Origin: Nymphaea colorata
Taxonomy: Eukaryota; Streptophyta; Magnoliopsida; Nymphaeales; Nymphaeaceae
Reading direction: 5' to 3'
DNA length: 64,000 nucleotides
Assembly: GCF_008831285.2 (NCBI RefSeq)
Contig: NC_045151.1
Span: 8,633,682-8,697,681 of the forward strand
The notes below the pieces were generated by a model. That model did not search any database and was not told the DNA's origin. It saw only the letters and a program-made list of their open reading frames with translations. Both the position numbers and the translations under genes were made by a program. Every line of letters starts with the position of its first letter. Within the stretch, counting starts at the first letter, position 1. Positions 1-64,000 of the stretch are shown piece after piece.

Positions 1-245
1 AACTTGTTTTTTGATGTGGTATCTCATAGACTTATGGACCTTATGACTTATAAATCTATGTGTTTTTATGAAGAACATATTATTCTTGATTTTTGCTGAT
101 TTTTTATAATTTTTTGATTTTTTTTTCTTTTTTTTTATTTATTAAAAAAAAATGATACAGTTACGATACATTACGATATTTTACGATACAACGTATCTTA
201 AAGTCAAACCGATACAACTTATGATACGCTTTTTACAACTTGGTT
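1..245. mobile_element. Fragment of GTATCG-type MITE (inverted relative to 3181-3478)
   Basis: The stretch around 150-232 is built from repeated gatac / gtatc words (for example tacgatacattacgatattt) and ends in gatacgctttt. In reverse complement this matches the left end of the element at 3181-3478 (aaaagcgtatcgtaatgtat), and the A/T-rich stretch behind it also corresponds. I read it as a partial or diverged second copy in the opposite orientation. Its outer end is off the window or too decayed to place. Confidence 0.5.
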
Positions 246-3172
246 TTAGGAGCGTTGAAGAAGACCTATTTAATCTTGTTTTGCAGCATTTTAACCTTCC
301 CTTTGTTGTGGTCATAGAAGGGAAGGTTCAACAATAGAGAAATGGAGAAAAGACAGAGATATGTCCTTATTTCTACTCCTTTTTCTAGTTGAAATCAAGG
401 TGCTCAGTTGTCTTAGCCTTAACCTGCTTGAGCAAAACAGGAAGTAGAAATGTTATTGATTGAAACTCAAGGCTGCTTCTAATAAAACATAACTATGGCA
501 ACTTCTATACTTCGTGGGATATGAAAAACTAGAATATATATATATATATATATATAAACTGAACCATAACTCTAGCATTTGTGGTGTCAAAATGACATTT
601 TTTTTCAATCGTCCGATCGTGCCAGATGGAGGGCTACAAGTGATTGGCATTTTAAATGAAGAATTGGGTGAGCAGACTTCACTCGATGCTCTCTCCCATT
701 GAAACCCTCCTGCTGACTATGTCCCCCTTTCCACCCCATGTGCGGCCCTCTCCCGCTAAAAACTCGGTGAGTAGATTCATCATTGCAACACTGGTGGCAG
801 CTGCCCTCCTTCTACTGACTGTCTCCCCCTTTCCACCCTATGAGTGGCCCTCTCATGCTGAAACCCTCATGAGCGGATCCATTCGTGCAGTACCGCCGGC
901 TGTAACACCGTCACTGCCGGTTGCAACACCAGTGGCAGCCGCCGCACTTCCTAAATCAGAATGGCGGTCTCCCTTGCCCAATTTTTTTTTGTTTGCCCTC
1001 GCCACATCTTTGTCGCTGTTGTCTAGTATAGCAGTGAGCAGAGACATCGTTAGATGAGGGGCAAACAGGACACATCTTGCTGCCGTTGTGCATATGCCTT
1101 GCAAGAACCCCTCTTTTTCTTCTTCATCCCTCTACACCGAATGTGTTTCATGACGTATAGAGTATAGGCTTCTTGTAGATTTTTCTCAATTGTTTCTTTG
1201 TTGTTATATGGACTGAACAAAAGGGTATTCTCACAATCATAAAATAAACAAAATATGAACAAGAACCATCAGATTCCAGGCAAGAACTGATTATTTCCCA
1301 ATGTGTCACTCAAATAGTAAGAGGGAGTGAAACATCTAATTAGGGAACCAAAATAAAATTTTGGTTAAGCACAGATTATTATTTTAGCCAAAGAACTAGA
1401 TGACGGATTAACTCATAGATATGATCAAGGAAGAAATAAAGCTGATCAAAAGGGAAAGACAAAGAATTGACTGAAAACCAGAAATCTAAAAGGAAATGGA
1501 ACCTATTAGCAATGACAAAAAGAAGAAAAACAAAATAACGTTAGGATAAAATTGCCTAAAAAGGGGAAACCAAGGCAAACTATATAAGACTAACAATCAG
1601 TTTTAGATTGAACAATGTCAAAATCTGATTTATAATGGAAGCTATTCTTTCGCAAGGCAGCCAACTCACCATTTTTTTTGTTTTAGACTCCACAATGTTA
1701 AAAACTCTCCTAACATGTAAAACATAGTAGCTGCAGCATCCTGCTATCCTATGAAAGCAATGGTAGGTCTTGTTTGGTTGTATTCTCACTTAATTTGTTT
1801 GCTCACCCATTGGCTTTCTCGAGGGACTTGTGTTCTTTCGAAACCATGTTAAGATGTAAACTAAATAAGTTATGATTAATCTCAACTATTTGCATAATTC
1901 CAGCTCATGTTTTGGCTATACCTTTTGGAGCTTTTGTTTAGTTTTCCCCACTCCTAACTTTGTATGATGTAGCTTTATGAATTTTGATAAACAATTAAGT
2001 AAGTTTGGACTACATGACCCATACACTATTTTAAGAAATGCCTGATTTATAAAATCAGAAATTCCAAGTCATGAGTATTGAAAGTGATAGGTCTTGTACT
2101 GTAAGAAGGAGTAAAGCTTAGGATTTATGTGCTTGAAATGGTATCTGGAATCATACAATGAATGAGCTTGCATTGTAATTTCTAAGTGTACTTTATAAGA
2201 AAATGTGCAGTTCAAAAACTATAACCCGATCTGATTTAGTCAGATTACCACCACTAGTGAAGGAGCCATAAGCTCTAGAAGTGTTTGCACCATTGTATAA
2301 ATTGAGAATGGAAGGACACAAGGTGCGGGTTCTAAATATATACATATATATGCACATATATGAACATATATATAGGCATGTTTACATACATAATCCAGAA
2401 CTAAATGCAATTGATGGCTAAGGCATAAACAGTAGAAATTAGTAAATATATATATACATATAAATACACACACATGCATGTCAACAAGAGGGTGTATTCA
2501 ATACTAGTGGCCACACATTCATGAGTTGATCAAGGATCATGCATAAACACACTATGATAGTTTCTACCTCATAAGTATTTTATAATGTATGTTTTCAGTT
2601 CTATGAGAGTTGAAAGTAATCAAACTAGTTTTCTCTTGAGAATTGTGCCCAAGGTTGAATTTTATAAGATTACTAGATTGTCTTGTAATGTTAAACCATA
2701 TGTTAAGATACATAAAAAAAACACGAACTATGTCCTATGCGATGGAAACTATGAGTATGAGTTGAGTCCAACAGATGGTTGTGCCCTAGGAGATAGTGGT
2801 GTGGCATGAGCTCAATGTGGTTGCATGCCCCTTAGTCTCCATTGGACTGCCCAAAAGGTATTAGGCAGCACAAAAAGACTGGGATTCTGTTATTATTTTT
2901 ATTGGAGCGAGACGTCTCTTGGTCCCTCAAATTGAGTGCCTAGAGGGGCCAGTCTACCACTTCAAGTAATACTAGTGCTATAACCATACTAGTGCTATAA
3001 CCATACTACTGCAACAACGATATGAGATATTCAATAGGCTTCACTGCATCTTACTCTCGATCTTTGTGGATCATCTGGTGAAGATTTGTTTTTGTTTTGC
3101 CTCTGTTGTGTGTCTACAGGTTATATGTTGATTGCTCATCACAATGACCATGTTCATTGATAATGGACCAGC
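246..3172. other. Intergenic, no gene recognised
   Basis: No reading frame here resembles a protein family I know. Contents: an (AT)n run at about 532-557; a G+C-richer patch at 656-1060 holding two diverged copies of a roughly 75-bp unit (ctgactrt-ctcccccttccaccc...); TA-rich microsatellite-like stretches at 2333-2380 and 2445-2475; and a 17-bp tandem duplication (actagtgctataaccat) at about 2969-3005. The 133-codon frame over 656-1057 follows the internal repeat and has no homology I can see. Confidence 0.5.
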
Positions 3173-3180
3173 ATTGTAAC

Positions 3181-3478
3181 CAATGTTTTAAAAGCGTATC
3201 GTAATGTATCGTACCTGTATCATATTTTTTAAAACAAAAATTAATAAAAAAATTAGAAAAAAATTCTGAAAAAATCGGTAAAATTTAGCATATCGTAACG
3301 TATCATAACTGTATTGTAACGTATCATAGTTGTATTGTAACTGTATCGTTCTGTATTGTATGATACGGTGCTTGTATCATAACTGTACGATATAGGTGGT
3401 GTATCATATCGCATTTTTGAAACGCGATGATACGTATCGTACGATACGGCCTTGTATCATACGATACGTACAACAATG
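3181..3478. mobile_element. hAT-like MITE, 298 bp, GTATCGTACGATAC-rich
   Basis: The element is flanked by identical 8-bp direct repeats attgtaac (3173-3180 and 3479-3486), the duplication length made by hAT transposases. Its ends are imperfect inverted repeats starting CAATGTT / CATTGTT and running into gcgtatcgta / acgtatcgta. The interior is almost wholly short palindromic words (gtatcgtacgatac, tatcataactgtat) around an A/T spacer, so a single strand could fold on itself repeatedly. There is no coding capacity. The superfamily call rests on TSD length and TIR position only. Confidence 0.7.
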
Positions 3479-3486
3479 ATTGTAAC

Positions 3487-5380
3487 TATGTAGTACATGG
3501 AGGTTCTGTATACTTCACTTATGATAATAACACTAAGTTGCATTATGAATCAAATGACTTATAGATGTTGGCACAAGTCCTCATATAGATTTGTTTCGAC
3601 ACAATTGCATATTTATTTTTACTGGACCATCTTCAACCCATGGCTGGAGATTGTCATACTTAGAGATATCTAACAATTCCTTTAGTGAAGTTCATAGGTA
3701 GCTCTTGACTGACCGATGGCTTTTAGATGAACTTCCTCATTTTTTCTAGGAATTGAGTCGAGTATGGGATTTTTTGGATGTCTTGTTGAGTCTATGTTGT
3801 TTTTGTTTGGCTCTACATGATCCCTTAAAACTATGACTCTTACATATTTTGGTTTGTCAAGAATTTTCATTACTCAACTTATGATTTTGTTCTAATGTTT
3901 AAATATGTAGTTCCATTTTGTTGCAAAAAAAAAAAAGAGACAGCTTGGGTCCTAACAAGCTCATATCACAATATTCAAAAAAATATGCTAGTAAGTGCAT
4001 AATACAAACATCATAGAATATCCAATGCCACTTTCTCGTACCCCAGTTATAATAAACACATCTCGAAGAAGTCAACTCAAAAGCATAACATGGTTGCATG
4101 TGATTCTCACATCAGATCATCATACATCAGTAGGTGTAATCATAGAGAAAGGTGTTTGGACATGTGTGCAATGTTACTAGTGATCATTATGAATCATACA
4201 TGCTATTTGGCACATACTAGGATCATTTAACGACTCGTAGGCTGTGGAAATAGGAAAACTCAATCTCCCCCAACATCAAAACGAATCAACACAAAGCCTC
4301 CCGATGGCGTGCCTAAGGACTATACTGCATACATCAGCGTGATCACTGCTTGCATAAAATTCTCCATTCACCTGTATCTACTAGCTTGCGGGTAAGGGCA
4401 CATAGGCCAAAATGTACACCTAAAACGTGGCAGCATGTAAGAAAAAAAACACAATCATATTTCAGGTGCACACCTATAAGCAAAAAGGGTCAAGCCTGTG
4501 ATTACTAAGTCGTAGCCAACCCAAGTTGGCCATAGCCGGGCCATGGTAGACCAATTTTTACGCTAGTTAGTCAGGGCAAACCATTGGCTACTACCAATTC
4601 CAACCTGGTAAAAGAAATACATCAGGGTTCTTTAGACCAAATCATTGTGTAGGGCGTGACATTGAGCTCCATTACATGTCAAATTGGCCTTAGAAGGAAC
4701 CCTAAGGAAAATTAAGGGCTTGGCACTTCATAAAATTGCCCAAATTGAGTCATTTCTCTCAAAATTAAATATGCAAATGCATAGTGCATGATAAATAGGA
4801 ATCAATTGTAAAATTTAGTAGGAAAACTACGCACTAAATTGATCCTAGAGGGCTTCTACAAAAAAATAAGATTTTGTGGTTTCGTAAAAGCGCTCAAATC
4901 GTGCTTTTTTTCTCCAAATTAAATATGTCAATGCATAAGTGCAAAAAATAGGGGCCAATCCTAGAATTTGGTGTGAAACCATGCATACTATGAACCCAAT
5001 TTAATCAAAATGCAAATTTCAACCATAAAACCTTTGTGAAGGCGATACCTACATTTTACCTTTTTTGTTTTGTTCTAGACGCCACCAACTTCACTAGCTG
5101 CGGTAACAGCTTCTCTTTCTTCCTCCTCTTCTTCTTCAATTTTTTGCTTTATTTTCCCTCTTTTCTTCTCTCTCTCTCCCTCTCGATATTCAACATGAGG
5201 AAGGGATGGAGGTCGAGTTTGCTCGACCTTTCCCTTTAAACTCCTCTTTAAAAAACACAAAATTTTTAATAAATTTTCACTTAAACTCAAAATAACTAAT
5301 AATGTCATTAAGGGTTAATTATTTGATTAATTAAAGTTCATCCTAATTAGTTAAGGTTAAAGTTCATTAAGGTTTTCTTT
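3487..5380. other. Intergenic, no gene recognised
   Basis: A/T-rich sequence without a convincing gene. Two stretches near 4730-4830 and 4890-4970 are diverged direct repeats (ctc-aaattaaatatgcaaatgcata...). A polypyrimidine tract lies at about 5110-5190. Confidence 0.4.
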
Positions 5381-5384
5381 AGGA

Positions 5385-5985
5385 GATTTTAGTTTTGAAG
5401 ACGCAACAGCAATAAGAGAAGATGATGGCATAAGTCCTTTTGATTGGTGGGCATCCCATGGATCAGAAATGCCCGTGTTTCAAAAACTTGCTTTGAGATT
5501 ACTATCACAACCTACTACATCATTGTGTTGTGAAAGAAATTGGAGCATATATGGTCATATACACAACATTAAAAGGAACAAGCTCAGTAGCCAACGTGCA
5601 GAGGACTTAGTTTATGTGCATTCTAATTTGCATCTTCTTTCAAGGAAAGAAAAAGAATACATGTATTTCTTTATTATGTTGTTTTGCTTTGCTCATTTTC
5701 TTATGTTGTATTAGATTTTTTATATTTTTGTGGTCAATATTTTTCATTGTTTAACTTTCATCTTTAATAAAAAGCAGTTATGGATCATCTCAACATTGGA
5801 AAGCAAATCCAGATGAATTTGATTTCGATGGAGAACACAATTTATATACTGCCGACATGGGTTTAGCTGATCCAGCTATTCCTTCTGAGGAGTTTGATGA
5901 CGATGATATCATTGAAAGCATTGAAGAAAATCAAGATATTGGTGGAACTGGAGCACAACTCCGATTGATGATGGATGAAGTATGA
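5385..5985 (+). pseudogene. hAT transposase C-terminal remnant (dimerisation domain)
   Basis: Two exon-like pieces are visible. The first, about 5385-5660, encodes ISPFDWWASHGSEMPVFQ followed by LALRLLSQPTTSLCCERNWS and KRNKLSSQRAEDLVYVHSNL. This is the conserved hAT family C-terminal dimerisation region (W-W-..., L-S-.P-.S-...-E-R-.W-S, ...-L-V-.-.H-.N-.R/H-L-L). The second follows an AG at 5776-5777 and runs to a stop at 5983-5985; it encodes an acidic tail (GSSQHWKANPDEFDFDGEHN, then a D/E-rich stretch) typical of the end of plant hAT transposases. No BED zinc finger or catalytic core lies upstream in the preceding 1.5 kb, so this is a 5'-truncated relic. A domesticated exon is possible but unsupported. 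Confidence 0.8.
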
Positions 5986-6690
5986 TTGTAGGAATTGTGA
6001 ACTCAAAACTAGAGTATATTTCTTGTTGAATTGATGATTGATAATGATATCATGATTAGCAAATTGCAAATTTGATTTTGTTATTTGATAATTTTGTGGT
6101 TTATAGACAATTTTTTTGTCATATATATTATATATGTATATATAATATATATTATAATAATAAATAAATAACCTTGTTGCACCGCCGCACCTACCCCCCA
6201 CCTATGTGACATAGCTCTAGTCTCTTTTAAGTCATATTTTGTTAATTCTTATGGTGTTTTAACCCCACTTCCCATGCATTTTATGGTGCTTTAACCCGAC
6301 CTCCTATACTGCTTGATGTCATCATTAAGATGAGGATAGATTTTTTTTAATTCCATAAAAAGGTTTTTATTAATGTATCTAGAAGTTCTTAACCAATTTT
6401 CATGGATTTTGAATTTTCATGGATTTTGAAGTCCATTTGTTCCACCTTATAGTCATCTTATTTTGACACATTTTCTGCTAGTTTTGCTTTACAAATTTCA
6501 TAGGTTGAAGTGTTGAACTTTCTCTAACTTTTATGCATGATAAATCTGAATTGGGATGGGTTCTGTAACTTCATAAAGTGGAACAACTTCTAAGATGTAC
6601 TAGGAGTCTATCCCTCAGTGGTGCGGTTTTAGATAAAATACAATTTTTCAATCAACTTCAAATTCATGTTCATATATAAAATAAATTAAC
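5986..6690. other. Intergenic, A/T-rich
   Basis: Contains a self-complementary TA-rich stretch at about 6120-6160 and a short C-rich patch (caccgccgcacctaccccc, 6180-6200) that could be a decayed hAT end for the transposase relic just upstream. No gene seen. Confidence 0.3.
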
Positions 6691-9600
6691 ATATTATAAT
6701 ACACTATGAAATTATGCACAGTTATATTTGACAAATTTCACAAGTAATGAGTCTAGGTTGAACCCTAGGGGCCACTACTTGAATATCTATGTATATACTC
6801 AAGATATGGTGGATTCAAGTGCAAACAAGAGAGAACATGAACAGTAATACTCAAGAAAATACTTCTATTATAGATGATTAAAATGTTACAAAGAGTTTAA
6901 TATTGTAGCATGGACGTTATTCTTATACAAAATACTATCAAAAAGTACAACCCAACAAAAGAAATAAGATCCTAACTACACTATCACATTTGATAAAAGT
7001 AAACAAAAGAAAATACATTACTAAAACTAAGATGCAGCAACCATGTGAAGACACTCATACTCTTCAATCTTTAATAGCTCCCTCAATCTCCGACATGGGC
7101 GCTCTTGATCTTCTTGTTGCCATTCCACTTCCCTCTCCGGTGGGTTGTTAGATGTACATGTGAGAGTTCAGTCGCACAACATGCTAGAATGCAAATTGAC
7201 AACTACATAAAGCTGCTGGTAAGCAGAAATTAGACACTTTACAATAAGCTCATGTACGTTTTTTTTTTAACCGGTTGCTAATATAAAATACAAACTCGTG
7301 TTAGTGTCTTAAGTGGCAAAAATTATTTAAGACTTGGTTAATACTGACTAACCCAAGTCTATACTAATTCACTTGGGTGCTTATGTGAACTAAAAAATAT
7401 GCAATCTATTATCGTAGGTTGCTCACATACAAAATATATCTAAATCTAATCAATTGAACACTATAAATAATACATTTTAAATATCAAACTACAATAGAAA
7501 ATGTGCCAACATCAAAACATTCAAGTAAAAACGAATGGTTTCTCTTTCCAGAATATAAATGTGCAGTAAAGAACAATCTAAGCACTAAAATCCAACATAA
7601 AACATAACCAACACATAAATTCCATGATATAATTGTGTAAACCAAGTGTATAACTATCTAATCTATGCAACTACAACAAATAGTGTGCTAATATGGCAAA
7701 CATTCAAGTAAAGCATACATTTTCTCTCTCTATAATATGATAACATTAAAGAGCAGTCCATATGTAAAATCTAAGTATATCAAATAATTAACAACCGACT
7801 TTCATCTAAAAACTACTATAAACCAAAGATAACTATGTTTCTTGCTAAATTGTAATATAATTTGAATACAACACAAGAAGAAACAAGCTTTAACACATCC
7901 ACACTACACTTAGAACCAGAAACTGCAGAGCAAAACAGTATGAACAGTTAAGTTAGTTGTACTTAATGACTAACAATTAATATTCACGTATAATATATTC
8001 CAAACAAAAAATAACTATTTTCCTTTACCAAAATACAACAAAAAGTACAGCAAATTAAGATAAAAAAAAAACAAGATAAAATGCTTGCACACTATACTTA
8101 GAAACCTGAAAACAGTAAAGAGCAGTTTGAACTAAACTATTAAATTAACTATATTTAAATACTAACGATTTATATTTACCTAAAACCTGAAAGATAATTG
8201 TTAATTATATGCAATAGAACAAGAATTTAAAGTAAAGAACTATAGTTAACTACTAAAAACTATGTCCAAATCAATCAACAGGCCTGTTGTAGAGCACAAA
8301 AACCCGTAACTATAGACTAAAGTACAGTAACAAACATAAAATTCAACGTAAAACGGAACTTTATCTCTAAAATACTCTACAACTTATCAAATTTGACAAT
8401 GTAATTGCCTAGGTCCTAAAGTAATATACAGTGAAAAAATACAGTAAATAAGTGATTAAGTAGAACATACATATACTATAGTAAAAACCTGAAAATGCAT
8501 TAAATGACAGTCCATGCTCTTAAACTAAGTATGACTAATGATTACTAACTAGTATTTAACTTGAAACTGATTTAAACAAAAGATAACTATCAAATTTGCT
8601 ACGTAACAACAGAAATTAGTCAAATTACAGTAAAGCATAAACAGCATTGAAGGAAAACCTACACAAACCATGCCGAAACGACGAAACCTATAAATTCACT
8701 AAGAACAGTTCAAACTCATAAGTTAAGCATAAAACACAGTTAATACCTAATTACTTGCTACAAATATATTGAACATGTATTTAACCATTAGTTTTAACTG
8801 GAAAACAAAGTTTTATACTAAGAACTCCTGCCAGCAAGTGTTGGACGTGACCCAAACCAGCTGGCAATCTATTAGCCCGCTGCTGATGAGTGGGTTCCAC
8901 ACCTACACTACACTACATCAACACTGGCAACCTGGAAACCTTGATTGCAACCTATTATATTGTAATAAGATTATGTAGACTGCAATACAATGTCCTAAAC
9001 AAAAAATTGACTAAAAATCAACAATCCCTACACTAACTACACTAAACCATAAGCTAATTCTATGAGAAGCATGACAAAATTTAACTCTAAAAGCTAAAAA
9101 TGATTAAAAATTCATTATAAGAACTCTGAATCTACCTAAAACCAGCCCGCCTATTAAAATTGATAATAAAACATGATTAAACACTCAGTCTACAAATCTA
9201 AGTGATTAATCAACAAGAAAGATATTAAAACTAGCTAAAGAACACACAGTAGCACCCAACCAAAACATCTAAAACCAGCCGCTGGGCACAACCAACACAT
9301 TTCTCATAACTGAACTTCAGAAAACCCCTAAATTTTAGTGCATAATCATCATTAAGTAATTAGCAAAATAAGCACTCAAACTACCTAATCCACACTAATG
9401 CATGCTAAAACTTAATTAAGTGATGCTGGAATTATAAAAAATTGAAAAAGAAAAAGAAGCACAAGGAGCTGCTGGCCACTATTAGCCAGCTCACTGGGAG
9501 AGTTGTCAATGAAGCTCAAACAACCAATTCCTACATTAGAACTCACTCCTAGCAGGAAATGCACCACAAACTCCACTAAAATGAACTACAAAACATAGAG

Positions 9601-9835
9601 TATTACAGGAAAATCCGTAGGAAAGCGATTAAAACACAGAACTAGCTGCTGAAAAACAAGGAATCAAATAGCTTAACACTACTAAACACCTAAAGTATGC
9701 AATGTAGCACTCTATTTGGCTACTCAAGTTGAAAATGATTGCCATAAACAACAAAAATGGATACTGCATACACGATTTAGGAGAGAAACACATGGGCTTA
9801 GTAGAAAAGAACTCACAAGCATGGATTAAAGAGCT

Positions 9836-9878
<43 letters not shown>

Positions 9879-10330
9879 CTGTTCTAGATGGAGGAAAAAA
9901 ATGAAACTAACTACTATATGATATGCAATGACAAAAAACGAGAAAAACCTACTTAACATGGAGATCGGTCCCCTTGAATCCCTGGATTTTCCGCGGCCAT
10001 GCTTTCTACAACCCTCCTTAGAGTGTCCTCTTCTCCACCAACATGCGGGGCTTCAAGTTTTAGACAGGATGATGTAGCGAATGGATATGAGTGGCGACGT
10101 TTGAGAAGGATCTTCTCCAAGGGGCATCCCCTAGAATGGGGCAGCGTCTTCCCCTCCAAAGGCCTCGCCAAGCGGACGAAGAGAGGGCGGAGAAGCTACA
10201 TGGGTTGTTCCCCTTCTCACGAGTTAGCATTTCCCCATTTTTTTTTATTTTCAAAAGGTCTCCTCATTAACCAGTTATTCCTAGACGACTCAACGTATTT
10301 ATACTTGACAACAATATGATAAAATTGTAA
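6690..10330 (-). repeat. Dispersed long repeat, copy A (exon/intron-like, minus strand)
   Basis: Collinear with about 34290-37660 in the same orientation. Examples of shared stretches are 6721-6770 with 34324-34372 (gttatattt...cacaagtaRtgagtctaRgt), 9010-9260 with 35790-36000, and 9290-9420 with 36040-36170. Read on the minus strand it looks like a transcribed unit: a G+C-rich exon-like head at about 10230-9960, a long A/T-rich intron-like middle, a short exon-like patch at about 7140-7030 whose open frame ends LRELLKIEEYECLHMVAAS, and an A/T-rich 3'-UTR-like tail. A T33 run lies at 9840-9872. The class is unresolved: I saw no LTR pair, TIR pair or reverse transcriptase. Confidence 0.6.
9840..9873. 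repeat. Poly-T run
   Basis: About 34 consecutive T within dispersed repeat copy A. It could be a poly-A tail of a minus-strand retroposed unit, but no unit boundary was identified. Confidence 0.8.
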
Positions 10331-10980
10331 AGACCAAAAGATGTGCTGGCTGAGAGACAAGGTCTTGAGCTCCACCAACCAAACCATGAATTTTAAGAAT
10401 GTAAAAATGACAATTTTACCCTTGAGAGCATTTCAAATTATCAAGTGGCCCAATCCAACCCTACTTTCTGGCCATCCAAAAAATGCCATTTCAAAAACGT
10501 GTGTTGTTCGACATCTATAGAAATATAGATAGACTTGTGTTGTAAATTTGTCAAATCACAACTTGAGTTATATGCTTCATTTTTCAATTATATTAGTTAG
10601 AGGTGTTAGCTAGGCATGTCCAGAACCCATTTGAATATTTTCATGTTCATCTAACTTGATTTGGCTATTTCTCTTCTCCCAAGTTTAACCATACATTTTT
10701 GTTAGATTCTACTTTTGGTTTCCGACAATGCAGAGCTTTCATTTCTATTGGGCAAGTCATATCTCTTTCTCTCGGATAGTTTTTTCAAATTTGTCAATTG
10801 GATGTGTTTTGTTAACATGTCTAATATCTTGGGACTAATTTTCTTGTTAATATGAGACTCTTTGGTAGGTACATCATACCCCTTTCACAAACCTGTCTTT
10901 CTTTAAATTAGATTACTTTTTAATGCTAGAAATTTTTGCTCGATCGAGATTTGCATCAGGTTTTCTCATTTTATCAGTTA
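10331..10980. other. Intergenic, no gene recognised
   Basis: A/T-rich, repeat-like, no coding signal that I can assign. Confidence 0.3.
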
Positions 10981-11400
10981 GGATAGTTTCCCGGGAATCT
11001 CTAGATTATGCCTACCAAATTTTGCGTCGTTCAATAAATGTTAGTCTGATTATTTAGGTCCGTAAACATAGGTAGTTTTATGTAAGAACATGCATTGTAT
11101 TCGAGGAAGTGCATGCGTTAGCTGGCAAAATGTCGAGTGCCACAAATAGGATGTAAGTTGCTGACAATCCGGATCTACCTAAGTTACAAATATTTGTACC
11201 CCCATTTCTCTATGGATGCAGGATTTGTTTTCTTTTCTTTTGTTCTACTTACTTGATGTAGTACATTGTAAACAAATTATTACAGTGGAACTATTTGTTT
11301 TCATGCTTTAAAAAAGGGTTGATCACATATAGTTTGCTCCCTAAGCATGTGTATGAATTGTTTGTCTTGTGTCACAACATAGCCTGTGCTTTTCAATGTA
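10980..11400. repeat. Dispersed repeat C, copy 1
   Basis: Diverged but collinear with about 42590-42960: gattatgcctRccaaRttt, then agtctRattatttRggtcc, then cgagg-agaacRtgcat, then a pyrimidine run, then atagtggaact-ttt-tttt. Same orientation. Probably part of a long terminal repeat or another transposon arm; no coding sequence. Confidence 0.55.
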
Positions 11401-13377
11401 TCACTCAGGATCTATAGCTCATCCTTACACACAATCACCGACCCTTGGAACCTAAAGCCCGGACTCAATTCATGTCATCGCCCATAGGCATGCCATGAGA
11501 GAATCTTACAACTCTAACAACCACTTGTAAATCGGCATGGCACTTCCCACCTCTTTCAAAGTTGATTTTGAAACAGATTTCAAGCGTCCTTTTAATCTTG
11601 TCTTTCAGAGATATTTTTCACACTGCATGTGTATTCATCATTAGCTTAGGTCCCATTTCACATGAAACTATTGATGTGGAGCATTATACATGCAACTTTT
11701 GCCTGTGCCCGCAAGATCTACGTAGTTTTTTTCAAAAAAATTCCTTGTCATATCATTCTCTCATGAATGAAGGATGTCATAGGAGCTGAAATTCTCATGC
11801 CATATGGGGTTCCAACCAAACACACCACCGGTTGCAATGCATTGAGCGGCGGTATGTTGTGAGAGGTTGGAGGATTTTTTTCGTCTAAATTTGGATGAAG
11901 AAAATCTATGTGTATATATATATATATATATTATAGAAAATTAAAATCAGTCATTTATATCTATATCCGAATGGTTATTTTTTTTATTTTATATCGCTAT
12001 AATTGATCGTGAAGGGTTTATTCCGTCTCAAAAAAACTATAATCAAGCAACTGGCGATTGTGAATGCATTTTTTAAGATGAACTTTAGAAATATGAAATA
12101 AAAAAATAACCATCTAAGCGCAGAAGTAGTCGGTTGATTTCAATTGCTTTATGAAGTTTTATGCTGCCATGTGTTAGATGTTGCCCAATGGCTACAATTT
12201 AAAAAACCGTCACAAAAGCATTAGTGTTGATTTTGATGAAATAATGATTCATAGTGTTTTTTTTTAAGAATGATTAATGTGCCTTTAAATCCAATGACTT
12301 TCGGCAAAGGCCAGCATAGATATTTGTTATATGTGTGTGTTTGCCTGCTGCGGGATAGGTTCTTTTTTTTTATCTATCACACAAAACCGCTAGAATAGGT
12401 GAATCAGCAATGGTTTTTTTTACCATGATTTTTCAAGGCTTTTAGCAGCAGTTTTTGAGATTTTCAGCAGTGGTCTTTTAAAAAAATTCGTACAACAACA
12501 ATCAGCAGCCAATATATTTAAATTTATGTGTGTGTACATATATATATATATATAGTACATTCGAAGAAAGAAGCTTTATCCAACAGTTCAAGAATATGCT
12601 AATTCCTTCTCATTCGGCTTCCTGTTTTGTAATGTGACATTTGTCACTTTAAATTCTTCACCAGATGATCACCAGCTTGACCTCTAACTCTGGACCCCAA
12701 CACTCAAGACCTTCAAAGACATAACCCTACTCTAGCTACCAAAGGCAACAGAAAAAAAAAAAAAGGCCCTGTCGAGAAAGGACATGCTGATTAGAATAGA
12801 TCCGATAGACCAGGTCGCAGCCCACGCTGCAAGGATGGTTCTTGAAGCGATGAGGTTGGGAATGATAAGAAAAATTTTAATTCTAGACAGAGTGTGGCTC
12901 AATACCAGCCTCTTTTATTTTGAAAAAACAGTCGCATGATTTAAAGATGAGATAACTCGGCAACCAGAAAATCTGCCAAATACCGGCAAACGAAAGTAGG
13001 AATGAGAAAAAAAGGAGGAGGCAGTCAATCTATCACATGATAACTAGAAAGCATCACAAACTCCATTGATAAAAATAGGCTACTTACAAGCTTCTAGGAC
13101 AGATAAAATGAACATATACAAGGCGCACATTCACACGGACATAAATCTGTGCTTGCAGAAGAATGAATAACCAAATCCGAGTTGGTGACAAGTCCACCAA
13201 AAGAATAGCTATATTATCTTTCTCTCTGCTGTAGGGAAGAAAGTTGAGCCGGACATGCACACAAGTCCTCCCACAGTTAAAGAATGAATAACAAATCTCA
13301 GTTGCAAACAGGGTTCTCTCTCTCTTTCTCTCTCCCTCTCTCTGAACAATCATGACCATGCCACCTTGAGTCTGACT
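11401..13377. other. Intergenic downstream of the patellin gene
   Basis: Contains (TA)n runs at about 11915-11932 and 12539-12554, short poly-A and poly-T runs, and, next to the patellin stop, a (CT)n-rich stretch at 13314-13344. The patellin 3' UTR should lie in the last few hundred bases (minus strand), but I cannot place its cleavage site. No separate gene recognised. Confidence 0.4.
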
Positions 13378-15939
13378 TCAAGGACTTGGGATCAGAACTT
13401 TTGATCGATACAGAGCTCTCTTCTTCCAGTAAGAGTTGTTCTCGATCGACAGGACAACCTTTCCAGGTTCAGTCACCCTGAATGAGTTGCGAACTGGTTC
13501 CTCCTGAGACGAAATTTTCTTAGATTTCTGAATTATAATTGTGTATGATCCTTCATCGGTAGGAACGAACTCCTCCTTGTAGTTTACTTCCCATCCCAAT
13601 ACAGTTATATCCCAAATTATAGTGTCTCCAACCTGTTAGACGGAAATAAAAGATATACAAACCGTTACATCCGAACTATAGTTTCATCGGCCTGGTAACT
13701 GCAAAAGGTAATACCAACACCCACAGCTTTGCAGTCAAGTTTTCCATAAAAGTTAAAAAGCCAATGTGTGTATAAGTAGACTGAATCATCTGAATCACGT
13801 CTAATTTGATTCACAGGCTTATTAAGCTGGAAAGGCAAGCCCATCGAAAGATAGTTGGCAGAAAGGCGTCTTTCCTTGAGCCACCCATATCCTTAATGGT
13901 TCCTTTATGAGTTGAATGAGACCCAAAAGAACATCTAAGTTTCACTCAGTTGAGGACCAATCTGAGTTCGACCGGTGCATTCAATATTAACACTAAAGCC
14001 TGAGAGTTTGACTAATTTGAGGCCCAGGAAGAACCCACTCGTTTTTACTTTTTGTTTCAGATTTCTTATTCGTGTTTTTCCTTTTTCCTCCATCACAGGC
14101 CTAGAACTCAACAGCAAAGCTTGTCAAACAAAAAGCGTACCTTTGGCGCCCGAATTTCCACATTTTCAGTGGATCCGGCTTTGATGACAATGTCTGATAC
14201 TACATCTTCTCCTACAGAGAAGACTTCATCTTTTTCGCGTTTTAGGCCGCCATACTGGATTGGTATGTTTTCTGCTGGAATGTACCTGTCAAGAAAAGAT
14301 TGTTCACGATGCCTGCTGCTGCACAGTTAAGCAAAGGAAATTTGTAATGCAAAGTGTACACCTCACCTAAGTAGAGTCTCAGTAACCTTGGCTGGCCGAG
14401 CAAAAACGAGTTTGCTTTTGGTTCTCTGTGTCAAGAACGGCGACAGCTTAAAAGCATAGTACCAAAAAGGAACGTTGATGAAGATCTGTAACCACAACCA
14501 TGGAATGTAGGAGATATCAGAGTAAAGAAGAATAACATGAATAGAAGTAGAATTAGGTACAACTCAATGAATAATTTCAGAGAAAGAACGAAAAACTGAT
14601 AAAAAAATGAGTTGCATTTCCAAGGAGAAGCCTGGATTCTGAAGCACCAAAAGAGAGGGAGAAGGAAAGAAATCCAAGTGGCAAATGAAAAGATACCAAC
14701 AAAAGGAAGTTTAGATTCTCCAAGAAAAAAGCACATGAAAATGATAAAGAAAGTCACTAGAGTTTCACCGACAGAAACTACTGATCGTCTGCATGAAATT
14801 ACAAGAAAGAAAGCAGAGATGCTTACATTTCTGGAGACAAACTCTGGATAATTGTCTTGAAGCAAATTCACAGCCTTACTGATAGCATTCCTCATTTCCT
14901 TCCTCGACGGTCCTGGGGCATTCTTCAGGTCAATGATCTGAAGTATGGAAGAGATACCACCTGGTTTGAAATCCAGTTGCTTTATTCCCTTCTCCATCAC
15001 TTGCAACCTCCACTTGAAAAATTGCTCGCATTTCTCCTCCGACCCAAACACCTTTTGATACAGATCCTTATCCTCAAAGACACCATACACATTGTAACAG
15101 ACAGGGTGGCCTTCCCTGTCCACACCATTCATGTAGGCAGCTCCTTCAAGGCCAGACTGCAATTCCTCCTCTGTAAGCGAATCGATCTGTGAATTTTTCC
15201 TCCATCTGATCGTTTTCTTCAGCATCTCAAGAGCCTCATTTACCTTGAAATCTCTGGCCCTAAGGAACTTCAACAGCACGACGTTAGTGGTATCCAGATT
15301 CTTGCTGGGTAAAAGAGGCACACCCCATAAACAGATGTCCTCGTCTACCATTTGGGGGTTATGGTTTTCATCTTTCTTCTCGTTGTCAGCCACTGCTTTT
15401 CCCTCTTTTGCTTCTCCGGATGCTGCATCTCGCTCCTTTGCCTCTCGGGGAGTTGCCACTCCCTCTTTTTCTTCTTGGGGAGCGACCTCTCCCTCTTTCG
15501 CTTCTTGAGGAGTTGCCTCTCTCTTTTCTGCTTCTCCAATAGCTACTATCTCGGCCTCCGACGCTTTTGCTTCTTGAGGTGCCTCCGACTCTTCCTGCAA
15601 GGGTTCCACGATGAGCTCGTTCCTGTGAATTGCTTGCTCCACCATGGATTTGAGCTCATTGAGTGCGTTTCTCTCAGTCTCTGACAAATCCGAAAGAAAG
15701 TTGCTCTCTTCCTTGAATGAAGGAGCGGATAGTTTCTTTGTTTCATCGATGCTCTGTCTCCCGTCTGCGTTCCCTTCCACAGGCTTCTCGTCCGCATGAT
15801 CACCAGCCGCGATGGGCTTTTTTTCGGGCGATTCGACCTTCTGCTCAGAAACCATAGCAGGTTCGACCTCCTTTTGAGCGACGACGGCGGCTTCTTCCGC
15901 CTTGTTCTCAACCGGTTTGACGTCTTCAGCAGCTGTCAT
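13378..15939 (-). CDS. Patellin-like protein (SEC14 + GOLD domains), 543 aa, four exons
   Basis: Exons on the minus strand: 15939-14827, 14485-14367, 14285-14141, 13632-13378. All junctions are GT-AG and the phases join (1632 nt including stop). The start is the first ATG of the frame (A at -3). Residues about 1-215 are acidic and E/K/A-rich with imperfect EAKEG repeats; a motif SFKEESNFLSDLSETE precedes WGVPLLPSK, which marks the CRAL-TRIO N-terminal part. The SEC14 lipid-binding domain follows (FLRARDFKVNEALEMLKKTI, YNVYGVFEDKDLY, LQIIDLKNAPGPSRKE, LLQDNYPEFVSRN|IFINVP), then a C-terminal GOLD domain (VLGWEVNYKEEFVPTDEGSY, RNSFRV, KVVLSIENNS). Patellins bind phosphoinositides and act at the cell plate and plasma membrane. 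The order and linker look closest to the PATL4/PATL6 type, from memory of the family. One oddity: exon 2 reads WYYAFKLSPFLTQR, about two residues shorter than usual between the YAF and SPF elements. Confidence 0.95.
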
Positions 15940-16290
15940 CTTGAGCCCTTGGTGTATGCGCGTGTCCTTCCCTTGCGCCTGTCCGAGCTCTTTCTGCAAG
16001 AAATTCCTCAGAGAAAGAGAAAGAACTAGAAGGGATCCTGAAATATCTGATTGCAGAGAGCGGCAAAATAAGAGAAGCTTCAGGTTCTCTGGCTCTCTCT
16101 CTCTCCCCTCCTTGATTTCCTCTGCCTATCTTGCCTCCCTGCCAGAAGAGGTCCTCTATATCTAATTCTGCAATCAGGAGCTTTCTCCCTCCCAGGGACT
16201 CTCTCTCTCTCGCCCCCTCCCTGTTCATCTCCGCCTATATTGGCTCCATGCCATGGCTTCTTTGTTTTCCGAAGAAGTAGCCGTTGAACA
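15940..16290 (-). promoter_or_regulatory. Patellin 5' UTR / proximal promoter region
   Basis: On the minus strand this is purine-rich, with GAGA-type runs at 16085-16110 and 16197-16215 (seen as ctctctctct on the plus strand), as is common in plant 5' leaders. A TATA-like gatatagagg (complement of 16151-16160) and a ccaatatagg (complement of about 16231-16240) lie 200-300 bp before the ATG. I cannot tell which is used or where transcription starts. There is no in-frame ATG upstream of the chosen start; the frame reaches further only through non-ATG codons. Confidence 0.45.
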
Positions 16291-16768
16291 GCCTTCAACG
16301 GTTACTCTTCCTTTTCTTTGACTCCTTTTTACTATTTTTATTTGGGTGGCCTCTTTTTAACGGTCATTACCCGAGCGCTACCTCAGTGGCGCTTCCCATT
16401 CTTCGGCGCATCCCCAACATTTCAATTCATGAATTAACCGAGATCGAGGTACCAGTCTACCAGAGGGTGAACGACACTGCCCCAACAAATATATTTTTTG
16501 AACTGTTGTTTTCAAAATCGATGAATGTAAGATATGAAATTACAAGTCCCAATTGCAACACCTTACATCAACTTTCATTTCTGCCGCTGGTAGCATCAGC
16601 TTTTCCATGGTACTGAGGCACAATGATGGGCGCCTACTCAGTGCACATTTTGATTCACATACAAGTTGTTCGCGGACATATTATCTGCGGTTTCGAGGGC
16701 TTGCATTCAGGCTGAGAGACATTGCTGCTTGCTCGACGGTATAAAATCTTGAAGCTAGTACCCTTGCT
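16291..16768. other. Patellin upstream region, no gene
   Basis: Unique-looking sequence of mixed composition with no coding signal I can assign; likely distal promoter. Confidence 0.3.
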
Positions 16769-16850
16769 TAAGGGTGGGCATCGGGTCGGGTTGGGCCGGG
16801 CCGGGCCTGAGATTAAATCAGGCCGGGCTCAGGTTCGAGCTCAATAATTT
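16769..16850. mobile_element. hAT-type terminal sequence (gggtgggcatcgggtcggg), single end
   Basis: taagggtgggcatcgggtcg followed by gggccgggccgggcc resembles the terminus of the complete element at 24094 (tagggctgggcgtcgggcc). Only one end is recognisable; the opposite terminus and a target duplication were not found, so this is a truncated relic. A (TA)n microsatellite (16872-16890) follows. Confidence 0.5.
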
Positions 16851-18090
16851 TTTTAATTAATTTTAATTGCATATATATATATATATATTTCTTCATGAAA
16901 TGAATGTATGCCTCAACTTACTGAGAGGGGAAAAAGTGAGAGGATTGTCTTTCTCAACTCCCATCGCTTAGGTGATTGTGGCATTGGAAGGGACCAGCAA
17001 TACTGCATTGTCACAAAGTCACATAGGTCATGTAGAAGTAGTTTTCGTGGCTGAGCAAAGCATGCTCGTGGAAAACAAGTCTTTATTGACGTGAAAAGGA
17101 CGTCAATAAAAACACCACAAATGACAGTGAAACCTTTATTGATGTTTCTGTTGATGTGGAACCAAATGGCACTGATGCCTTCACTGATGAAATGTAAACT
17201 AGTGAAGATCACAATTACTAATGTTGTGAGCACATTAGAAAATAGTCAAATAAACATCACTAAAAGCCGGTTGATTGCATCATCTACCCATGCCTAGGAA
17301 AAACATCAGTAATAGTTTGGCAAATCATTGACCTGGCCTATCGAGTTAATGAAGGCGTCAATATTGATATATTTACATGCAATACATAAACCGATAGACA
17401 ATTCACTAATATCGGTCGTCGCATTAGGGAAATTCTGTGCTGGTGTTTTCCACATTTTTTTAGATATTGTCTCTTTTGTGACACTTTTTTTTTTTGTGTC
17501 ACTATAAAGGCTATTTGTATTTTTCCATACATCGTGAATTGATCATAAATCCCAATGTTGGGAATGTACAATAGAAACATTGAAAAAATAACAAATAAAA
17601 AGTAACTCCATGTTTCTATGCTCCTTGGCTCTTCTTTGTTTCTCTGAATATTCTTTCTCAATGGTCCTACACAAGAATTAAGAAAGGAAACTAAAAGCTA
17701 TTGAACATCATAGTCTCTCTCCAGCAATCTCACATAGACCTGTCATGAAGAAGTCAAGTCGCATTTGTACCACTTCGATTTGCAATTTTCGATGAGAAGA
17801 TCAAAATTGGAGATCATGGACATGTTAAGCATGAAATTGTAGATTATGAATGAATCAATTGTCCAAATAAACTCTACCATGATGAAACAAAAACTTCATT
17901 GTTGTTTTAACTAATACACACGTTCCCTAGTAGCTGAACATGACATCAAATGTATTAGGACATCTTGGTGACTAGGCTCAAGCTATTATAATCCCTTTTG
18001 TTGTCAGTCTTTAAATCCTTATATTTGTTGGTAACTTTATAAATCTCTTGATGAAATCTAAGGGAAAAACCTGGAATTCGACTCTCTTGA
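16851..18090. other. Intergenic with transposon-like hairpin
   Basis: Contains the perfect inverted repeat ttattgacgt / acgtcaataa (about 17082-17108, 7-nt spacer) and further gcgtcaat / gacgtc words to about 17430, reminiscent of subterminal repeats of a DNA transposon. A short open stretch at about 17095-17195 (DVNKNTTNDSETFIDVSVDV...) looks coding-like but I cannot assign it. No intact gene. Confidence 0.35.
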
Positions 18091-18660
18091 GGGCAGTAGG
18101 GTGACTCTCCTCCCCGAAAGGTAGGAAAGAGTACGCTTATGAGTGCGAAACCATGATTACCTATGACAGCCATGGCCTGCCCACTACCCCTATTTCATTC
18201 GATCAAACTGGCAAAACCTTGAAGTACAAGCCTAGACATGTCGACTACTTTATGAAAGTTATAAAGAAGAGACAAAATAAGGATCTTGGCATCTACCGGA
18301 TGCTCTGGTGAAAACTACAAGTACATTTGAAAGGGAAAAAAACCTTCCTTACAAATGCGTGCAGCTCAAACTTGAATCATTCTCTGAAGAAGCATTCAAT
18401 GATCTGATCCATTTTTAATGACAGGCTCACAGCGATCTTGCTGAATGGGTTTTCCATTGTTGACCTTTATAGACGATGGTAGGAAATTTCTCTTGAAAAT
18501 CAACATTATAGAACTGAAAACATTGTAATGTCACTAGGAAAAGTTACAGTAGGTAAGGACATTATTGACATTACCACAAGATTGGCCTTCTTCATTCATC
18601 TGCTTGGCCTTTAAATTAAGGAGATGCCTTTGTTGAATCTCAGTTGTTGAGATATGCACT
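18090..18660 (+). pseudogene. Decayed coding sequence of unknown origin
   Basis: An open stretch without a start, from about 18090 to 18312, reads YECETMITYDSHGLPTTPIS then KTLKYKPRHVDYFMKVIKKR, with composition typical of real protein. After a stop, coding-like segments continue in shifted frames (about 18350-18410, KCVQLKLESFSEEAFNDLIH; about 18500-18640, ENIVMSLGKVTVGKDIIDIT and on through LLGL). This is what a gene or element polyprotein looks like after several frameshifts and stops. I do not recognise the family. Confidence 0.4.
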
Positions 18661-19440
18661 AGAGGAACAACAAAGTTAGCCATGAAGCAAAGATGGTCAT
18701 ATGAAAAAAATGAACCTTCACTTCAAAAGTCAAAGTGGATTTCCTCCGATTCAATAGTTTGGGATGTTGAAGACCAAGACCAAGACAAAATCGGCATTGA
18801 GAACAACATAGTTCCATAAGTTAGATGTGAGGAACAATCTAAACAAATACTCCAATGAGTAACAGAATGAATATCTTAGCATACACCCATTTATAACAAA
18901 ACTACATCTATAAGCAAAATTGGCCAACTTTTCATCCAAATCATAAAATAAAATTGGAAATTGACATGGGAAAAGAGATAAACTCATAAAGAATGGAAAC
19001 ATCAGAAATCTTGCAGCACAACTATACAAAATGTTCACCAATTATATAGTCACATAACATTTGTTACATTTAATTTAGCAGAAAAGATCCAACAGACCGA
19101 GGACTAGTGTCATCAGGGTTATTAAGGTGTGTTCATGCATGCATAGAAAGTGAAAGACATGTTACAAATATGAAATTTGTTTATAAGAATAAAATACTTG
19201 AATATGAAAATGTAAGACTTAATTGTGTGACCTAATATCACCACCATGAAATTCTATAATTACCCAATTTTTTTTTCAAAAGTTTATATTCAGCATTTTT
19301 TCAAACATGTTATGATAAATTTACAACAACTTTGAAAGAATTTCAGCCTCAAACATTTCAATTTCTCCTAATTCTGATAAAATTCTTCTTTGGTTTGACT
19401 ATCAACTCTATTTGGGAGTTATTTGGATCTGATTTCAGAC
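18661..19440. other. Intergenic, A/T-rich, nothing recognised
   Basis: No coding, RNA or transposon signature that I can support. Confidence 0.3.
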
Positions 19441-19449
19441 TTTGGATGC

Positions 19450-20250
19450 CAAGCCTGGCCTCAATTTAGACTAAATTTATAATTCAAATTCGGATCCAGT
19501 TCACAAACTGATACAAAGACATAAAACAAAGCCCTAGATCCAAATCCAAACCCAAATCCCACACCATATCAAAAACAAATCCCATGATCCAGATCTAGAT
19601 CTGAATCTCAGCCCCATATCCAAAAAATATCCCAAGATCCATATCTATATTTCAGCTCTAGATCCAAAACAGATTTCTAGATCCATATCTAAATCCAAAT
19701 TCCATCTCTATATCCAAAAAGGATCCATGTATCCATATTCAGATCCAAATTCCAGATTTAGATTCAAAACAGATCCTAGATTCATATTCAAATCTAAATC
19801 CAAAAAGAAGATCCAAAACAAAATTTCAAATCCAGCCTAGATCAAATCACAATTCTTGACTCATTCGATCCAAATTTGAGCCTTGGATCCCATTTAATTT
19901 GATCCAGGTCCAAGATTCAAAATCTAGATCCATATCCTTATTCAGTTCCAAAATCTTAATCTAGATCCAAGTTTAGAACCAATTCCATGTTTCTATCTCA
20001 ATCCAAATCCAAATATGAATTTCAAATCCAAATATGAATTTTAGATCCAAATCTGAATTTCAGATCTAAATTAGAGATCCAAATATATCATTCTAGATCC
20101 ATTCTAAGTTTTTTTATCCAGATCCAGCTCCAAATATGAGACCTGGATCCATGTTCAGATCCAAATCTATTCTTGTATCAATTTTTGGCTTAAAATTTCT
20201 AATTCGACTTGGTTCGGTACTTGTATCTGGTTTTAGGTCCAAATTCAAGT
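19450..20250. repeat. Degenerate ATCCAAATC-rich array (~800 bp)
   Basis: Dozens of variants of (a)gatccaaatc / gatctagatc / ccatatccaaa follow one another, with units drifting between about 6 and 13 bp. It looks like an old, slippage-degraded minisatellite. It contains no plausible gene; the frames crossing it merely read the repeat. Confidence 0.7.
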
Positions 20251-20399
20251 CACAGACCCTTCCCAGCTCAATTACCGAGGCGTTATCTGCCATGCTCCAA
20301 ATACCATTGATTTCTAGTTTAGAATTTTCAAATTGCCCTATATTTCTCGAATATGCTTGAATTTCCTCAAAATAATCATTTTATCCAAAAATACCGTCA

Positions 20400-20570
20400 C
20401 TTTAATGAAAAGTACCCCTCAAGGAACCGTCGCTAATGTGGCAAGCCCTACCATGCGTGGCCAGGCTTTGTCAGGCCATACGTGTCCTGCCGGCTTGCAC
20501 CCAGCTAGGCTAGCCCTGGCCCTGATTGCGTCCGACCTGCACCCGGCTAGCCCTGGCCCAGATTGCGTTC
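20400..20570. repeat. Short G+C-rich tandem duplication
   Basis: The segment with ttgcacccagctaggctagccctggccctgattgcgt is followed by a shorter copy (ctgcacccggctagccctgg, then cccagattgcgt), period about 45 bp, inside otherwise A/T-rich DNA. No gene. Confidence 0.5.
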
Positions 20571-20739
20571 AACATAGTTTTTTTTTAGGCCTATTAGTGG
20601 GCTAGTTCTAAAATGCTCCATGGCATGGTCAACCCTCCAGTAAATCGAACAAACTTGACCTTTTTAGTATAGTTGAGCATATTTTAAACCAATAATAACT
20701 AATTAATAGCTAATTACACTTTTAAAATGACCATAATGC

Positions 20740-21840
20740 CCTTCAGCCTCCTCCCCCTATAAATACCCTCTTATTTCTACCTTCTAACATATCCTCTTCT
20801 TTTTCAACATTTTTGTTTTCCTTGCTCTCCCTTCTGTTCTTTTTCTTCAAACTCCAACCCAACATTAGGAGACCATAAAGGAGCTCATGATCAACTCTCA
20901 CGGAGAATTCCACCTCATTTGAGCCACTATCAAGAAGCCCATTTTGCCAGAAAAGCCAAGGTACCACCACTGCTCTTTTGATCTCTTTTCTTCAATGTAT
21001 GTAAATCTCTTTTTCTTCTAAATTTTTCCTATCTCATCTATTCAATGCAGACCCTCTTCTCATGTTTTTTATTAAGATATTTTTTCTTATCTTTTTAACC
21101 TATCTTTTTATCTGTGTTTACAATTCCTTTAACTTGTTTCTCTATTTACAACTCATTTTTCTCTCATTTTAATCTTTTCTATCTTCTATTTGAAGTTCTT
21201 TCCCTCTACTTTATCAAAAGCCAATGAAGGTTTAGAGACCTCTCTAAAGCTAAGGATCTTTCCTAAAACTTTGGGAGCATGACCAATGCAAATTCCACCG
21301 AGTTTCTCTTTGTAACTATTTTTCTCTCTTTTCCGTCCCTCTTTCTCTATTTCTCTCACTATTTTCACCTATCTTTTTTTATTCTCCTTTTTCTATATTT
21401 TAAAATGTCATTCTTTCTCTCACTCTATATTTTAAATCACGCTTCCTCATAATTCTCTTCTTAACCTCTCTTCTGTTTTTATTTCCCTCTTCATTTTTCT
21501 CTTTCTCTTTATCTCTTTTTAATTTTCATCTCTCACTCATTTTTAACCTTTCTCTTCTATTTTAACATATATTTCTCTTTTTATTTCTTTCTCATTTTAA
21601 TGTCACTTCTCTATGTTTTCAATATGATCCTAACTCTTCTTTTTCTCTCTTTTTAATAATTTTTTTTCTTTCATTAATCTCTCTCTTAAATTATTAATTT
21701 ATTTTCTTTTCATTTTATTAATATCTCTTTTTATTTTATTAATCCCTTTTTGTCTCTTTCTCTCTCTCGCTCTCTATTTTTCCTTTCTTTCTTTCTTTTT
21801 TCTCTTTCTCATTGTCCATTTCTTTCTCTCTACCTTGATG
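20740..21840. repeat. Long polypyrimidine (T/C) tract, ~1.1 kb
   Basis: The plus strand is overwhelmingly T and C (runs such as tctcttttctctctttct), with few purines from about 20740 to 21840. Such asymmetric tracts arise from microsatellite expansion and can form triplex structures. No open frame of interest. Confidence 0.65.
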
Positions 21841-24085
21841 GCATGATGATTTGTGGACGTATATTATGATGGTGAGGATTTGGGTTGGGATTATTTTTCT
21901 TATTTTCATTAGTTTTGAGGTTGGGACATGTCCAACCTGAGAAGCACTTAAATATGTGTGATATACATGTTAATTTGCATTAAACATGTCATTTCGATTT
22001 TCTAAGTTCAAATTCATCCTCTGTTCTTCTTCATTCCTTTTTAGTCTTCCTATGACCTACCTAATTTTTCGAACAAAGCCTTGAGATGAGAGTTTATTGT
22101 TCAATATGGACGAAATCAAGTTTGTTATCAACGGTATGAATGTCTTTTTTAAATATCTATCTATTTCATATAGATATGCATGAGCATGCATAAGCACACA
22201 CCATCACTTCACAATACACAAGTGGAAGAATGGATGCACTTTCCATTGAACCCTAAACAAGCTAAGACCAAACCCTATTAAGGTAAAAAATAGAAATAGG
22301 TTCAAGTTCTAATCCTTCCTTAGAATTCAAGGAAAACACTTTTTCAAACCATGATATTTTCTCCTCTTTTCAAAACAATTGATCATCAAAATTAAACTCT
22401 TTTTAAACCTTTGCAATATTGCAAACTCCCTCCCTTTTGGCCCTACGATGAATTGAACATTGGTCACGGTCTCCCTAAGTCAAGATCTTAGTTTTCAAAA
22501 ACAAAGCTTGAAGAGCTTGATTTTACAAAACATGACAAGTTGAAGCCATGTTTTACAAAACAAGTAATCTATAACTATGTTTCTGATCATATTTCTTCAA
22601 ATAAGTTGAAAACTATGATTTTCAAAACTACCTTCAAACATTTGAGTAGTGATGATAATTGAAAAGATCAAATGATTTTAGAAGTATCCATTTTGAAATA
22701 ATTTATTTTCAAAACTACTTGACATTTCAAGATTTCAATCTCAATTCTCTGAAGTTGCTAATTATTCGGGGTTCGTTAACCCCTAAGACCATAATTCTAA
22801 ACCTGAGAGCACTATATTTTAAACCAAACCATATTTTAATCTCTTCAAATTTGTATCAATCTTTTGAAAATTTTATTAAACTTGAGCACACATGCATATA
22901 GGATTTAAGATAACACTTTAAAATATTGGAATGTGCAAAGCAAAAAGGCTAATTATTGGTTTAGTTACCTTAATAAAAGTATTGGGAATGGCCAGACCTC
23001 GTGTCGATAGGTGAGCCCTTTCCTTTGTCTCTTCAAGACAAAATATCATTTTTTTTTAAGCACTCCAATAACCAAAAACAATTTTGAATGCAAACAAATG
23101 CTCAAAACAAGCTTCAAGCTAATCCACGCTAGCAAGTTGAGTTTTGTTCTCATCCACCATAGCAACTTGAAATTTTTAGTTCATTCACTATTTATATCCA
23201 TCATACTATGTTTTTTTTTGTAGATTAGATATCTTATTCTTGATTTTTGCATTCTCCTAAAAAGGGGCACCCTTGCTTGGACTATAAAGACTTGACACCT
23301 ATTGGCATTATGCATACTTGACCATATTTATCTTCCCTTTCCATCCTTGGAGAGCACATGCTACTTATAGGTGAGTAGGATGATCTTTCAAGCAAGTTTG
23401 CTATCCATTCCTTCAATACTTTTTAATGAACATGTGTATAAAAATGAATATATATGTATGTATACAAGTAAGAAATAAATAACTAAAACAGTTACAATGA
23501 CACTATTAGTCTCCATGTCAGAATTGTTTATATTGCTACTACTTTGAGTTCCAATGAAAACCTCAACATGTGAATGTCTTCTTCCATATATTCTAAATTA
23601 TAAAATAAAGTAGAATGATATTCAATTAGTATGACATGAATGTGGTAATCTCAACAATATACCTTGTATATGTTAAATCATGCAAGGTTCTTAGTAACCA
23701 TATTACTTGTGCTCCACACATTTAATTTTTTTTCACTTATTTTTTGCAAGGCCAAACTTCGATAAGGATAAATTCACATTGCAACTCAATTTATGTTGTG
23801 AATGAGTTTGACAATGTGCTAGATGAAATTATTACCTTGGACTTATGTTTATCGAAAAACTTCATAATTGAGTCTCATTGATTATCCAAAAATTCATACA
23901 TGCACTTGTTTCGATGCTATTCATTGGTTGCACACATCTTATGTAATTTGTTCAACTCATACATCTATTGTTTTTGAAGAGCTATGAGTATTCCTTCATT
24001 ACTCACCCATTCTATTTACTATCAATCTCAAATTTCTCATGTTATGAAAAAATAGAGCATAAAATTGTTGAATAAGAAATGTTAA
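21841..24085. other. Intergenic, A/T-rich repeat-like
   Basis: No gene recognised. The patch at about 22955-23005 (tttagttacc...aataaaagtattgggaatgg) is a diverged relative of about 43375-43425, suggesting both belong to an old dispersed element. Confidence 0.3.
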
Positions 24086-24093
24086 CTAAACAA

Positions 24094-25678
24094 TAGGGCT
24101 GGGCGTCGGGCCGGGCCGCCGCCGGGCTGGCCCGGCCTGGCCCAGCCCGGTCGGGCCCGGGTCCGGGTTCGGGCTGGGAAAAACCTGGCCCGGGCCCGAT
24201 AGACCGGCCCGGGTCAGCCTTGGCCCGGCCCGATATTAAAAATCTGTCGTTTTCCAGCGAAGAACAGGCAAGGTGTTCCAACCATTTCCGGTGACGTTCC
24301 AACCATTTTCGGCAACTGCTCCGGCAGAATCCAGTGATCATTGGTTCAGACAACATCGCCTGCCTCCCACGACTCCCCTAGAGCAAACCCAAAGCGATTC
24401 GAGCCGGAAATGACCACGATCGAAGCGTTTGAAGAAGCTCTTGTCGACTGAAGAGCGTTTTCCCCGATGGACTGTTCTTCGTTCTGCCATCGCCATCTCC
24501 GGTGGCCATTTGCTGCCAAAAAGCTCAGACGACACCTCCGGTGAGTGGCGATCCTAACGAGCCCAAGTCCATCCCCGGAGGTGCACCCTACCAGCCGGAA
24601 TTGCAAGATTTCCGGCCACCCCTCTTTTCAGCCACGGACCTCTACCGCAGTTGCTTCTCCACCGGCGTTCAATCGCCACGAAATTTCTGAGGAGTCATCG
24701 CCGGATGCCTGCACTTCCAGTGGACTGGAGCTCGACCGCTGGGGTGGTCAAAGTCGGCCACAATCACAAGATTTCCAGCCGCCTTCGCTGCTGTTGCCTG
24801 TTTTGGGCGTGAAGAGTGTGAAGACGAAGTGGATTTCCGCGTCCACCGGGCCGGGCCCGATACCCGAATGACGGGCTGGGCCGGGCTCGGGCCCGATGGG
24901 CCGACCCGGGCTTGGGTTTACCGGGCCCGATGCCCAGGCCTAGGCCCAACCCGACCCAATTATTAACAGGCCGGGCCGGGCTTTCTCTGGCCGGGCCACA
25001 CCCATTCCATCTCTCCCCCTGACTTTCTAGCTTTACCCTGCAGCCGTGAAGGGCCTTCGAGCAAGCGGGTGCCCCTTTCTGTGGATCGTGTGCGAGCATG
25101 ACTAGCTAGTGAAGGAGGATTTCAGTGGCAAGGACCTGGTGGTGCCCTGGTGTGGGCAGATGAATGTCCTCTCTCATCCCTCCATTGGTGGCTTCTTCAC
25201 CCACTGGGGCTGGAACAGTGGAACTCCACCACCCAGGGCATATCTGCCAACGTGCTCTTCCTTACTTTCCCCATTGCGGTAGACCAAAGTTGCAACAACA
25301 AGATGATATGAAGATGGTGGGCAGGGAGAAAATAACGGCGATGGTGAGGAAGGTGATGGATTTGGAAATGAAGAACAACAAGGAAATGAGGAGGAGAGGT
25401 AGGGAGTTCAAAGGCAGCACGAAATAGTCGTGAAAGAAGAACAACGAAAAACCCTAACGTAAGTTTATTTTTGAAAAAAAAAAAAATTATTGTCGGGCTT
25501 CCCGGGTCCCTGACGATCGCAGTCACGGGTCCGAGCCCGACACGTTAGTTATCGGGCCGAGCTGGGCCGGGCCCAATAATGTAAGCCCGATAAGCAAATT
25601 TTCAAAGCCCGGGCCCGGGCCTTGAGTCGGGCCGGATACCTGGTACCCTGCTGTGGCCCGGCCCAGTGTCCAGGCTCA
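24094..25678. mobile_element. Non-autonomous hAT element carrying a captured UGT fragment (Pack-hAT)
   Basis: Perfect 8-bp direct repeats ctaaacaa (24086-24093 and 25679-25686) flank a G+C-rich 1585-bp unit. Its ends are imperfect inverted repeats: tagggctgggcgtcgggcc at the left, and the complement of the right end reads tgagcctggacactgggcc; both run into gggccgggcc. TSD length and terminal sequence fit hAT. A second, better-matching inverted terminus (complement taggcctgggcatcgggcc) ends at 24942, so the unit may be a nested or rearranged pair. GGGCC-type words recur at 24850-25010 and 25490-25670 as subterminal repeats. No transposase is encoded. The interior holds the glycosyltransferase fragment listed separately and a G+C-rich stretch (24250-24840) of unknown origin. 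Confidence 0.8.
25060..25427 (+). pseudogene. Captured UDP-glycosyltransferase fragment (UGT87-like, PSPG box)
   Basis: The stretch reads SGCPFLWIVCEHD, an in-frame stop, then [20 protein letters not shown] and [11 protein letters not shown]. This is the start of the plant secondary-product glycosyltransferase (PSPG) signature, with W in place of the usual C in THCGWNS. At about 25217 an extra agtggaac beside the normal tggaac shifts the frame. The reading then continues one frame over as [17 protein letters not shown], the second half of the PSPG box. After a short deletion a C-terminal piece follows (ITAMVRKVMDLEMKNNKEMR...), which resembles the tail of UGT87-type enzymes. A stop, a frameshift and a deletion make it non-functional. 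The intact parent gene is elsewhere in the genome. Confidence 0.8.
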
Positions 25679-25689
25679 CTAAACAAGAC

Positions 25690-27160
25690 ATCAAGTAGAA
25701 CAAGTTAGTTATTTGTAATACGGTGCTCAAGTTATGCCTATGAAAATAGGTATGTCAATTATCATATTGAAAATATAGTTAAAAATACATGTGCAAGTAT
25801 AGATTTTATCATTGCTCAAGGTATGGTTCGACTGCTTTATGATTGAATAATATGCACGTATATATTTGTTTGTATCTTAAGGTGTCCAAGGTTATCAACA
25901 CAGCTACACCTAATGGATGACTAATCCAAATTAAGCAAATTTATCTTTTGGATCTACAAGAACTTCTTTGTTGCTCCTTCCTGACCTATTAAATCTTGTC
26001 AACGTACCTCTATGAAAACTTGGTGCCATTTAAATGACAAACTAGATCAAAAGGAGAGAGATCACAGAGAGAGAGAATGATAGGGAGCACTAACAAGAGT
26101 GAGAAAAGTTAATCTTTTGTTTGTCGGAAAGACAAATGCCGAACACTCATTATTGCAAACATTTCATGTTGTAAGTACTAGTACCACAATTGGGTTTGCA
26201 ACTTTGAGTCTATTCCAATCTCTACTTTGCTTGTAAAATTTAGACCTAACTTATTTTAGTCGATTGGCAAAGCTCCATCTTATTACATCTAGGATCTTGG
26301 GTAGTGCAGTCTTCACCATTAGAGTTTAATTGCCAAAAGTTGCTTAGAAATCAGTAGTATATTTCTTGGACATTGATCTTTAATAGACTATATCATTTAT
26401 TCTTCATATGTATAATTTTTTCTATAGTATGCCTATGATGATTACTGGAGTATTCTTAAGGTTGAATTCTTGTAATCCTCTATTAAATGCAACAATATGT
26501 ATTAGAATGCAAATATATTTTCATCCTAGGCAGCAAGTTATGTAGTTTCTATTAGTATGATATTTATCTTATATATGTACCAAGTCTCAACCATTAGTAT
26601 AGAGACCTATCTAGTGCCTCTAGTGTTTGCTCCTCTTTCTCTTGTTCTAGGTGGATGTTTGTGTGCCTATGTTTAGTTGGAATGCTTTTGTAAGCTAAGC
26701 TTTTGTTATTATAATTTTGATAGGCCAATTCATTATCATACTCATTCTTCATTCAAGACCATGCTATAAGAATGTTTGCATCCCCAAAATCTATTTTGGT
26801 CTTTGGAGTGCCTTAGAAAAACTTTTAGAAATAAGAGAGAAAGGGAGTCGTCCATCGGTACGAGGATTGACCTTTCCTGGCACCTTTTCGAGGGGGTAAC
26901 CAATCCAAGGGCTCTACTTATTCTTGATGCATTTCGTTTTTGCTTAAACATCTTTCATTCTAAATGTGGTGTGATGTTTCAGAAAATGTTGAAGATCTGA
27001 TGTTTCAAATTTTTAAGAAAGTTTTGAAGAATCATTTGAAAGTATAAACCATTTTGATTTGAGAAATCTTTATAAATATCATTTGGAAACCTTTGAAGAT
27101 CACTTTTTTTTTTTAAGTTGATTTAGTGTTTTCTTAAAAGTTTAAGTATATTTATATTTT
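25690..27160. other. Intergenic, A/T-rich, nothing recognised
   Basis: No coding, RNA or transposon signature I can support. Confidence 0.3.
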
Positions 27161-27885
27161 TATGCAAATTCCAAGTATTTTTGAATGATTTTTATTTTTT
27201 TAAATATGTTTTGACCAAGTTTGATTGACCCTTAGCCCTTACAAATACCACTTTGGGGTGTGGGCAAGATTAATGCACACCCAATAGGCCCAAAAACCGC
27301 CCCGGGCAGTTTTTTGCTAAGAAAAGGGCCTGCACCATCATGGCTGCTTGAGGAATGCATGTCACGCGCGGTCGACGCGTGACCCTGCCGCTGAGTTTAA
27401 ATGAGACGGGGCAAAATGTCTCCCTTATTGTATCGTTTGGGCCAATAAGGGGTAGATTTCGCCTCCCTAGCCTCCAAGGGGGCATTTCGTTCATGCTTAA
27501 GAGAGAATATTGTGGGAATATTTATAGGGAGTTTTGGAGCCAAAACTCAAAATTTGAAGTTTTTTGAATTTAACAATATTTTCATGCGAATTCTAAGTAT
27601 TTTTGAATGATTTTTATTTAAAAAAAAATAGGTTTTGACCAAGTGGGATTGGCCCTTAGCCCTGCAAATACCCCTTTGGGGTGTGGGCAGGGCAAATGCC
27701 CACCCAACAGGCCCAAAACCACCCCAAGAGGTGTTTTTTAGCTAAGAAGAGGGCCTGCGCAGCAACGCCGCCGCGCGACGACTATGCTCGACTTGAGAGG
27801 GGAGAAATGCCCACCTTATCATCTCGTTTGGACCAATAAGAGGCAGATTTCACCTCCCTAACCTCCAAGGGATCCGTTCATAAAA
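27160..27885. repeat. Two direct copies of a ~320-bp block (period ~415 bp)
   Basis: Copy 1 (about 27160-27490) and copy 2 (about 27575-27885) share, in order: gcRaattcYaagtatttttg, aatgatttttat, gttttgaccaagt, ccctttRgggtgtgggca, cacccaayaggcccaaaa, agcta/tgctaagaaRaggg, gtatcgtttgggccaataag (or its variant) and cctccctaRcctccaaggg. Similarity is moderate, so the duplication is old. It may be two LTRs or LTR fragments of one family. No gene. Confidence 0.75.
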
Positions 27886-30800
27886 AAAAGCACAAAAATT
27901 ATTTTTTAAATGTGTATAAAAAATGGTTTTTGTTACAAATGGGGCCGACCCCATGTTTAGTAATTTCGGGCTCATTTTAGATTTGGTTGGATTCAATTAG
28001 TCGCCAATGCGTTCTAATGAATGGTTTAAGCTCAACTCAAAAACACATCTTGACACGAGAACGAAACATAAAACAAATGAAAGGTCCGTGCATGCACGTG
28101 TGGTGCTTATAGCATCAAATTTTGTTGTTTGATCTCAACAACTTTTGATTTTGAGTTTGAAATTCTCGATTTGGATCTAGACTTTAGTTTTGGATTTGAT
28201 TCTCGCATTTAAAGTTGGATTTTGAATTTGAATCTTGCATTTGGACTCAGACATGGGTCTAAAGATTCGTTTTGAATTGAATAGTAATGAATTAGACTTA
28301 GGCAAGGATATGAAAGTTTGTTTTGGGCCTAGGGTTGGGCTTAGGGTCCAGAAATTAAATTCACATGAAATAACTAAGAATTTAGTTTGAGTGAAAATGA
28401 AAATGAATCATTTTGGAAAAATTTTGGGTGATAATAGAAACCATGTTAACATAATTGTTCAAGTGAAGTCAATTGCAAGTTTATCAGTTTAGTGAAATGT
28501 TGAAATGTGATAGGTACACTATCTCTCTCATGCATGGTTCCCAAGTCAGCCTTCCTTCTATTGCCTATTTTTGTAAATATGTAATGCAAACTTGGAGATT
28601 CTTTTCTAGTCATGTGGATCTTATGCACATGTTCACTACTTTTACTTGTCCTACTATATTTGCTCCTATATAAATGCATTTTGTTATGAATCTAACGTTT
28701 ATCCTATTTTATGATATGTGCTTAGAGAACATACTTCTGTATACTTTTTCTAACATATGAAAAAATGTTGATCCTAATTCCTTATTTTTTTGTTTAATAT
28801 GACTTTATCAGTTTCAACCTTGCTGATAATTATTTTAAGTATTAGATTTTGTCAATGTGTTTGGCATTTAGGAAAAATTATTCTCAAGAAGGGACTAATA
28901 CACTACTTGTGTTAAAGGGACTAATACACTACTTGTGTTAACATTTTTCTTATCATATTGCATTCTAATGTCATTGTGACATATGGTTTCATTCTAAGAA
29001 ATAAACAATGGGAATTGATAAAGTGCAAATATCTATGTTATGATTATGACATTGAAAGTGTTTGAAGTTGCTTCTTGTGCTCTAGGTATCATTACCATCA
29101 GTGTATTCATGTAGAAATTCATTGGGAATGTCTAGCTAGTTCCTTGATCTATGTGGAATTTCTAAAAATAAACTCATCTTGCTTAAATATTTTGTAAATG
29201 TCAATTTTTTCCTATTTATGGTATATATATATATTTATTTATACATTTATACATATATCTTGCTCCTTTTCTTTTTCTAACATTCCAATTGGCCCTAAAG
29301 TATGTATTGTATTATATTATATCACTTGTATTATTGTAGTAGCACTAACTACATTTTGTTGGTTCTCAGACTCAATGATATTGGTTACAGACAATTGAGC
29401 TCATGCTTATGTTTTCATTGCATTTTAAAATTTAAGTTCATAGGTCTTTTACATAAAAAATTTTGATTTTTTAGTTTATTTTTCAATGTTGAATAATTAA
29501 GAAGTTACTCTATTATTCATTAATGAATCAAGTAGTCAATAACTAGTATGCCCCAAGTTGACTGTCGTCTCTCCTTCTAAGTTTCTTTTTGAGCAAATAC
29601 TCTATTCATTTATGAATATTTACTATGGTGTCAAAGTTTCGTACAAATGATGCACATGCAGTCCTTAGATCTAGTAGTATTGGTGTTTCTTGTGAACCTT
29701 GTTACATGTCTATGTTGGACATGCTATTGTGTAGTTGATCAAGTAAATCTATTGAAGATGCCATTCCTAACCTGAACCAAGACCACCCAATGAGAAGCTG
29801 TGGATTCATCTTTAATTGCTACAGTGCATCAAGTAAATCTATTGAAGATACCATTCCTAACCTGCGATAGGACTTGCTATTGAGAAGTTGAGTCATCTTT
29901 AGTTGCATGCCCGTTTTGAACATCTTATGCTTCAAATTAATTGGCCTTGTGGTCAGTCTGTGATAGCAACATTTTCCCAATGATTTACTTGTATTTAGTA
30001 CTTGGACCCTGGATATATACCAAATGTTGAGATTGAATCTTTAAATTTTTTTGGTAGTCTATTCTTAGCATTATCTTGTAAGATTTGGAGAATATGCTCA
30101 CGCAAAAACCTTATACATAATTTTATCAATGCATTTACATATCATCATGACTTTCCTTGTCCAATTATAAGGTACATGTCCTTTTTCCTTTCCAATACTA
30201 TGGAAAGTATGCTCATAATAATATTTTTTTCATATGTTCTTGAATGGACCTTTTAGACATTTTTCTCATTTACTTGTGTGTGCTCCTCCAAAAGGGTTAT
30301 TCATATCCAATAACTGAACTATTGCCCCATTTGCTGGAATACGAATTTTGGATTGGAAATACTAAGTTAACTAACTTTTATAAATGAAAACCAAATCTTT
30401 TAGTTATGTTCTATAATGAAAATGTATATGTTGAAATATGTTGTGCATGTATTCTACTTTTAAAAGATCTCTGGTTTGTGGCTTTAATTTCAAATTTTCT
30501 AACCATAGTAAGTTGTTGTTCCAACTTCTACACGCGATTTGATTCTTGTCTTATTCTTCAAAAGCATATTATTGGTATTGATGCTAAGCATGTTCAATAA
30601 GCCAAGTCAACCCAGGCTCAACTTGAACTTGCTTGGTTAAATTGACTCGAACTTGACTTATTTAATAGACAAGTTGAGTTTGAGCTAGGCAAGTTCCGCT
30701 TATGTAAACTCAAGTAAGCTTGTAAAAAGAATATATAAAAGATGGTTCAGATTATCATAAAAAGAAACAAATAGGTCCATTGGTTTTCTCTCTTGCTAGC

Positions 30801-31240
30801 AAGTTCCAAGTTTGTACCTGGGGATTCCTATGCTCATTAAAATTGATTATTTAATAATGGCTCGCCTAAGATCCAGCCAAATCATGGCATGAGCTCCAAC
30901 TTGAGCCAAGTTCAAGCCTTCTTGAGCTTGAGCCAAGCTCGAACCAAGTCTGAGCTCAGCTGGGCTCGAACTTAGCTTGTGTACATGCCTGCTTGGTGTT
31001 TCCTTTTTTTCTTTCATCATTTCATATTGCAATTCAAAGATGAGTGTATTGAAATAGAAAGACTTGAATATGTTGGAATTGAGGATTTCATCACCTTCTA
31101 TTCTTATTCTTATCCATCTAGATATTAGAATTAAAGACTTAACTCTGCATCTTTAATATCTTTTGCAAGGCTTTTTGTAAGTTCCTTGATTCCTTCTTGG
31201 ATAAAGAAAAATTTCTAGTTTATGTTCTCCATATGAATAC
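27886..31240. other. Intergenic with small tandem duplications
   Basis: No gene recognised. A 26-bp duplication (gggactaatacactacttgt, then gttaaa) lies at about 28897-28949 and a 90-bp tandem duplication at 29738-29915. At 30600-30980 degenerate cttgagc / gagctcg words (complementary to each other) recur, as in the ends of some plant DNA transposons. Confidence 0.4.
29738..29915. repeat. 90-bp tandem duplication
   Basis: atcaagtaaatctattgaag starts both copies (29738 and 29828). They continue collinearly (atRccattcctaacctg ... gagaagYtg ... tcatctttaRttgc) with scattered differences. Confidence 0.8.
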
Positions 31241-31249
31241 TTCAACCAA

Positions 31250-31580
31250 AAACTTGAGCGTACATCAGATTTTTTATGGTGCTTGGTAGAGATTTCAAGA
31301 GATTACCACACAAGTCAAGATCAATGAGGCTGCACATTTCTCCTACCAAATTAGGCAGGTTCATCAATTCATTGGAATGTAAATTGAGCACCCTTAAGGA
31401 TGTGAGTTCACTAACTATTGAGAGAACCATTCTAGTCTCTGCTAAGATTTAGTTCAACAAGAATTGACAACTTCCGCAATGAGGTAGGCAACCGTTGCAC
31501 ATAATCCACCAGCTTACCTCAAAGATCTAGCTAAGTGATATCACTTCCTTGACAAGCTGCAAACAACCTTTCCATCCCTT
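31250..31580 (-). pseudogene. PIRL-type leucine-rich-repeat pseudogene fragment
   Basis: From 31579 leftward the minus strand reads GMERLFAACQGSDIT, stop, then KLVDYVQRLPTSLRKLSILV and ELNLS. After stops and a frameshift come MVLSIVSELTSLRVLNLHSN, ELMNLPNLVGEMCSLIDLDL and CGNLLKSLPSTI. Spacing of L and N residues (LxxLxxLxLxxNxLxxLP) and the leading segment match plant intracellular Ras-group LRR (PIRL) proteins, about one third of the usual repeat domain. Three or more stops and a frameshift show it is dead. No introns or flanking exons were seen, so it may be a retrocopy fragment or a piece moved by a transposon. Confidence 0.75.
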
Positions 31581-31589
31581 ATATTGTAA

Positions 31590-32687
31590 GTGAACAAGGA
31601 GTTGATGCATAAAAATGCTAGTGTTGCACATCTGTTCTTCAAAACCTTGGCCATTCAACTTACCAAGAAATGGTCGTTTGGTCATAAATGTAAGAATTCA
31701 AAGAATAGTTATTCTCCATTTGTTGAATTGTTGGTTCATTCACTTGCTGGTGCATTGAAACTACTAGCCACATCCAATTTTTGAAGTTACAACCATCAAA
31801 GTACAAGGAAAGGGCGGTTTGTTTTTGGGAATTATAGATAGGGACAAAATACACTAGATAGATCGGGCCAGCAAAATAAATCATCAGCAACTCACTTTTT
31901 TGCTACTGATTATAATCATTTTGCAACAATTAGTAACACAATTGTCGTATTACCAATAACAGTTAACTGATTATTATGAGTAACAGTGAAGCATTTCTAA
32001 GAAAGAGTTGGTGGTAACTTTAGAAACACAAAATGTTCATCACCCATGGTCTTACAAAGTTTGACATTCTTGACCACCATATTTTAGAAGTTCTACGACC
32101 AAAGAGGATGGGGCAACTTGCCTATGTTTATTAAAGTTGCACGAGATTATTTTTAAAACCTACTAGAAATTTATAATAAAAAATTGATATAACTATGTTG
32201 CACAAACGTGGATACAAGTTTCAGTGTTGGACACTGATACAAATGTTAGATGCAACAAGCCTTAAAAAATTAGTTGCCTAGACACAAATGTAAATAAACA
32301 AATAAATAAATACATATGAGAGAGAGAGAGAGAGAGAGAGAAATTGGTAAAAGTCAGACCGTTAGGTCAGAGCAAAAACTAGAACCTTCATAAAAACTAT
32401 TTTGATATAAAACATGCTTTGATTCAAGTTGTTTTTATGAAACATGTGGATTTTTCTATTATCAAAATATTGATGCTATTGGAATCATTCGTTTTTGTTT
32501 ATGATAAAAACACTATTTAAGTCCAAAATGTGTTCAACTCAATATATGTTTTGCATCATCCTATTCTTAAGATCATATTGGCAAGGTTAGATTGCAAAAC
32601 AAGAGACACTTTAAGCATCACCTTTAAATTATGTGGTTTTCGTCCCTAACCTAATGGTATATATATGTGGAGAGCGAGGGAGGGAGA

Positions 32688-32729
<42 letters not shown>

Positions 32730-33190
32730 GAAGAAGAAGAAGAAGAAGAAGAAGAAAAATAAAATTACAAAATGTTAATTTCAAATCAGATATATAATTA
32801 ACAAATAACTATACATTTGTAAATATTTTTTTGTATTAAGTTTAATGTAATTTGAAATTCAATTAATTAAAGTTTTTTTAAAGAACTAGATTTTTAAAAG
32901 GACCCATGATTATCCTATTTAATGGATGACAAGCCCCTTGTGCCCTTTTTAAGGATGATCATGAGTTTGTCAGTTAAAAAGATTACTCTCAGAATCCTTT
33001 AAAAGAAAAAAAAAAAAAAAAAGAGTGTGTCAGCTATGACAAAAAAGATGGAAAGCAGAAGAAAAAATTCAATGGAAAAAGGAGACTGAACAAAAAAAAA
33101 TGGAAGGGAGGGAGGGAGAAATGAAAAAAAGGGAAAACAAAGAGAAGGCAAAAAGAGAGACATGAAACATTCGCACATTTTTTTGGTACA
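31590..33190. other. Intergenic with microsatellites
   Basis: (GA)n at 32318-32340; a compound (AAT)n(AAG)n array at about 32686-32756; a purine-rich tract at 33000-33170. At 31885-32000 short inverted words (gctactgattataatca, gattattatgagtaac) suggest a decayed DNA transposon end. No gene. Confidence 0.5.
32686..32756. repeat. Compound microsatellite (AAT)n(AAG)n
   Basis: About 14 AAT units pass directly into about nine AAG units. Confidence 0.95.
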
Positions 33191-33193
33191 CTT

Positions 33194-33300
33194 CACTACT
33201 AGAAAATAGCATGTCCTAGGCACATAAATGTATGTTGGTGTCGGTGTTAGTGTCGACATAGCTGCACACCGACACATTATGTTTTTTGAAGTGTCCATGC
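33194..33300. mobile_element. CACTA transposon terminus (CACTACTAGAAAA)
   Basis: cactactagaaaatagc at 33194 is the canonical CACTA (En/Spm) plant terminus. It is followed by subterminal-type repeats ttggtgtcggtgt, gtgtcgaca and caccgacac in both orientations. No matching opposite end (ttttctagtagtg) was seen in the window, so only one end is preserved here. Confidence 0.7.
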
Positions 33301-34290
33301 AACATAGCCTAGAATAGATATAGGTTTATTAAGAGGATCAAATCAACACTAGGTGACATGGTCAATCATGAGGAAAAGGAAAGATTTGAACAACAATGAA
33401 ACAAAAATGATGAGAACTCCTGTGGAAATTCCTTCCCCTGATTGAAAAGATTTGTAGAAGAAATGTTTTTCAAAATTGAAAAAGAGGTACTAGCAGGTAC
33501 TAGCCAATGGCTTAGCGCTGCCTGTTGCCACAATCTAACATTCCATGTTTTCTCATTAAATGCTGAAAGATGTGTTACATATATCTATCTCTTAAAAATG
33601 TAGCATATAACAACTGTTAGTTTGGAATTACAACTTCTAATTAAACAATAAAATTTTAATTTTGTTCTTTTATTCTAGAAGGCGAAATTCAATCAAGCAT
33701 TTTGAGAATGATCAACATGAAATCAGCAAATGTCTATAAATGTTGGTCAAACCATAAATTCGATTAGACACCCAAGCTGGGTTTGGATTGAGCCTAGCCT
33801 ATCCTAGACTCTGACTGGCATTGATAGTCACAAACCAAGCTTCAGCCAGTGACGTGAAGATTGAGATGGACTTGGCTTGTTGATGCAACCATGTTTTTGA
33901 TAACTTGGCTGAAGCAATCCGCCACATTCTGGTTTAGGTTTTCAAATATTAGATACCATATATTAATTTCATTAAATTTTCATTAATCAAAATTTGTGTA
34001 TTGTACCCATTGTGTGGATCCTGATAAGATTTAGTGATGAAAATCATTCACCATAAAGGTTCAACAAAAAAAAAAACTTTTGTTATCAAATAACAATGGT
34101 TATATTTCCTAACATATTAAGTTAGAAATTTCAACAAAATTTGTAGACTCAAATTTTGGCAAAAAAATCAGCTTATCGTTCGATTTTAAACCTGAGTTGA
34201 CGATGCTTGAACATGTTGTTGTACCCTGATTTTTAGTGAATGTGATTTGTATTAGATTAAACTTAAAAGGAACATTTCATTGGGATTATC
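33301..34290. other. Intergenic, nothing recognised
   Basis: A/T-rich, no coding or repeat signature beyond a short duplication of gaggtactagcaggtactag (about 33485-33505). Confidence 0.3.
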
Positions 34291-36770
34291 TCAAAACTAA
34301 ATAATATGTTGAAACTGTGCACCAGTTATATTTACCAGATTTCACAAGTAGTGAGTCTATGTAAAACTCTAGGGACAATTATTTGACTATCAATATATAT
34401 AATCAAAATTTAGAGAACAAGAATCTTAATACTCAATTGAGAATTCTTATATTGCACTAATTACAGTTCTACAAAGCTCCAAAATGTTCTAAAAAGTACA
34501 AATAAACCAAAAAAAAAACCTAAATAAAAATGTAGCATCCTTTTGAAGACGCTAGAGCTCCTTGATCTTCACCAATGTATGCAGTCTTCAATCTCCTTTT
34601 TGTCGCCCTCCTTTTCCTCTGAGCTGGTTGTGAATTGTCCAAGAAAAAGTATTCAACTAACAATACATTAGAAAGCAAAAAAACAACTATATAATGTCCC
34701 CCTTGCACAAAAACAAAAAACTTTCCGTGTAAGTTTGTGTACGTGTATGCTAACCGGTTGCTAATACAAAAAAAACAAATTGGTGTTTAGTGTCTTACAG
34801 AACACAAGCATCAAAGACTAGGTCAATGCTAGCTAATCCAAGTTTAAACTAGTTCACTTGATTTTGAACTCAAAATATGCAATCCATTATTCTAGGTTGC
34901 TAAAATATGAAATGACCATAAAACTAAACTAAATACTACGAACCATAAATTCAAAGAATAATAATCTAAACTATCAAACTACAATGAGAAATACACCAAA
35001 ATAACAAATGTCAAGATTGTGAACACTGGTACCGTACTTCAAGTGGGCGGCGGCATTGCTCATATTAAAAAAAGTGCACTTTCTCTCTCTAGAATAGTTT
35101 GTATTTAAAACCTATACTAATTAGCAACTAGTTTTTATCTAAAACTATTTTCTAACAAAAGATAACTATTTTTCTCACTAAAGTATACCAAAAACTATAC
35201 AAAATTGTAGCAAAAAATAAGAAAACATCATAGGGTGGACTTTCTCTCTCTAGAAAATAAATATGTAGCTAGCACAATTAGTCATCTAAAAATTAACTAC
35301 TAACAACTACTCTTTATCAAAAATACTGCTTCAAATAAGACAGACTAATTAATCTATTAACTACAACTGAAATTATAGTAAAAACAAGATAAAACACCTA
35401 AAAACTATACTTGAAACCTGAAAACAGCAAAAAGCAGTTTGAGCTACTAAATTAGCTATAGTTAAAGATCAACATGTAAACAGCAAAAAATATCATGTAA
35501 ATTTACTTAAGCAAAGGAAAATATAACATGCACTCTAATTATCTTGTACGGAGTCTACAGCTGAAAATCAACTATAAAATACGTTAAATAGCTAAAACAT
35601 AGAACCAGCGCCAATAACATCTAGACAGTTGTGAAAAAACATAAAAAACATGCTCAGTTTTAGCCAAATGCAAAATTAATTAACTACTGGGCTTGACCAA
35701 CACCTAACAGCTGGAAACTTTGACCACTATAATAAGACTACATAGACTACACCTACAACAATATTAAACAACAAGTTTTAACTGACATTCTCTACACTAA
35801 CTATATTAAACCATAAACTAATACTACAAGAAGTGTGCATAGTATAACTTGGAAAACTAAAAATGATTAAAACTTTATTACAACACTAGGAATCTACCTA
35901 AAACTAGTGTGCCTATCATAATTGATGTTAAACATGACTTAACACCTAATCTACAAATTTAAGTGATTAATCAACAAGATAAATATTAACCCTAACTAAA
36001 CAACACACTCTAGCACTCAGAATCTCCAAAATCAAGCCGTTGGGCAGCCAACACTTTGCTCTTAACTAAAATTCATAAACCCCTAACTTTTACAGCATAA
36101 GAATTTAATAATGAATTCAAACTGACAGTTCCACACTAATGCACATTAAAAAGTAATTAACTGATGCTGAAATTACAATATTAAAATAAACCAAGCATAA
36201 AAAGCCACTGGCATGATTAGCCAGCGGACCGGACAACTATGGAGATGCCAGTGAGGCTCAAGCAACTAATTCTCACACTAAAACTCACTCCTAGCGGGAA
36301 ACGCAACACAAACTCAACTAAAATGAAGTAGAGTAAGGCATCAAACACAAACTCAACGAAACAGACATATGGTTCTAAGCTATTGCAGCAAAATTTGTAG
36401 GAACATGATTGAAACCTAGAACTAGGTGCTGAAAAATAAGGCATCAAACAATTACAATGTAATAAAAATGAATCTACACCATAATTGGCAAACTCGGGAA
36501 TCGGACTCAGGATCGGCAGTCAACTGGGTCATTGGGGTTGACTCAGTCACTCGGCTAGGTCAAGTACTAAGAATCGGACTATCGACATTCAACCGAATTG
36601 CCAGATTGTAGCTCTTTCTTTCTTTCTTTCTTTCTAGTTCTTTCCAAAATAATCTAATTAACTACTCAATGGTTAAAAGATTTGATGAATTCATTAAAAT
36701 GAAAAAAAAAAGGTATGTTCTCTTCGGTGTTGGGAGGTCACCGATGGCCGATCGACCACCTTTAGGTTAT

Positions 36771-36805
<35 letters not shown>

Positions 36806-37660
36806 GATGAGGCTAGTTTGGGATTTTGGCCTTGGGGGTTGCTGGAGAGGCAAAACCCCTAACAAATGGTCCAACCTCCATCATGAAGAGAGAGAACCAA
36901 TCAATTCAACCTCCTTACCGATAAAAGAAAAAAAATTTGGATTAAAAATGAATTTTTATCTTTAATTTAGCTTTATATCGCCAAAACTCATATTGCGCCT
37001 GAGTCGGCCAAGTCAGCCGCTTCTTGGCCAAGTCAGCTAAGTCTTGGCCGAGTCTTGGCGTGGATTGCATGGGTCCTAACCTATGACCAAGTAAGAGAAC
37101 AATTCTGATCCAACTTGGGCGATTCCTGAGGATCACCGGGTATGCCAATTATGATATACAGAAAGCACTCCTCTAATCAGTTAATATAATTGAAAATGCA
37201 TAACATAATCTAGAAAGAAATGAAATGCAAGCATGAGTTGGGCACTTTGCTGTCAGATTCAGCAGAAAAATTCATGAGAGCAGGGATTCACACCTACAGA
37301 ACTCAAAAATCCTACAGCTAGATGAGGTAAGAGCATGATAAACGCCTAAAACTAATATGCAATGCATGATTTCAATGCAAAATTACATAAAATGCGGTTG
37401 GGTCTCCTTGAATCTTGAATGGGCACCAGCTACTGACACCTAGAATCCTGTATTGACTTCAGTCATCCATCCACTGACGTGGCTGGGTCTATAGGTTTTA
37501 GAGATAAAGGCGTGGAGAGAGGTTGGGTCCCAATGGAAATTGAGGAGCTCCTTCAAGGGGCCTAAGAGCACCGGTGGCTTCTTCCTCCTCCAAGCTTCAC
37601 CAAGGAAGACCACCGGCAGAGAGAGGGGCAGAGAAGTTTGGTCCATCCAAGAAAGCATGA
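34290..37660 (-). repeat. Dispersed long repeat, copy B (interrupted by a TIR element)
   Basis: Second copy of the repeat at about 6690-10330, same orientation and order. It is split by the 674-bp insertion at 36480-37153. Minus-strand reading again gives a G+C-rich exon-like head (about 37660-37440), a long A/T-rich middle and a short exon-like patch (about 34690-34545) with an open frame ending RRLKTAYIGEDQGALASSKG. Frames of the two copies' patches are shifted against each other, so neither need be functional. Confidence 0.6.
36480..37153. mobile_element. TIR element, 674 bp (hAT-like), inserted in repeat copy B
   Basis: The ends are a perfect 10-bp inverted repeat cataattggc / gccaattatg. 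The similarity extends inward (aactcgg / acccgg, then gaatcggactcagg against gatcctcaggaatcg in complement). Flanks atctacac (36472-36479) and atatacag (37154-37161) match at 6 of 8 positions, compatible with an aged 8-bp target duplication. Inside are a (TTTC)n run (about 36611-36638), a (GA)n run (about 36774-36802) and repeated ggccaagtc / cttggcc words. No transposase. Confidence 0.65.
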
Positions 37661-37742
37661 ACAAGCTCCTATATATGTATTTTTTAAAAAACTATGTCCA
37701 TCAACTCGATTTTTATAAAAACACTCATATCCTTTTCTTTTT

Positions 37743-37960
37743 TAGTTCGGGTGAGCGAGAGGTTCATCCCACCCCCCATCCCTTCTGTCTCCGGGGTCTT
37801 GAGCTGCGTCGATGTCAGCAATAGCAACGGTGCACCATTCAATTTGGATGTCACGCCCTACCACCTTAAGACACAGGAACATAACGCGCACGAGAATCGA
37901 ACTAAAGACCTGCCTTTATACAGGCCCCTAACTCGACCAGTTGCACTACCCCCCTTGAGG
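37743..37960 (-). mobile_element. tRNA-derived SINE, 218 bp, with 11-bp target duplication
   Basis: Identical direct repeats ccttttctttt flank it (37732-37742 and 37961-37971). Read on the minus strand from 37960, the head holds a polymerase III box A (tagtgcaactgg) and, about 45 nt on, a box B-like gttcgattc. These match the D- and T-arms of a tRNA. A tRNA-unrelated body follows, ending in a short A-rich tail (cccgaactaaaa) at the TSD. It is not a functional tRNA gene: the 3' acceptor strand is absent and the arms are degenerate. Confidence 0.8.
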
Positions 37961-37971
37961 CCTTTTCTTTT

Positions 37972-39880
37972 CTAGTTGATTCATCTAGTTTTTTGCATAA
38001 ACTTAAATTAAGACGAAGTGCAAAATCTAAGTTTAAATAAATGTGAGATATGATTCGAGTGCCTAAATTCAAGCAAAACACGAATTTTTAAGTTTAAAAA
38101 GATTATTTTACCGTTAGAAGCCAAATCTCACTATTTCGCACATAGTTTCTTCGTTTGAGCTTTGTTTTCGATCAAATTTAAACAGTGACTCCTTGAACCC
38201 TATACAAAAACAAACATGATGATTTAGGCATTAAGTCACATCAAAATTGCATGTAAATAATATTAAAATTTAATACATTTCACGCATTATCAGCTTGTCC
38301 TGCATAGGCTCTTCTCCTTAAACAGCCATTCATATTGGAGGAGGATTTCACGACAATAAAAAATCTTTCTAGCTTTAAAACCCCCAATGTTGTAGATAAT
38401 TTTCCAATCCAATTTTACAAGATCTTTAAGGAAATGATTGGCCTTGAACCTCAAATGGTCTTAAGCAATCTAATCTTGCCTCCTACGTAAGCTAGTGCCA
38501 CCCTAGGTTCAGCTCAATCACCAACCACTAGGTCGACACATGTACCAATTTATCATTTTGCCATTCCTCTTAGTAAACCTTTGAAAACTCTATGAATTGA
38601 TTAAGTCAGAAGAATTTCAGCTCAATTAGGTTATTTTAAACTTACCATGTGCCCACAAATTTCTATTTCCAGCCCACCAGTCTCTAGCCGAGCTCAATCT
38701 AGCTCGACCAAGCCCAATCGAGCTAAGTGGTTCCACGTTGACCATTTTAGTCTAATTTTTGTGCCATCAGCTCAAACCAAGTACATATCAGTCCAAATCT
38801 GACGTGTCTAACTTTAGTTGGCCCTGAGTTAGAATTGCTTACTTTTAGTTCCAAATCAGTTTGCCTATGTCACTATGTCAACCCCACTCCCACTTAGGGA
38901 AGGTTTTATCTCAAATTTAGTTCAACCTAGTAGAATGACATTAGGCTGAGCTCAAATCAAGTCCATTCCACTCAGAATTACCTAGCTTAATTCCAATTGA
39001 ATCCAAATGTGGCTCAATTCAATTTGTACCAAATCACTAAGAACTCCATAAAGTTCTCAGCTTATTGCAACTAAAATTCCATAGAGTTCCACCATTATTC
39101 AACAAAGTATTGTTTGGGCACTGCTAATCTTGGTTCTTTAGCATAATCATGGAAAATTCTATCCAAAAGCTGCTCAAATGGTAATTTTTTCAATTTGCCC
39201 CTCATTTTTCATTTCTTTCTTGCTTCGAAGGCCCATGATTGAAAAAAAAAATGGAATAAATTAGGAATATTTTTCATATGGGACCTGAACCAGGCAAGCT
39301 CTAAGAAGACTCATCCTACGGCCCAATTTGACAAACCAGGCTCATCTAGATTTAAAATTATGTGTAGGGGCAAAATGGTCATATGTTTCATATATACAAA
39401 GGCATTCTAGAATTTCATTCCAACTAGCTTATTTCTATTTTTTCCTAAGCCCTACGTTCAAAGACATGTACCTGAGACTTATAAGGGTCGTGTGGGCCCA
39501 CCATTGGTAGGTTGGTCCCAACGGTGAGTCGAGTGGGACAAAGACAATCGGCTAAGCCTATCCCTATGTAGTTCAAATCTACCTATGTTGCGAACTACTT
39601 ATAAATACACAAACCTCACTGATCTCAATCTAGCTATTCTCAACGAGCCCAATTTATTGACCCTAGCCCATGCGCATCGACCCAGTCCTACATAGACCCA
39701 GCTTAGTGACTCTGCTTGGTCCAGCTCAAGTCACCCAGATAGGTTTGGCAAGAATGAACAAGGTCACTGAGTCTAATTCACAGCAAACCCATGTGATTCT
39801 ACTGAAACACTAGGTGGGGTTGTCTATAAAACCAACTCAACCTTGTTAGTCCTGATTTGAACCATACTCAACCTATTTGA
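37972..39880. other. Intergenic, old repeat
   Basis: From about 38470 on there are recurring degenerate words (agctcaat, gctcgacc, cagctcaa, caagccca), as in long-decayed transposon sequence. No gene recognised. Confidence 0.3.
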
Positions 39881-39883
39881 AGC

Positions 39884-40258
39884 ATAGTCACAAAAAATGC
39901 ATTATTTTCGAAAAAAAATGTGAAAAAAATGCAAGAAAATGAAATGTCGTTTAAAACTTTACAACAACGCTTTTGTTTTTGAAAAAAAACATTAAAAATG
40001 AAAAAAATGTGTTTTTAACTCATTTTTTCATTTTTTTAATACCAAACAGTTTTTTTTTATTTTTCACTTTTTATTTGTTGCAATATACTTATCTTTTAAT
40101 GTTTATGTTATTGTTTTCTCACTTATTTTATTTTTCTCTCATTTTAGTTTTTTTATTTTTTTAAAAGATACCATTTTTCCATTTTTTTAAGCCCACCATA
40201 TTATAATACCCCAGAAAAAACTTACTCTTTAAAACTCCGAGACGTTATTTGTGACTAT
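39884..40258. mobile_element. A/T-rich foldback element (MITE-like), TIR atagtcacaaa
   Basis: The left end atagtcacaaaaaatgc is answered at the right by gcgttatttgtgactat-like sequence (gacgttatttgtgactat, 40241-40258), an inverted repeat of about 11 bp with further partial match. Between them A-rich (aaaaaatg) and T-rich (catttttt) blocks are arranged so the unit could fold into a long hairpin. A clean target duplication was not found. No coding capacity. Confidence 0.55.
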
Positions 40259-40261
40259 GGT

Positions 40262-42590
40262 TGAAACTTAGAGTACACCCTGGTCAAGGCTCATTATTAA
40301 ACCCAACCCAGCCAGCTAGACTGATAGGTTTAAAACTATCTAACCCAATTTGAATCTAGATTTGGTTGACTCAACTGAGACTAGACCGACTGGAGTAGCT
40401 GGCTAGCCTAGTCCAAGCCCACCTGGTCAAGTGAGAAAGATGGGGGATGCCTCCTTCATTTCAAATCAATCCTGAGATTCAAAACTTTGATCCAAATCTA
40501 GGATTTGTGTTCCATAATCTATTCCAGATCTAAGTACTCATTTCCTACCTCATTCCAGATTGTCAATTCAAATATTAAATTGAAATATGTAATCTAGAAC
40601 ATTCCTAGGATTGAGATCATCCAAACCTCAGCTCAGTCTTATGATCCAGGAAGTGAGTGCACATCATCATGCCACACGGTCCTTAGAGCAATGTAGATCA
40701 TTCATTTCATGGTTAATCATAATTTTTTCATATGAAAAACTTTTTGGGTCTCCTAGAGTCTATGCCACCCCCTGAAGTGACCCTTCTAAATATATAGAGA
40801 AGAGGGAGGTGTATCCCCCTCATCTCATGCTGTGGTCTCTTTCCATAGGTAATCCCACTCCTTCCTCCCTTTATTAACTTTTTGAATCTTCTTTGATCTC
40901 AAGTTGTGATCTCTTTCTTAACGGTCTCTAAAAAAGCTCTCCAAAGTTGCCACCCCTTTCCTTTGCTTCATCTGAGCACCCATGTCCACAAGAAGAAAGA
41001 AAGAATGAAGGAGAAAATGGCTATAAACTGAAGAAGAAGATGACCTCTGCCAGAGAAAGTCTCCCCAAGCACCATGTCTTTGGATTTTACTAGGTCCTTG
41101 TTCTTAGTTCAAGTTTTCATTCAAATCCAGCATTAAATAGTGATTTATACTGGTTTCTCTAGTTTGCTATTTATGTTTTAGCACTCATACTCTTCTAGGC
41201 ATCATATTTTGCACTTCATTAGTTGGGTTGTTTCAATGTGGTTCCAATAAAATCCACGTTGGACCTAATGTGTTTTCGATATTTGTTTTGTGCCTTAATT
41301 CGTCAGAAGCTGATTTAGAGGCTGGTTTCATGTTTGAAGTAGATAAAATTCACTAAAGGCTAAGGTAATCAAGCATTTCTTCTTCTACTTCATACATATA
41401 ATTTCACGCATCTTTTATAATTTTTCTTTAATTCCGGCATACATATAGTTCATTTTTAGGTATTAATATTCTACTTAGGATCACTTTTCATCATATCATA
41501 ACATGTTAGGGTTGTCCATGCACGCAGAAACACACACGTTAGTTCTTTTTTGTTTTCTCGAAATAGACATCTTGCAGAGACAAAAAAATTTAGTCAATTT
41601 GTTGGAGGCGTATCTTTGTACCTAAGACAAACTTATAACTCGATTAAAAGTGTTGGTTCTTATGTTGTGTCTAGTTTCATTCAAGACTAATTCACTAAAA
41701 GGCAATATGATTGACCCCTCTGCTATCTGCTTCATGGAAAAACTATTTTCAGTAACACATGTCGCAAAATCTCGATTAAAAATTTTACCCAAAATTCTTG
41801 GCATAACACGTCAAGATCCAGGTTGAATTCTCCGAATATGTAAAAACGGACCTTTCTTTATGCGTTTGGATATTCCAAGCTCATTTTCATTGATTTTTAG
41901 TCATTTTATTCGAATCCACTTTCTGTAAATCCTCATTTTACAGATTTTGCAATGTGAATGATTATCTAACTTTCGGACATCATAACTCCAATACTAGGAT
42001 GAGTTCTGCAAATCCACAAAGGAACTCTCTTCTAGGATATGCCAGGTATTCTTTTCCCAAGTTTGAGCCCAACATGCTGCTATTAGGTCAGTCTCTCTTT
42101 TGTCCCAAAACCATTGTTTATGACATGTTTTAATTTCTATAGACACAAGTTCTTGATAAAAATTGTTTAGGCCATAACCCATGCTGCAGATCAGATTTTT
42201 TTTTTTTTTTTTCTCCAAATTGAAGCGTTGCCCACATGAGTCCAGAACCTATCTAAAAAATTTCAAATCAATCGAGCTATTTTTGGCTCGTGTTGATTCT
42301 TGTACAAATTACTATTTTTTTTTGTTCCTGTAAATTCATAATTTTATCTAAGTTGGCCAGAGTATATTCCACAATTCATGGTATGATTTTTTACTTTTTC
42401 GATTAGTCCTAGTCCATGAACTTGTCTCCTAACTTGGAAGCAACTTTTATATAAAGCCAAATCCATTTAAGAGGCTTCTTAGATTGATTTCGTAAATTAT
42501 TTGTTGCATTGTTCCTTTCTATCGATGTCCAGAAACATTCCAAAACGTCAGCGTTTCACATCTCAAGTCCCATGTAGGATTCAAATTCAT
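40262..42590. other. Intergenic, old repeat
   Basis: No gene recognised. A T-run lies at about 42189-42210. Confidence 0.3.
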
Positions 42591-42960
42591 CAATGGGAAT
42601 ATGTTTATGGGAGATTATGCCTGCCAAGTTTCGTCTCATCCATAAGTTAGTAGTCTCGCCATTTGGGTCCACAATCACAATTTGTTTCTAACAACATACA
42701 TGTATCGAGGGTAGAACGTGCATACACGGGGAAGACGATAAGAACAACATGCAAGGGACACTTTCAACAATCAGCCTCGAGTTGTGTGCATTGCTAAGCT
42801 TTCTTTGTCTTTGTTGCAGGGCTCCATTGTCTTTTTCTTTTGTAATTCAATTTGATGTGTAACGTAAAAATACCAAATATGATAGTGGAACTTTTCTTTT
42901 GTGCTTTAGTATGGATGGGCTAAACGGTTTGTCATTTATGAGCACATGTTTCTTCTTATC
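42590..42960. repeat. Dispersed repeat C, copy 2
   Basis: Counterpart of about 10980-11400, same order and orientation of conserved words but strongly diverged. Flanking sequence up to about 43180 also shows weak similarity to 11400-11590. Confidence 0.55.
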
Positions 42961-44160
42961 ATTCTCACCCATAGCTAACACAAATGTTTTCATGCACACA
43001 CCACCCTCTTGAAAAGTAAGAGTATTTTATCCATATTTTGTTTCCTATAGTCATGGTATACAAAAGATCCAACATGCTTAGCATCTTCTATATTACACTT
43101 TCCAAAACCATTCATATCTTCCACCTTTTTTAAAATCAACTTTAAAACTAAATCCCATGCTTTTCAATATCTTTTTCAAAATGTGTAATCATGCATCATG
43201 TAGTCTAGGTCATGTCATGGATGGACCTAAAGGTGACATGGGCTCCAAGAATTTTTTTTTTCAAACCTTGAATGTAATTTTTCAAACTCTTGGATAATGC
43301 ATTATTTGTTTCAATTTCACGATTCATTCTTAAGCTTAGACGTCTAGGTAATAGAAAGGGTATAATTCGATACTTGATTTAATTACCCTTGATAAAGGTG
43401 TTAGAAACAACGAAACCACATACCAACACATGTGTCCGATCCTGCAATTTTCTGCATTTTCGAAATGGAAGTAGGAATCCAGTTTTTTTTCTCAAAAAAT
43501 GATTATATGCAGAACTTCAAAATTTTTTTGGATATAAGCAAAGTTGTGACCATGATGGGACACAACTTAATATTTTTAGAAAGAGATAACAACTTGCTAT
43601 AAAAAATTTTCACCTATAGACAATTTGACAACCATGATGGAATCCAACTTAACCGGTGGCAAAGCCAAAAAATTTTGGCTGATAACCGATCTCTCACTTA
43701 AGAGTGAGTGCTTGTTGGGGACTGACTCAGGTCGAGTGTCGGCACCACATGCTTCTGGACCTATGTCCAACTTAATCACAATACAAGATTTTTTGGGGCA
43801 GGTGTGGGCAATGGCACACGCCAGTCACGTAGTAGCACCGCTACTGAACTTAACATTTTGAGAGAAGAGAACAATTTGCAATCAAAGTTTTCACCTACAA
43901 ATGGATAGCTGCTTTCTGTCCTATTTCCATCATGCATACACCTAAAGAATCAGACCAAGAGTTCTTGCTTTCAGACGCAAGCCAATTGCGTTACAACTCA
44001 TCTGTTTTCAGCTGGACTTCACATTGAGAAGAAATATTCACCAATGGACAAAGCTTCCAAATTAGCACACCCTATGGCAAACTAGGGTAAACTTGCTTCT
44101 TAGGGAAGATCGACTTATCCAAACTCTTGACACCCTCTCCTAGGACTGCTTATATCATGT
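42961..44160. other. Intergenic with short direct repeats
   Basis: The segment aacttaatatttttagaaag ... ttttcacctata (about 43564-43618) recurs in diverged form at about 43848-43905, enclosing about 290 bp. This may be remains of a transposon. The 78-codon frame at 43625-43861 lies inside it and is not recognisable. Confidence 0.35.
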
Positions 44161-45420
44161 CTTTCATAAGTTGAATTTCGGTTTTAGATGGCAGCTCTAA
44201 ATGAAAGAGTTGATTTGCAATAGTGAAACATGTTCTCGTGTTACATTGCAATGCGGTGTCCATCAACGACGTTCATTATCACCTCTCGTTTGGATCTTGC
44301 AGGCCTTGAAGTATTCTTAACGGTGCATCACAATCTAACATTCTTCGCCAATCAAAAGTTCTGCTAATCCAATGTGCAGATGACCTATTGGTGTTCGCTG
44401 AAGTCTCCTTTCCTCAAATGGAGGCTATGCTATATCTAGTCAAATTCTCTCTGAAATTTCTAGATTATCTATCAATAAATTGAAGAGTACATTCCACCTT
44501 TTCAATTCTAATGATGCAAGACGCTTCGGCAGCCCCGTTGATCTCCACCATTTAGGCTTCCCTTCAGCTTGATATACTTCACGTACTAGTGTTTGAACCA
44601 GGTGGTGCAGAAAATCATATCCAAATTATTGCCATGGCAAGGCAGATACTTGCCCATCGCCGCGACGGTCACTTTGATTATGCTCTTTCGGCCTTAACTG
44701 CTCAATGGAACGACTCCTAAAAGGTCAAAAAAAGCATTTCGTTTATTGCCGCGGTGGGCTGTGCATACCAGACCTCCGTGTAAAAGAACCATATTGCTAA
44801 CAAGATGGGCGATACTCCTGTTGACGTTTACTGATCCTTGGGAAATGTTAGAGAGCTGAACATCAAATCAACATTTCCCAGTCGGATGACCCTGACAAGC
44901 GGAAGGGGTTTATATTTGCAATTAAGCATGTTCAAAGCCATTCAACCTTCTACTTTGGGCATCTCATTTTGGCAACGAACATTTAATTATCCCCCACTTG
45001 ACAGAATGGTTCCCTCGCACTTCGGCACTCCACCAAGAGCGTTCATTATGGCCTATACAATTACACCTTAACAAGATTCAAACACAAGAAACCCTCAAGC
45101 ATTCAGGCTTTCACTAGCAAACCGCTGCCCTTCATGTGTCCAGCACTCTAATCAATCAATCATTTGTTTCGGAGTTGCAACTCCGTTCCAGTCATCATCA
45201 ACCGAAACTGGAATTAGGAGGCTAACTTCTTTTTAACAGATCTCTTTATTCCAATTTCTTATTAGAGGATTTGACTCTGTTAACTTCTGTTGGGCAATAT
45301 GGGAGGCTCAATGGCATCACTGAAATGAATGGAGAACTCAAGGTAACCTCCGACCAAAACCACATCTTAAGAAGAAATGGGGCTCTCTGCGTTGGAGGGG
45401 AATTGACAAAATCTTTCCAA
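44160..45420 (+). pseudogene. LINE (L1-type) reverse transcriptase relic
   Basis: Fragments in shifting frames follow the order of a plant LINE ORF2. First comes LQCGVHQRRSLSPLVWI (about 44245-44300), matching the GxxQGxxLSPxLF block. Next is CADDLLVFAEVSFPQMEAML (about 44379-44440), which holds the catalytic A-D-D. Then ISKLLPWQGRYLPIAATVTL (about 44608-44670), matching the L-x-W-KGK-LS-AGR-LI block, and finally a cysteine-containing CPSCVQHSNQSIICF (about 45125-45170) and FCWAIWEAQWH (about 45283-45315) like the zf-RVT tail. Several stops and frameshifts; dead. It lies just beyond the 3' end of the TWINKLE gene. Confidence 0.7.
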
Positions 45421-45422
45421 AC

Positions 45423-45652
45423 TACCTCCTACCATCAACAATAGAAACATTGAAATGAACACTATCAAATAGGCAATGCTCATTAAACTTCTTGTCTGCC
45501 TCTTTTCATAAAATTGATATGCCCAATCCTCTTCAACAGGTTCCCTACCTACCTCCTAGCATCACAAACAATAGAACCATTGAAATGGACACCAACAAAT
45601 ATGCAGTGCTCATTAAGCTTCTCGTCAATTTCTTTTCATAAAATTGATATGT
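45423..45652. repeat. ~125-bp tandem duplication
   Basis: ctacctcctaccatcaacaa (45423) and ctacctcctagcatcacaaa (45549) start two copies. Both continue with caatagaaMcattgaaatg, caatgctcattaa and cttcttttcataaaattga, with about 10-15 % differences. Confidence 0.8.
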
Positions 45653-45865
45653 ACAACTAGGAATAAATGGTAGATATTATAATAGAAGCAAAAAACAAGT
45701 GCAGGACAACCTTCCAGGATAACTGAGTTGCAGAGATGTTCCACATTCTCTACGAGTAGAGCCTTCTCAGATTAAAAGGTGGAAGGGCACAAATGCTTGG
45801 TGACTAAATGTACAATGAAGTTTCAGCCATTTCCCAATTCTCACTTCCAGTCAGAGGAAAAGCTA

Positions 45866-45911
45866 TTATCTATCACTGTCAAGCCCAATGTCAGAATACT
45901 CTCCTGTTACC
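45866..45911 (-). CDS. Terminal micro-exon of the TWINKLE gene
   Basis: After the acceptor cctgcag, the sequence supplies one base completing an arginine codon, then encodes VTGEYSDIGLDSDR and a TAA. The upstream exon ends ...AILTYD plus two bases before a GT donor at 51218-51217, so the join gives TYDRVTGEYSD, the expected end of the helicase core. The intron between them is 5307 bp and contains the deleted copia element at about 48170-50139. Confidence 0.85.
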
Positions 45912-48900
45912 CTGCAGGCAACCAACACAAGATTGTAAGTCCTCAATCCACTAATGGGGCTGCCAAAACCAGCCTTTTCTCAAGGGTTAAACCAAGATAG
46001 ATTTATTCAACAGTTAGACCACCACACATCATGAGAAGTTTGTTCTTTGAATAAAATTATTTTTCAACTACTAAAATACTAGATCTGATTCACTAAGGTT
46101 GTTTTCACTTGCACAATGAATGAAAACAATAAAGATGAAAAACATCCAACACACTTTAAGATGCACAGAGTAAAAAAGAAATTCGGTAGACTATAAGCAC
46201 ATTCAGGTTTCCACCCCAGCTCTGATCACATGAGCAATAATCACGAGAGATGAATTTTCTTTTCAAAGAAGGTTATAGTGTCAACGTATTTGACAGGTGT
46301 CCTTTAGAGACACTGCACAGAATTTTGGAATCAAGCCAAAAAATGCAGGTGGTTCAGTCATCGAGTCAGTTGTACTTTGTTTTGTAATTCATAGACGAAG
46401 TCATTTTTCCTAACTTTTCATTTATGCATCCCTCTATAAGGACAGCATCTGACAGTTAAAAAGCCACTTATCAGGAATTGCACCAGAATCCACTCTCAAG
46501 GTAATGCCTAAGTAATACAGACTCTTCAAAAAGGTTGCTCGACCTGATTCTTGTCATGTGCGGCTTGGATGCTGCAGTGTGGCAATAATTCATTGAATCA
46601 TTGATAAAGTTTCTTAATCATTAAATGCTGTTTTTGTTATTATGAAATAATTTATTGCAAGCCTTATAGCTAATTTCATTGTTTATAGACAATTATATAA
46701 TATATAATGAATGGTCGTGTGTATATATATATAAGATTTTAACCAAAAGTATTGTTAAAATATGTCAAAAACATATTAAAAAAAATACACAAAAAAAATT
46801 ACAAGAAATTAACTCATCCATGTCCAAGCAACGCCCAGTATCATCAGTGTTGTGTCGCGTCGACATGGGTCCTACATTTTAGAAGTGCCATGAATTTGGT
46901 ATATGCACTCTTCTCCATCAACTCTTTGTATCCATATCATGACTTATGGTCGTGGTTTTGACACATCTTTGTTATTCTCATATTTATATGGATGCATTAC
47001 TAATATCAATTATTAAAATTCTAAAGATCCAGTCAACTGCAGGATGTTTAACCCTCTGGCAGCATCTACAAGGAGACTGGTTCTACAAATAAAGAAAGAA
47101 GAGCACCTTCCACAACATAATCAACACAAACCCTTAATTACTCAGAGTTTATAAAAAGGAGCTATGTTAAAAATGTGCCTAGATTTGTGCTTGGGACCAA
47201 TTAGGCTCCTAGGCTTGGCTGACCAGTCCTAAGTAACCAGACAAACCTAAGCCATCACCTAGGGCGCGTAGGCTCACCCAGGCACTCAGCAGAATAAGAG
47301 GCTTTTTTACTCTTAAACAACTTAATTTCTTTTCCTTTTTTTTCCCTTTCGTTATTCTTTTTCTTCCTTTTTTTTTCTCTCTTTTGTTGTCTAAGGCAAC
47401 ATCTTTTTTTCTTTATATTTCCTTTTTTTCTGTTATTGAAGCAGTCTTTTCTCCTTTTCTTCTATTTTTGTGCAGATTTTCTTTTCCCCATTTGTTGTGA
47501 TATCACACATGATTTGCATGCGAAGTGTACCTACTTATATAGTTCATGCTTTGAAACTTTGAGAATGTGAATGTTGTTTTAGGTTCTTAATTACCTAGAC
47601 CTGCCTATTAGAATTATAATTAAAGACGGTCCATGAGAAGCACACATGGAAGCTGTGATTATATTGCAAATACATGACCCCTCTTTATTTAAAAGCTTCA
47701 TTTTTGCATTTCGATTAGAAATTAAAATTAGAGATTTATCAGTGGGCAAAAAAGATGAGAACAAAGAACATTTTAGGAATAATGCTAAATTAGAAAAGAT
47801 GCACATTTTTAAGCTATATAATCTTTAAACATTAACTGTTCAACTTCTTCAAATTTACTCTTTCAAATTTTTTAGGATGTTTATTGTCATGTTATGAAAT
47901 ATTAAATGCAATATCACAAATATTGTCATTTCTTGCAAATAAAAAAGGAAAATAACTTTCAAAATATTTTGAAAATATCGCCAAAGAAAAATATCGAATT
48001 ATATTTCAATAATCTTTCATTTTCCAAAAAAAAAAAAGATTATTTGTTTATCTTAAACCATTTGGATACATTTTGTGAATTTTGTTAAGAAATAGGATAC
48101 ATGTATGCATATATTACCTATGTTTATGTATGTATATTACATATATAACGATAGGCCGATATATGTATTATTGTTAATAGGTCATCTTTTTAGGTTTTTT
48201 TATTTTCTTTATTTTTTGTTCTTTGTTCTAGCCGTTGGCTAGTCTCAACGGCTCTTTTATGAGCCATTGGAACTAGTCCAACGGCTAGTTCTCGCTAGCC
48301 TTTCCCCTCTTCTCTTGTATAAACATCTCACTATTCATTGTACAAAGTAAGCTATTACGAACAGCAGTTTTCTAGTAATTGAATACAGGATTCTTATTCA
48401 CCCACTTGGCCTTAGTACCTATTTTCTACTACATATTTTTGGTGACTGTTGAAGTCAGATTTCCATCATCCATGGTATCAGAGACCTGGTTGGGCTGATT
48501 CTTCAAAGGATTTCTGAAGCTGGGTTGCTGTTTCTATTTCTGAAAACTGAATCATCAGACTTATACCTGGTCATTGCTATCATTCTCACGTGGCGCACCA
48601 CCTGTTTGTGGAATCTTCTCAGAGACTATCTTCTTCTAAGTTAAGTTATCTTCTATCCTTTCTGCTGCACCTTTGAGAAATGATATTCATATTTCATCCT
48701 AAACAGCACCTAAATATTCAGCTGTTTTGACATTGGTTTACTGCTGTACTCCAAAGTATACATCCGATTCTAGGAAGAAACTGGTCTGAAGTTATTCTAG
48801 CCTCAGTTTTTGAAACTGATTTCTCTAAATCTGAAGAAATCAGCTGATTATCATCCACCAATTGTTTAGTGAAACATCCAAAGTATCACTTAGTCTTCTA

Positions 48901-51900
48901 TAGCAGTTTTCATGGAGGATTCCAAAATTTCGATTGAGGGAGGGAGCTATCATGCTCCATACAAGCTCGATGGAGCTAACTATACATTATGGGCTAAATG
49001 TTTGGAGATGCACGTCAAAGGAAAATAGTTATGGAGCTTCAAAAGAGGTACGTCTATTCCTCCAACTCTTAAGTTAACTAAAGTAGAAAATGGGATTAAG
49101 AAAGAATTAGATGAAATAGAAAGACAATGTTATGAATGGATATTATAAAAAACTAGATGATTGGAAAGCCAACAACTCAAGGATTAAAGAATGGATTTAT
49201 GGAAGCATTGAACCTAGAATTACCCAAAACCTCATGTACTATGAGAGCGCAAGTGAGGTATGGGAATACCTCAAAAGGAATGTTTACTCAAAAAGACATC
49301 GCCCAGAAGTATATATTGATGCAAAAAGCTCAAAATATCAAACAAAGGGAGAAAAATGTAAGAGATTAATTTATGGAAATCTCTAGTATTTGGAATGAGT
49401 TAGAACAACTTAGCCCTAAACTAGGAATGGATTGCAAATGTCACAAGATTAGAAGAGATGAAGTTGATGAATTTAGTTCAATTTCTTCAAGGGCTAAGAC
49501 CCAAATTTGAGCAAATAAGATCAGTCCTATTATCCTTAGTTTCTCCTCCACTTATTCATGAACTTCCTACCAAATTAAATGGAGAAGAGATTAGAACGAA
49601 TTTATCCAAAGAAATGGACGGGATCTCGTTCAAGGAGGAACCATCGCCACTATTCATGTTCCTTCAGAAGATCAAGCTGCAGATATCTTCACCAAAGCTC
49701 TCCTTATTGGTGAATTTTCTAGATGTTGTGACAAGTTGAGCATGTTTAATATGTATGCTCCAGCTTGAGGGGGAGTGTTGAATTAGAAGAGTTTATGTTC
49801 CTAGGTGGCTCTTTGTAATATTAAAGAGTTACAAGATCTTTTTAATATTTCCTTTATTTTTGTTTGATGTAATATGTAAATCTCCTTTCTACCCTAATCT
49901 CTTTATAATGGAGATTAGGGTTAGTGAATAACATCTTTCTTCCTCCAAGTCTTATGGCTGCTACTCTCTCTCTCTCTCTCTCAACATCTCACGACCTACC
50001 ATCTCCAAACCTCACGGCTGCAACAGTTATGAACAACAGTTTTCTAGTAATTGAATAAAGGATTCTTATTCTCCCACTTGGCCTTAGTGTCTGTTTTCTG
50101 CTACATATTCATTTGGTGACTATTAAAGTCACATTGTCAAACTTTAGTGGGAAAATTAGCAGAAAATTCACATTTTATTTTTTTTATATCCAAAAAATTT
50201 ATCAAGGCAAATAAACTTTTGATTAATACCCATGAAAAATCTTGCAGATAAAAACCAAGGATGATATTTGTGACAATAGTTAATGAGGCTTATTGTGCAT
50301 TTTGATTGCTCTGTTGTTACAAATTGATAAGCACAGGTTTTTCACTAAGAAATGTTTCAGTTTTGTTGCTAACTTTAAATTAACATTACACTTTATTGGT
50401 TTACATTTTTTTGACCTCTTAGTACGCCTAATATCACCAAGGTTCAATCACTGCCTAAGCTGCATCTGGCACTTTCAAAAGCATAGCACAGGAGCACCTA
50501 CATCTGTGTCACAGAAACTTGGTATGCACATTCCTTGACAAGATAAATCAAATGCAACACTTCAAGGATATTATCAAACCCATGCATTGTTGTTGATTTC
50601 TTTTTGTAGCACTGTTTTGTTTAACAGACACTTATTTTCTTTCATGTCGCAGTTTGAGATTGATTTGATCTCGTGACTTAATAATTCTCAATGTTGGCTT
50701 TGATGAGAGTAAGAACTGAAGCAATATAATGTTCTTTTTAACATGCCAGCCCAAATAGCAACTACAATAGTTTCGGGTATGTATCTAATGCAAGTACAAT
50801 TCTTTTTCTCTAGTTCATTTTATTACACCCCATCGATTAATAATTCTCAATCCCGGTTTTGTTAAGACTAAAAATTGAAGCAATATTGATGTTTCTGTTG
50901 GGATGCCAGACCTAGGCAGTCACAACAATAGTTTGAAGGATGTATCAAATGCAAGACAAATACGGATCCTTTCAATTCATTCAGCAACATTAAAAATATG
51001 TCACTATGGCTGAAAGTTATCCAGTCAACCCTAACATAAATCATGAAAATAGGATCATAAGGTTGATTAAAGGATTGGCCATTGGAGCTTGTAAAGGAGA
51101 ATGAGCAACGGGCTCCATGCAGATGAAGCAAACCAGCAAGAATCAAGAAAGTTAAAATGTTCAGCATAAGTATCTAGAAATAGCAAAGGAATTATGAGAC
51201 ACAAAAGAATGGAAGCACCTGTCATATGTCAAAATGGCATCACCTATAGTTCCAGCAACCTTATTACGCACTTTCCGCACACAAATCTGCAATAGCAACG
51301 CAAGGTTAGACACTAGACACATACAAGGAAATTTGTTTGCATTCTAGAACAGACCTTCACTTGATCAAGTGGCCCAGAAGCTGGATCTCGATTTCGATGA
51401 ACAACAATCCCATTGTCACATTTATTTATGAAATGAGCACTTCCACTGATATCATATATATTAGGAGCGTCACCTTGCCAGTTATGCAGCTGTCAAAACA
51501 AAGGTGATATACTAGTTTATAAGCAACATTGAGCAAAGAACAAACAAAAGGAAATTTTGTTGACCTTCCAACAAGATTTTACCTGTCGAGGGTGGGCAAC
51601 AAACCACACATGGCAGGAATGGTGCTGGGCAAATCTCCTAATTCTGGTAAGGATTTCACTAACATACTCTGTTTCCGTCCTGTTTTACAATACAGAGTCA
51701 TTAAACAAAGTAAGCACAACAATGCAGACTAAAAACACAAATTCTTTTTTGCACCATGCTTCTGTAACATGAAATACAAAGATGCTCCCACTGGAACTGG
51801 GCAGTAGGCATGCCAAACCACATTAATTAGAAAGTAGCAACCTACCAGCATTTAAACAAGGAGAATCTCAATGACAAAGATGTAAGTATCACTAGCTAAG

Positions 51901-54519
51901 GCTAAACAGCAATAGGCTGATGAAATTGATGAATCATTAACACTGACTTGAAGGAAGATAGTTGGAAAAGGCAGGAGCAAATTCTTAGTCACATTAAGTG
52001 GAACATTCCAGTAAATTTGAAGGCATTTCAAACATGGCCACTGACAAATTATTAAAGCATTTTTCCATAGATGACCAAGAAAGTCACCAGCATGACTGGA
52101 CTTAAAATTTTATGATTATGAAAAATGAGACTGAGGTAATAAAAGCAACTTACTGGTTCGGTGATCTTTGATGATCAAGTTCATTGTATGGATCAATTAC
52201 AAGGCCGCGTATTCCATGCCTTAAAACAGCTACTTTTGCAAGGTCAAGAACCCATTTAACAGATGGAAGTCTATCATTCTCAGACCTGCTCCACATAGAA
52301 AAGTTAAACCTTCTATAAAATGCAATAAGAAACATATCTAACAGGTTATTTAGTCAAAAAATTGGTTGACAAACTGATGCTTGGGATATGGAACTTCAAA
52401 ACACGCAACTCACCTTATGAGATAGAAAGTATTATTTAGCCATTCTTTACCTTGCTCTAACTCCTCGGGGCTCATGCGTGGCATAGACTGTCCATACCTA
52501 ATAAACATGTACCCAAAGTTTAAAACAACTTGTTATTTCAGCTGTCAATGAAGCTCTCAAAAAGAAGCTTTATGCATCTTCAGCATCACAAAAAGGAAAC
52601 CATATTCCAGAGGTTGGCAAGTCATTACAGAAATAAATTACATTTCACTGCCTGTAAGGACATGATAGCCATACAGAACTTGCAACAAAAACCATAAATG
52701 ACTTTAAGATACTGTTCAATCACGTATTGCTTATGTATCAAGTAAATTATATATAGTTACGTATATCACCTGCATACGCATGTGCACCTTATTCTAATAC
52801 ATATACATCTGCATGTGCATGTGCACTATATTATCTTGGTTTTTTGGTATTTCACATGCAAGTTTTTTTTTTTTTTATTTCCTATGGTTCTTTATTTTGT
52901 CAAGGGTTTACGCTGACCATTTTTAAAATGAAGAAGTTGCTAACCATTGGAAGGCCTCCTTTCAGCTTATGCTTTTCCAAGATTCAATTGCAAATCAATT
53001 CTTCTATTGTTTAAATGTTGTGTGTGCCTTACTGCACCAATTGAAATTGACCAGATCACATGTGAAGTCTTAGAAATCGCTTCACATAGGATTTAGGAAC
53101 GACTGTAACCAACAAGGAAGACAAATAATATACCATCATTGTAATAAACAGGGCCAAACAATCAATGTGCCTAAACCCAAAAACAAGGATAAAAATGCAA
53201 CTTGGGCCTTATTACAGTAAAGAAAGCAACAACATCAGAACATGTCATTGGTGTATCTCTTGGAAGTTCTCCAAGCTAGCCTAAGGCCTCATCCTTACAG
53301 GAGTGAGAATGCCATCCTTTTCATCTTTCATTAGGTTCTCTTGGCTTTGTGGTCATAACCCTCTGCATGTACGAGTGAATGAGGGGAAGTGACACCCATT
53401 GCCTGGCTTTTGGGCTAGTCCAATGGAGACTTTCCAAGCAAAAGATGAATGAAATACTCCTTAAAAAGGGAATAGAAATACAAACTAATGTGATGTACGA
53501 GAACAAGCACATGCATATAGACATAAGTATGTAGCAATGAACAGTACAGTTTCATAATGCAATTATACATCCTATATATTTTAAATTTGTAAAGTTATTT
53601 TCTAAATTCATTACTGTTTCAGTATTTTCATTTTGTTAAAAGGTACATAACCCATCTCCTTTTTTGTATACAAACAAGAGATTTAGCCCTCAATCATTGT
53701 GTTCTATCTCAAGCATTTTATTGCAGATAAATTTTTCAAATTTTAAACTATCTTATGCCTTCATTCAGTAATTAACTTTGTTTTCTTGCATTGCTCTTAA
53801 GAGGAAAATTGCCATGCAATAGGTGCTTTTGAATCATCTCATATATTTTTACGGGCTTTATTTTGAGCATAGAGACCCTGGCATTTAAAAGCCCCCAAAC
53901 TCTGGATGGTACAGTATGCACCACCCACACTGACTGCTTTTCTCAAATTCAACCTCAAATGAGGCCAGAATGCTCACATCTATATACCTAAAGAGAAGCA
54001 AGTGGAAATTCAATGTGAATGTGATGTTATAAATCCCCTATTTTTGAATCATATGAAGGCACTCATTTTGTCCCCCAAAGAAATTTGATCCATGCATTTG
54101 TTTTAACCTTTTTTTCCAAAATGCAGATAGATATGGATACTTTTGCATCTATACACACACACAACTTAGGCAGACAAATATCCCAACAACACGATGAACC
54201 ATTCAAACTGCCTTTCAAGAAGAATATGGTCCAGAAATGTTTTATACTTGGCATTGAAGAATGGTTTCTTTATGTATTTCTCCAGAAGCTTCCTTGCATG
54301 TTCCTTAACCTGAATATGGAGATCAATGGAATTAACTTGCAATCGTTCAGAAGGTAAAAGAGAAAAGCAAACAAAACAAAGTTCCACCTTGTTTTCCATA
54401 GAACACACTGCAAATGTCCAGCCCTCTTTCTGGTTAATGTTGCAACAAAGGGCATCAATCCATTCACTTTTGCCTGAATTAGGAACCCCAGTTACAACAG
54501 TCACCTCTCCAAGCACCAC
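45866..54519 (-). CDS. TWINKLE-type organellar DNA helicase, C-terminal half (8 exons)
   Basis: Exons on the minus strand: 54519-54388, 54309-54248, 52497-52414, 52285-52154, 51679-51583, 51489-51355, 51286-51219, 45911-45866. All borders are GT-AG and phases join across every intron, giving 251 residues to the stop. Motifs in order: Walker A VVTGVPNSGKSEW; SMENKVKEHARKLLEKYIKK; RMSPEELEQGKEWLNNTFYL; Walker B-like GLVIDPYNELDHQ; TETEYVSEILTRIRRFAQHH then CHVWFVAHPRQ; NWQGDAPNIYDISGSAHFIN and CDNGIVVHRNRD; VRKVRNKVAGTIGDAIL; VTGEYSD. This is the RecA-like helicase core of plant TWINKLE, the phage T7 gp4-like primase-helicase that acts in mitochondrial and plastid DNA replication. The N-terminal zinc/TOPRIM primase exons are not visible up to 64000, so the gene either has an upstream intron over 9 kb filled with copia elements or is 5'-truncated. 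Conserved residues and open exons argue it is, or recently was, functional. Confidence 0.92.
45912..48165. other. TWINKLE last intron, distal part
   Basis: A/T-rich intronic sequence with (TA)n at about 46725-46733, a T/C-rich stretch at 47320-47480, and a patch at 47165-47290 with repeated cctagg / taggct words. No separate gene recognised. Confidence 0.5.
48171..50139 (+). mobile_element. Internally deleted Ty1/copia element in TWINKLE intron
   Basis: Order: 5' LTR (start uncertain, about 48171, to 48472), primer-binding site tggtatcagagacc at 48473, gag start at 48912 (KISIEGGSYHAPYKLDGANY), further gag pieces at 49130-49370 (IKEWIYGSIEPRITQNLMYY...) and 49458-49600. These run directly into the last 45 or so residues of RNase H (TIHVPSEDQAADIFTKALLI ... 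MFNMYAPA, stop), then a polypurine tract gagggggag (49767-49775) and a 3' LTR from 49776. Protease, integrase and reverse transcriptase are missing, and stops break gag. The two LTRs match over only the last ~105 bp (from gaacaRcagttttctagtaa); their U3 parts differ. Confidence 0.8.
50140..51218. repeat. TWINKLE last intron, proximal part, with ~165-bp-spaced direct repeat
   Basis: The segment at about 50680-50800 (ttaataattctcaatgttgg ... gaagcaatat ... aacatgccag ... caactacaatagttt ... gtatctaatgcaagtacaat) recurs at about 50840-50965 in diverged form (attaataattctcaatcccg ... gaagcaatat ... gatgccag ... cacaacaatagttt ... gtatcaaatgcaagacaaat). No coding signal otherwise. Confidence 0.65.
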
Positions 54520-55435
54520 CTGATCATAACCACAACAAGTGCAGAGAAAGAATTTCAGCTACGATGTATATGAAACCATCATCACTAGGAGGAATTCACG
54601 TACTGTTGCATATAAAAGTTAAAATCCAGGAAGGCGGCTAAGAATAACAAGTCTGAAGCACTGAACTTAAACAGACAACCTTGTGCCCCTCATGACACCA
54701 TTATAGATGTGTTGCCTCTTGGCATTAGTATTGAATATCCAATATCCATTGTGTTATAGAAATTTCCAGATAAGAAGCACAAAAGCCTCCTCCAAAGCAT
54801 TGGGAGCATTCCACCTCCAACATCCATCTATTAATACATATTTTACATGTATATGTATATGCATACTATTCAGATGATTAATTGATATATATGAACATTA
54901 ATGGCATTACTTAGCTGTTAAACATCTGGTGGCTTGCTTAAATAGATTTCTTTTCATTCTCACCTAAAGGCAGGAATGAGAGTCTTGCTCAACGATCCTT
55001 CAATGTCATCGAATGATCGAACAAACTTTGGACAGATCATATAGTGTTCTTAATCAGACAACTCCTAAATGGCCAATATCATGTTCCATGAAAAACCATG
55101 ATGTTGACAAAAATAAACTCATGTATGGAAAGACATCATATTTATTTGTGTTGTTGTTTTGGGTTTGGATCTGGATTTAATCCAAATCCAATACAATGTT
55201 AATTTATTGTTTGTTATGTGTTTATATTCTGCAAGCATGTAATGGCAGGATGGTTATTTTGTTTACTAATCACGTATTCTTCTGTCATTTAAAAGATTAC
55301 CTATTCATAATAAAGTTTAAGGTATGCCCAAACTGGACAGTGCTGCCAATGAACTGTTGAAACTTGAAAGAAACCTCCTGTCGGCTGTCATTTTCATTGC
55401 TCATGCAAAACAGTTCTGGATAATCAATTCTAACA
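54520..55435. other. TWINKLE upstream intron or flank, no exon found
   Basis: Read on the minus strand for the expected preceding exon (ahead of the Walker A exon) without success. A tRNA-Met-like primer site, tggaatcagagc, occurs at 55437-55448 just after ctaaca, which hints at an older LTR ending here, but no partner LTR was seen. Confidence 0.35.
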
Positions 55436-55649
55436 TGGAATCAGAGCAAACAATCAGGGACAAGTTGCTGCCAAGCATGCTACCTTGGAGATTCTTCTTC
55501 TGCACCAAAATCAGGATCTTTGGGCTTTTCTTCTGCTTTCCAGGCTATTATTCTTGACTTTGTCCTTTCCTCCTCTCTCAAATATTTATTTGTGCTGCAG
55601 AATCCCTATGTTCTTCCCCCTCTGTATTATAATTGTCCTAAGTCATTGG

Positions 55650-55734
55650 TTTGGTTGTTGTCTAAATTTTACTGAACAGTTTGGTTGTCGTCTGAATTTT
55701 AGTGAACAGTTTGGGTGTCGTCTGAAATTTCATG
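55650..55734. repeat. 30-bp tandem repeat, ~2.8 units
   Basis: Units start at 55650, 55680 and 55710: tttggttgtYgtctRaattt followed by taStgaacag; the third is partial. It lies 75 bp left of the copia insertion site. Confidence 0.85.
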
Positions 55735-55810
55735 TTCTGTTTTGTCTGTTGTCTGCAAGTTTTCTATCATCTGACTATAACATCGTCTCTGCTGTTCTAC
55801 CTTCCTACAT

Positions 55811-55975
55811 TGTTAAGACGTGTTTATATTCAGTATTAGGCTTGAGAGGGCACTTGTGTAATAATGTTTCTTTTAATGACTTTCTTGTAACTTTTCCCTC
55901 TCCTCTAGTCTATATAAAGAGGAGTTAGGGTTTCTTTCGAGGTTAATCAAAGATTAGTTCTCTTGAAATTTATCA
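55811..55975 (+). repeat. 5' LTR of intact copia element
   Basis: 165 bp, identical to the 3' LTR. TATA box at 55911; transcription is expected about 30 bp later. Unusually short for a plant copia LTR. Confidence 0.97.
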
Positions 55976-56501
55976 TGGTATCAGAGCCCCAGCCGTCTCC
56001 TCCTCAGCGAGTTGTCGCCGACTGAGCGGCGCCAGCCGCCGCCTGATTGGCGTCAGCTGCCGCCGCCCGACCCAGCCCCGCCCATTGCCGCCCGACCCAT
56101 CCCTGCTGCCCCTCGTCGCCCTGCCCATTGCCGCCTGCCGCCGTCCTGCCCATCGCCGCCGTCCGATCGTTTGCTGCTGTCCGACCGTCGCCTCAGCCTG
56201 CCTGTCTGCTGTCCCTCAGCTCGCCGCCGTCCCGCAAGCGTTGCCTTAACCTGCGCACTCTGCCTGCACCCGCCTGCGCCCGTCCGCCTGCGCCGCCGCC
56301 GTTTGTGCACTCTGCCGTTGCTCCGCTGTCTGTCGCTGCTCTCTTTTACACAGCCGCCTTCTTGTCCAGGTCAACATGTCTCGTCTGATTGAGTATTGGT
56401 TGCTATCATCTTTATGATCTTTTCGTAGTTATATACATGTGATTGTATATTTCTGCGCTTCTTATTCCGTGGCTCGGTTTCCTCCTTTTTTGAGTTAAAA
56501 G

Positions 56502-59500
56502 ATGTCTGAAATTAGTAGTGGAGCTAATACCTCTTCCTTTGTATCGTCGGGAGAGATGAAGAGTTCCCCATTTTCCAGCATTATCACCAAAATGGATGGG
56601 GGTAATTACGAGATGTGGGCCATGCAAGTAAAAAGAACCTTGATCGCTCATGACAAGGAATATCTCATATTGGAGCCCGAGCCCGTACAAAAGGTTGGAA
56701 AATATACTACTTGGTTCAAAGATAATTCGTTGGTTATGGTATGGATTGTTGGTACTCTCTCTCAAGAAATTGCAAATGAAGTCTTGCACAAGGAAAGTGC
56801 AAAGGATATGTGGGATTCCCTCGCTGCCACGTATTCACAGGCAAGAAATGAAACGCGCATTATGCAGCTTCATCATGATATTCATCAGATGCGACAAGAT
56901 GGCCGACCTCTTAACACTTATTATTCTAGTCTCAAGTCCATGTTTGAGAGACTGAATAGCTACTTTCCCGCATGCAAGTGTGAACAACAAAAGGCATACA
57001 GAGATATGCTTATGGTAGGGGTATTTCTTTCTGGTTTAGACTCTGTTTATGAATCAGCAAAGAACCAAATGCTTACTAGTCCCTCGATTCCTCCTATTGA
57101 TGAGGCTTACAGTCGGCTAAGCAGAATTCCGATCTCTGCATCGACTGTTCCTGATACCACTTCTGCTATGCTTGCTACTCGTGGCAGAGGTGGACCCTTT
57201 TTTGCCAGAGGACGAGGGGGCCGTGGCCATGGCAATACCCCTTCGCGCCCTGTATGTCAGTTTTGTCACCGCATTGGTCATACTGTGGATAAGTGTTGGC
57301 AGAAACATGGCCGTCCAGCTTTTGCAAATCAGACTGTATCTCCTGATTCTCCCGAGCAGCCTAAGCCTCAGCACACTGCCTCCTCCAGTGAGCTGCATGT
57401 AGATGACATTCTCTCTCAGTTGAGGAACTTGATTGGCGACAGAGCCCATCAAGCCCCTGGTCCGACCACTTCTACTGTTCCTACCGCTGCGAGTGCTTCT
57501 TCATCTGGTATGTATTCTGCCTGTACAGTCTGCTCTGCTACTGACACTACAGATTGGCTTATTGATTCTGGTGCATCGACACATCTCTCTGGGGATAAGG
57601 CGCAATTCACCTCTTACGTCCCTACTCCATCGGGTCGTTCGGTTATTCTAGCAGATGGAAAATATTCACCAGTTGTTGGACATGGAGAGGTCCAACTTAC
57701 TTCATCATTGCCGCTGCAGCACGTTCTTCATGCACCAGAATTCCCCCATAGCCTACTTTCTATCAGTCAGATTACCAGAGAATTAAATTGTCGTGCTATA
57801 TTTGACTCTTCCTCTCTTGTGTTTCAGGATATACTGACGGGCAGGGTGATTGGCAGTGGCCGTGAACAGGGAGGTCTCTACAGGCTAGTGCATTCCTTTC
57901 CCTTTGCTGGATCTACCTCGTCGGGGGCGTCCTCATCCTCGGCTTATACTTGGCATTTACGTTTTGGACATCTCCCGTTTCAGAAACTGCTGCATGTTCT
58001 CCCTCAGCTGTCTCATAAGTCTTCTTTTCAATGTGAGTCTTGTCAGTTAGGCAAACACCATCGGTCATCCTTTCCTCCGCGGTCCAGTAGAAGTAGCCAC
58101 TCTGTGTTTGAGTTACTTCATTTTGATGTTTGGGGCCCGAGTCGTACTCCTTACCTTCAGGGTCATCGGTATTATCTTGTTGCTGTTGATGATTACAGTC
58201 GTGTTAGTTGGGTTTTTCTTATGAAACACAAATCTGAAGCGGGTCATGTAATCAAAAATTTTATCAATGAAATTCTGACTCAGTTTGATACTTGTGTCAA
58301 GATTGTGCGCTCTGACAATGCTCTTGAATTCTGTGCTTCCTCTTTAGAACAATTTTTCAGGGATAAGGGTATCATTCACCAAACTTCTTGTGCCTATACC
58401 TCTCAACAAAATGGGGTTGCTGAAAGAAAACACCGACATATTCTTGATGTCGCCAGAACCATTATCATACACAGCCATGTTCCCCATTCTTACTGGGGAG
58501 ATGTTGTTCTTACAGCATGCTATCTTATTAATCGCATGCCGTCATCTGTGTTGGGAGATCTTATTCCTTTCTATGTCCTTTTTCCTGACAGAGAATTGTT
58601 TTCTGTTGCCCCTCGTATTTTTGGATGTGTTGCCTTTGTTCAGTTGCTTGGTCCTGGGAGAGATAAGTTATCCCCTCGGGCTATCAAAACGATCTTTGTT
58701 GGTTATTCCCGCACTCAAAAGGGATATCGCTGTTATGATCCTTCTACTCGTCGATATTATGTGAGTGCTGATGTTACATTTTTTGAGTCAATCTCTTATT
58801 TCTCTCCAAATGGAACTCAATTAAGGGTGCTTGAATTTAGTGATGAAGTCCACCTTCCTTTACCTCTCATGAGTTGTCCACACCCAGTTGCTTCGCGTTT
58901 TGGGGCTATCTACCAACGTCGCACTAAACCTGTTGAACCTGCCCACTGTGCTCCAGTGCCTTCACCCAGCACGCCCAAGGTAATTCCTGAACACACAAAT
59001 TCTGCTGACAATTCTTTATGTGATGATGACACAGGGGACTCTCCAGAGCATGCTCCTGGTCCTCATATTAATGAACTTGATCTGCCCATTGCTCAAAGGA
59101 AAGGCAAACGCAGTTGCACTTTGCATCCTCTCTCTGGTCATTTATCCATGGATAGACTCACTCCTACTTACCGACAGTTTGTCAAGGGACTGTCGGCTGT
59201 AGCTCTTCCACAGACTCCCATGGACGCTCTTTCTGATCCCAAATGGGCCGCAGCAATGCAAGAAGAGATGGATGCTCTTCAGTCTAGAGGCACCTGGATA
59301 CTAGTTACTCCTTCATCTGATGCAGCTATTGTTGGTTGCAGATGGGTATTTACTGTTAAATACAGAGCAGATGGTAGCATTGAGAGATATAAGGCTCGCC
59401 TGGTTGCTAAAGGCTATACTCAGACTTATGGGGTTGATTATTATGATACCTTCTCTCCTGTGGCACGACATGCTTCTTTACGGGTTCTTCTCGCTGTTGC

Positions 59501-60740
59501 AGTCAGCAAGAATTGGTCTCTATCACAGCTTGATGTCAAAAATGTCTTTCTGTATGGTGACCTACATGAAGAAGTGTATATGCAGCAACCACTAGGGTTT
59601 GTTGCTGAGGGGGAGTGTCAGAAAGTGTGCAGATTGAGAAAGGCAATTTATGGTCTGAAACAAAGTCCTCGAGCTTGGTTCCAAAAATTATCAGAGAATA
59701 TTGAGAATGAGGGCTTCCGACGTTCTTCGGCCGATCATTCCCTTTTTGTCAAGAAAACTTTTACAGGTACAGTGATAGTTCTTGTCTATGTTGATGATAT
59801 CATTGTTACAGGGGATGATATTCAGGGGATTTCCAACATCAAGGATGTCCTTGGACGACACTTTGTCACCAAGGATCTTGGTGAGCTACGCTATTTCCTA
59901 GGTATTGAGTTTGCCAGAAATCAGAAGGGTCTTATCATGTGTCAAAGGAAATACGTTACTGATGTTTTGCAAGAGACAGGTATGCTAGGATGTCGACCTG
60001 CCTCTACACCCATGGACATCAATACTCGCTTGTATGATGATGATACTGAAGATGTTGATGCTAGACAATATAGAGGGATTGTTGGGAAGCTCCTATATAT
60101 CACGGTTACTCGACCTGATATTGCCTATGCTGTCAGCAGAATGAGTCAATTTATGGATAAGCCCAAGAAAGTCCATTGGGATGCTGCTATGATGATTCTC
60201 AGGTATCTAAAAAATTCACCAGGAACGGGACTCTTCTTTCAAAATGGTACATCTCTCACTATATCTGTGTATGTTGATGCTTATTATGCGGGATGTCACC
60301 TTGACAGAAAATCCACTACTGGATTTTGTGTGTTTATTGGATCCAACTTGGTCACATGGAAGAGTAAGAAGCAGACAGTGGTTGCCAGATCAAGTGCAGA
60401 ATTTGAGTATAGAGCTATGGCTCAGGCTACTGCTGAAGTTATGTGGGTTAGATCTCTGATGTTGGATCTTACTGTGGAAGTGCCTCTTCCTATGCAATTG
60501 TTAGGTGATAACAAAGCTGCTCTGTTTATTGCTAATAATCCTGCTTTCCATGAGAGAACCAAGCATGTTGAAGTAGATTGTCACTATACCAGAGACATGA
60601 TTCAAAAGGGGTTTGTAAGTACCTCCCATATTTCAACTACAGGGCAAACGGCTGATATTTTTACTAAAGCTCTTGCAAGAGGACCATTCCAAAGTTGTTG
60701 TTCCAAGTTGAGCTTGTTTGACATATACGCTCCAACTTGA
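56502..60740 (+). CDS. Ty1/copia gag-pol polyprotein, 1412 aa
   Basis: A single uninterrupted frame starts at the ATG in aaaagatgtctg. Domains in order, residue positions approximate: gag capsid 20-230 (KMDGGNYEMWAMQVKRTL, AKDMWDSLAATYSQ); CCHC zinc knuckle 252-265 (CQFCHRIGHTVDKC); aspartic protease about 351 (DWLIDSGASTHLSGD); GAG-pre-integrase and HHCC zinc region (WHLRFGH ... CESCQLGKHH); integrase catalytic D, D, E from 542 and 605 (HFDVWGPS, VRSDNALEF, NGVAERKHR); reverse transcriptase with YVDDI at 1096; RNase H from about 1255, ending just before the polypurine tract. Integrase before RT defines copia order. Minor oddities are DAYYAG where DADWAG is usual and SSAEFEYRAMA where SSAEAEYRAMA is usual. 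Catalytic acidic residues are present. Confidence 0.97.
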   Translation: MSEISSGANTSSFVSSGEMKSSPFSSIITKMDGGNYEMWAMQVKRTLIAHDKEYLILEPEPVQKVGKYTTWFKDNSLVMVWIVGTLSQEIANEVLHKESAKDMWDSLAATYSQARNETRIMQLHHDIHQMRQDGRPLNTYYSSLKSMFERLNSYFPACKCEQQKAYRDMLMVGVFLSGLDSVYESAKNQMLTSPSIPPIDEAYSRLSRIPISASTVPDTTSAMLATRGRGGPFFARGRGGRGHGNTPSRPVCQFCHRIGHTVDKCWQKHGRPAFANQTVSPDSPEQPKPQHTASSSELHVDDILSQLRNLIGDRAHQAPGPTTSTVPTAASASSSGMYSACTVCSATDTTDWLIDSGASTHLSGDKAQFTSYVPTPSGRSVILADGKYSPVVGHGEVQLTSSLPLQHVLHAPEFPHSLLSISQITRELNCRAIFDSSSLVFQDILTGRVIGSGREQGGLYRLVHSFPFAGSTSSGASSSSAYTWHLRFGHLPFQKLLHVLPQLSHKSSFQCESCQLGKHHRSSFPPRSSRSSHSVFELLHFDVWGPSRTPYLQGHRYYLVAVDDYSRVSWVFLMKHKSEAGHVIKNFINEILTQFDTCVKIVRSDNALEFCASSLEQFFRDKGIIHQTSCAYTSQQNGVAERKHRHILDVARTIIIHSHVPHSYWGDVVLTACYLINRMPSSVLGDLIPFYVLFPDRELFSVAPRIFGCVAFVQLLGPGRDKLSPRAIKTIFVGYSRTQKGYRCYDPSTRRYYVSADVTFFESISYFSPNGTQLRVLEFSDEVHLPLPLMSCPHPVASRFGAIYQRRTKPVEPAHCAPVPSPSTPKVIPEHTNSADNSLCDDDTGDSPEHAPGPHINELDLPIAQRKGKRSCTLHPLSGHLSMDRLTPTYRQFVKGLSAVALPQTPMDALSDPKWAAAMQEEMDALQSRGTWILVTPSSDAAIVGCRWVFTVKYRADGSIERYKARLVAKGYTQTYGVDYYDTFSPVARHASLRVLLAVAVSKNWSLSQLDVKNVFLYGDLHEEVYMQQPLGFVAEGECQKVCRLRKAIYGLKQSPRAWFQKLSENIENEGFRRSSADHSLFVKKTFTGTVIVLVYVDDIIVTGDDIQGISNIKDVLGRHFVTKDLGELRYFLGIEFARNQKGLIMCQRKYVTDVLQETGMLGCRPASTPMDINTRLYDDDTEDVDARQYRGIVGKLLYITVTRPDIAYAVSRMSQFMDKPKKVHWDAAMMILRYLKNSPGTGLFFQNGTSLTISVYVDAYYAGCHLDRKSTTGFCVFIGSNLVTWKSKKQTVVARSSAEFEYRAMAQATAEVMWVRSLMLDLTVEVPLPMQLLGDNKAALFIANNPAFHERTKHVEVDCHYTRDMIQKGFVSTSHISTTGQTADIFTKALARGPFQSCCSKLSLFDIYAPT

Positions 60741-60747
60741 GGGGGAG

Positions 60748-60912
60748 TGTTAAGACGTGTTTATATTCAGTATTAGGCTTGAGAGGGCACTTGTGTAATA
60801 ATGTTTCTTTTAATGACTTTCTTGTAACTTTTCCCTCTCCTCTAGTCTATATAAAGAGGAGTTAGGGTTTCTTTCGAGGTTAATCAAAGATTAGTTCTCT
60901 TGAAATTTATCA
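60748..60912 (+). repeat. 3' LTR of intact copia element
   Basis: 165 bp, identical to the 5' LTR by direct comparison, followed by the target duplication tacat. Confidence 0.97.
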
Positions 60913-60917
60913 TACAT

Positions 60918-62537
60918 AATCTTTCCTTTGCTTGGGTAAAAACTACACTTCAAGCCAGTATTCGCACTTCGAAAATCTGTAGTCCTGTTCTAATCTGATG
61001 TGTTTTGCAATTCCTCTTTCAGTCTGTCATTTCTAAGCCTGCTTACCAGTCTCATTTTGCTTTGCTTCTCACCAATCTGCCTAATTCACTCTGGTCTTCT
61101 GTCAGTCTGCATCTTGGCAGGATACCGTTGCTTCTTTCATTATCTAGAATGTGATCACAAGTGCTCTACAATATAGCAGACGTCTGAAACCTTCCAGTTT
61201 TAAGTGGATGCCTGAACTTATATTGCTCTCTCTCAGCATCATCTTACTCTACCCACATAACCAGTTTGTGAACATTCTGCTCCCTAACAGCAAATTTAAA
61301 AAAAAAAAAGGAAAACAGGAGCATTCTTGCTAGAGCATTGTTATTTTTTTTCACTATATTGTATCCTGTCATTGATCGGATTTTCTCCTTCATTCTCCGT
61401 TCATTCTTCATCAGTGTTCTGCACAAATTTCCTTGTGTTCCATCATGGGTTTTTCTTCTTCACACTAATCTTTCCTCCAATTTTCTTAATCATCTTGCAT
61501 TTGTGTTTGAATAACTTGAATTTCTGACTTGGAGGAGACCGATAATCCCCTTTATAAGGAGACAGACTCACCTTGGTCACCTAGATGGCAGCACTCCAGT
61601 CCCATTGGAATTCATTGTGTATGACAAAAAGGATAACAAAGAGGCGATTTCAACAATCAAAGCTAAGAATCCAGAACATCTCAGTTGGGGATCAAGTCAT
61701 GGCAGCTTATATCACATGACATTCTCGTAGGAAGTTATTGTGGACATTCCCGATGATTGTTCAGCCATATAGCTGTAACAGAAGTTAGTACACATACTCA
61801 CAGGTTTAATAGGCTTCTATGTTGTTAAGGCATCCCCTAGGCATGGACTAAGCGCGAATACACACCTGTCGCGTAAGTCCACCACTTAGGCGATGGGATA
61901 TCTGTTGGTGTGTAGCTGGTGCCTACTAGTCCATGGGAAAGTGAAAAGTCACCTTCCCTTTCAATTAAAGTTTTTTAATTGAGTATATATCGTTATATAC
62001 TTTATCTTGTATTGATTATGTATGTTTATGTATTGTTATGTTGATTATGTCGTTATAAGTATACTCTTATATGTATATATTGTTAGTCACTTAGTGTGTT
62101 AGAAATTATTGAGATACCTCATAGCTATTATATGTATACATTAGTATGATTATGTTATGTACTTATATCATATAGTTATATGTTTTGTTAATTTGTTGCA
62201 CCTGTTATGAACTTATGTGTATATACCATTATGTCAAATTGTATTGTAATACAATTTGTATTTCTGTTATGTGTATTGTAATATGTGTTATATGTATTGT
62301 TGAGCAAACGTACTTGTTTGGGATTTGAGGTTCTCTGTATTTTGGGGTTTTAATATTAGGTAGCTTTCTGAATTTTAAAGCTTTGTTGGACTCTTTATGT
62401 AAAGGGTTAAACATAACCCTAATCATTATTTAGTCTAAAGGAAAAGAAGCAGCCGACATATTCTGAACTGCTACCTACTCTCTGTTTCTTCCTCACGTTC
62501 TCTTCTTCTCCTTCTTACCTACCTCTCTAAACAACAA
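60918..62537. other. Region between the two copia elements, including 5' LTR of the second
   Basis: Continues the sequence interrupted at 55805. A start-less open stretch at 61515-61730 (+) reads RRQTHLGHLDGSTPVPLEFI then VYDKKDNKEAISTIKAKNPE and looks coding-like, but I do not recognise it. From about 61840 on, the sequence turns very A/T-rich with gttatgt / tatgtat words and a perfect hairpin caaattgtat-tgta-atacaatttg at about 62237-62260. This is probably the LTR of the second element, ending aaacaaca at about 62536. Its 5' border cannot be fixed because the partner LTR is outside the window. Confidence 0.45.
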
Positions 62538-64000
62538 GGTATCAGAGCAACGGACCTAGGGCTGCGCCATCTAGGGTTTCATGCTGCTTCCCTCCTCCCC
62601 TCATTTCTCTACTCTTCATTCAAGCTAAGGTTACACGTATCAAGTTTCTGCTGCTTACAAAAGAAACAATCAGATTGTTTGGTGGAAAAGGGCCAACCAC
62701 GTTCAACATGTAGAGACGTGATTTGCACCCTTATGTTGCTGTCGAAGTCGTGATGTTGCTGAAGAACCAAATCTGATGCCGTTGACAAGTTGTTGTCATT
62801 GTTCAGATCTGAATGTCGCAGTGTATCAGATCTGACTCAGTTGATGTTGTTGACAAGTTGTTGTTGTCGTTCAGATCTGAATGTCGCAGTATATCAGATC
62901 TGACTCAGTTGATGTCGTTGAAGAAATTCAGACCAGAGATATTCTGATTTTTTTGGCCGTGGGGTACCTAGTTGATTCTCACAGTTAAATCATCATCGAA
63001 GTTGAGTGGAGCAGGCAGGTTTGTATTGAAATCTAGCTGAAGTAAATCTGTGCATGTTAGTCTATATTCAGTCGGTTGTAGGTTTGTGTTGAAATTTGGC
63101 AGCAGTAAATCTGTAGGTTTGTGTTGAAATTTGGCAGCAGTAAATCTGTGCATGTTAGTCCATATTCAGTCTGTCGTGGGCTTTTATATTCTCCTATTTT
63201 CGAGGTTCTAGCATGGCTGCCAATAAATCTATACAACATGATAGAACTGAATCTAGAAATCAGCAAACAGAGGCCAGTGTTGAGTACAAAGCTTTCTCAA
63301 ATCCATTTTCTTTTGGATCCACTATCAAACTTGATGGAGCCAATTATGATGTATGGGATAGAACCTTCATATTGTCAGTCGTTGGACATAAGAAGAAATA
63401 TATGTTGGAAGAAGATGAACCAGTTGAAAAGATTGGTAAATACACATTGTGGGAGGAAGAAAACAACATAATCAGTGTTTGGCTTATAAATAGCACTCAG
63501 CCCTACATTGCAGCAGGGCTTTGTTATTATAATACAGCCAAAGATATGTGGAATTCTCTTCGGCAAACGTACTCTCAACTCTCAAGACAAGAACATCGGC
63601 AAAATTTTATAGGTTCAGTAAGAATTGTTACAAATGCAGCAAGGTAACATGGATTTAACTGAATACTTTACTCAGTTGAAGTTCACTTATGAAAAGATGA
63701 ATTCCTTAAAACCGCCGTGTAAGCATTGTCTCAAATCTCACATGGAGCAAAAGATCGTTGTTATTTCTTGCTGGACTATCTTCTGATTATGCTGCAGTCA
63801 AGGCTCAAATGATTACAGGCTCCGATTTTCCTAATCTTAATGAGGCCTTCAATATGCTAAACAGATTGGCTGTTACTCTTCCTCCATCCTCAAACAACTC
63901 ACAGTCATCTGTCCTTGCTTCATTTGGAGGAAGAAGTGGACTATACTCTTCCCGTGGTAGAGGAAGAGGCCGAGGTACCGGAGGACGTGCAAGACTTCAA
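62538..64000 (+). mobile_element. Second Ty1/copia element, 5' part, degraded
   Basis: The primer-binding site ggtatcagagc (62538-62548) is followed by a 660-nt leader and gag from 63213. The leader carries a 68-bp tandem duplication (62781-62848, 62849-62916) and a 63-bp unit in about 2.5 copies (63018-63080, 63081-63115 partial, 63116-63178). Gag resembles that of the intact element (LDGANYDVWDR, EKIGKYTLWEEENN, AKDMWNSLRQTYSQ), so the two belong to related lineages. The element runs off the window end. Confidence 0.85.
63213..64000 (+). pseudogene. Frameshifted copia gag (partial)
   Basis: The frame from the ATG stays open to 63647 but leaves the gag sense at about 63600. The sense then continues one frame over (QMQQGNMDLTEYFTQLKFTY) and shifts again near 63760 (FLAGLSSDYAAVKAQM, then an R/G-rich stretch SSRGRGRGRGTGG before the expected zinc knuckle). 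Two frameshifts show this copy is not autonomous. The rest of pol lies outside the window. Confidence 0.8.

Follow-up and report, generated by a model that had tools for sequence, protein, structure and literature searches.

An apparent composite of two non-autonomous hAT units, one carrying a captured UGT fragment, in Nymphaea colorata

Borders and ends of the composite

The window, the whole 64,000-bp stretch analysed here (C14:8,633,682-8,697,681; genome searched, 407.8 Mb), holds at 24094-25678 a segment enclosed by a perfect 8-bp duplication, CTAAACAA, whose two copies agree at 8/8 positions in direct comparison, as a preliminary description of this DNA had reported. Identical 8-mers this far apart are seen at 8 of 62,399 window positions, the CTAAACAA pair counted. 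No transposase appears among the matches listed for 24086-25686 in the genome searches, in agreement with the same description. From its sequence the segment reads as two non-autonomous hAT units placed end to end, not as one element with one capture, and its features are the following:

24086..24093, no strand: target-site duplication (TSD) CTAAACAA, left copy (sequence comparison)
24094..24115, + strand: 5' terminal inverted repeat of the composite (sequence comparison)
24094..24942, + strand: putative left unit, a complete-looking non-autonomous hAT element (genome matches, self-comparison)
24296..24814, no strand: left-unit interior (five other left-family loci; weaker matches at a few further places)
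24921..24942, - strand: 3' terminal repeat belonging to the left unit, internal in the composite (19/22 to the 5' end)
24943..25678, + strand: putative right unit, a 5'-truncated member of a separate UGT-carrying hAT family (genome matches, alignment)
25052..25409, + strand: captured piece of a UGT exon 2, including most of the PSPG box (alignment, Pfam, distances)
25103..25105, + strand: in-frame TAG stop of the UGT fragment (L007, L008 and L013 have it too)
25211..25218, + strand: 8-bp insertion (shared with L007 and L017)
25311..25312, + strand, with a few bases' uncertainty: junction of a 58-bp deletion (alignment to gene 1)
25454..25678, + strand: 3' shell of the right unit (76% identity with 4761-4974 of the 4,976-bp L053)
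25679..25686, no strand: TSD CTAAACAA, right copy (sequence comparison)

Elsewhere in the window, 14431-15999 on the - strand holds a 522-aa open frame, which by eye we take to resemble a SEC14/patellin-like protein.

The outer ends of the composite are GC-rich, as first described, and as inverted repeats they are identical at 15/22 positions; the close mutual match claimed for them gives way to a better one, at 19/22, between the 5' end and the internal site 24921-24942, inverted (self-comparison; query 836-857). The composite's 5' terminal 22 bases match L019 of the left family at 21/22 and L009, L006 and L053 at 20/22 each, and its 3' end matches L053 at 19/22. Because the scores to the left family, the right family (L006) and L053 are so similar, the 22 terminal bases alone cannot name the family that supplied them, and the 5' end is assigned to the left family from the longer left-unit match and from the bases just inside the terminal repeat, GCCGCCGG, which resemble L019. 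Two hallmarks of non-autonomous hAT elements are present: an 8-bp TSD, free of mismatches in the window element and in L006, L009 and L011, and short terminal inverted repeats (TIRs) in common with a transposase-encoding element, as seen in the ends of L053 and the shell match. Searches for paralogous copies of the flanks (0.5 kb each) returned, besides the locus itself, one weak partial match on the left (203-421 of 508) and seven on the right (within 110-330 of 512), all of which stop short of the TSD.

The left unit and the join

The whole-stretch genome search gave 347 candidates, of which 40 were scored and 50 matches listed, so that counts are lower bounds. Of the matches listed, the query itself alone covers both halves; the others cluster on the left (query positions 5 to ~840) or on the right (~845 to 1601). 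The largest overhang among the matches listed is that of L014, which crosses the join by 36 bases leftward (822-1449) in GC-rich sequence, and a weak match on C5 crosses it by 13 bases rightward (788-870). The units meet at the motif GCCCAGGCC, and an ATGCCC-AGGCC motif at the join is common to the left 3' end and the interior of the right family. The two-unit reading follows from the coverage of one half or the other by the remaining listed copies, from the inner inverted repeat at the join, and from the single TSD round the pair with none round the left unit (CTAAACAA versus GGCCCAAC). Two units thus share one TSD and the right unit is without its 5' end, the arrangement by which Pack-TYPE fusions are recognized, with an internal end deleted or mutated. 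The fused pair is present in at least one copy, namely that in the window, among the matches listed.

The left unit is bounded by inverted ends of its own, and its interior recurs at five or more other loci, the family copies being L005, L009, L019, L020 and L021. It is exemplified by L009, a sister of 1021 bp with the TIRs TAGGCCTGGGCGTC/TAGGCCTGGGCATC and the perfect TSD CTCATCCC, which finishes like the left unit in CCCGATGCCCAGGCCTA. Twelve candidate sources of the left interior were scored, and no hAT ends were noticed in L047-L051 when read by eye; Pfam at E 0.1 gave no match for eight pieces (two from L047-L051, three from the left unit and three from shell class B, introduced below). 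Two side observations concern sisters of this unit. By eye, the L019 copy runs at reverse-complement ~1680-2300 (C13) into Copia-type retrotransposon integrase-like sequence, and a 3' hAT end of L019 was looked for and not found. The 5' terminal sequence of L009 recurs along G000:C279:6640-46412 at steps of ~9.5-10.8 kb, with one place doubled, as if the L009-type element on C279 were part of a long tandem array.

According to the preliminary description, the whole 1.6 kb was one hAT element that had itself captured the UGT fragment; on that account it would have taken up another segment as well. The one TSD round the whole and the partly inverted outer ends (15/22) agree with that account, which we nevertheless regard as very improbable: no other copy among the matches listed spans both halves, the halves belong to separate families with their own termini and TSDs, and the 5' end pairs better with the internal site. 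The claim also lacks support on the capture, which was made in the family of the right unit and is older than the insertion in the window, the left half being of another family with another interior. Nested insertion, in which a left-family element jumped into a right-family element that later lost the rest of its 5' end, is also unlikely. Such elements do occur within or beside each other, as with the 392-bp element in L013 described below; here the eight bases directly after the left unit are GGCCCAAC, no repeat of CTAAACAA, so a simple insertion of the left unit does not explain the site. The left unit lacks a TSD of its own, no right-unit sequence lies upstream of it, and the later deletion would have to have stopped exactly next to CTAAACAA.

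The UGT-carrying family, its relatives and its source gene

Sibling copies, which the preliminary description had proposed to look for, were recovered by genome search: the alignment comprises 13 UGT-bearing copies of a family of about 0.75-0.87 kb, among them the window copy, and several of the 13 are flanked by 8-bp duplications specific to them. Complete sisters begin with TAGGGCTGGGCATCGGGCC and finish with GGTGCCCAGGCTTA, or nearly so. Perfect TSDs enclose L006 (826 bp; ATTTCAAC) and L011 (751 bp; ACCTTGTT), one mismatch is found in the TSDs of L012, L014 and L017 and two in those of L008 and L010, and no trustworthy TSD was found in L007, L013, L015, L016 or L018 among the 13 copies. Compared with L011, L006, L012 and L053, the right unit lacks roughly 80-160 bp of 5' terminus and starts in GC-rich interior. 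Within or adjoining the 3' part of the UGT-carrying copy L013 lies, at 1628-2019, a 392-bp GC-ended element with the perfect TSD AAGAAAAT.

Relatives of this family encode a transposase. The open reading frames of L045, which is cut by a contig end, contain zf-BED, hAT RNase-H-like and hAT dimerisation domains (Pfam), and the second of them has at least 107 genomic matches, several with open frames. This second frame is matched at 100% over 393 aa by the L053 locus and at 98% by the L052 locus. L053 measures 4,976 bp, with the perfect TSD ATTTAACC and the TIRs TAAGGCTGGGCATC/TAAGCCTGGGCACC, and L052 measures 5,009 bp, with a TSD bearing one mismatch. Similarity between the UGT family and L053 covers about 1-195 and 4761-4976 of the latter, with about 67-85% identity in the longer pieces, an identity low enough that L053 is to be seen as a relative of the mother element and not as the mother itself.

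A genome search with the 5' shell (96 candidates, 40 scored) returned at least 41 matches. TSDs at 20 fetched shell loci were perfect in eight and had one mismatch in three, with no clear call in the other nine; L027, L029, L033 and L035, whose TSDs are near-identical, may be duplicates of one insertion. The shell also frames other interiors, in several classes besides UGT, and one of these, class B (L029 and others), recurs at further shell-like loci. Other gene captures in the shell were considered and rejected for L032, L040 and L041, whose interiors match L053, and for L028, whose interior matches L046; by these matches the four interiors look like remains of transposase elements. Separately, the shell copy L036 bears at element ~280-1093 what by eye is an apparent LTR-retrotransposon-like insertion.

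The captured piece itself is identifiable in the window copy, in which the UGT fragment (stop as X) scores UDPGT in Pfam (E 1.6e-5). The PSPG-box and UGT peptides quoted in the preliminary description are present in the sequence, and the UGT similarity does not extend past the element borders. The family label UGT87 is kept here as an assumption, Pfam assigning UDPGT alone. The nearest source is gene 1, presumably UGT87-like, with exon 2 at C5:26,896,760-26,897,620; it forms with gene 2 a tandem pair of UGT genes on C5, with open exons and second exons 7.9 kb apart (exon limits of both genes set by eye). K2P distances of the copies are 0.113-0.174 to gene 1 and 0.159-0.217 to gene 2, gene 1 being nearer in 13/13, and copies differ from each other by a mean of 0.130 (range 0.087-0.196). 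A 14th copy, L023, is heavily deleted and was excluded from the distances and the tree.

Borders and lesions of the fragment are largely common property. In 13/13 copies the UGT similarity starts at a GGCCT(C)CGAGCAAGC-like sequence and ends near GAGTTC, and in 13/13 a 58-bp deletion relative to gene 1 is present, its junction reading ATGATATGA or ATGATATAA in 12/13, with L010 deviating. The stop, the 8-bp insertion and the deletion noted in the preliminary description all exist; as lesions of the window copy they do not stand, since sisters have them too (4/13, 3/13 and 13/13 copies, respectively, the window copy counted) and they are thus mostly inherited. The same borders and the same 58-bp deletion in 13/13 copies indicate that the UGT piece was captured once, ahead of amplification. 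The maximum-likelihood tree splits the genes from the copies with support of 100/99 and shows the copies as a star without resolved branching, a shape that likewise points to capture first and spread later. Host-gene coding DNA (the UGT fragment, by comparison with gene 1) therefore lies inside superfamily termini as an internal capture, with termini conserved across the family, as in Pack-hAT elements. The ~40 bp ahead of the UGT start resemble the L055-L057 interior in five of six copies, beating the best of 100 shuffles each, with no such likeness in the sixth, L018; with moderate confidence, this stretch appears to be old element interior.

Retention of the captured piece for a function, as a small-RNA regulator of its parent or a short protein, would be most surprising. 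Its 13 copies and their C/G-centred decay are compatible with methylated, siRNA-targeted DNA, and raw change from the majority base (taken as ancestor, which biases the rates somewhat) is highest at third codon positions (0.058, 0.053 and 0.081 for positions 1, 2 and 3). Against it, this excess largely disappears within base contexts: by codon position, change is 0.179, 0.172 and 0.182 at CpG and 0.072, 0.082 and 0.070 at CHH, less even at CHG (0.089, 0.135 and 0.165), and 0.006-0.021 at A/T sites. Without columns holding any CpG, third positions change at 0.128 versus 0.073 and 0.075. Because conditioning on base context mostly removes the excess, with CHG least even, it is read as base composition, and coding constraint was set aside as its explanation. 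The pattern fits a captured piece with no clear coding constraint, in neutral decay chiefly at C/G as in methylated DNA. Retained function also sits poorly with the 0.113-0.174 (K2P) separating the copies from gene 1 and with the 12 UGT-family copies among the matches listed (a set without L017), each of which has at least one internal stop.

Origin of the composite and comparison with known systems

Taken together, we put at roughly 0.82 the probability that the 3' part of a UGT-family hAT element was fused to a hAT element of a second family within one TSD, the family having moved in trans and its captured piece being in decay. The ~0.75-0.87-kb family consists of segments akin to the first ~195 and last ~216 bp of transposase-bearing hAT elements of ~5.0 kb, and the transposase of such ~5-kb elements would have moved it in trans. 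The composite itself could have arisen from two elements lying as neighbours, the right unit losing its 5' end, or by post-excision repair that switched template at the common GC-rich motif; the fused pair would then have acted as one element. The composite most likely has no product and is at most a methylated relic. The preliminary view of a non-autonomous hAT with a captured UGT87-like fragment is thereby upheld in substance, by the TSD, the ends, the TSDs of the sisters, the transposase-bearing relatives and the source gene.

Whether the pair moved as a unit is judged from its TSD, the window copy being the sole composite among the matches listed (at least one copy). The same TSD would result from end replacement in situ, in which a right-family element already resided at CTAAACAA and gap repair copied a left-family element over its 5' part. 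This is a variant within the fusion reading, with odds that overlap it, and we consider it a serious minority possibility: it accounts for the TSD and for the undiagnostic 5' terminal bases, and it places the join in a motif common to the left 3' end (ATGCCCAGGCC) and the right-family interior (ATGCCCGAGGCC, ATACCCAAGGCC), a motif so short and GC-rich that it is weak evidence for this route. Here it is indistinguishable from fusion followed by re-mobilisation. More tentatively, the composite may have moved as one with its 5' end region taken from one hAT family and its 3' end region from another, by a transposase that tolerates mixed ends. If so, end exchange between families would be a route for captured gene pieces to change carrier.

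The fusion reading has precedents. Pack-hAT elements of maize and rice, as reported among Pack-TYPE elements (PMC8903248), are non-autonomous, have 8-bp TSDs and captured coding DNA, and occur in several copies per cluster. The window element and its UGT-carrying family resemble them in being non-autonomous and in their 8-bp TSDs, captured coding DNA and multicopy state; unlike them as reported there, the source gene, transposase-bearing relatives and sisters are all found in one genome. The same report describes 'AB' fusions of two adjoining elements for Pack-Mariner, states similar acquisition for CACTA and hAT, and proposes that neighbouring elements fuse and then move as one (PMC8903248). 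In contrast to the fusions reported there, two families are joined here, in at least one copy among the matches listed. In maize, Ds-l4-483 is described as a compound Ds whose second unit is truncated (PMC3260210), and the window composite likewise has a complete element with a truncated one behind it, the latter closing with a terminal repeat and one copy of the TSD. By that description the maize case has the same element twice, the first flanked by a TSD and separated from the second by about 5.5 kb of other DNA, whereas the window units differ and abut directly. Host gene fragments are also carried by maize Ds2-22 and Ds-l4-354 (PMC3260210) and by the grapevine hAT Hatvine-6 (PMC2528002), as one is by the window hAT; Ds2-22 and Ds-l4-354 are described as including introns (PMC3260210), whereas the window family took part of one exon and multiplied after capture.

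A search by title, a weak check with partly loose terms, found no publication on a hAT element carrying a UGT fragment. With hAT gene capture and the fusion of neighbours already in print, the window case is a further example of a known phenomenon, and the gain is one well-resolved example. Its interest lies in possibly mixed ends and in a near-complete chain in one genome, running from a source gene and transposase-bearing relatives through shells that enclose either other interiors or the gene piece to an apparent two-family fusion. Because this chain is largely visible in one genome, the locus offers a tidy case for dating capture against spread and for hAT end exchange.
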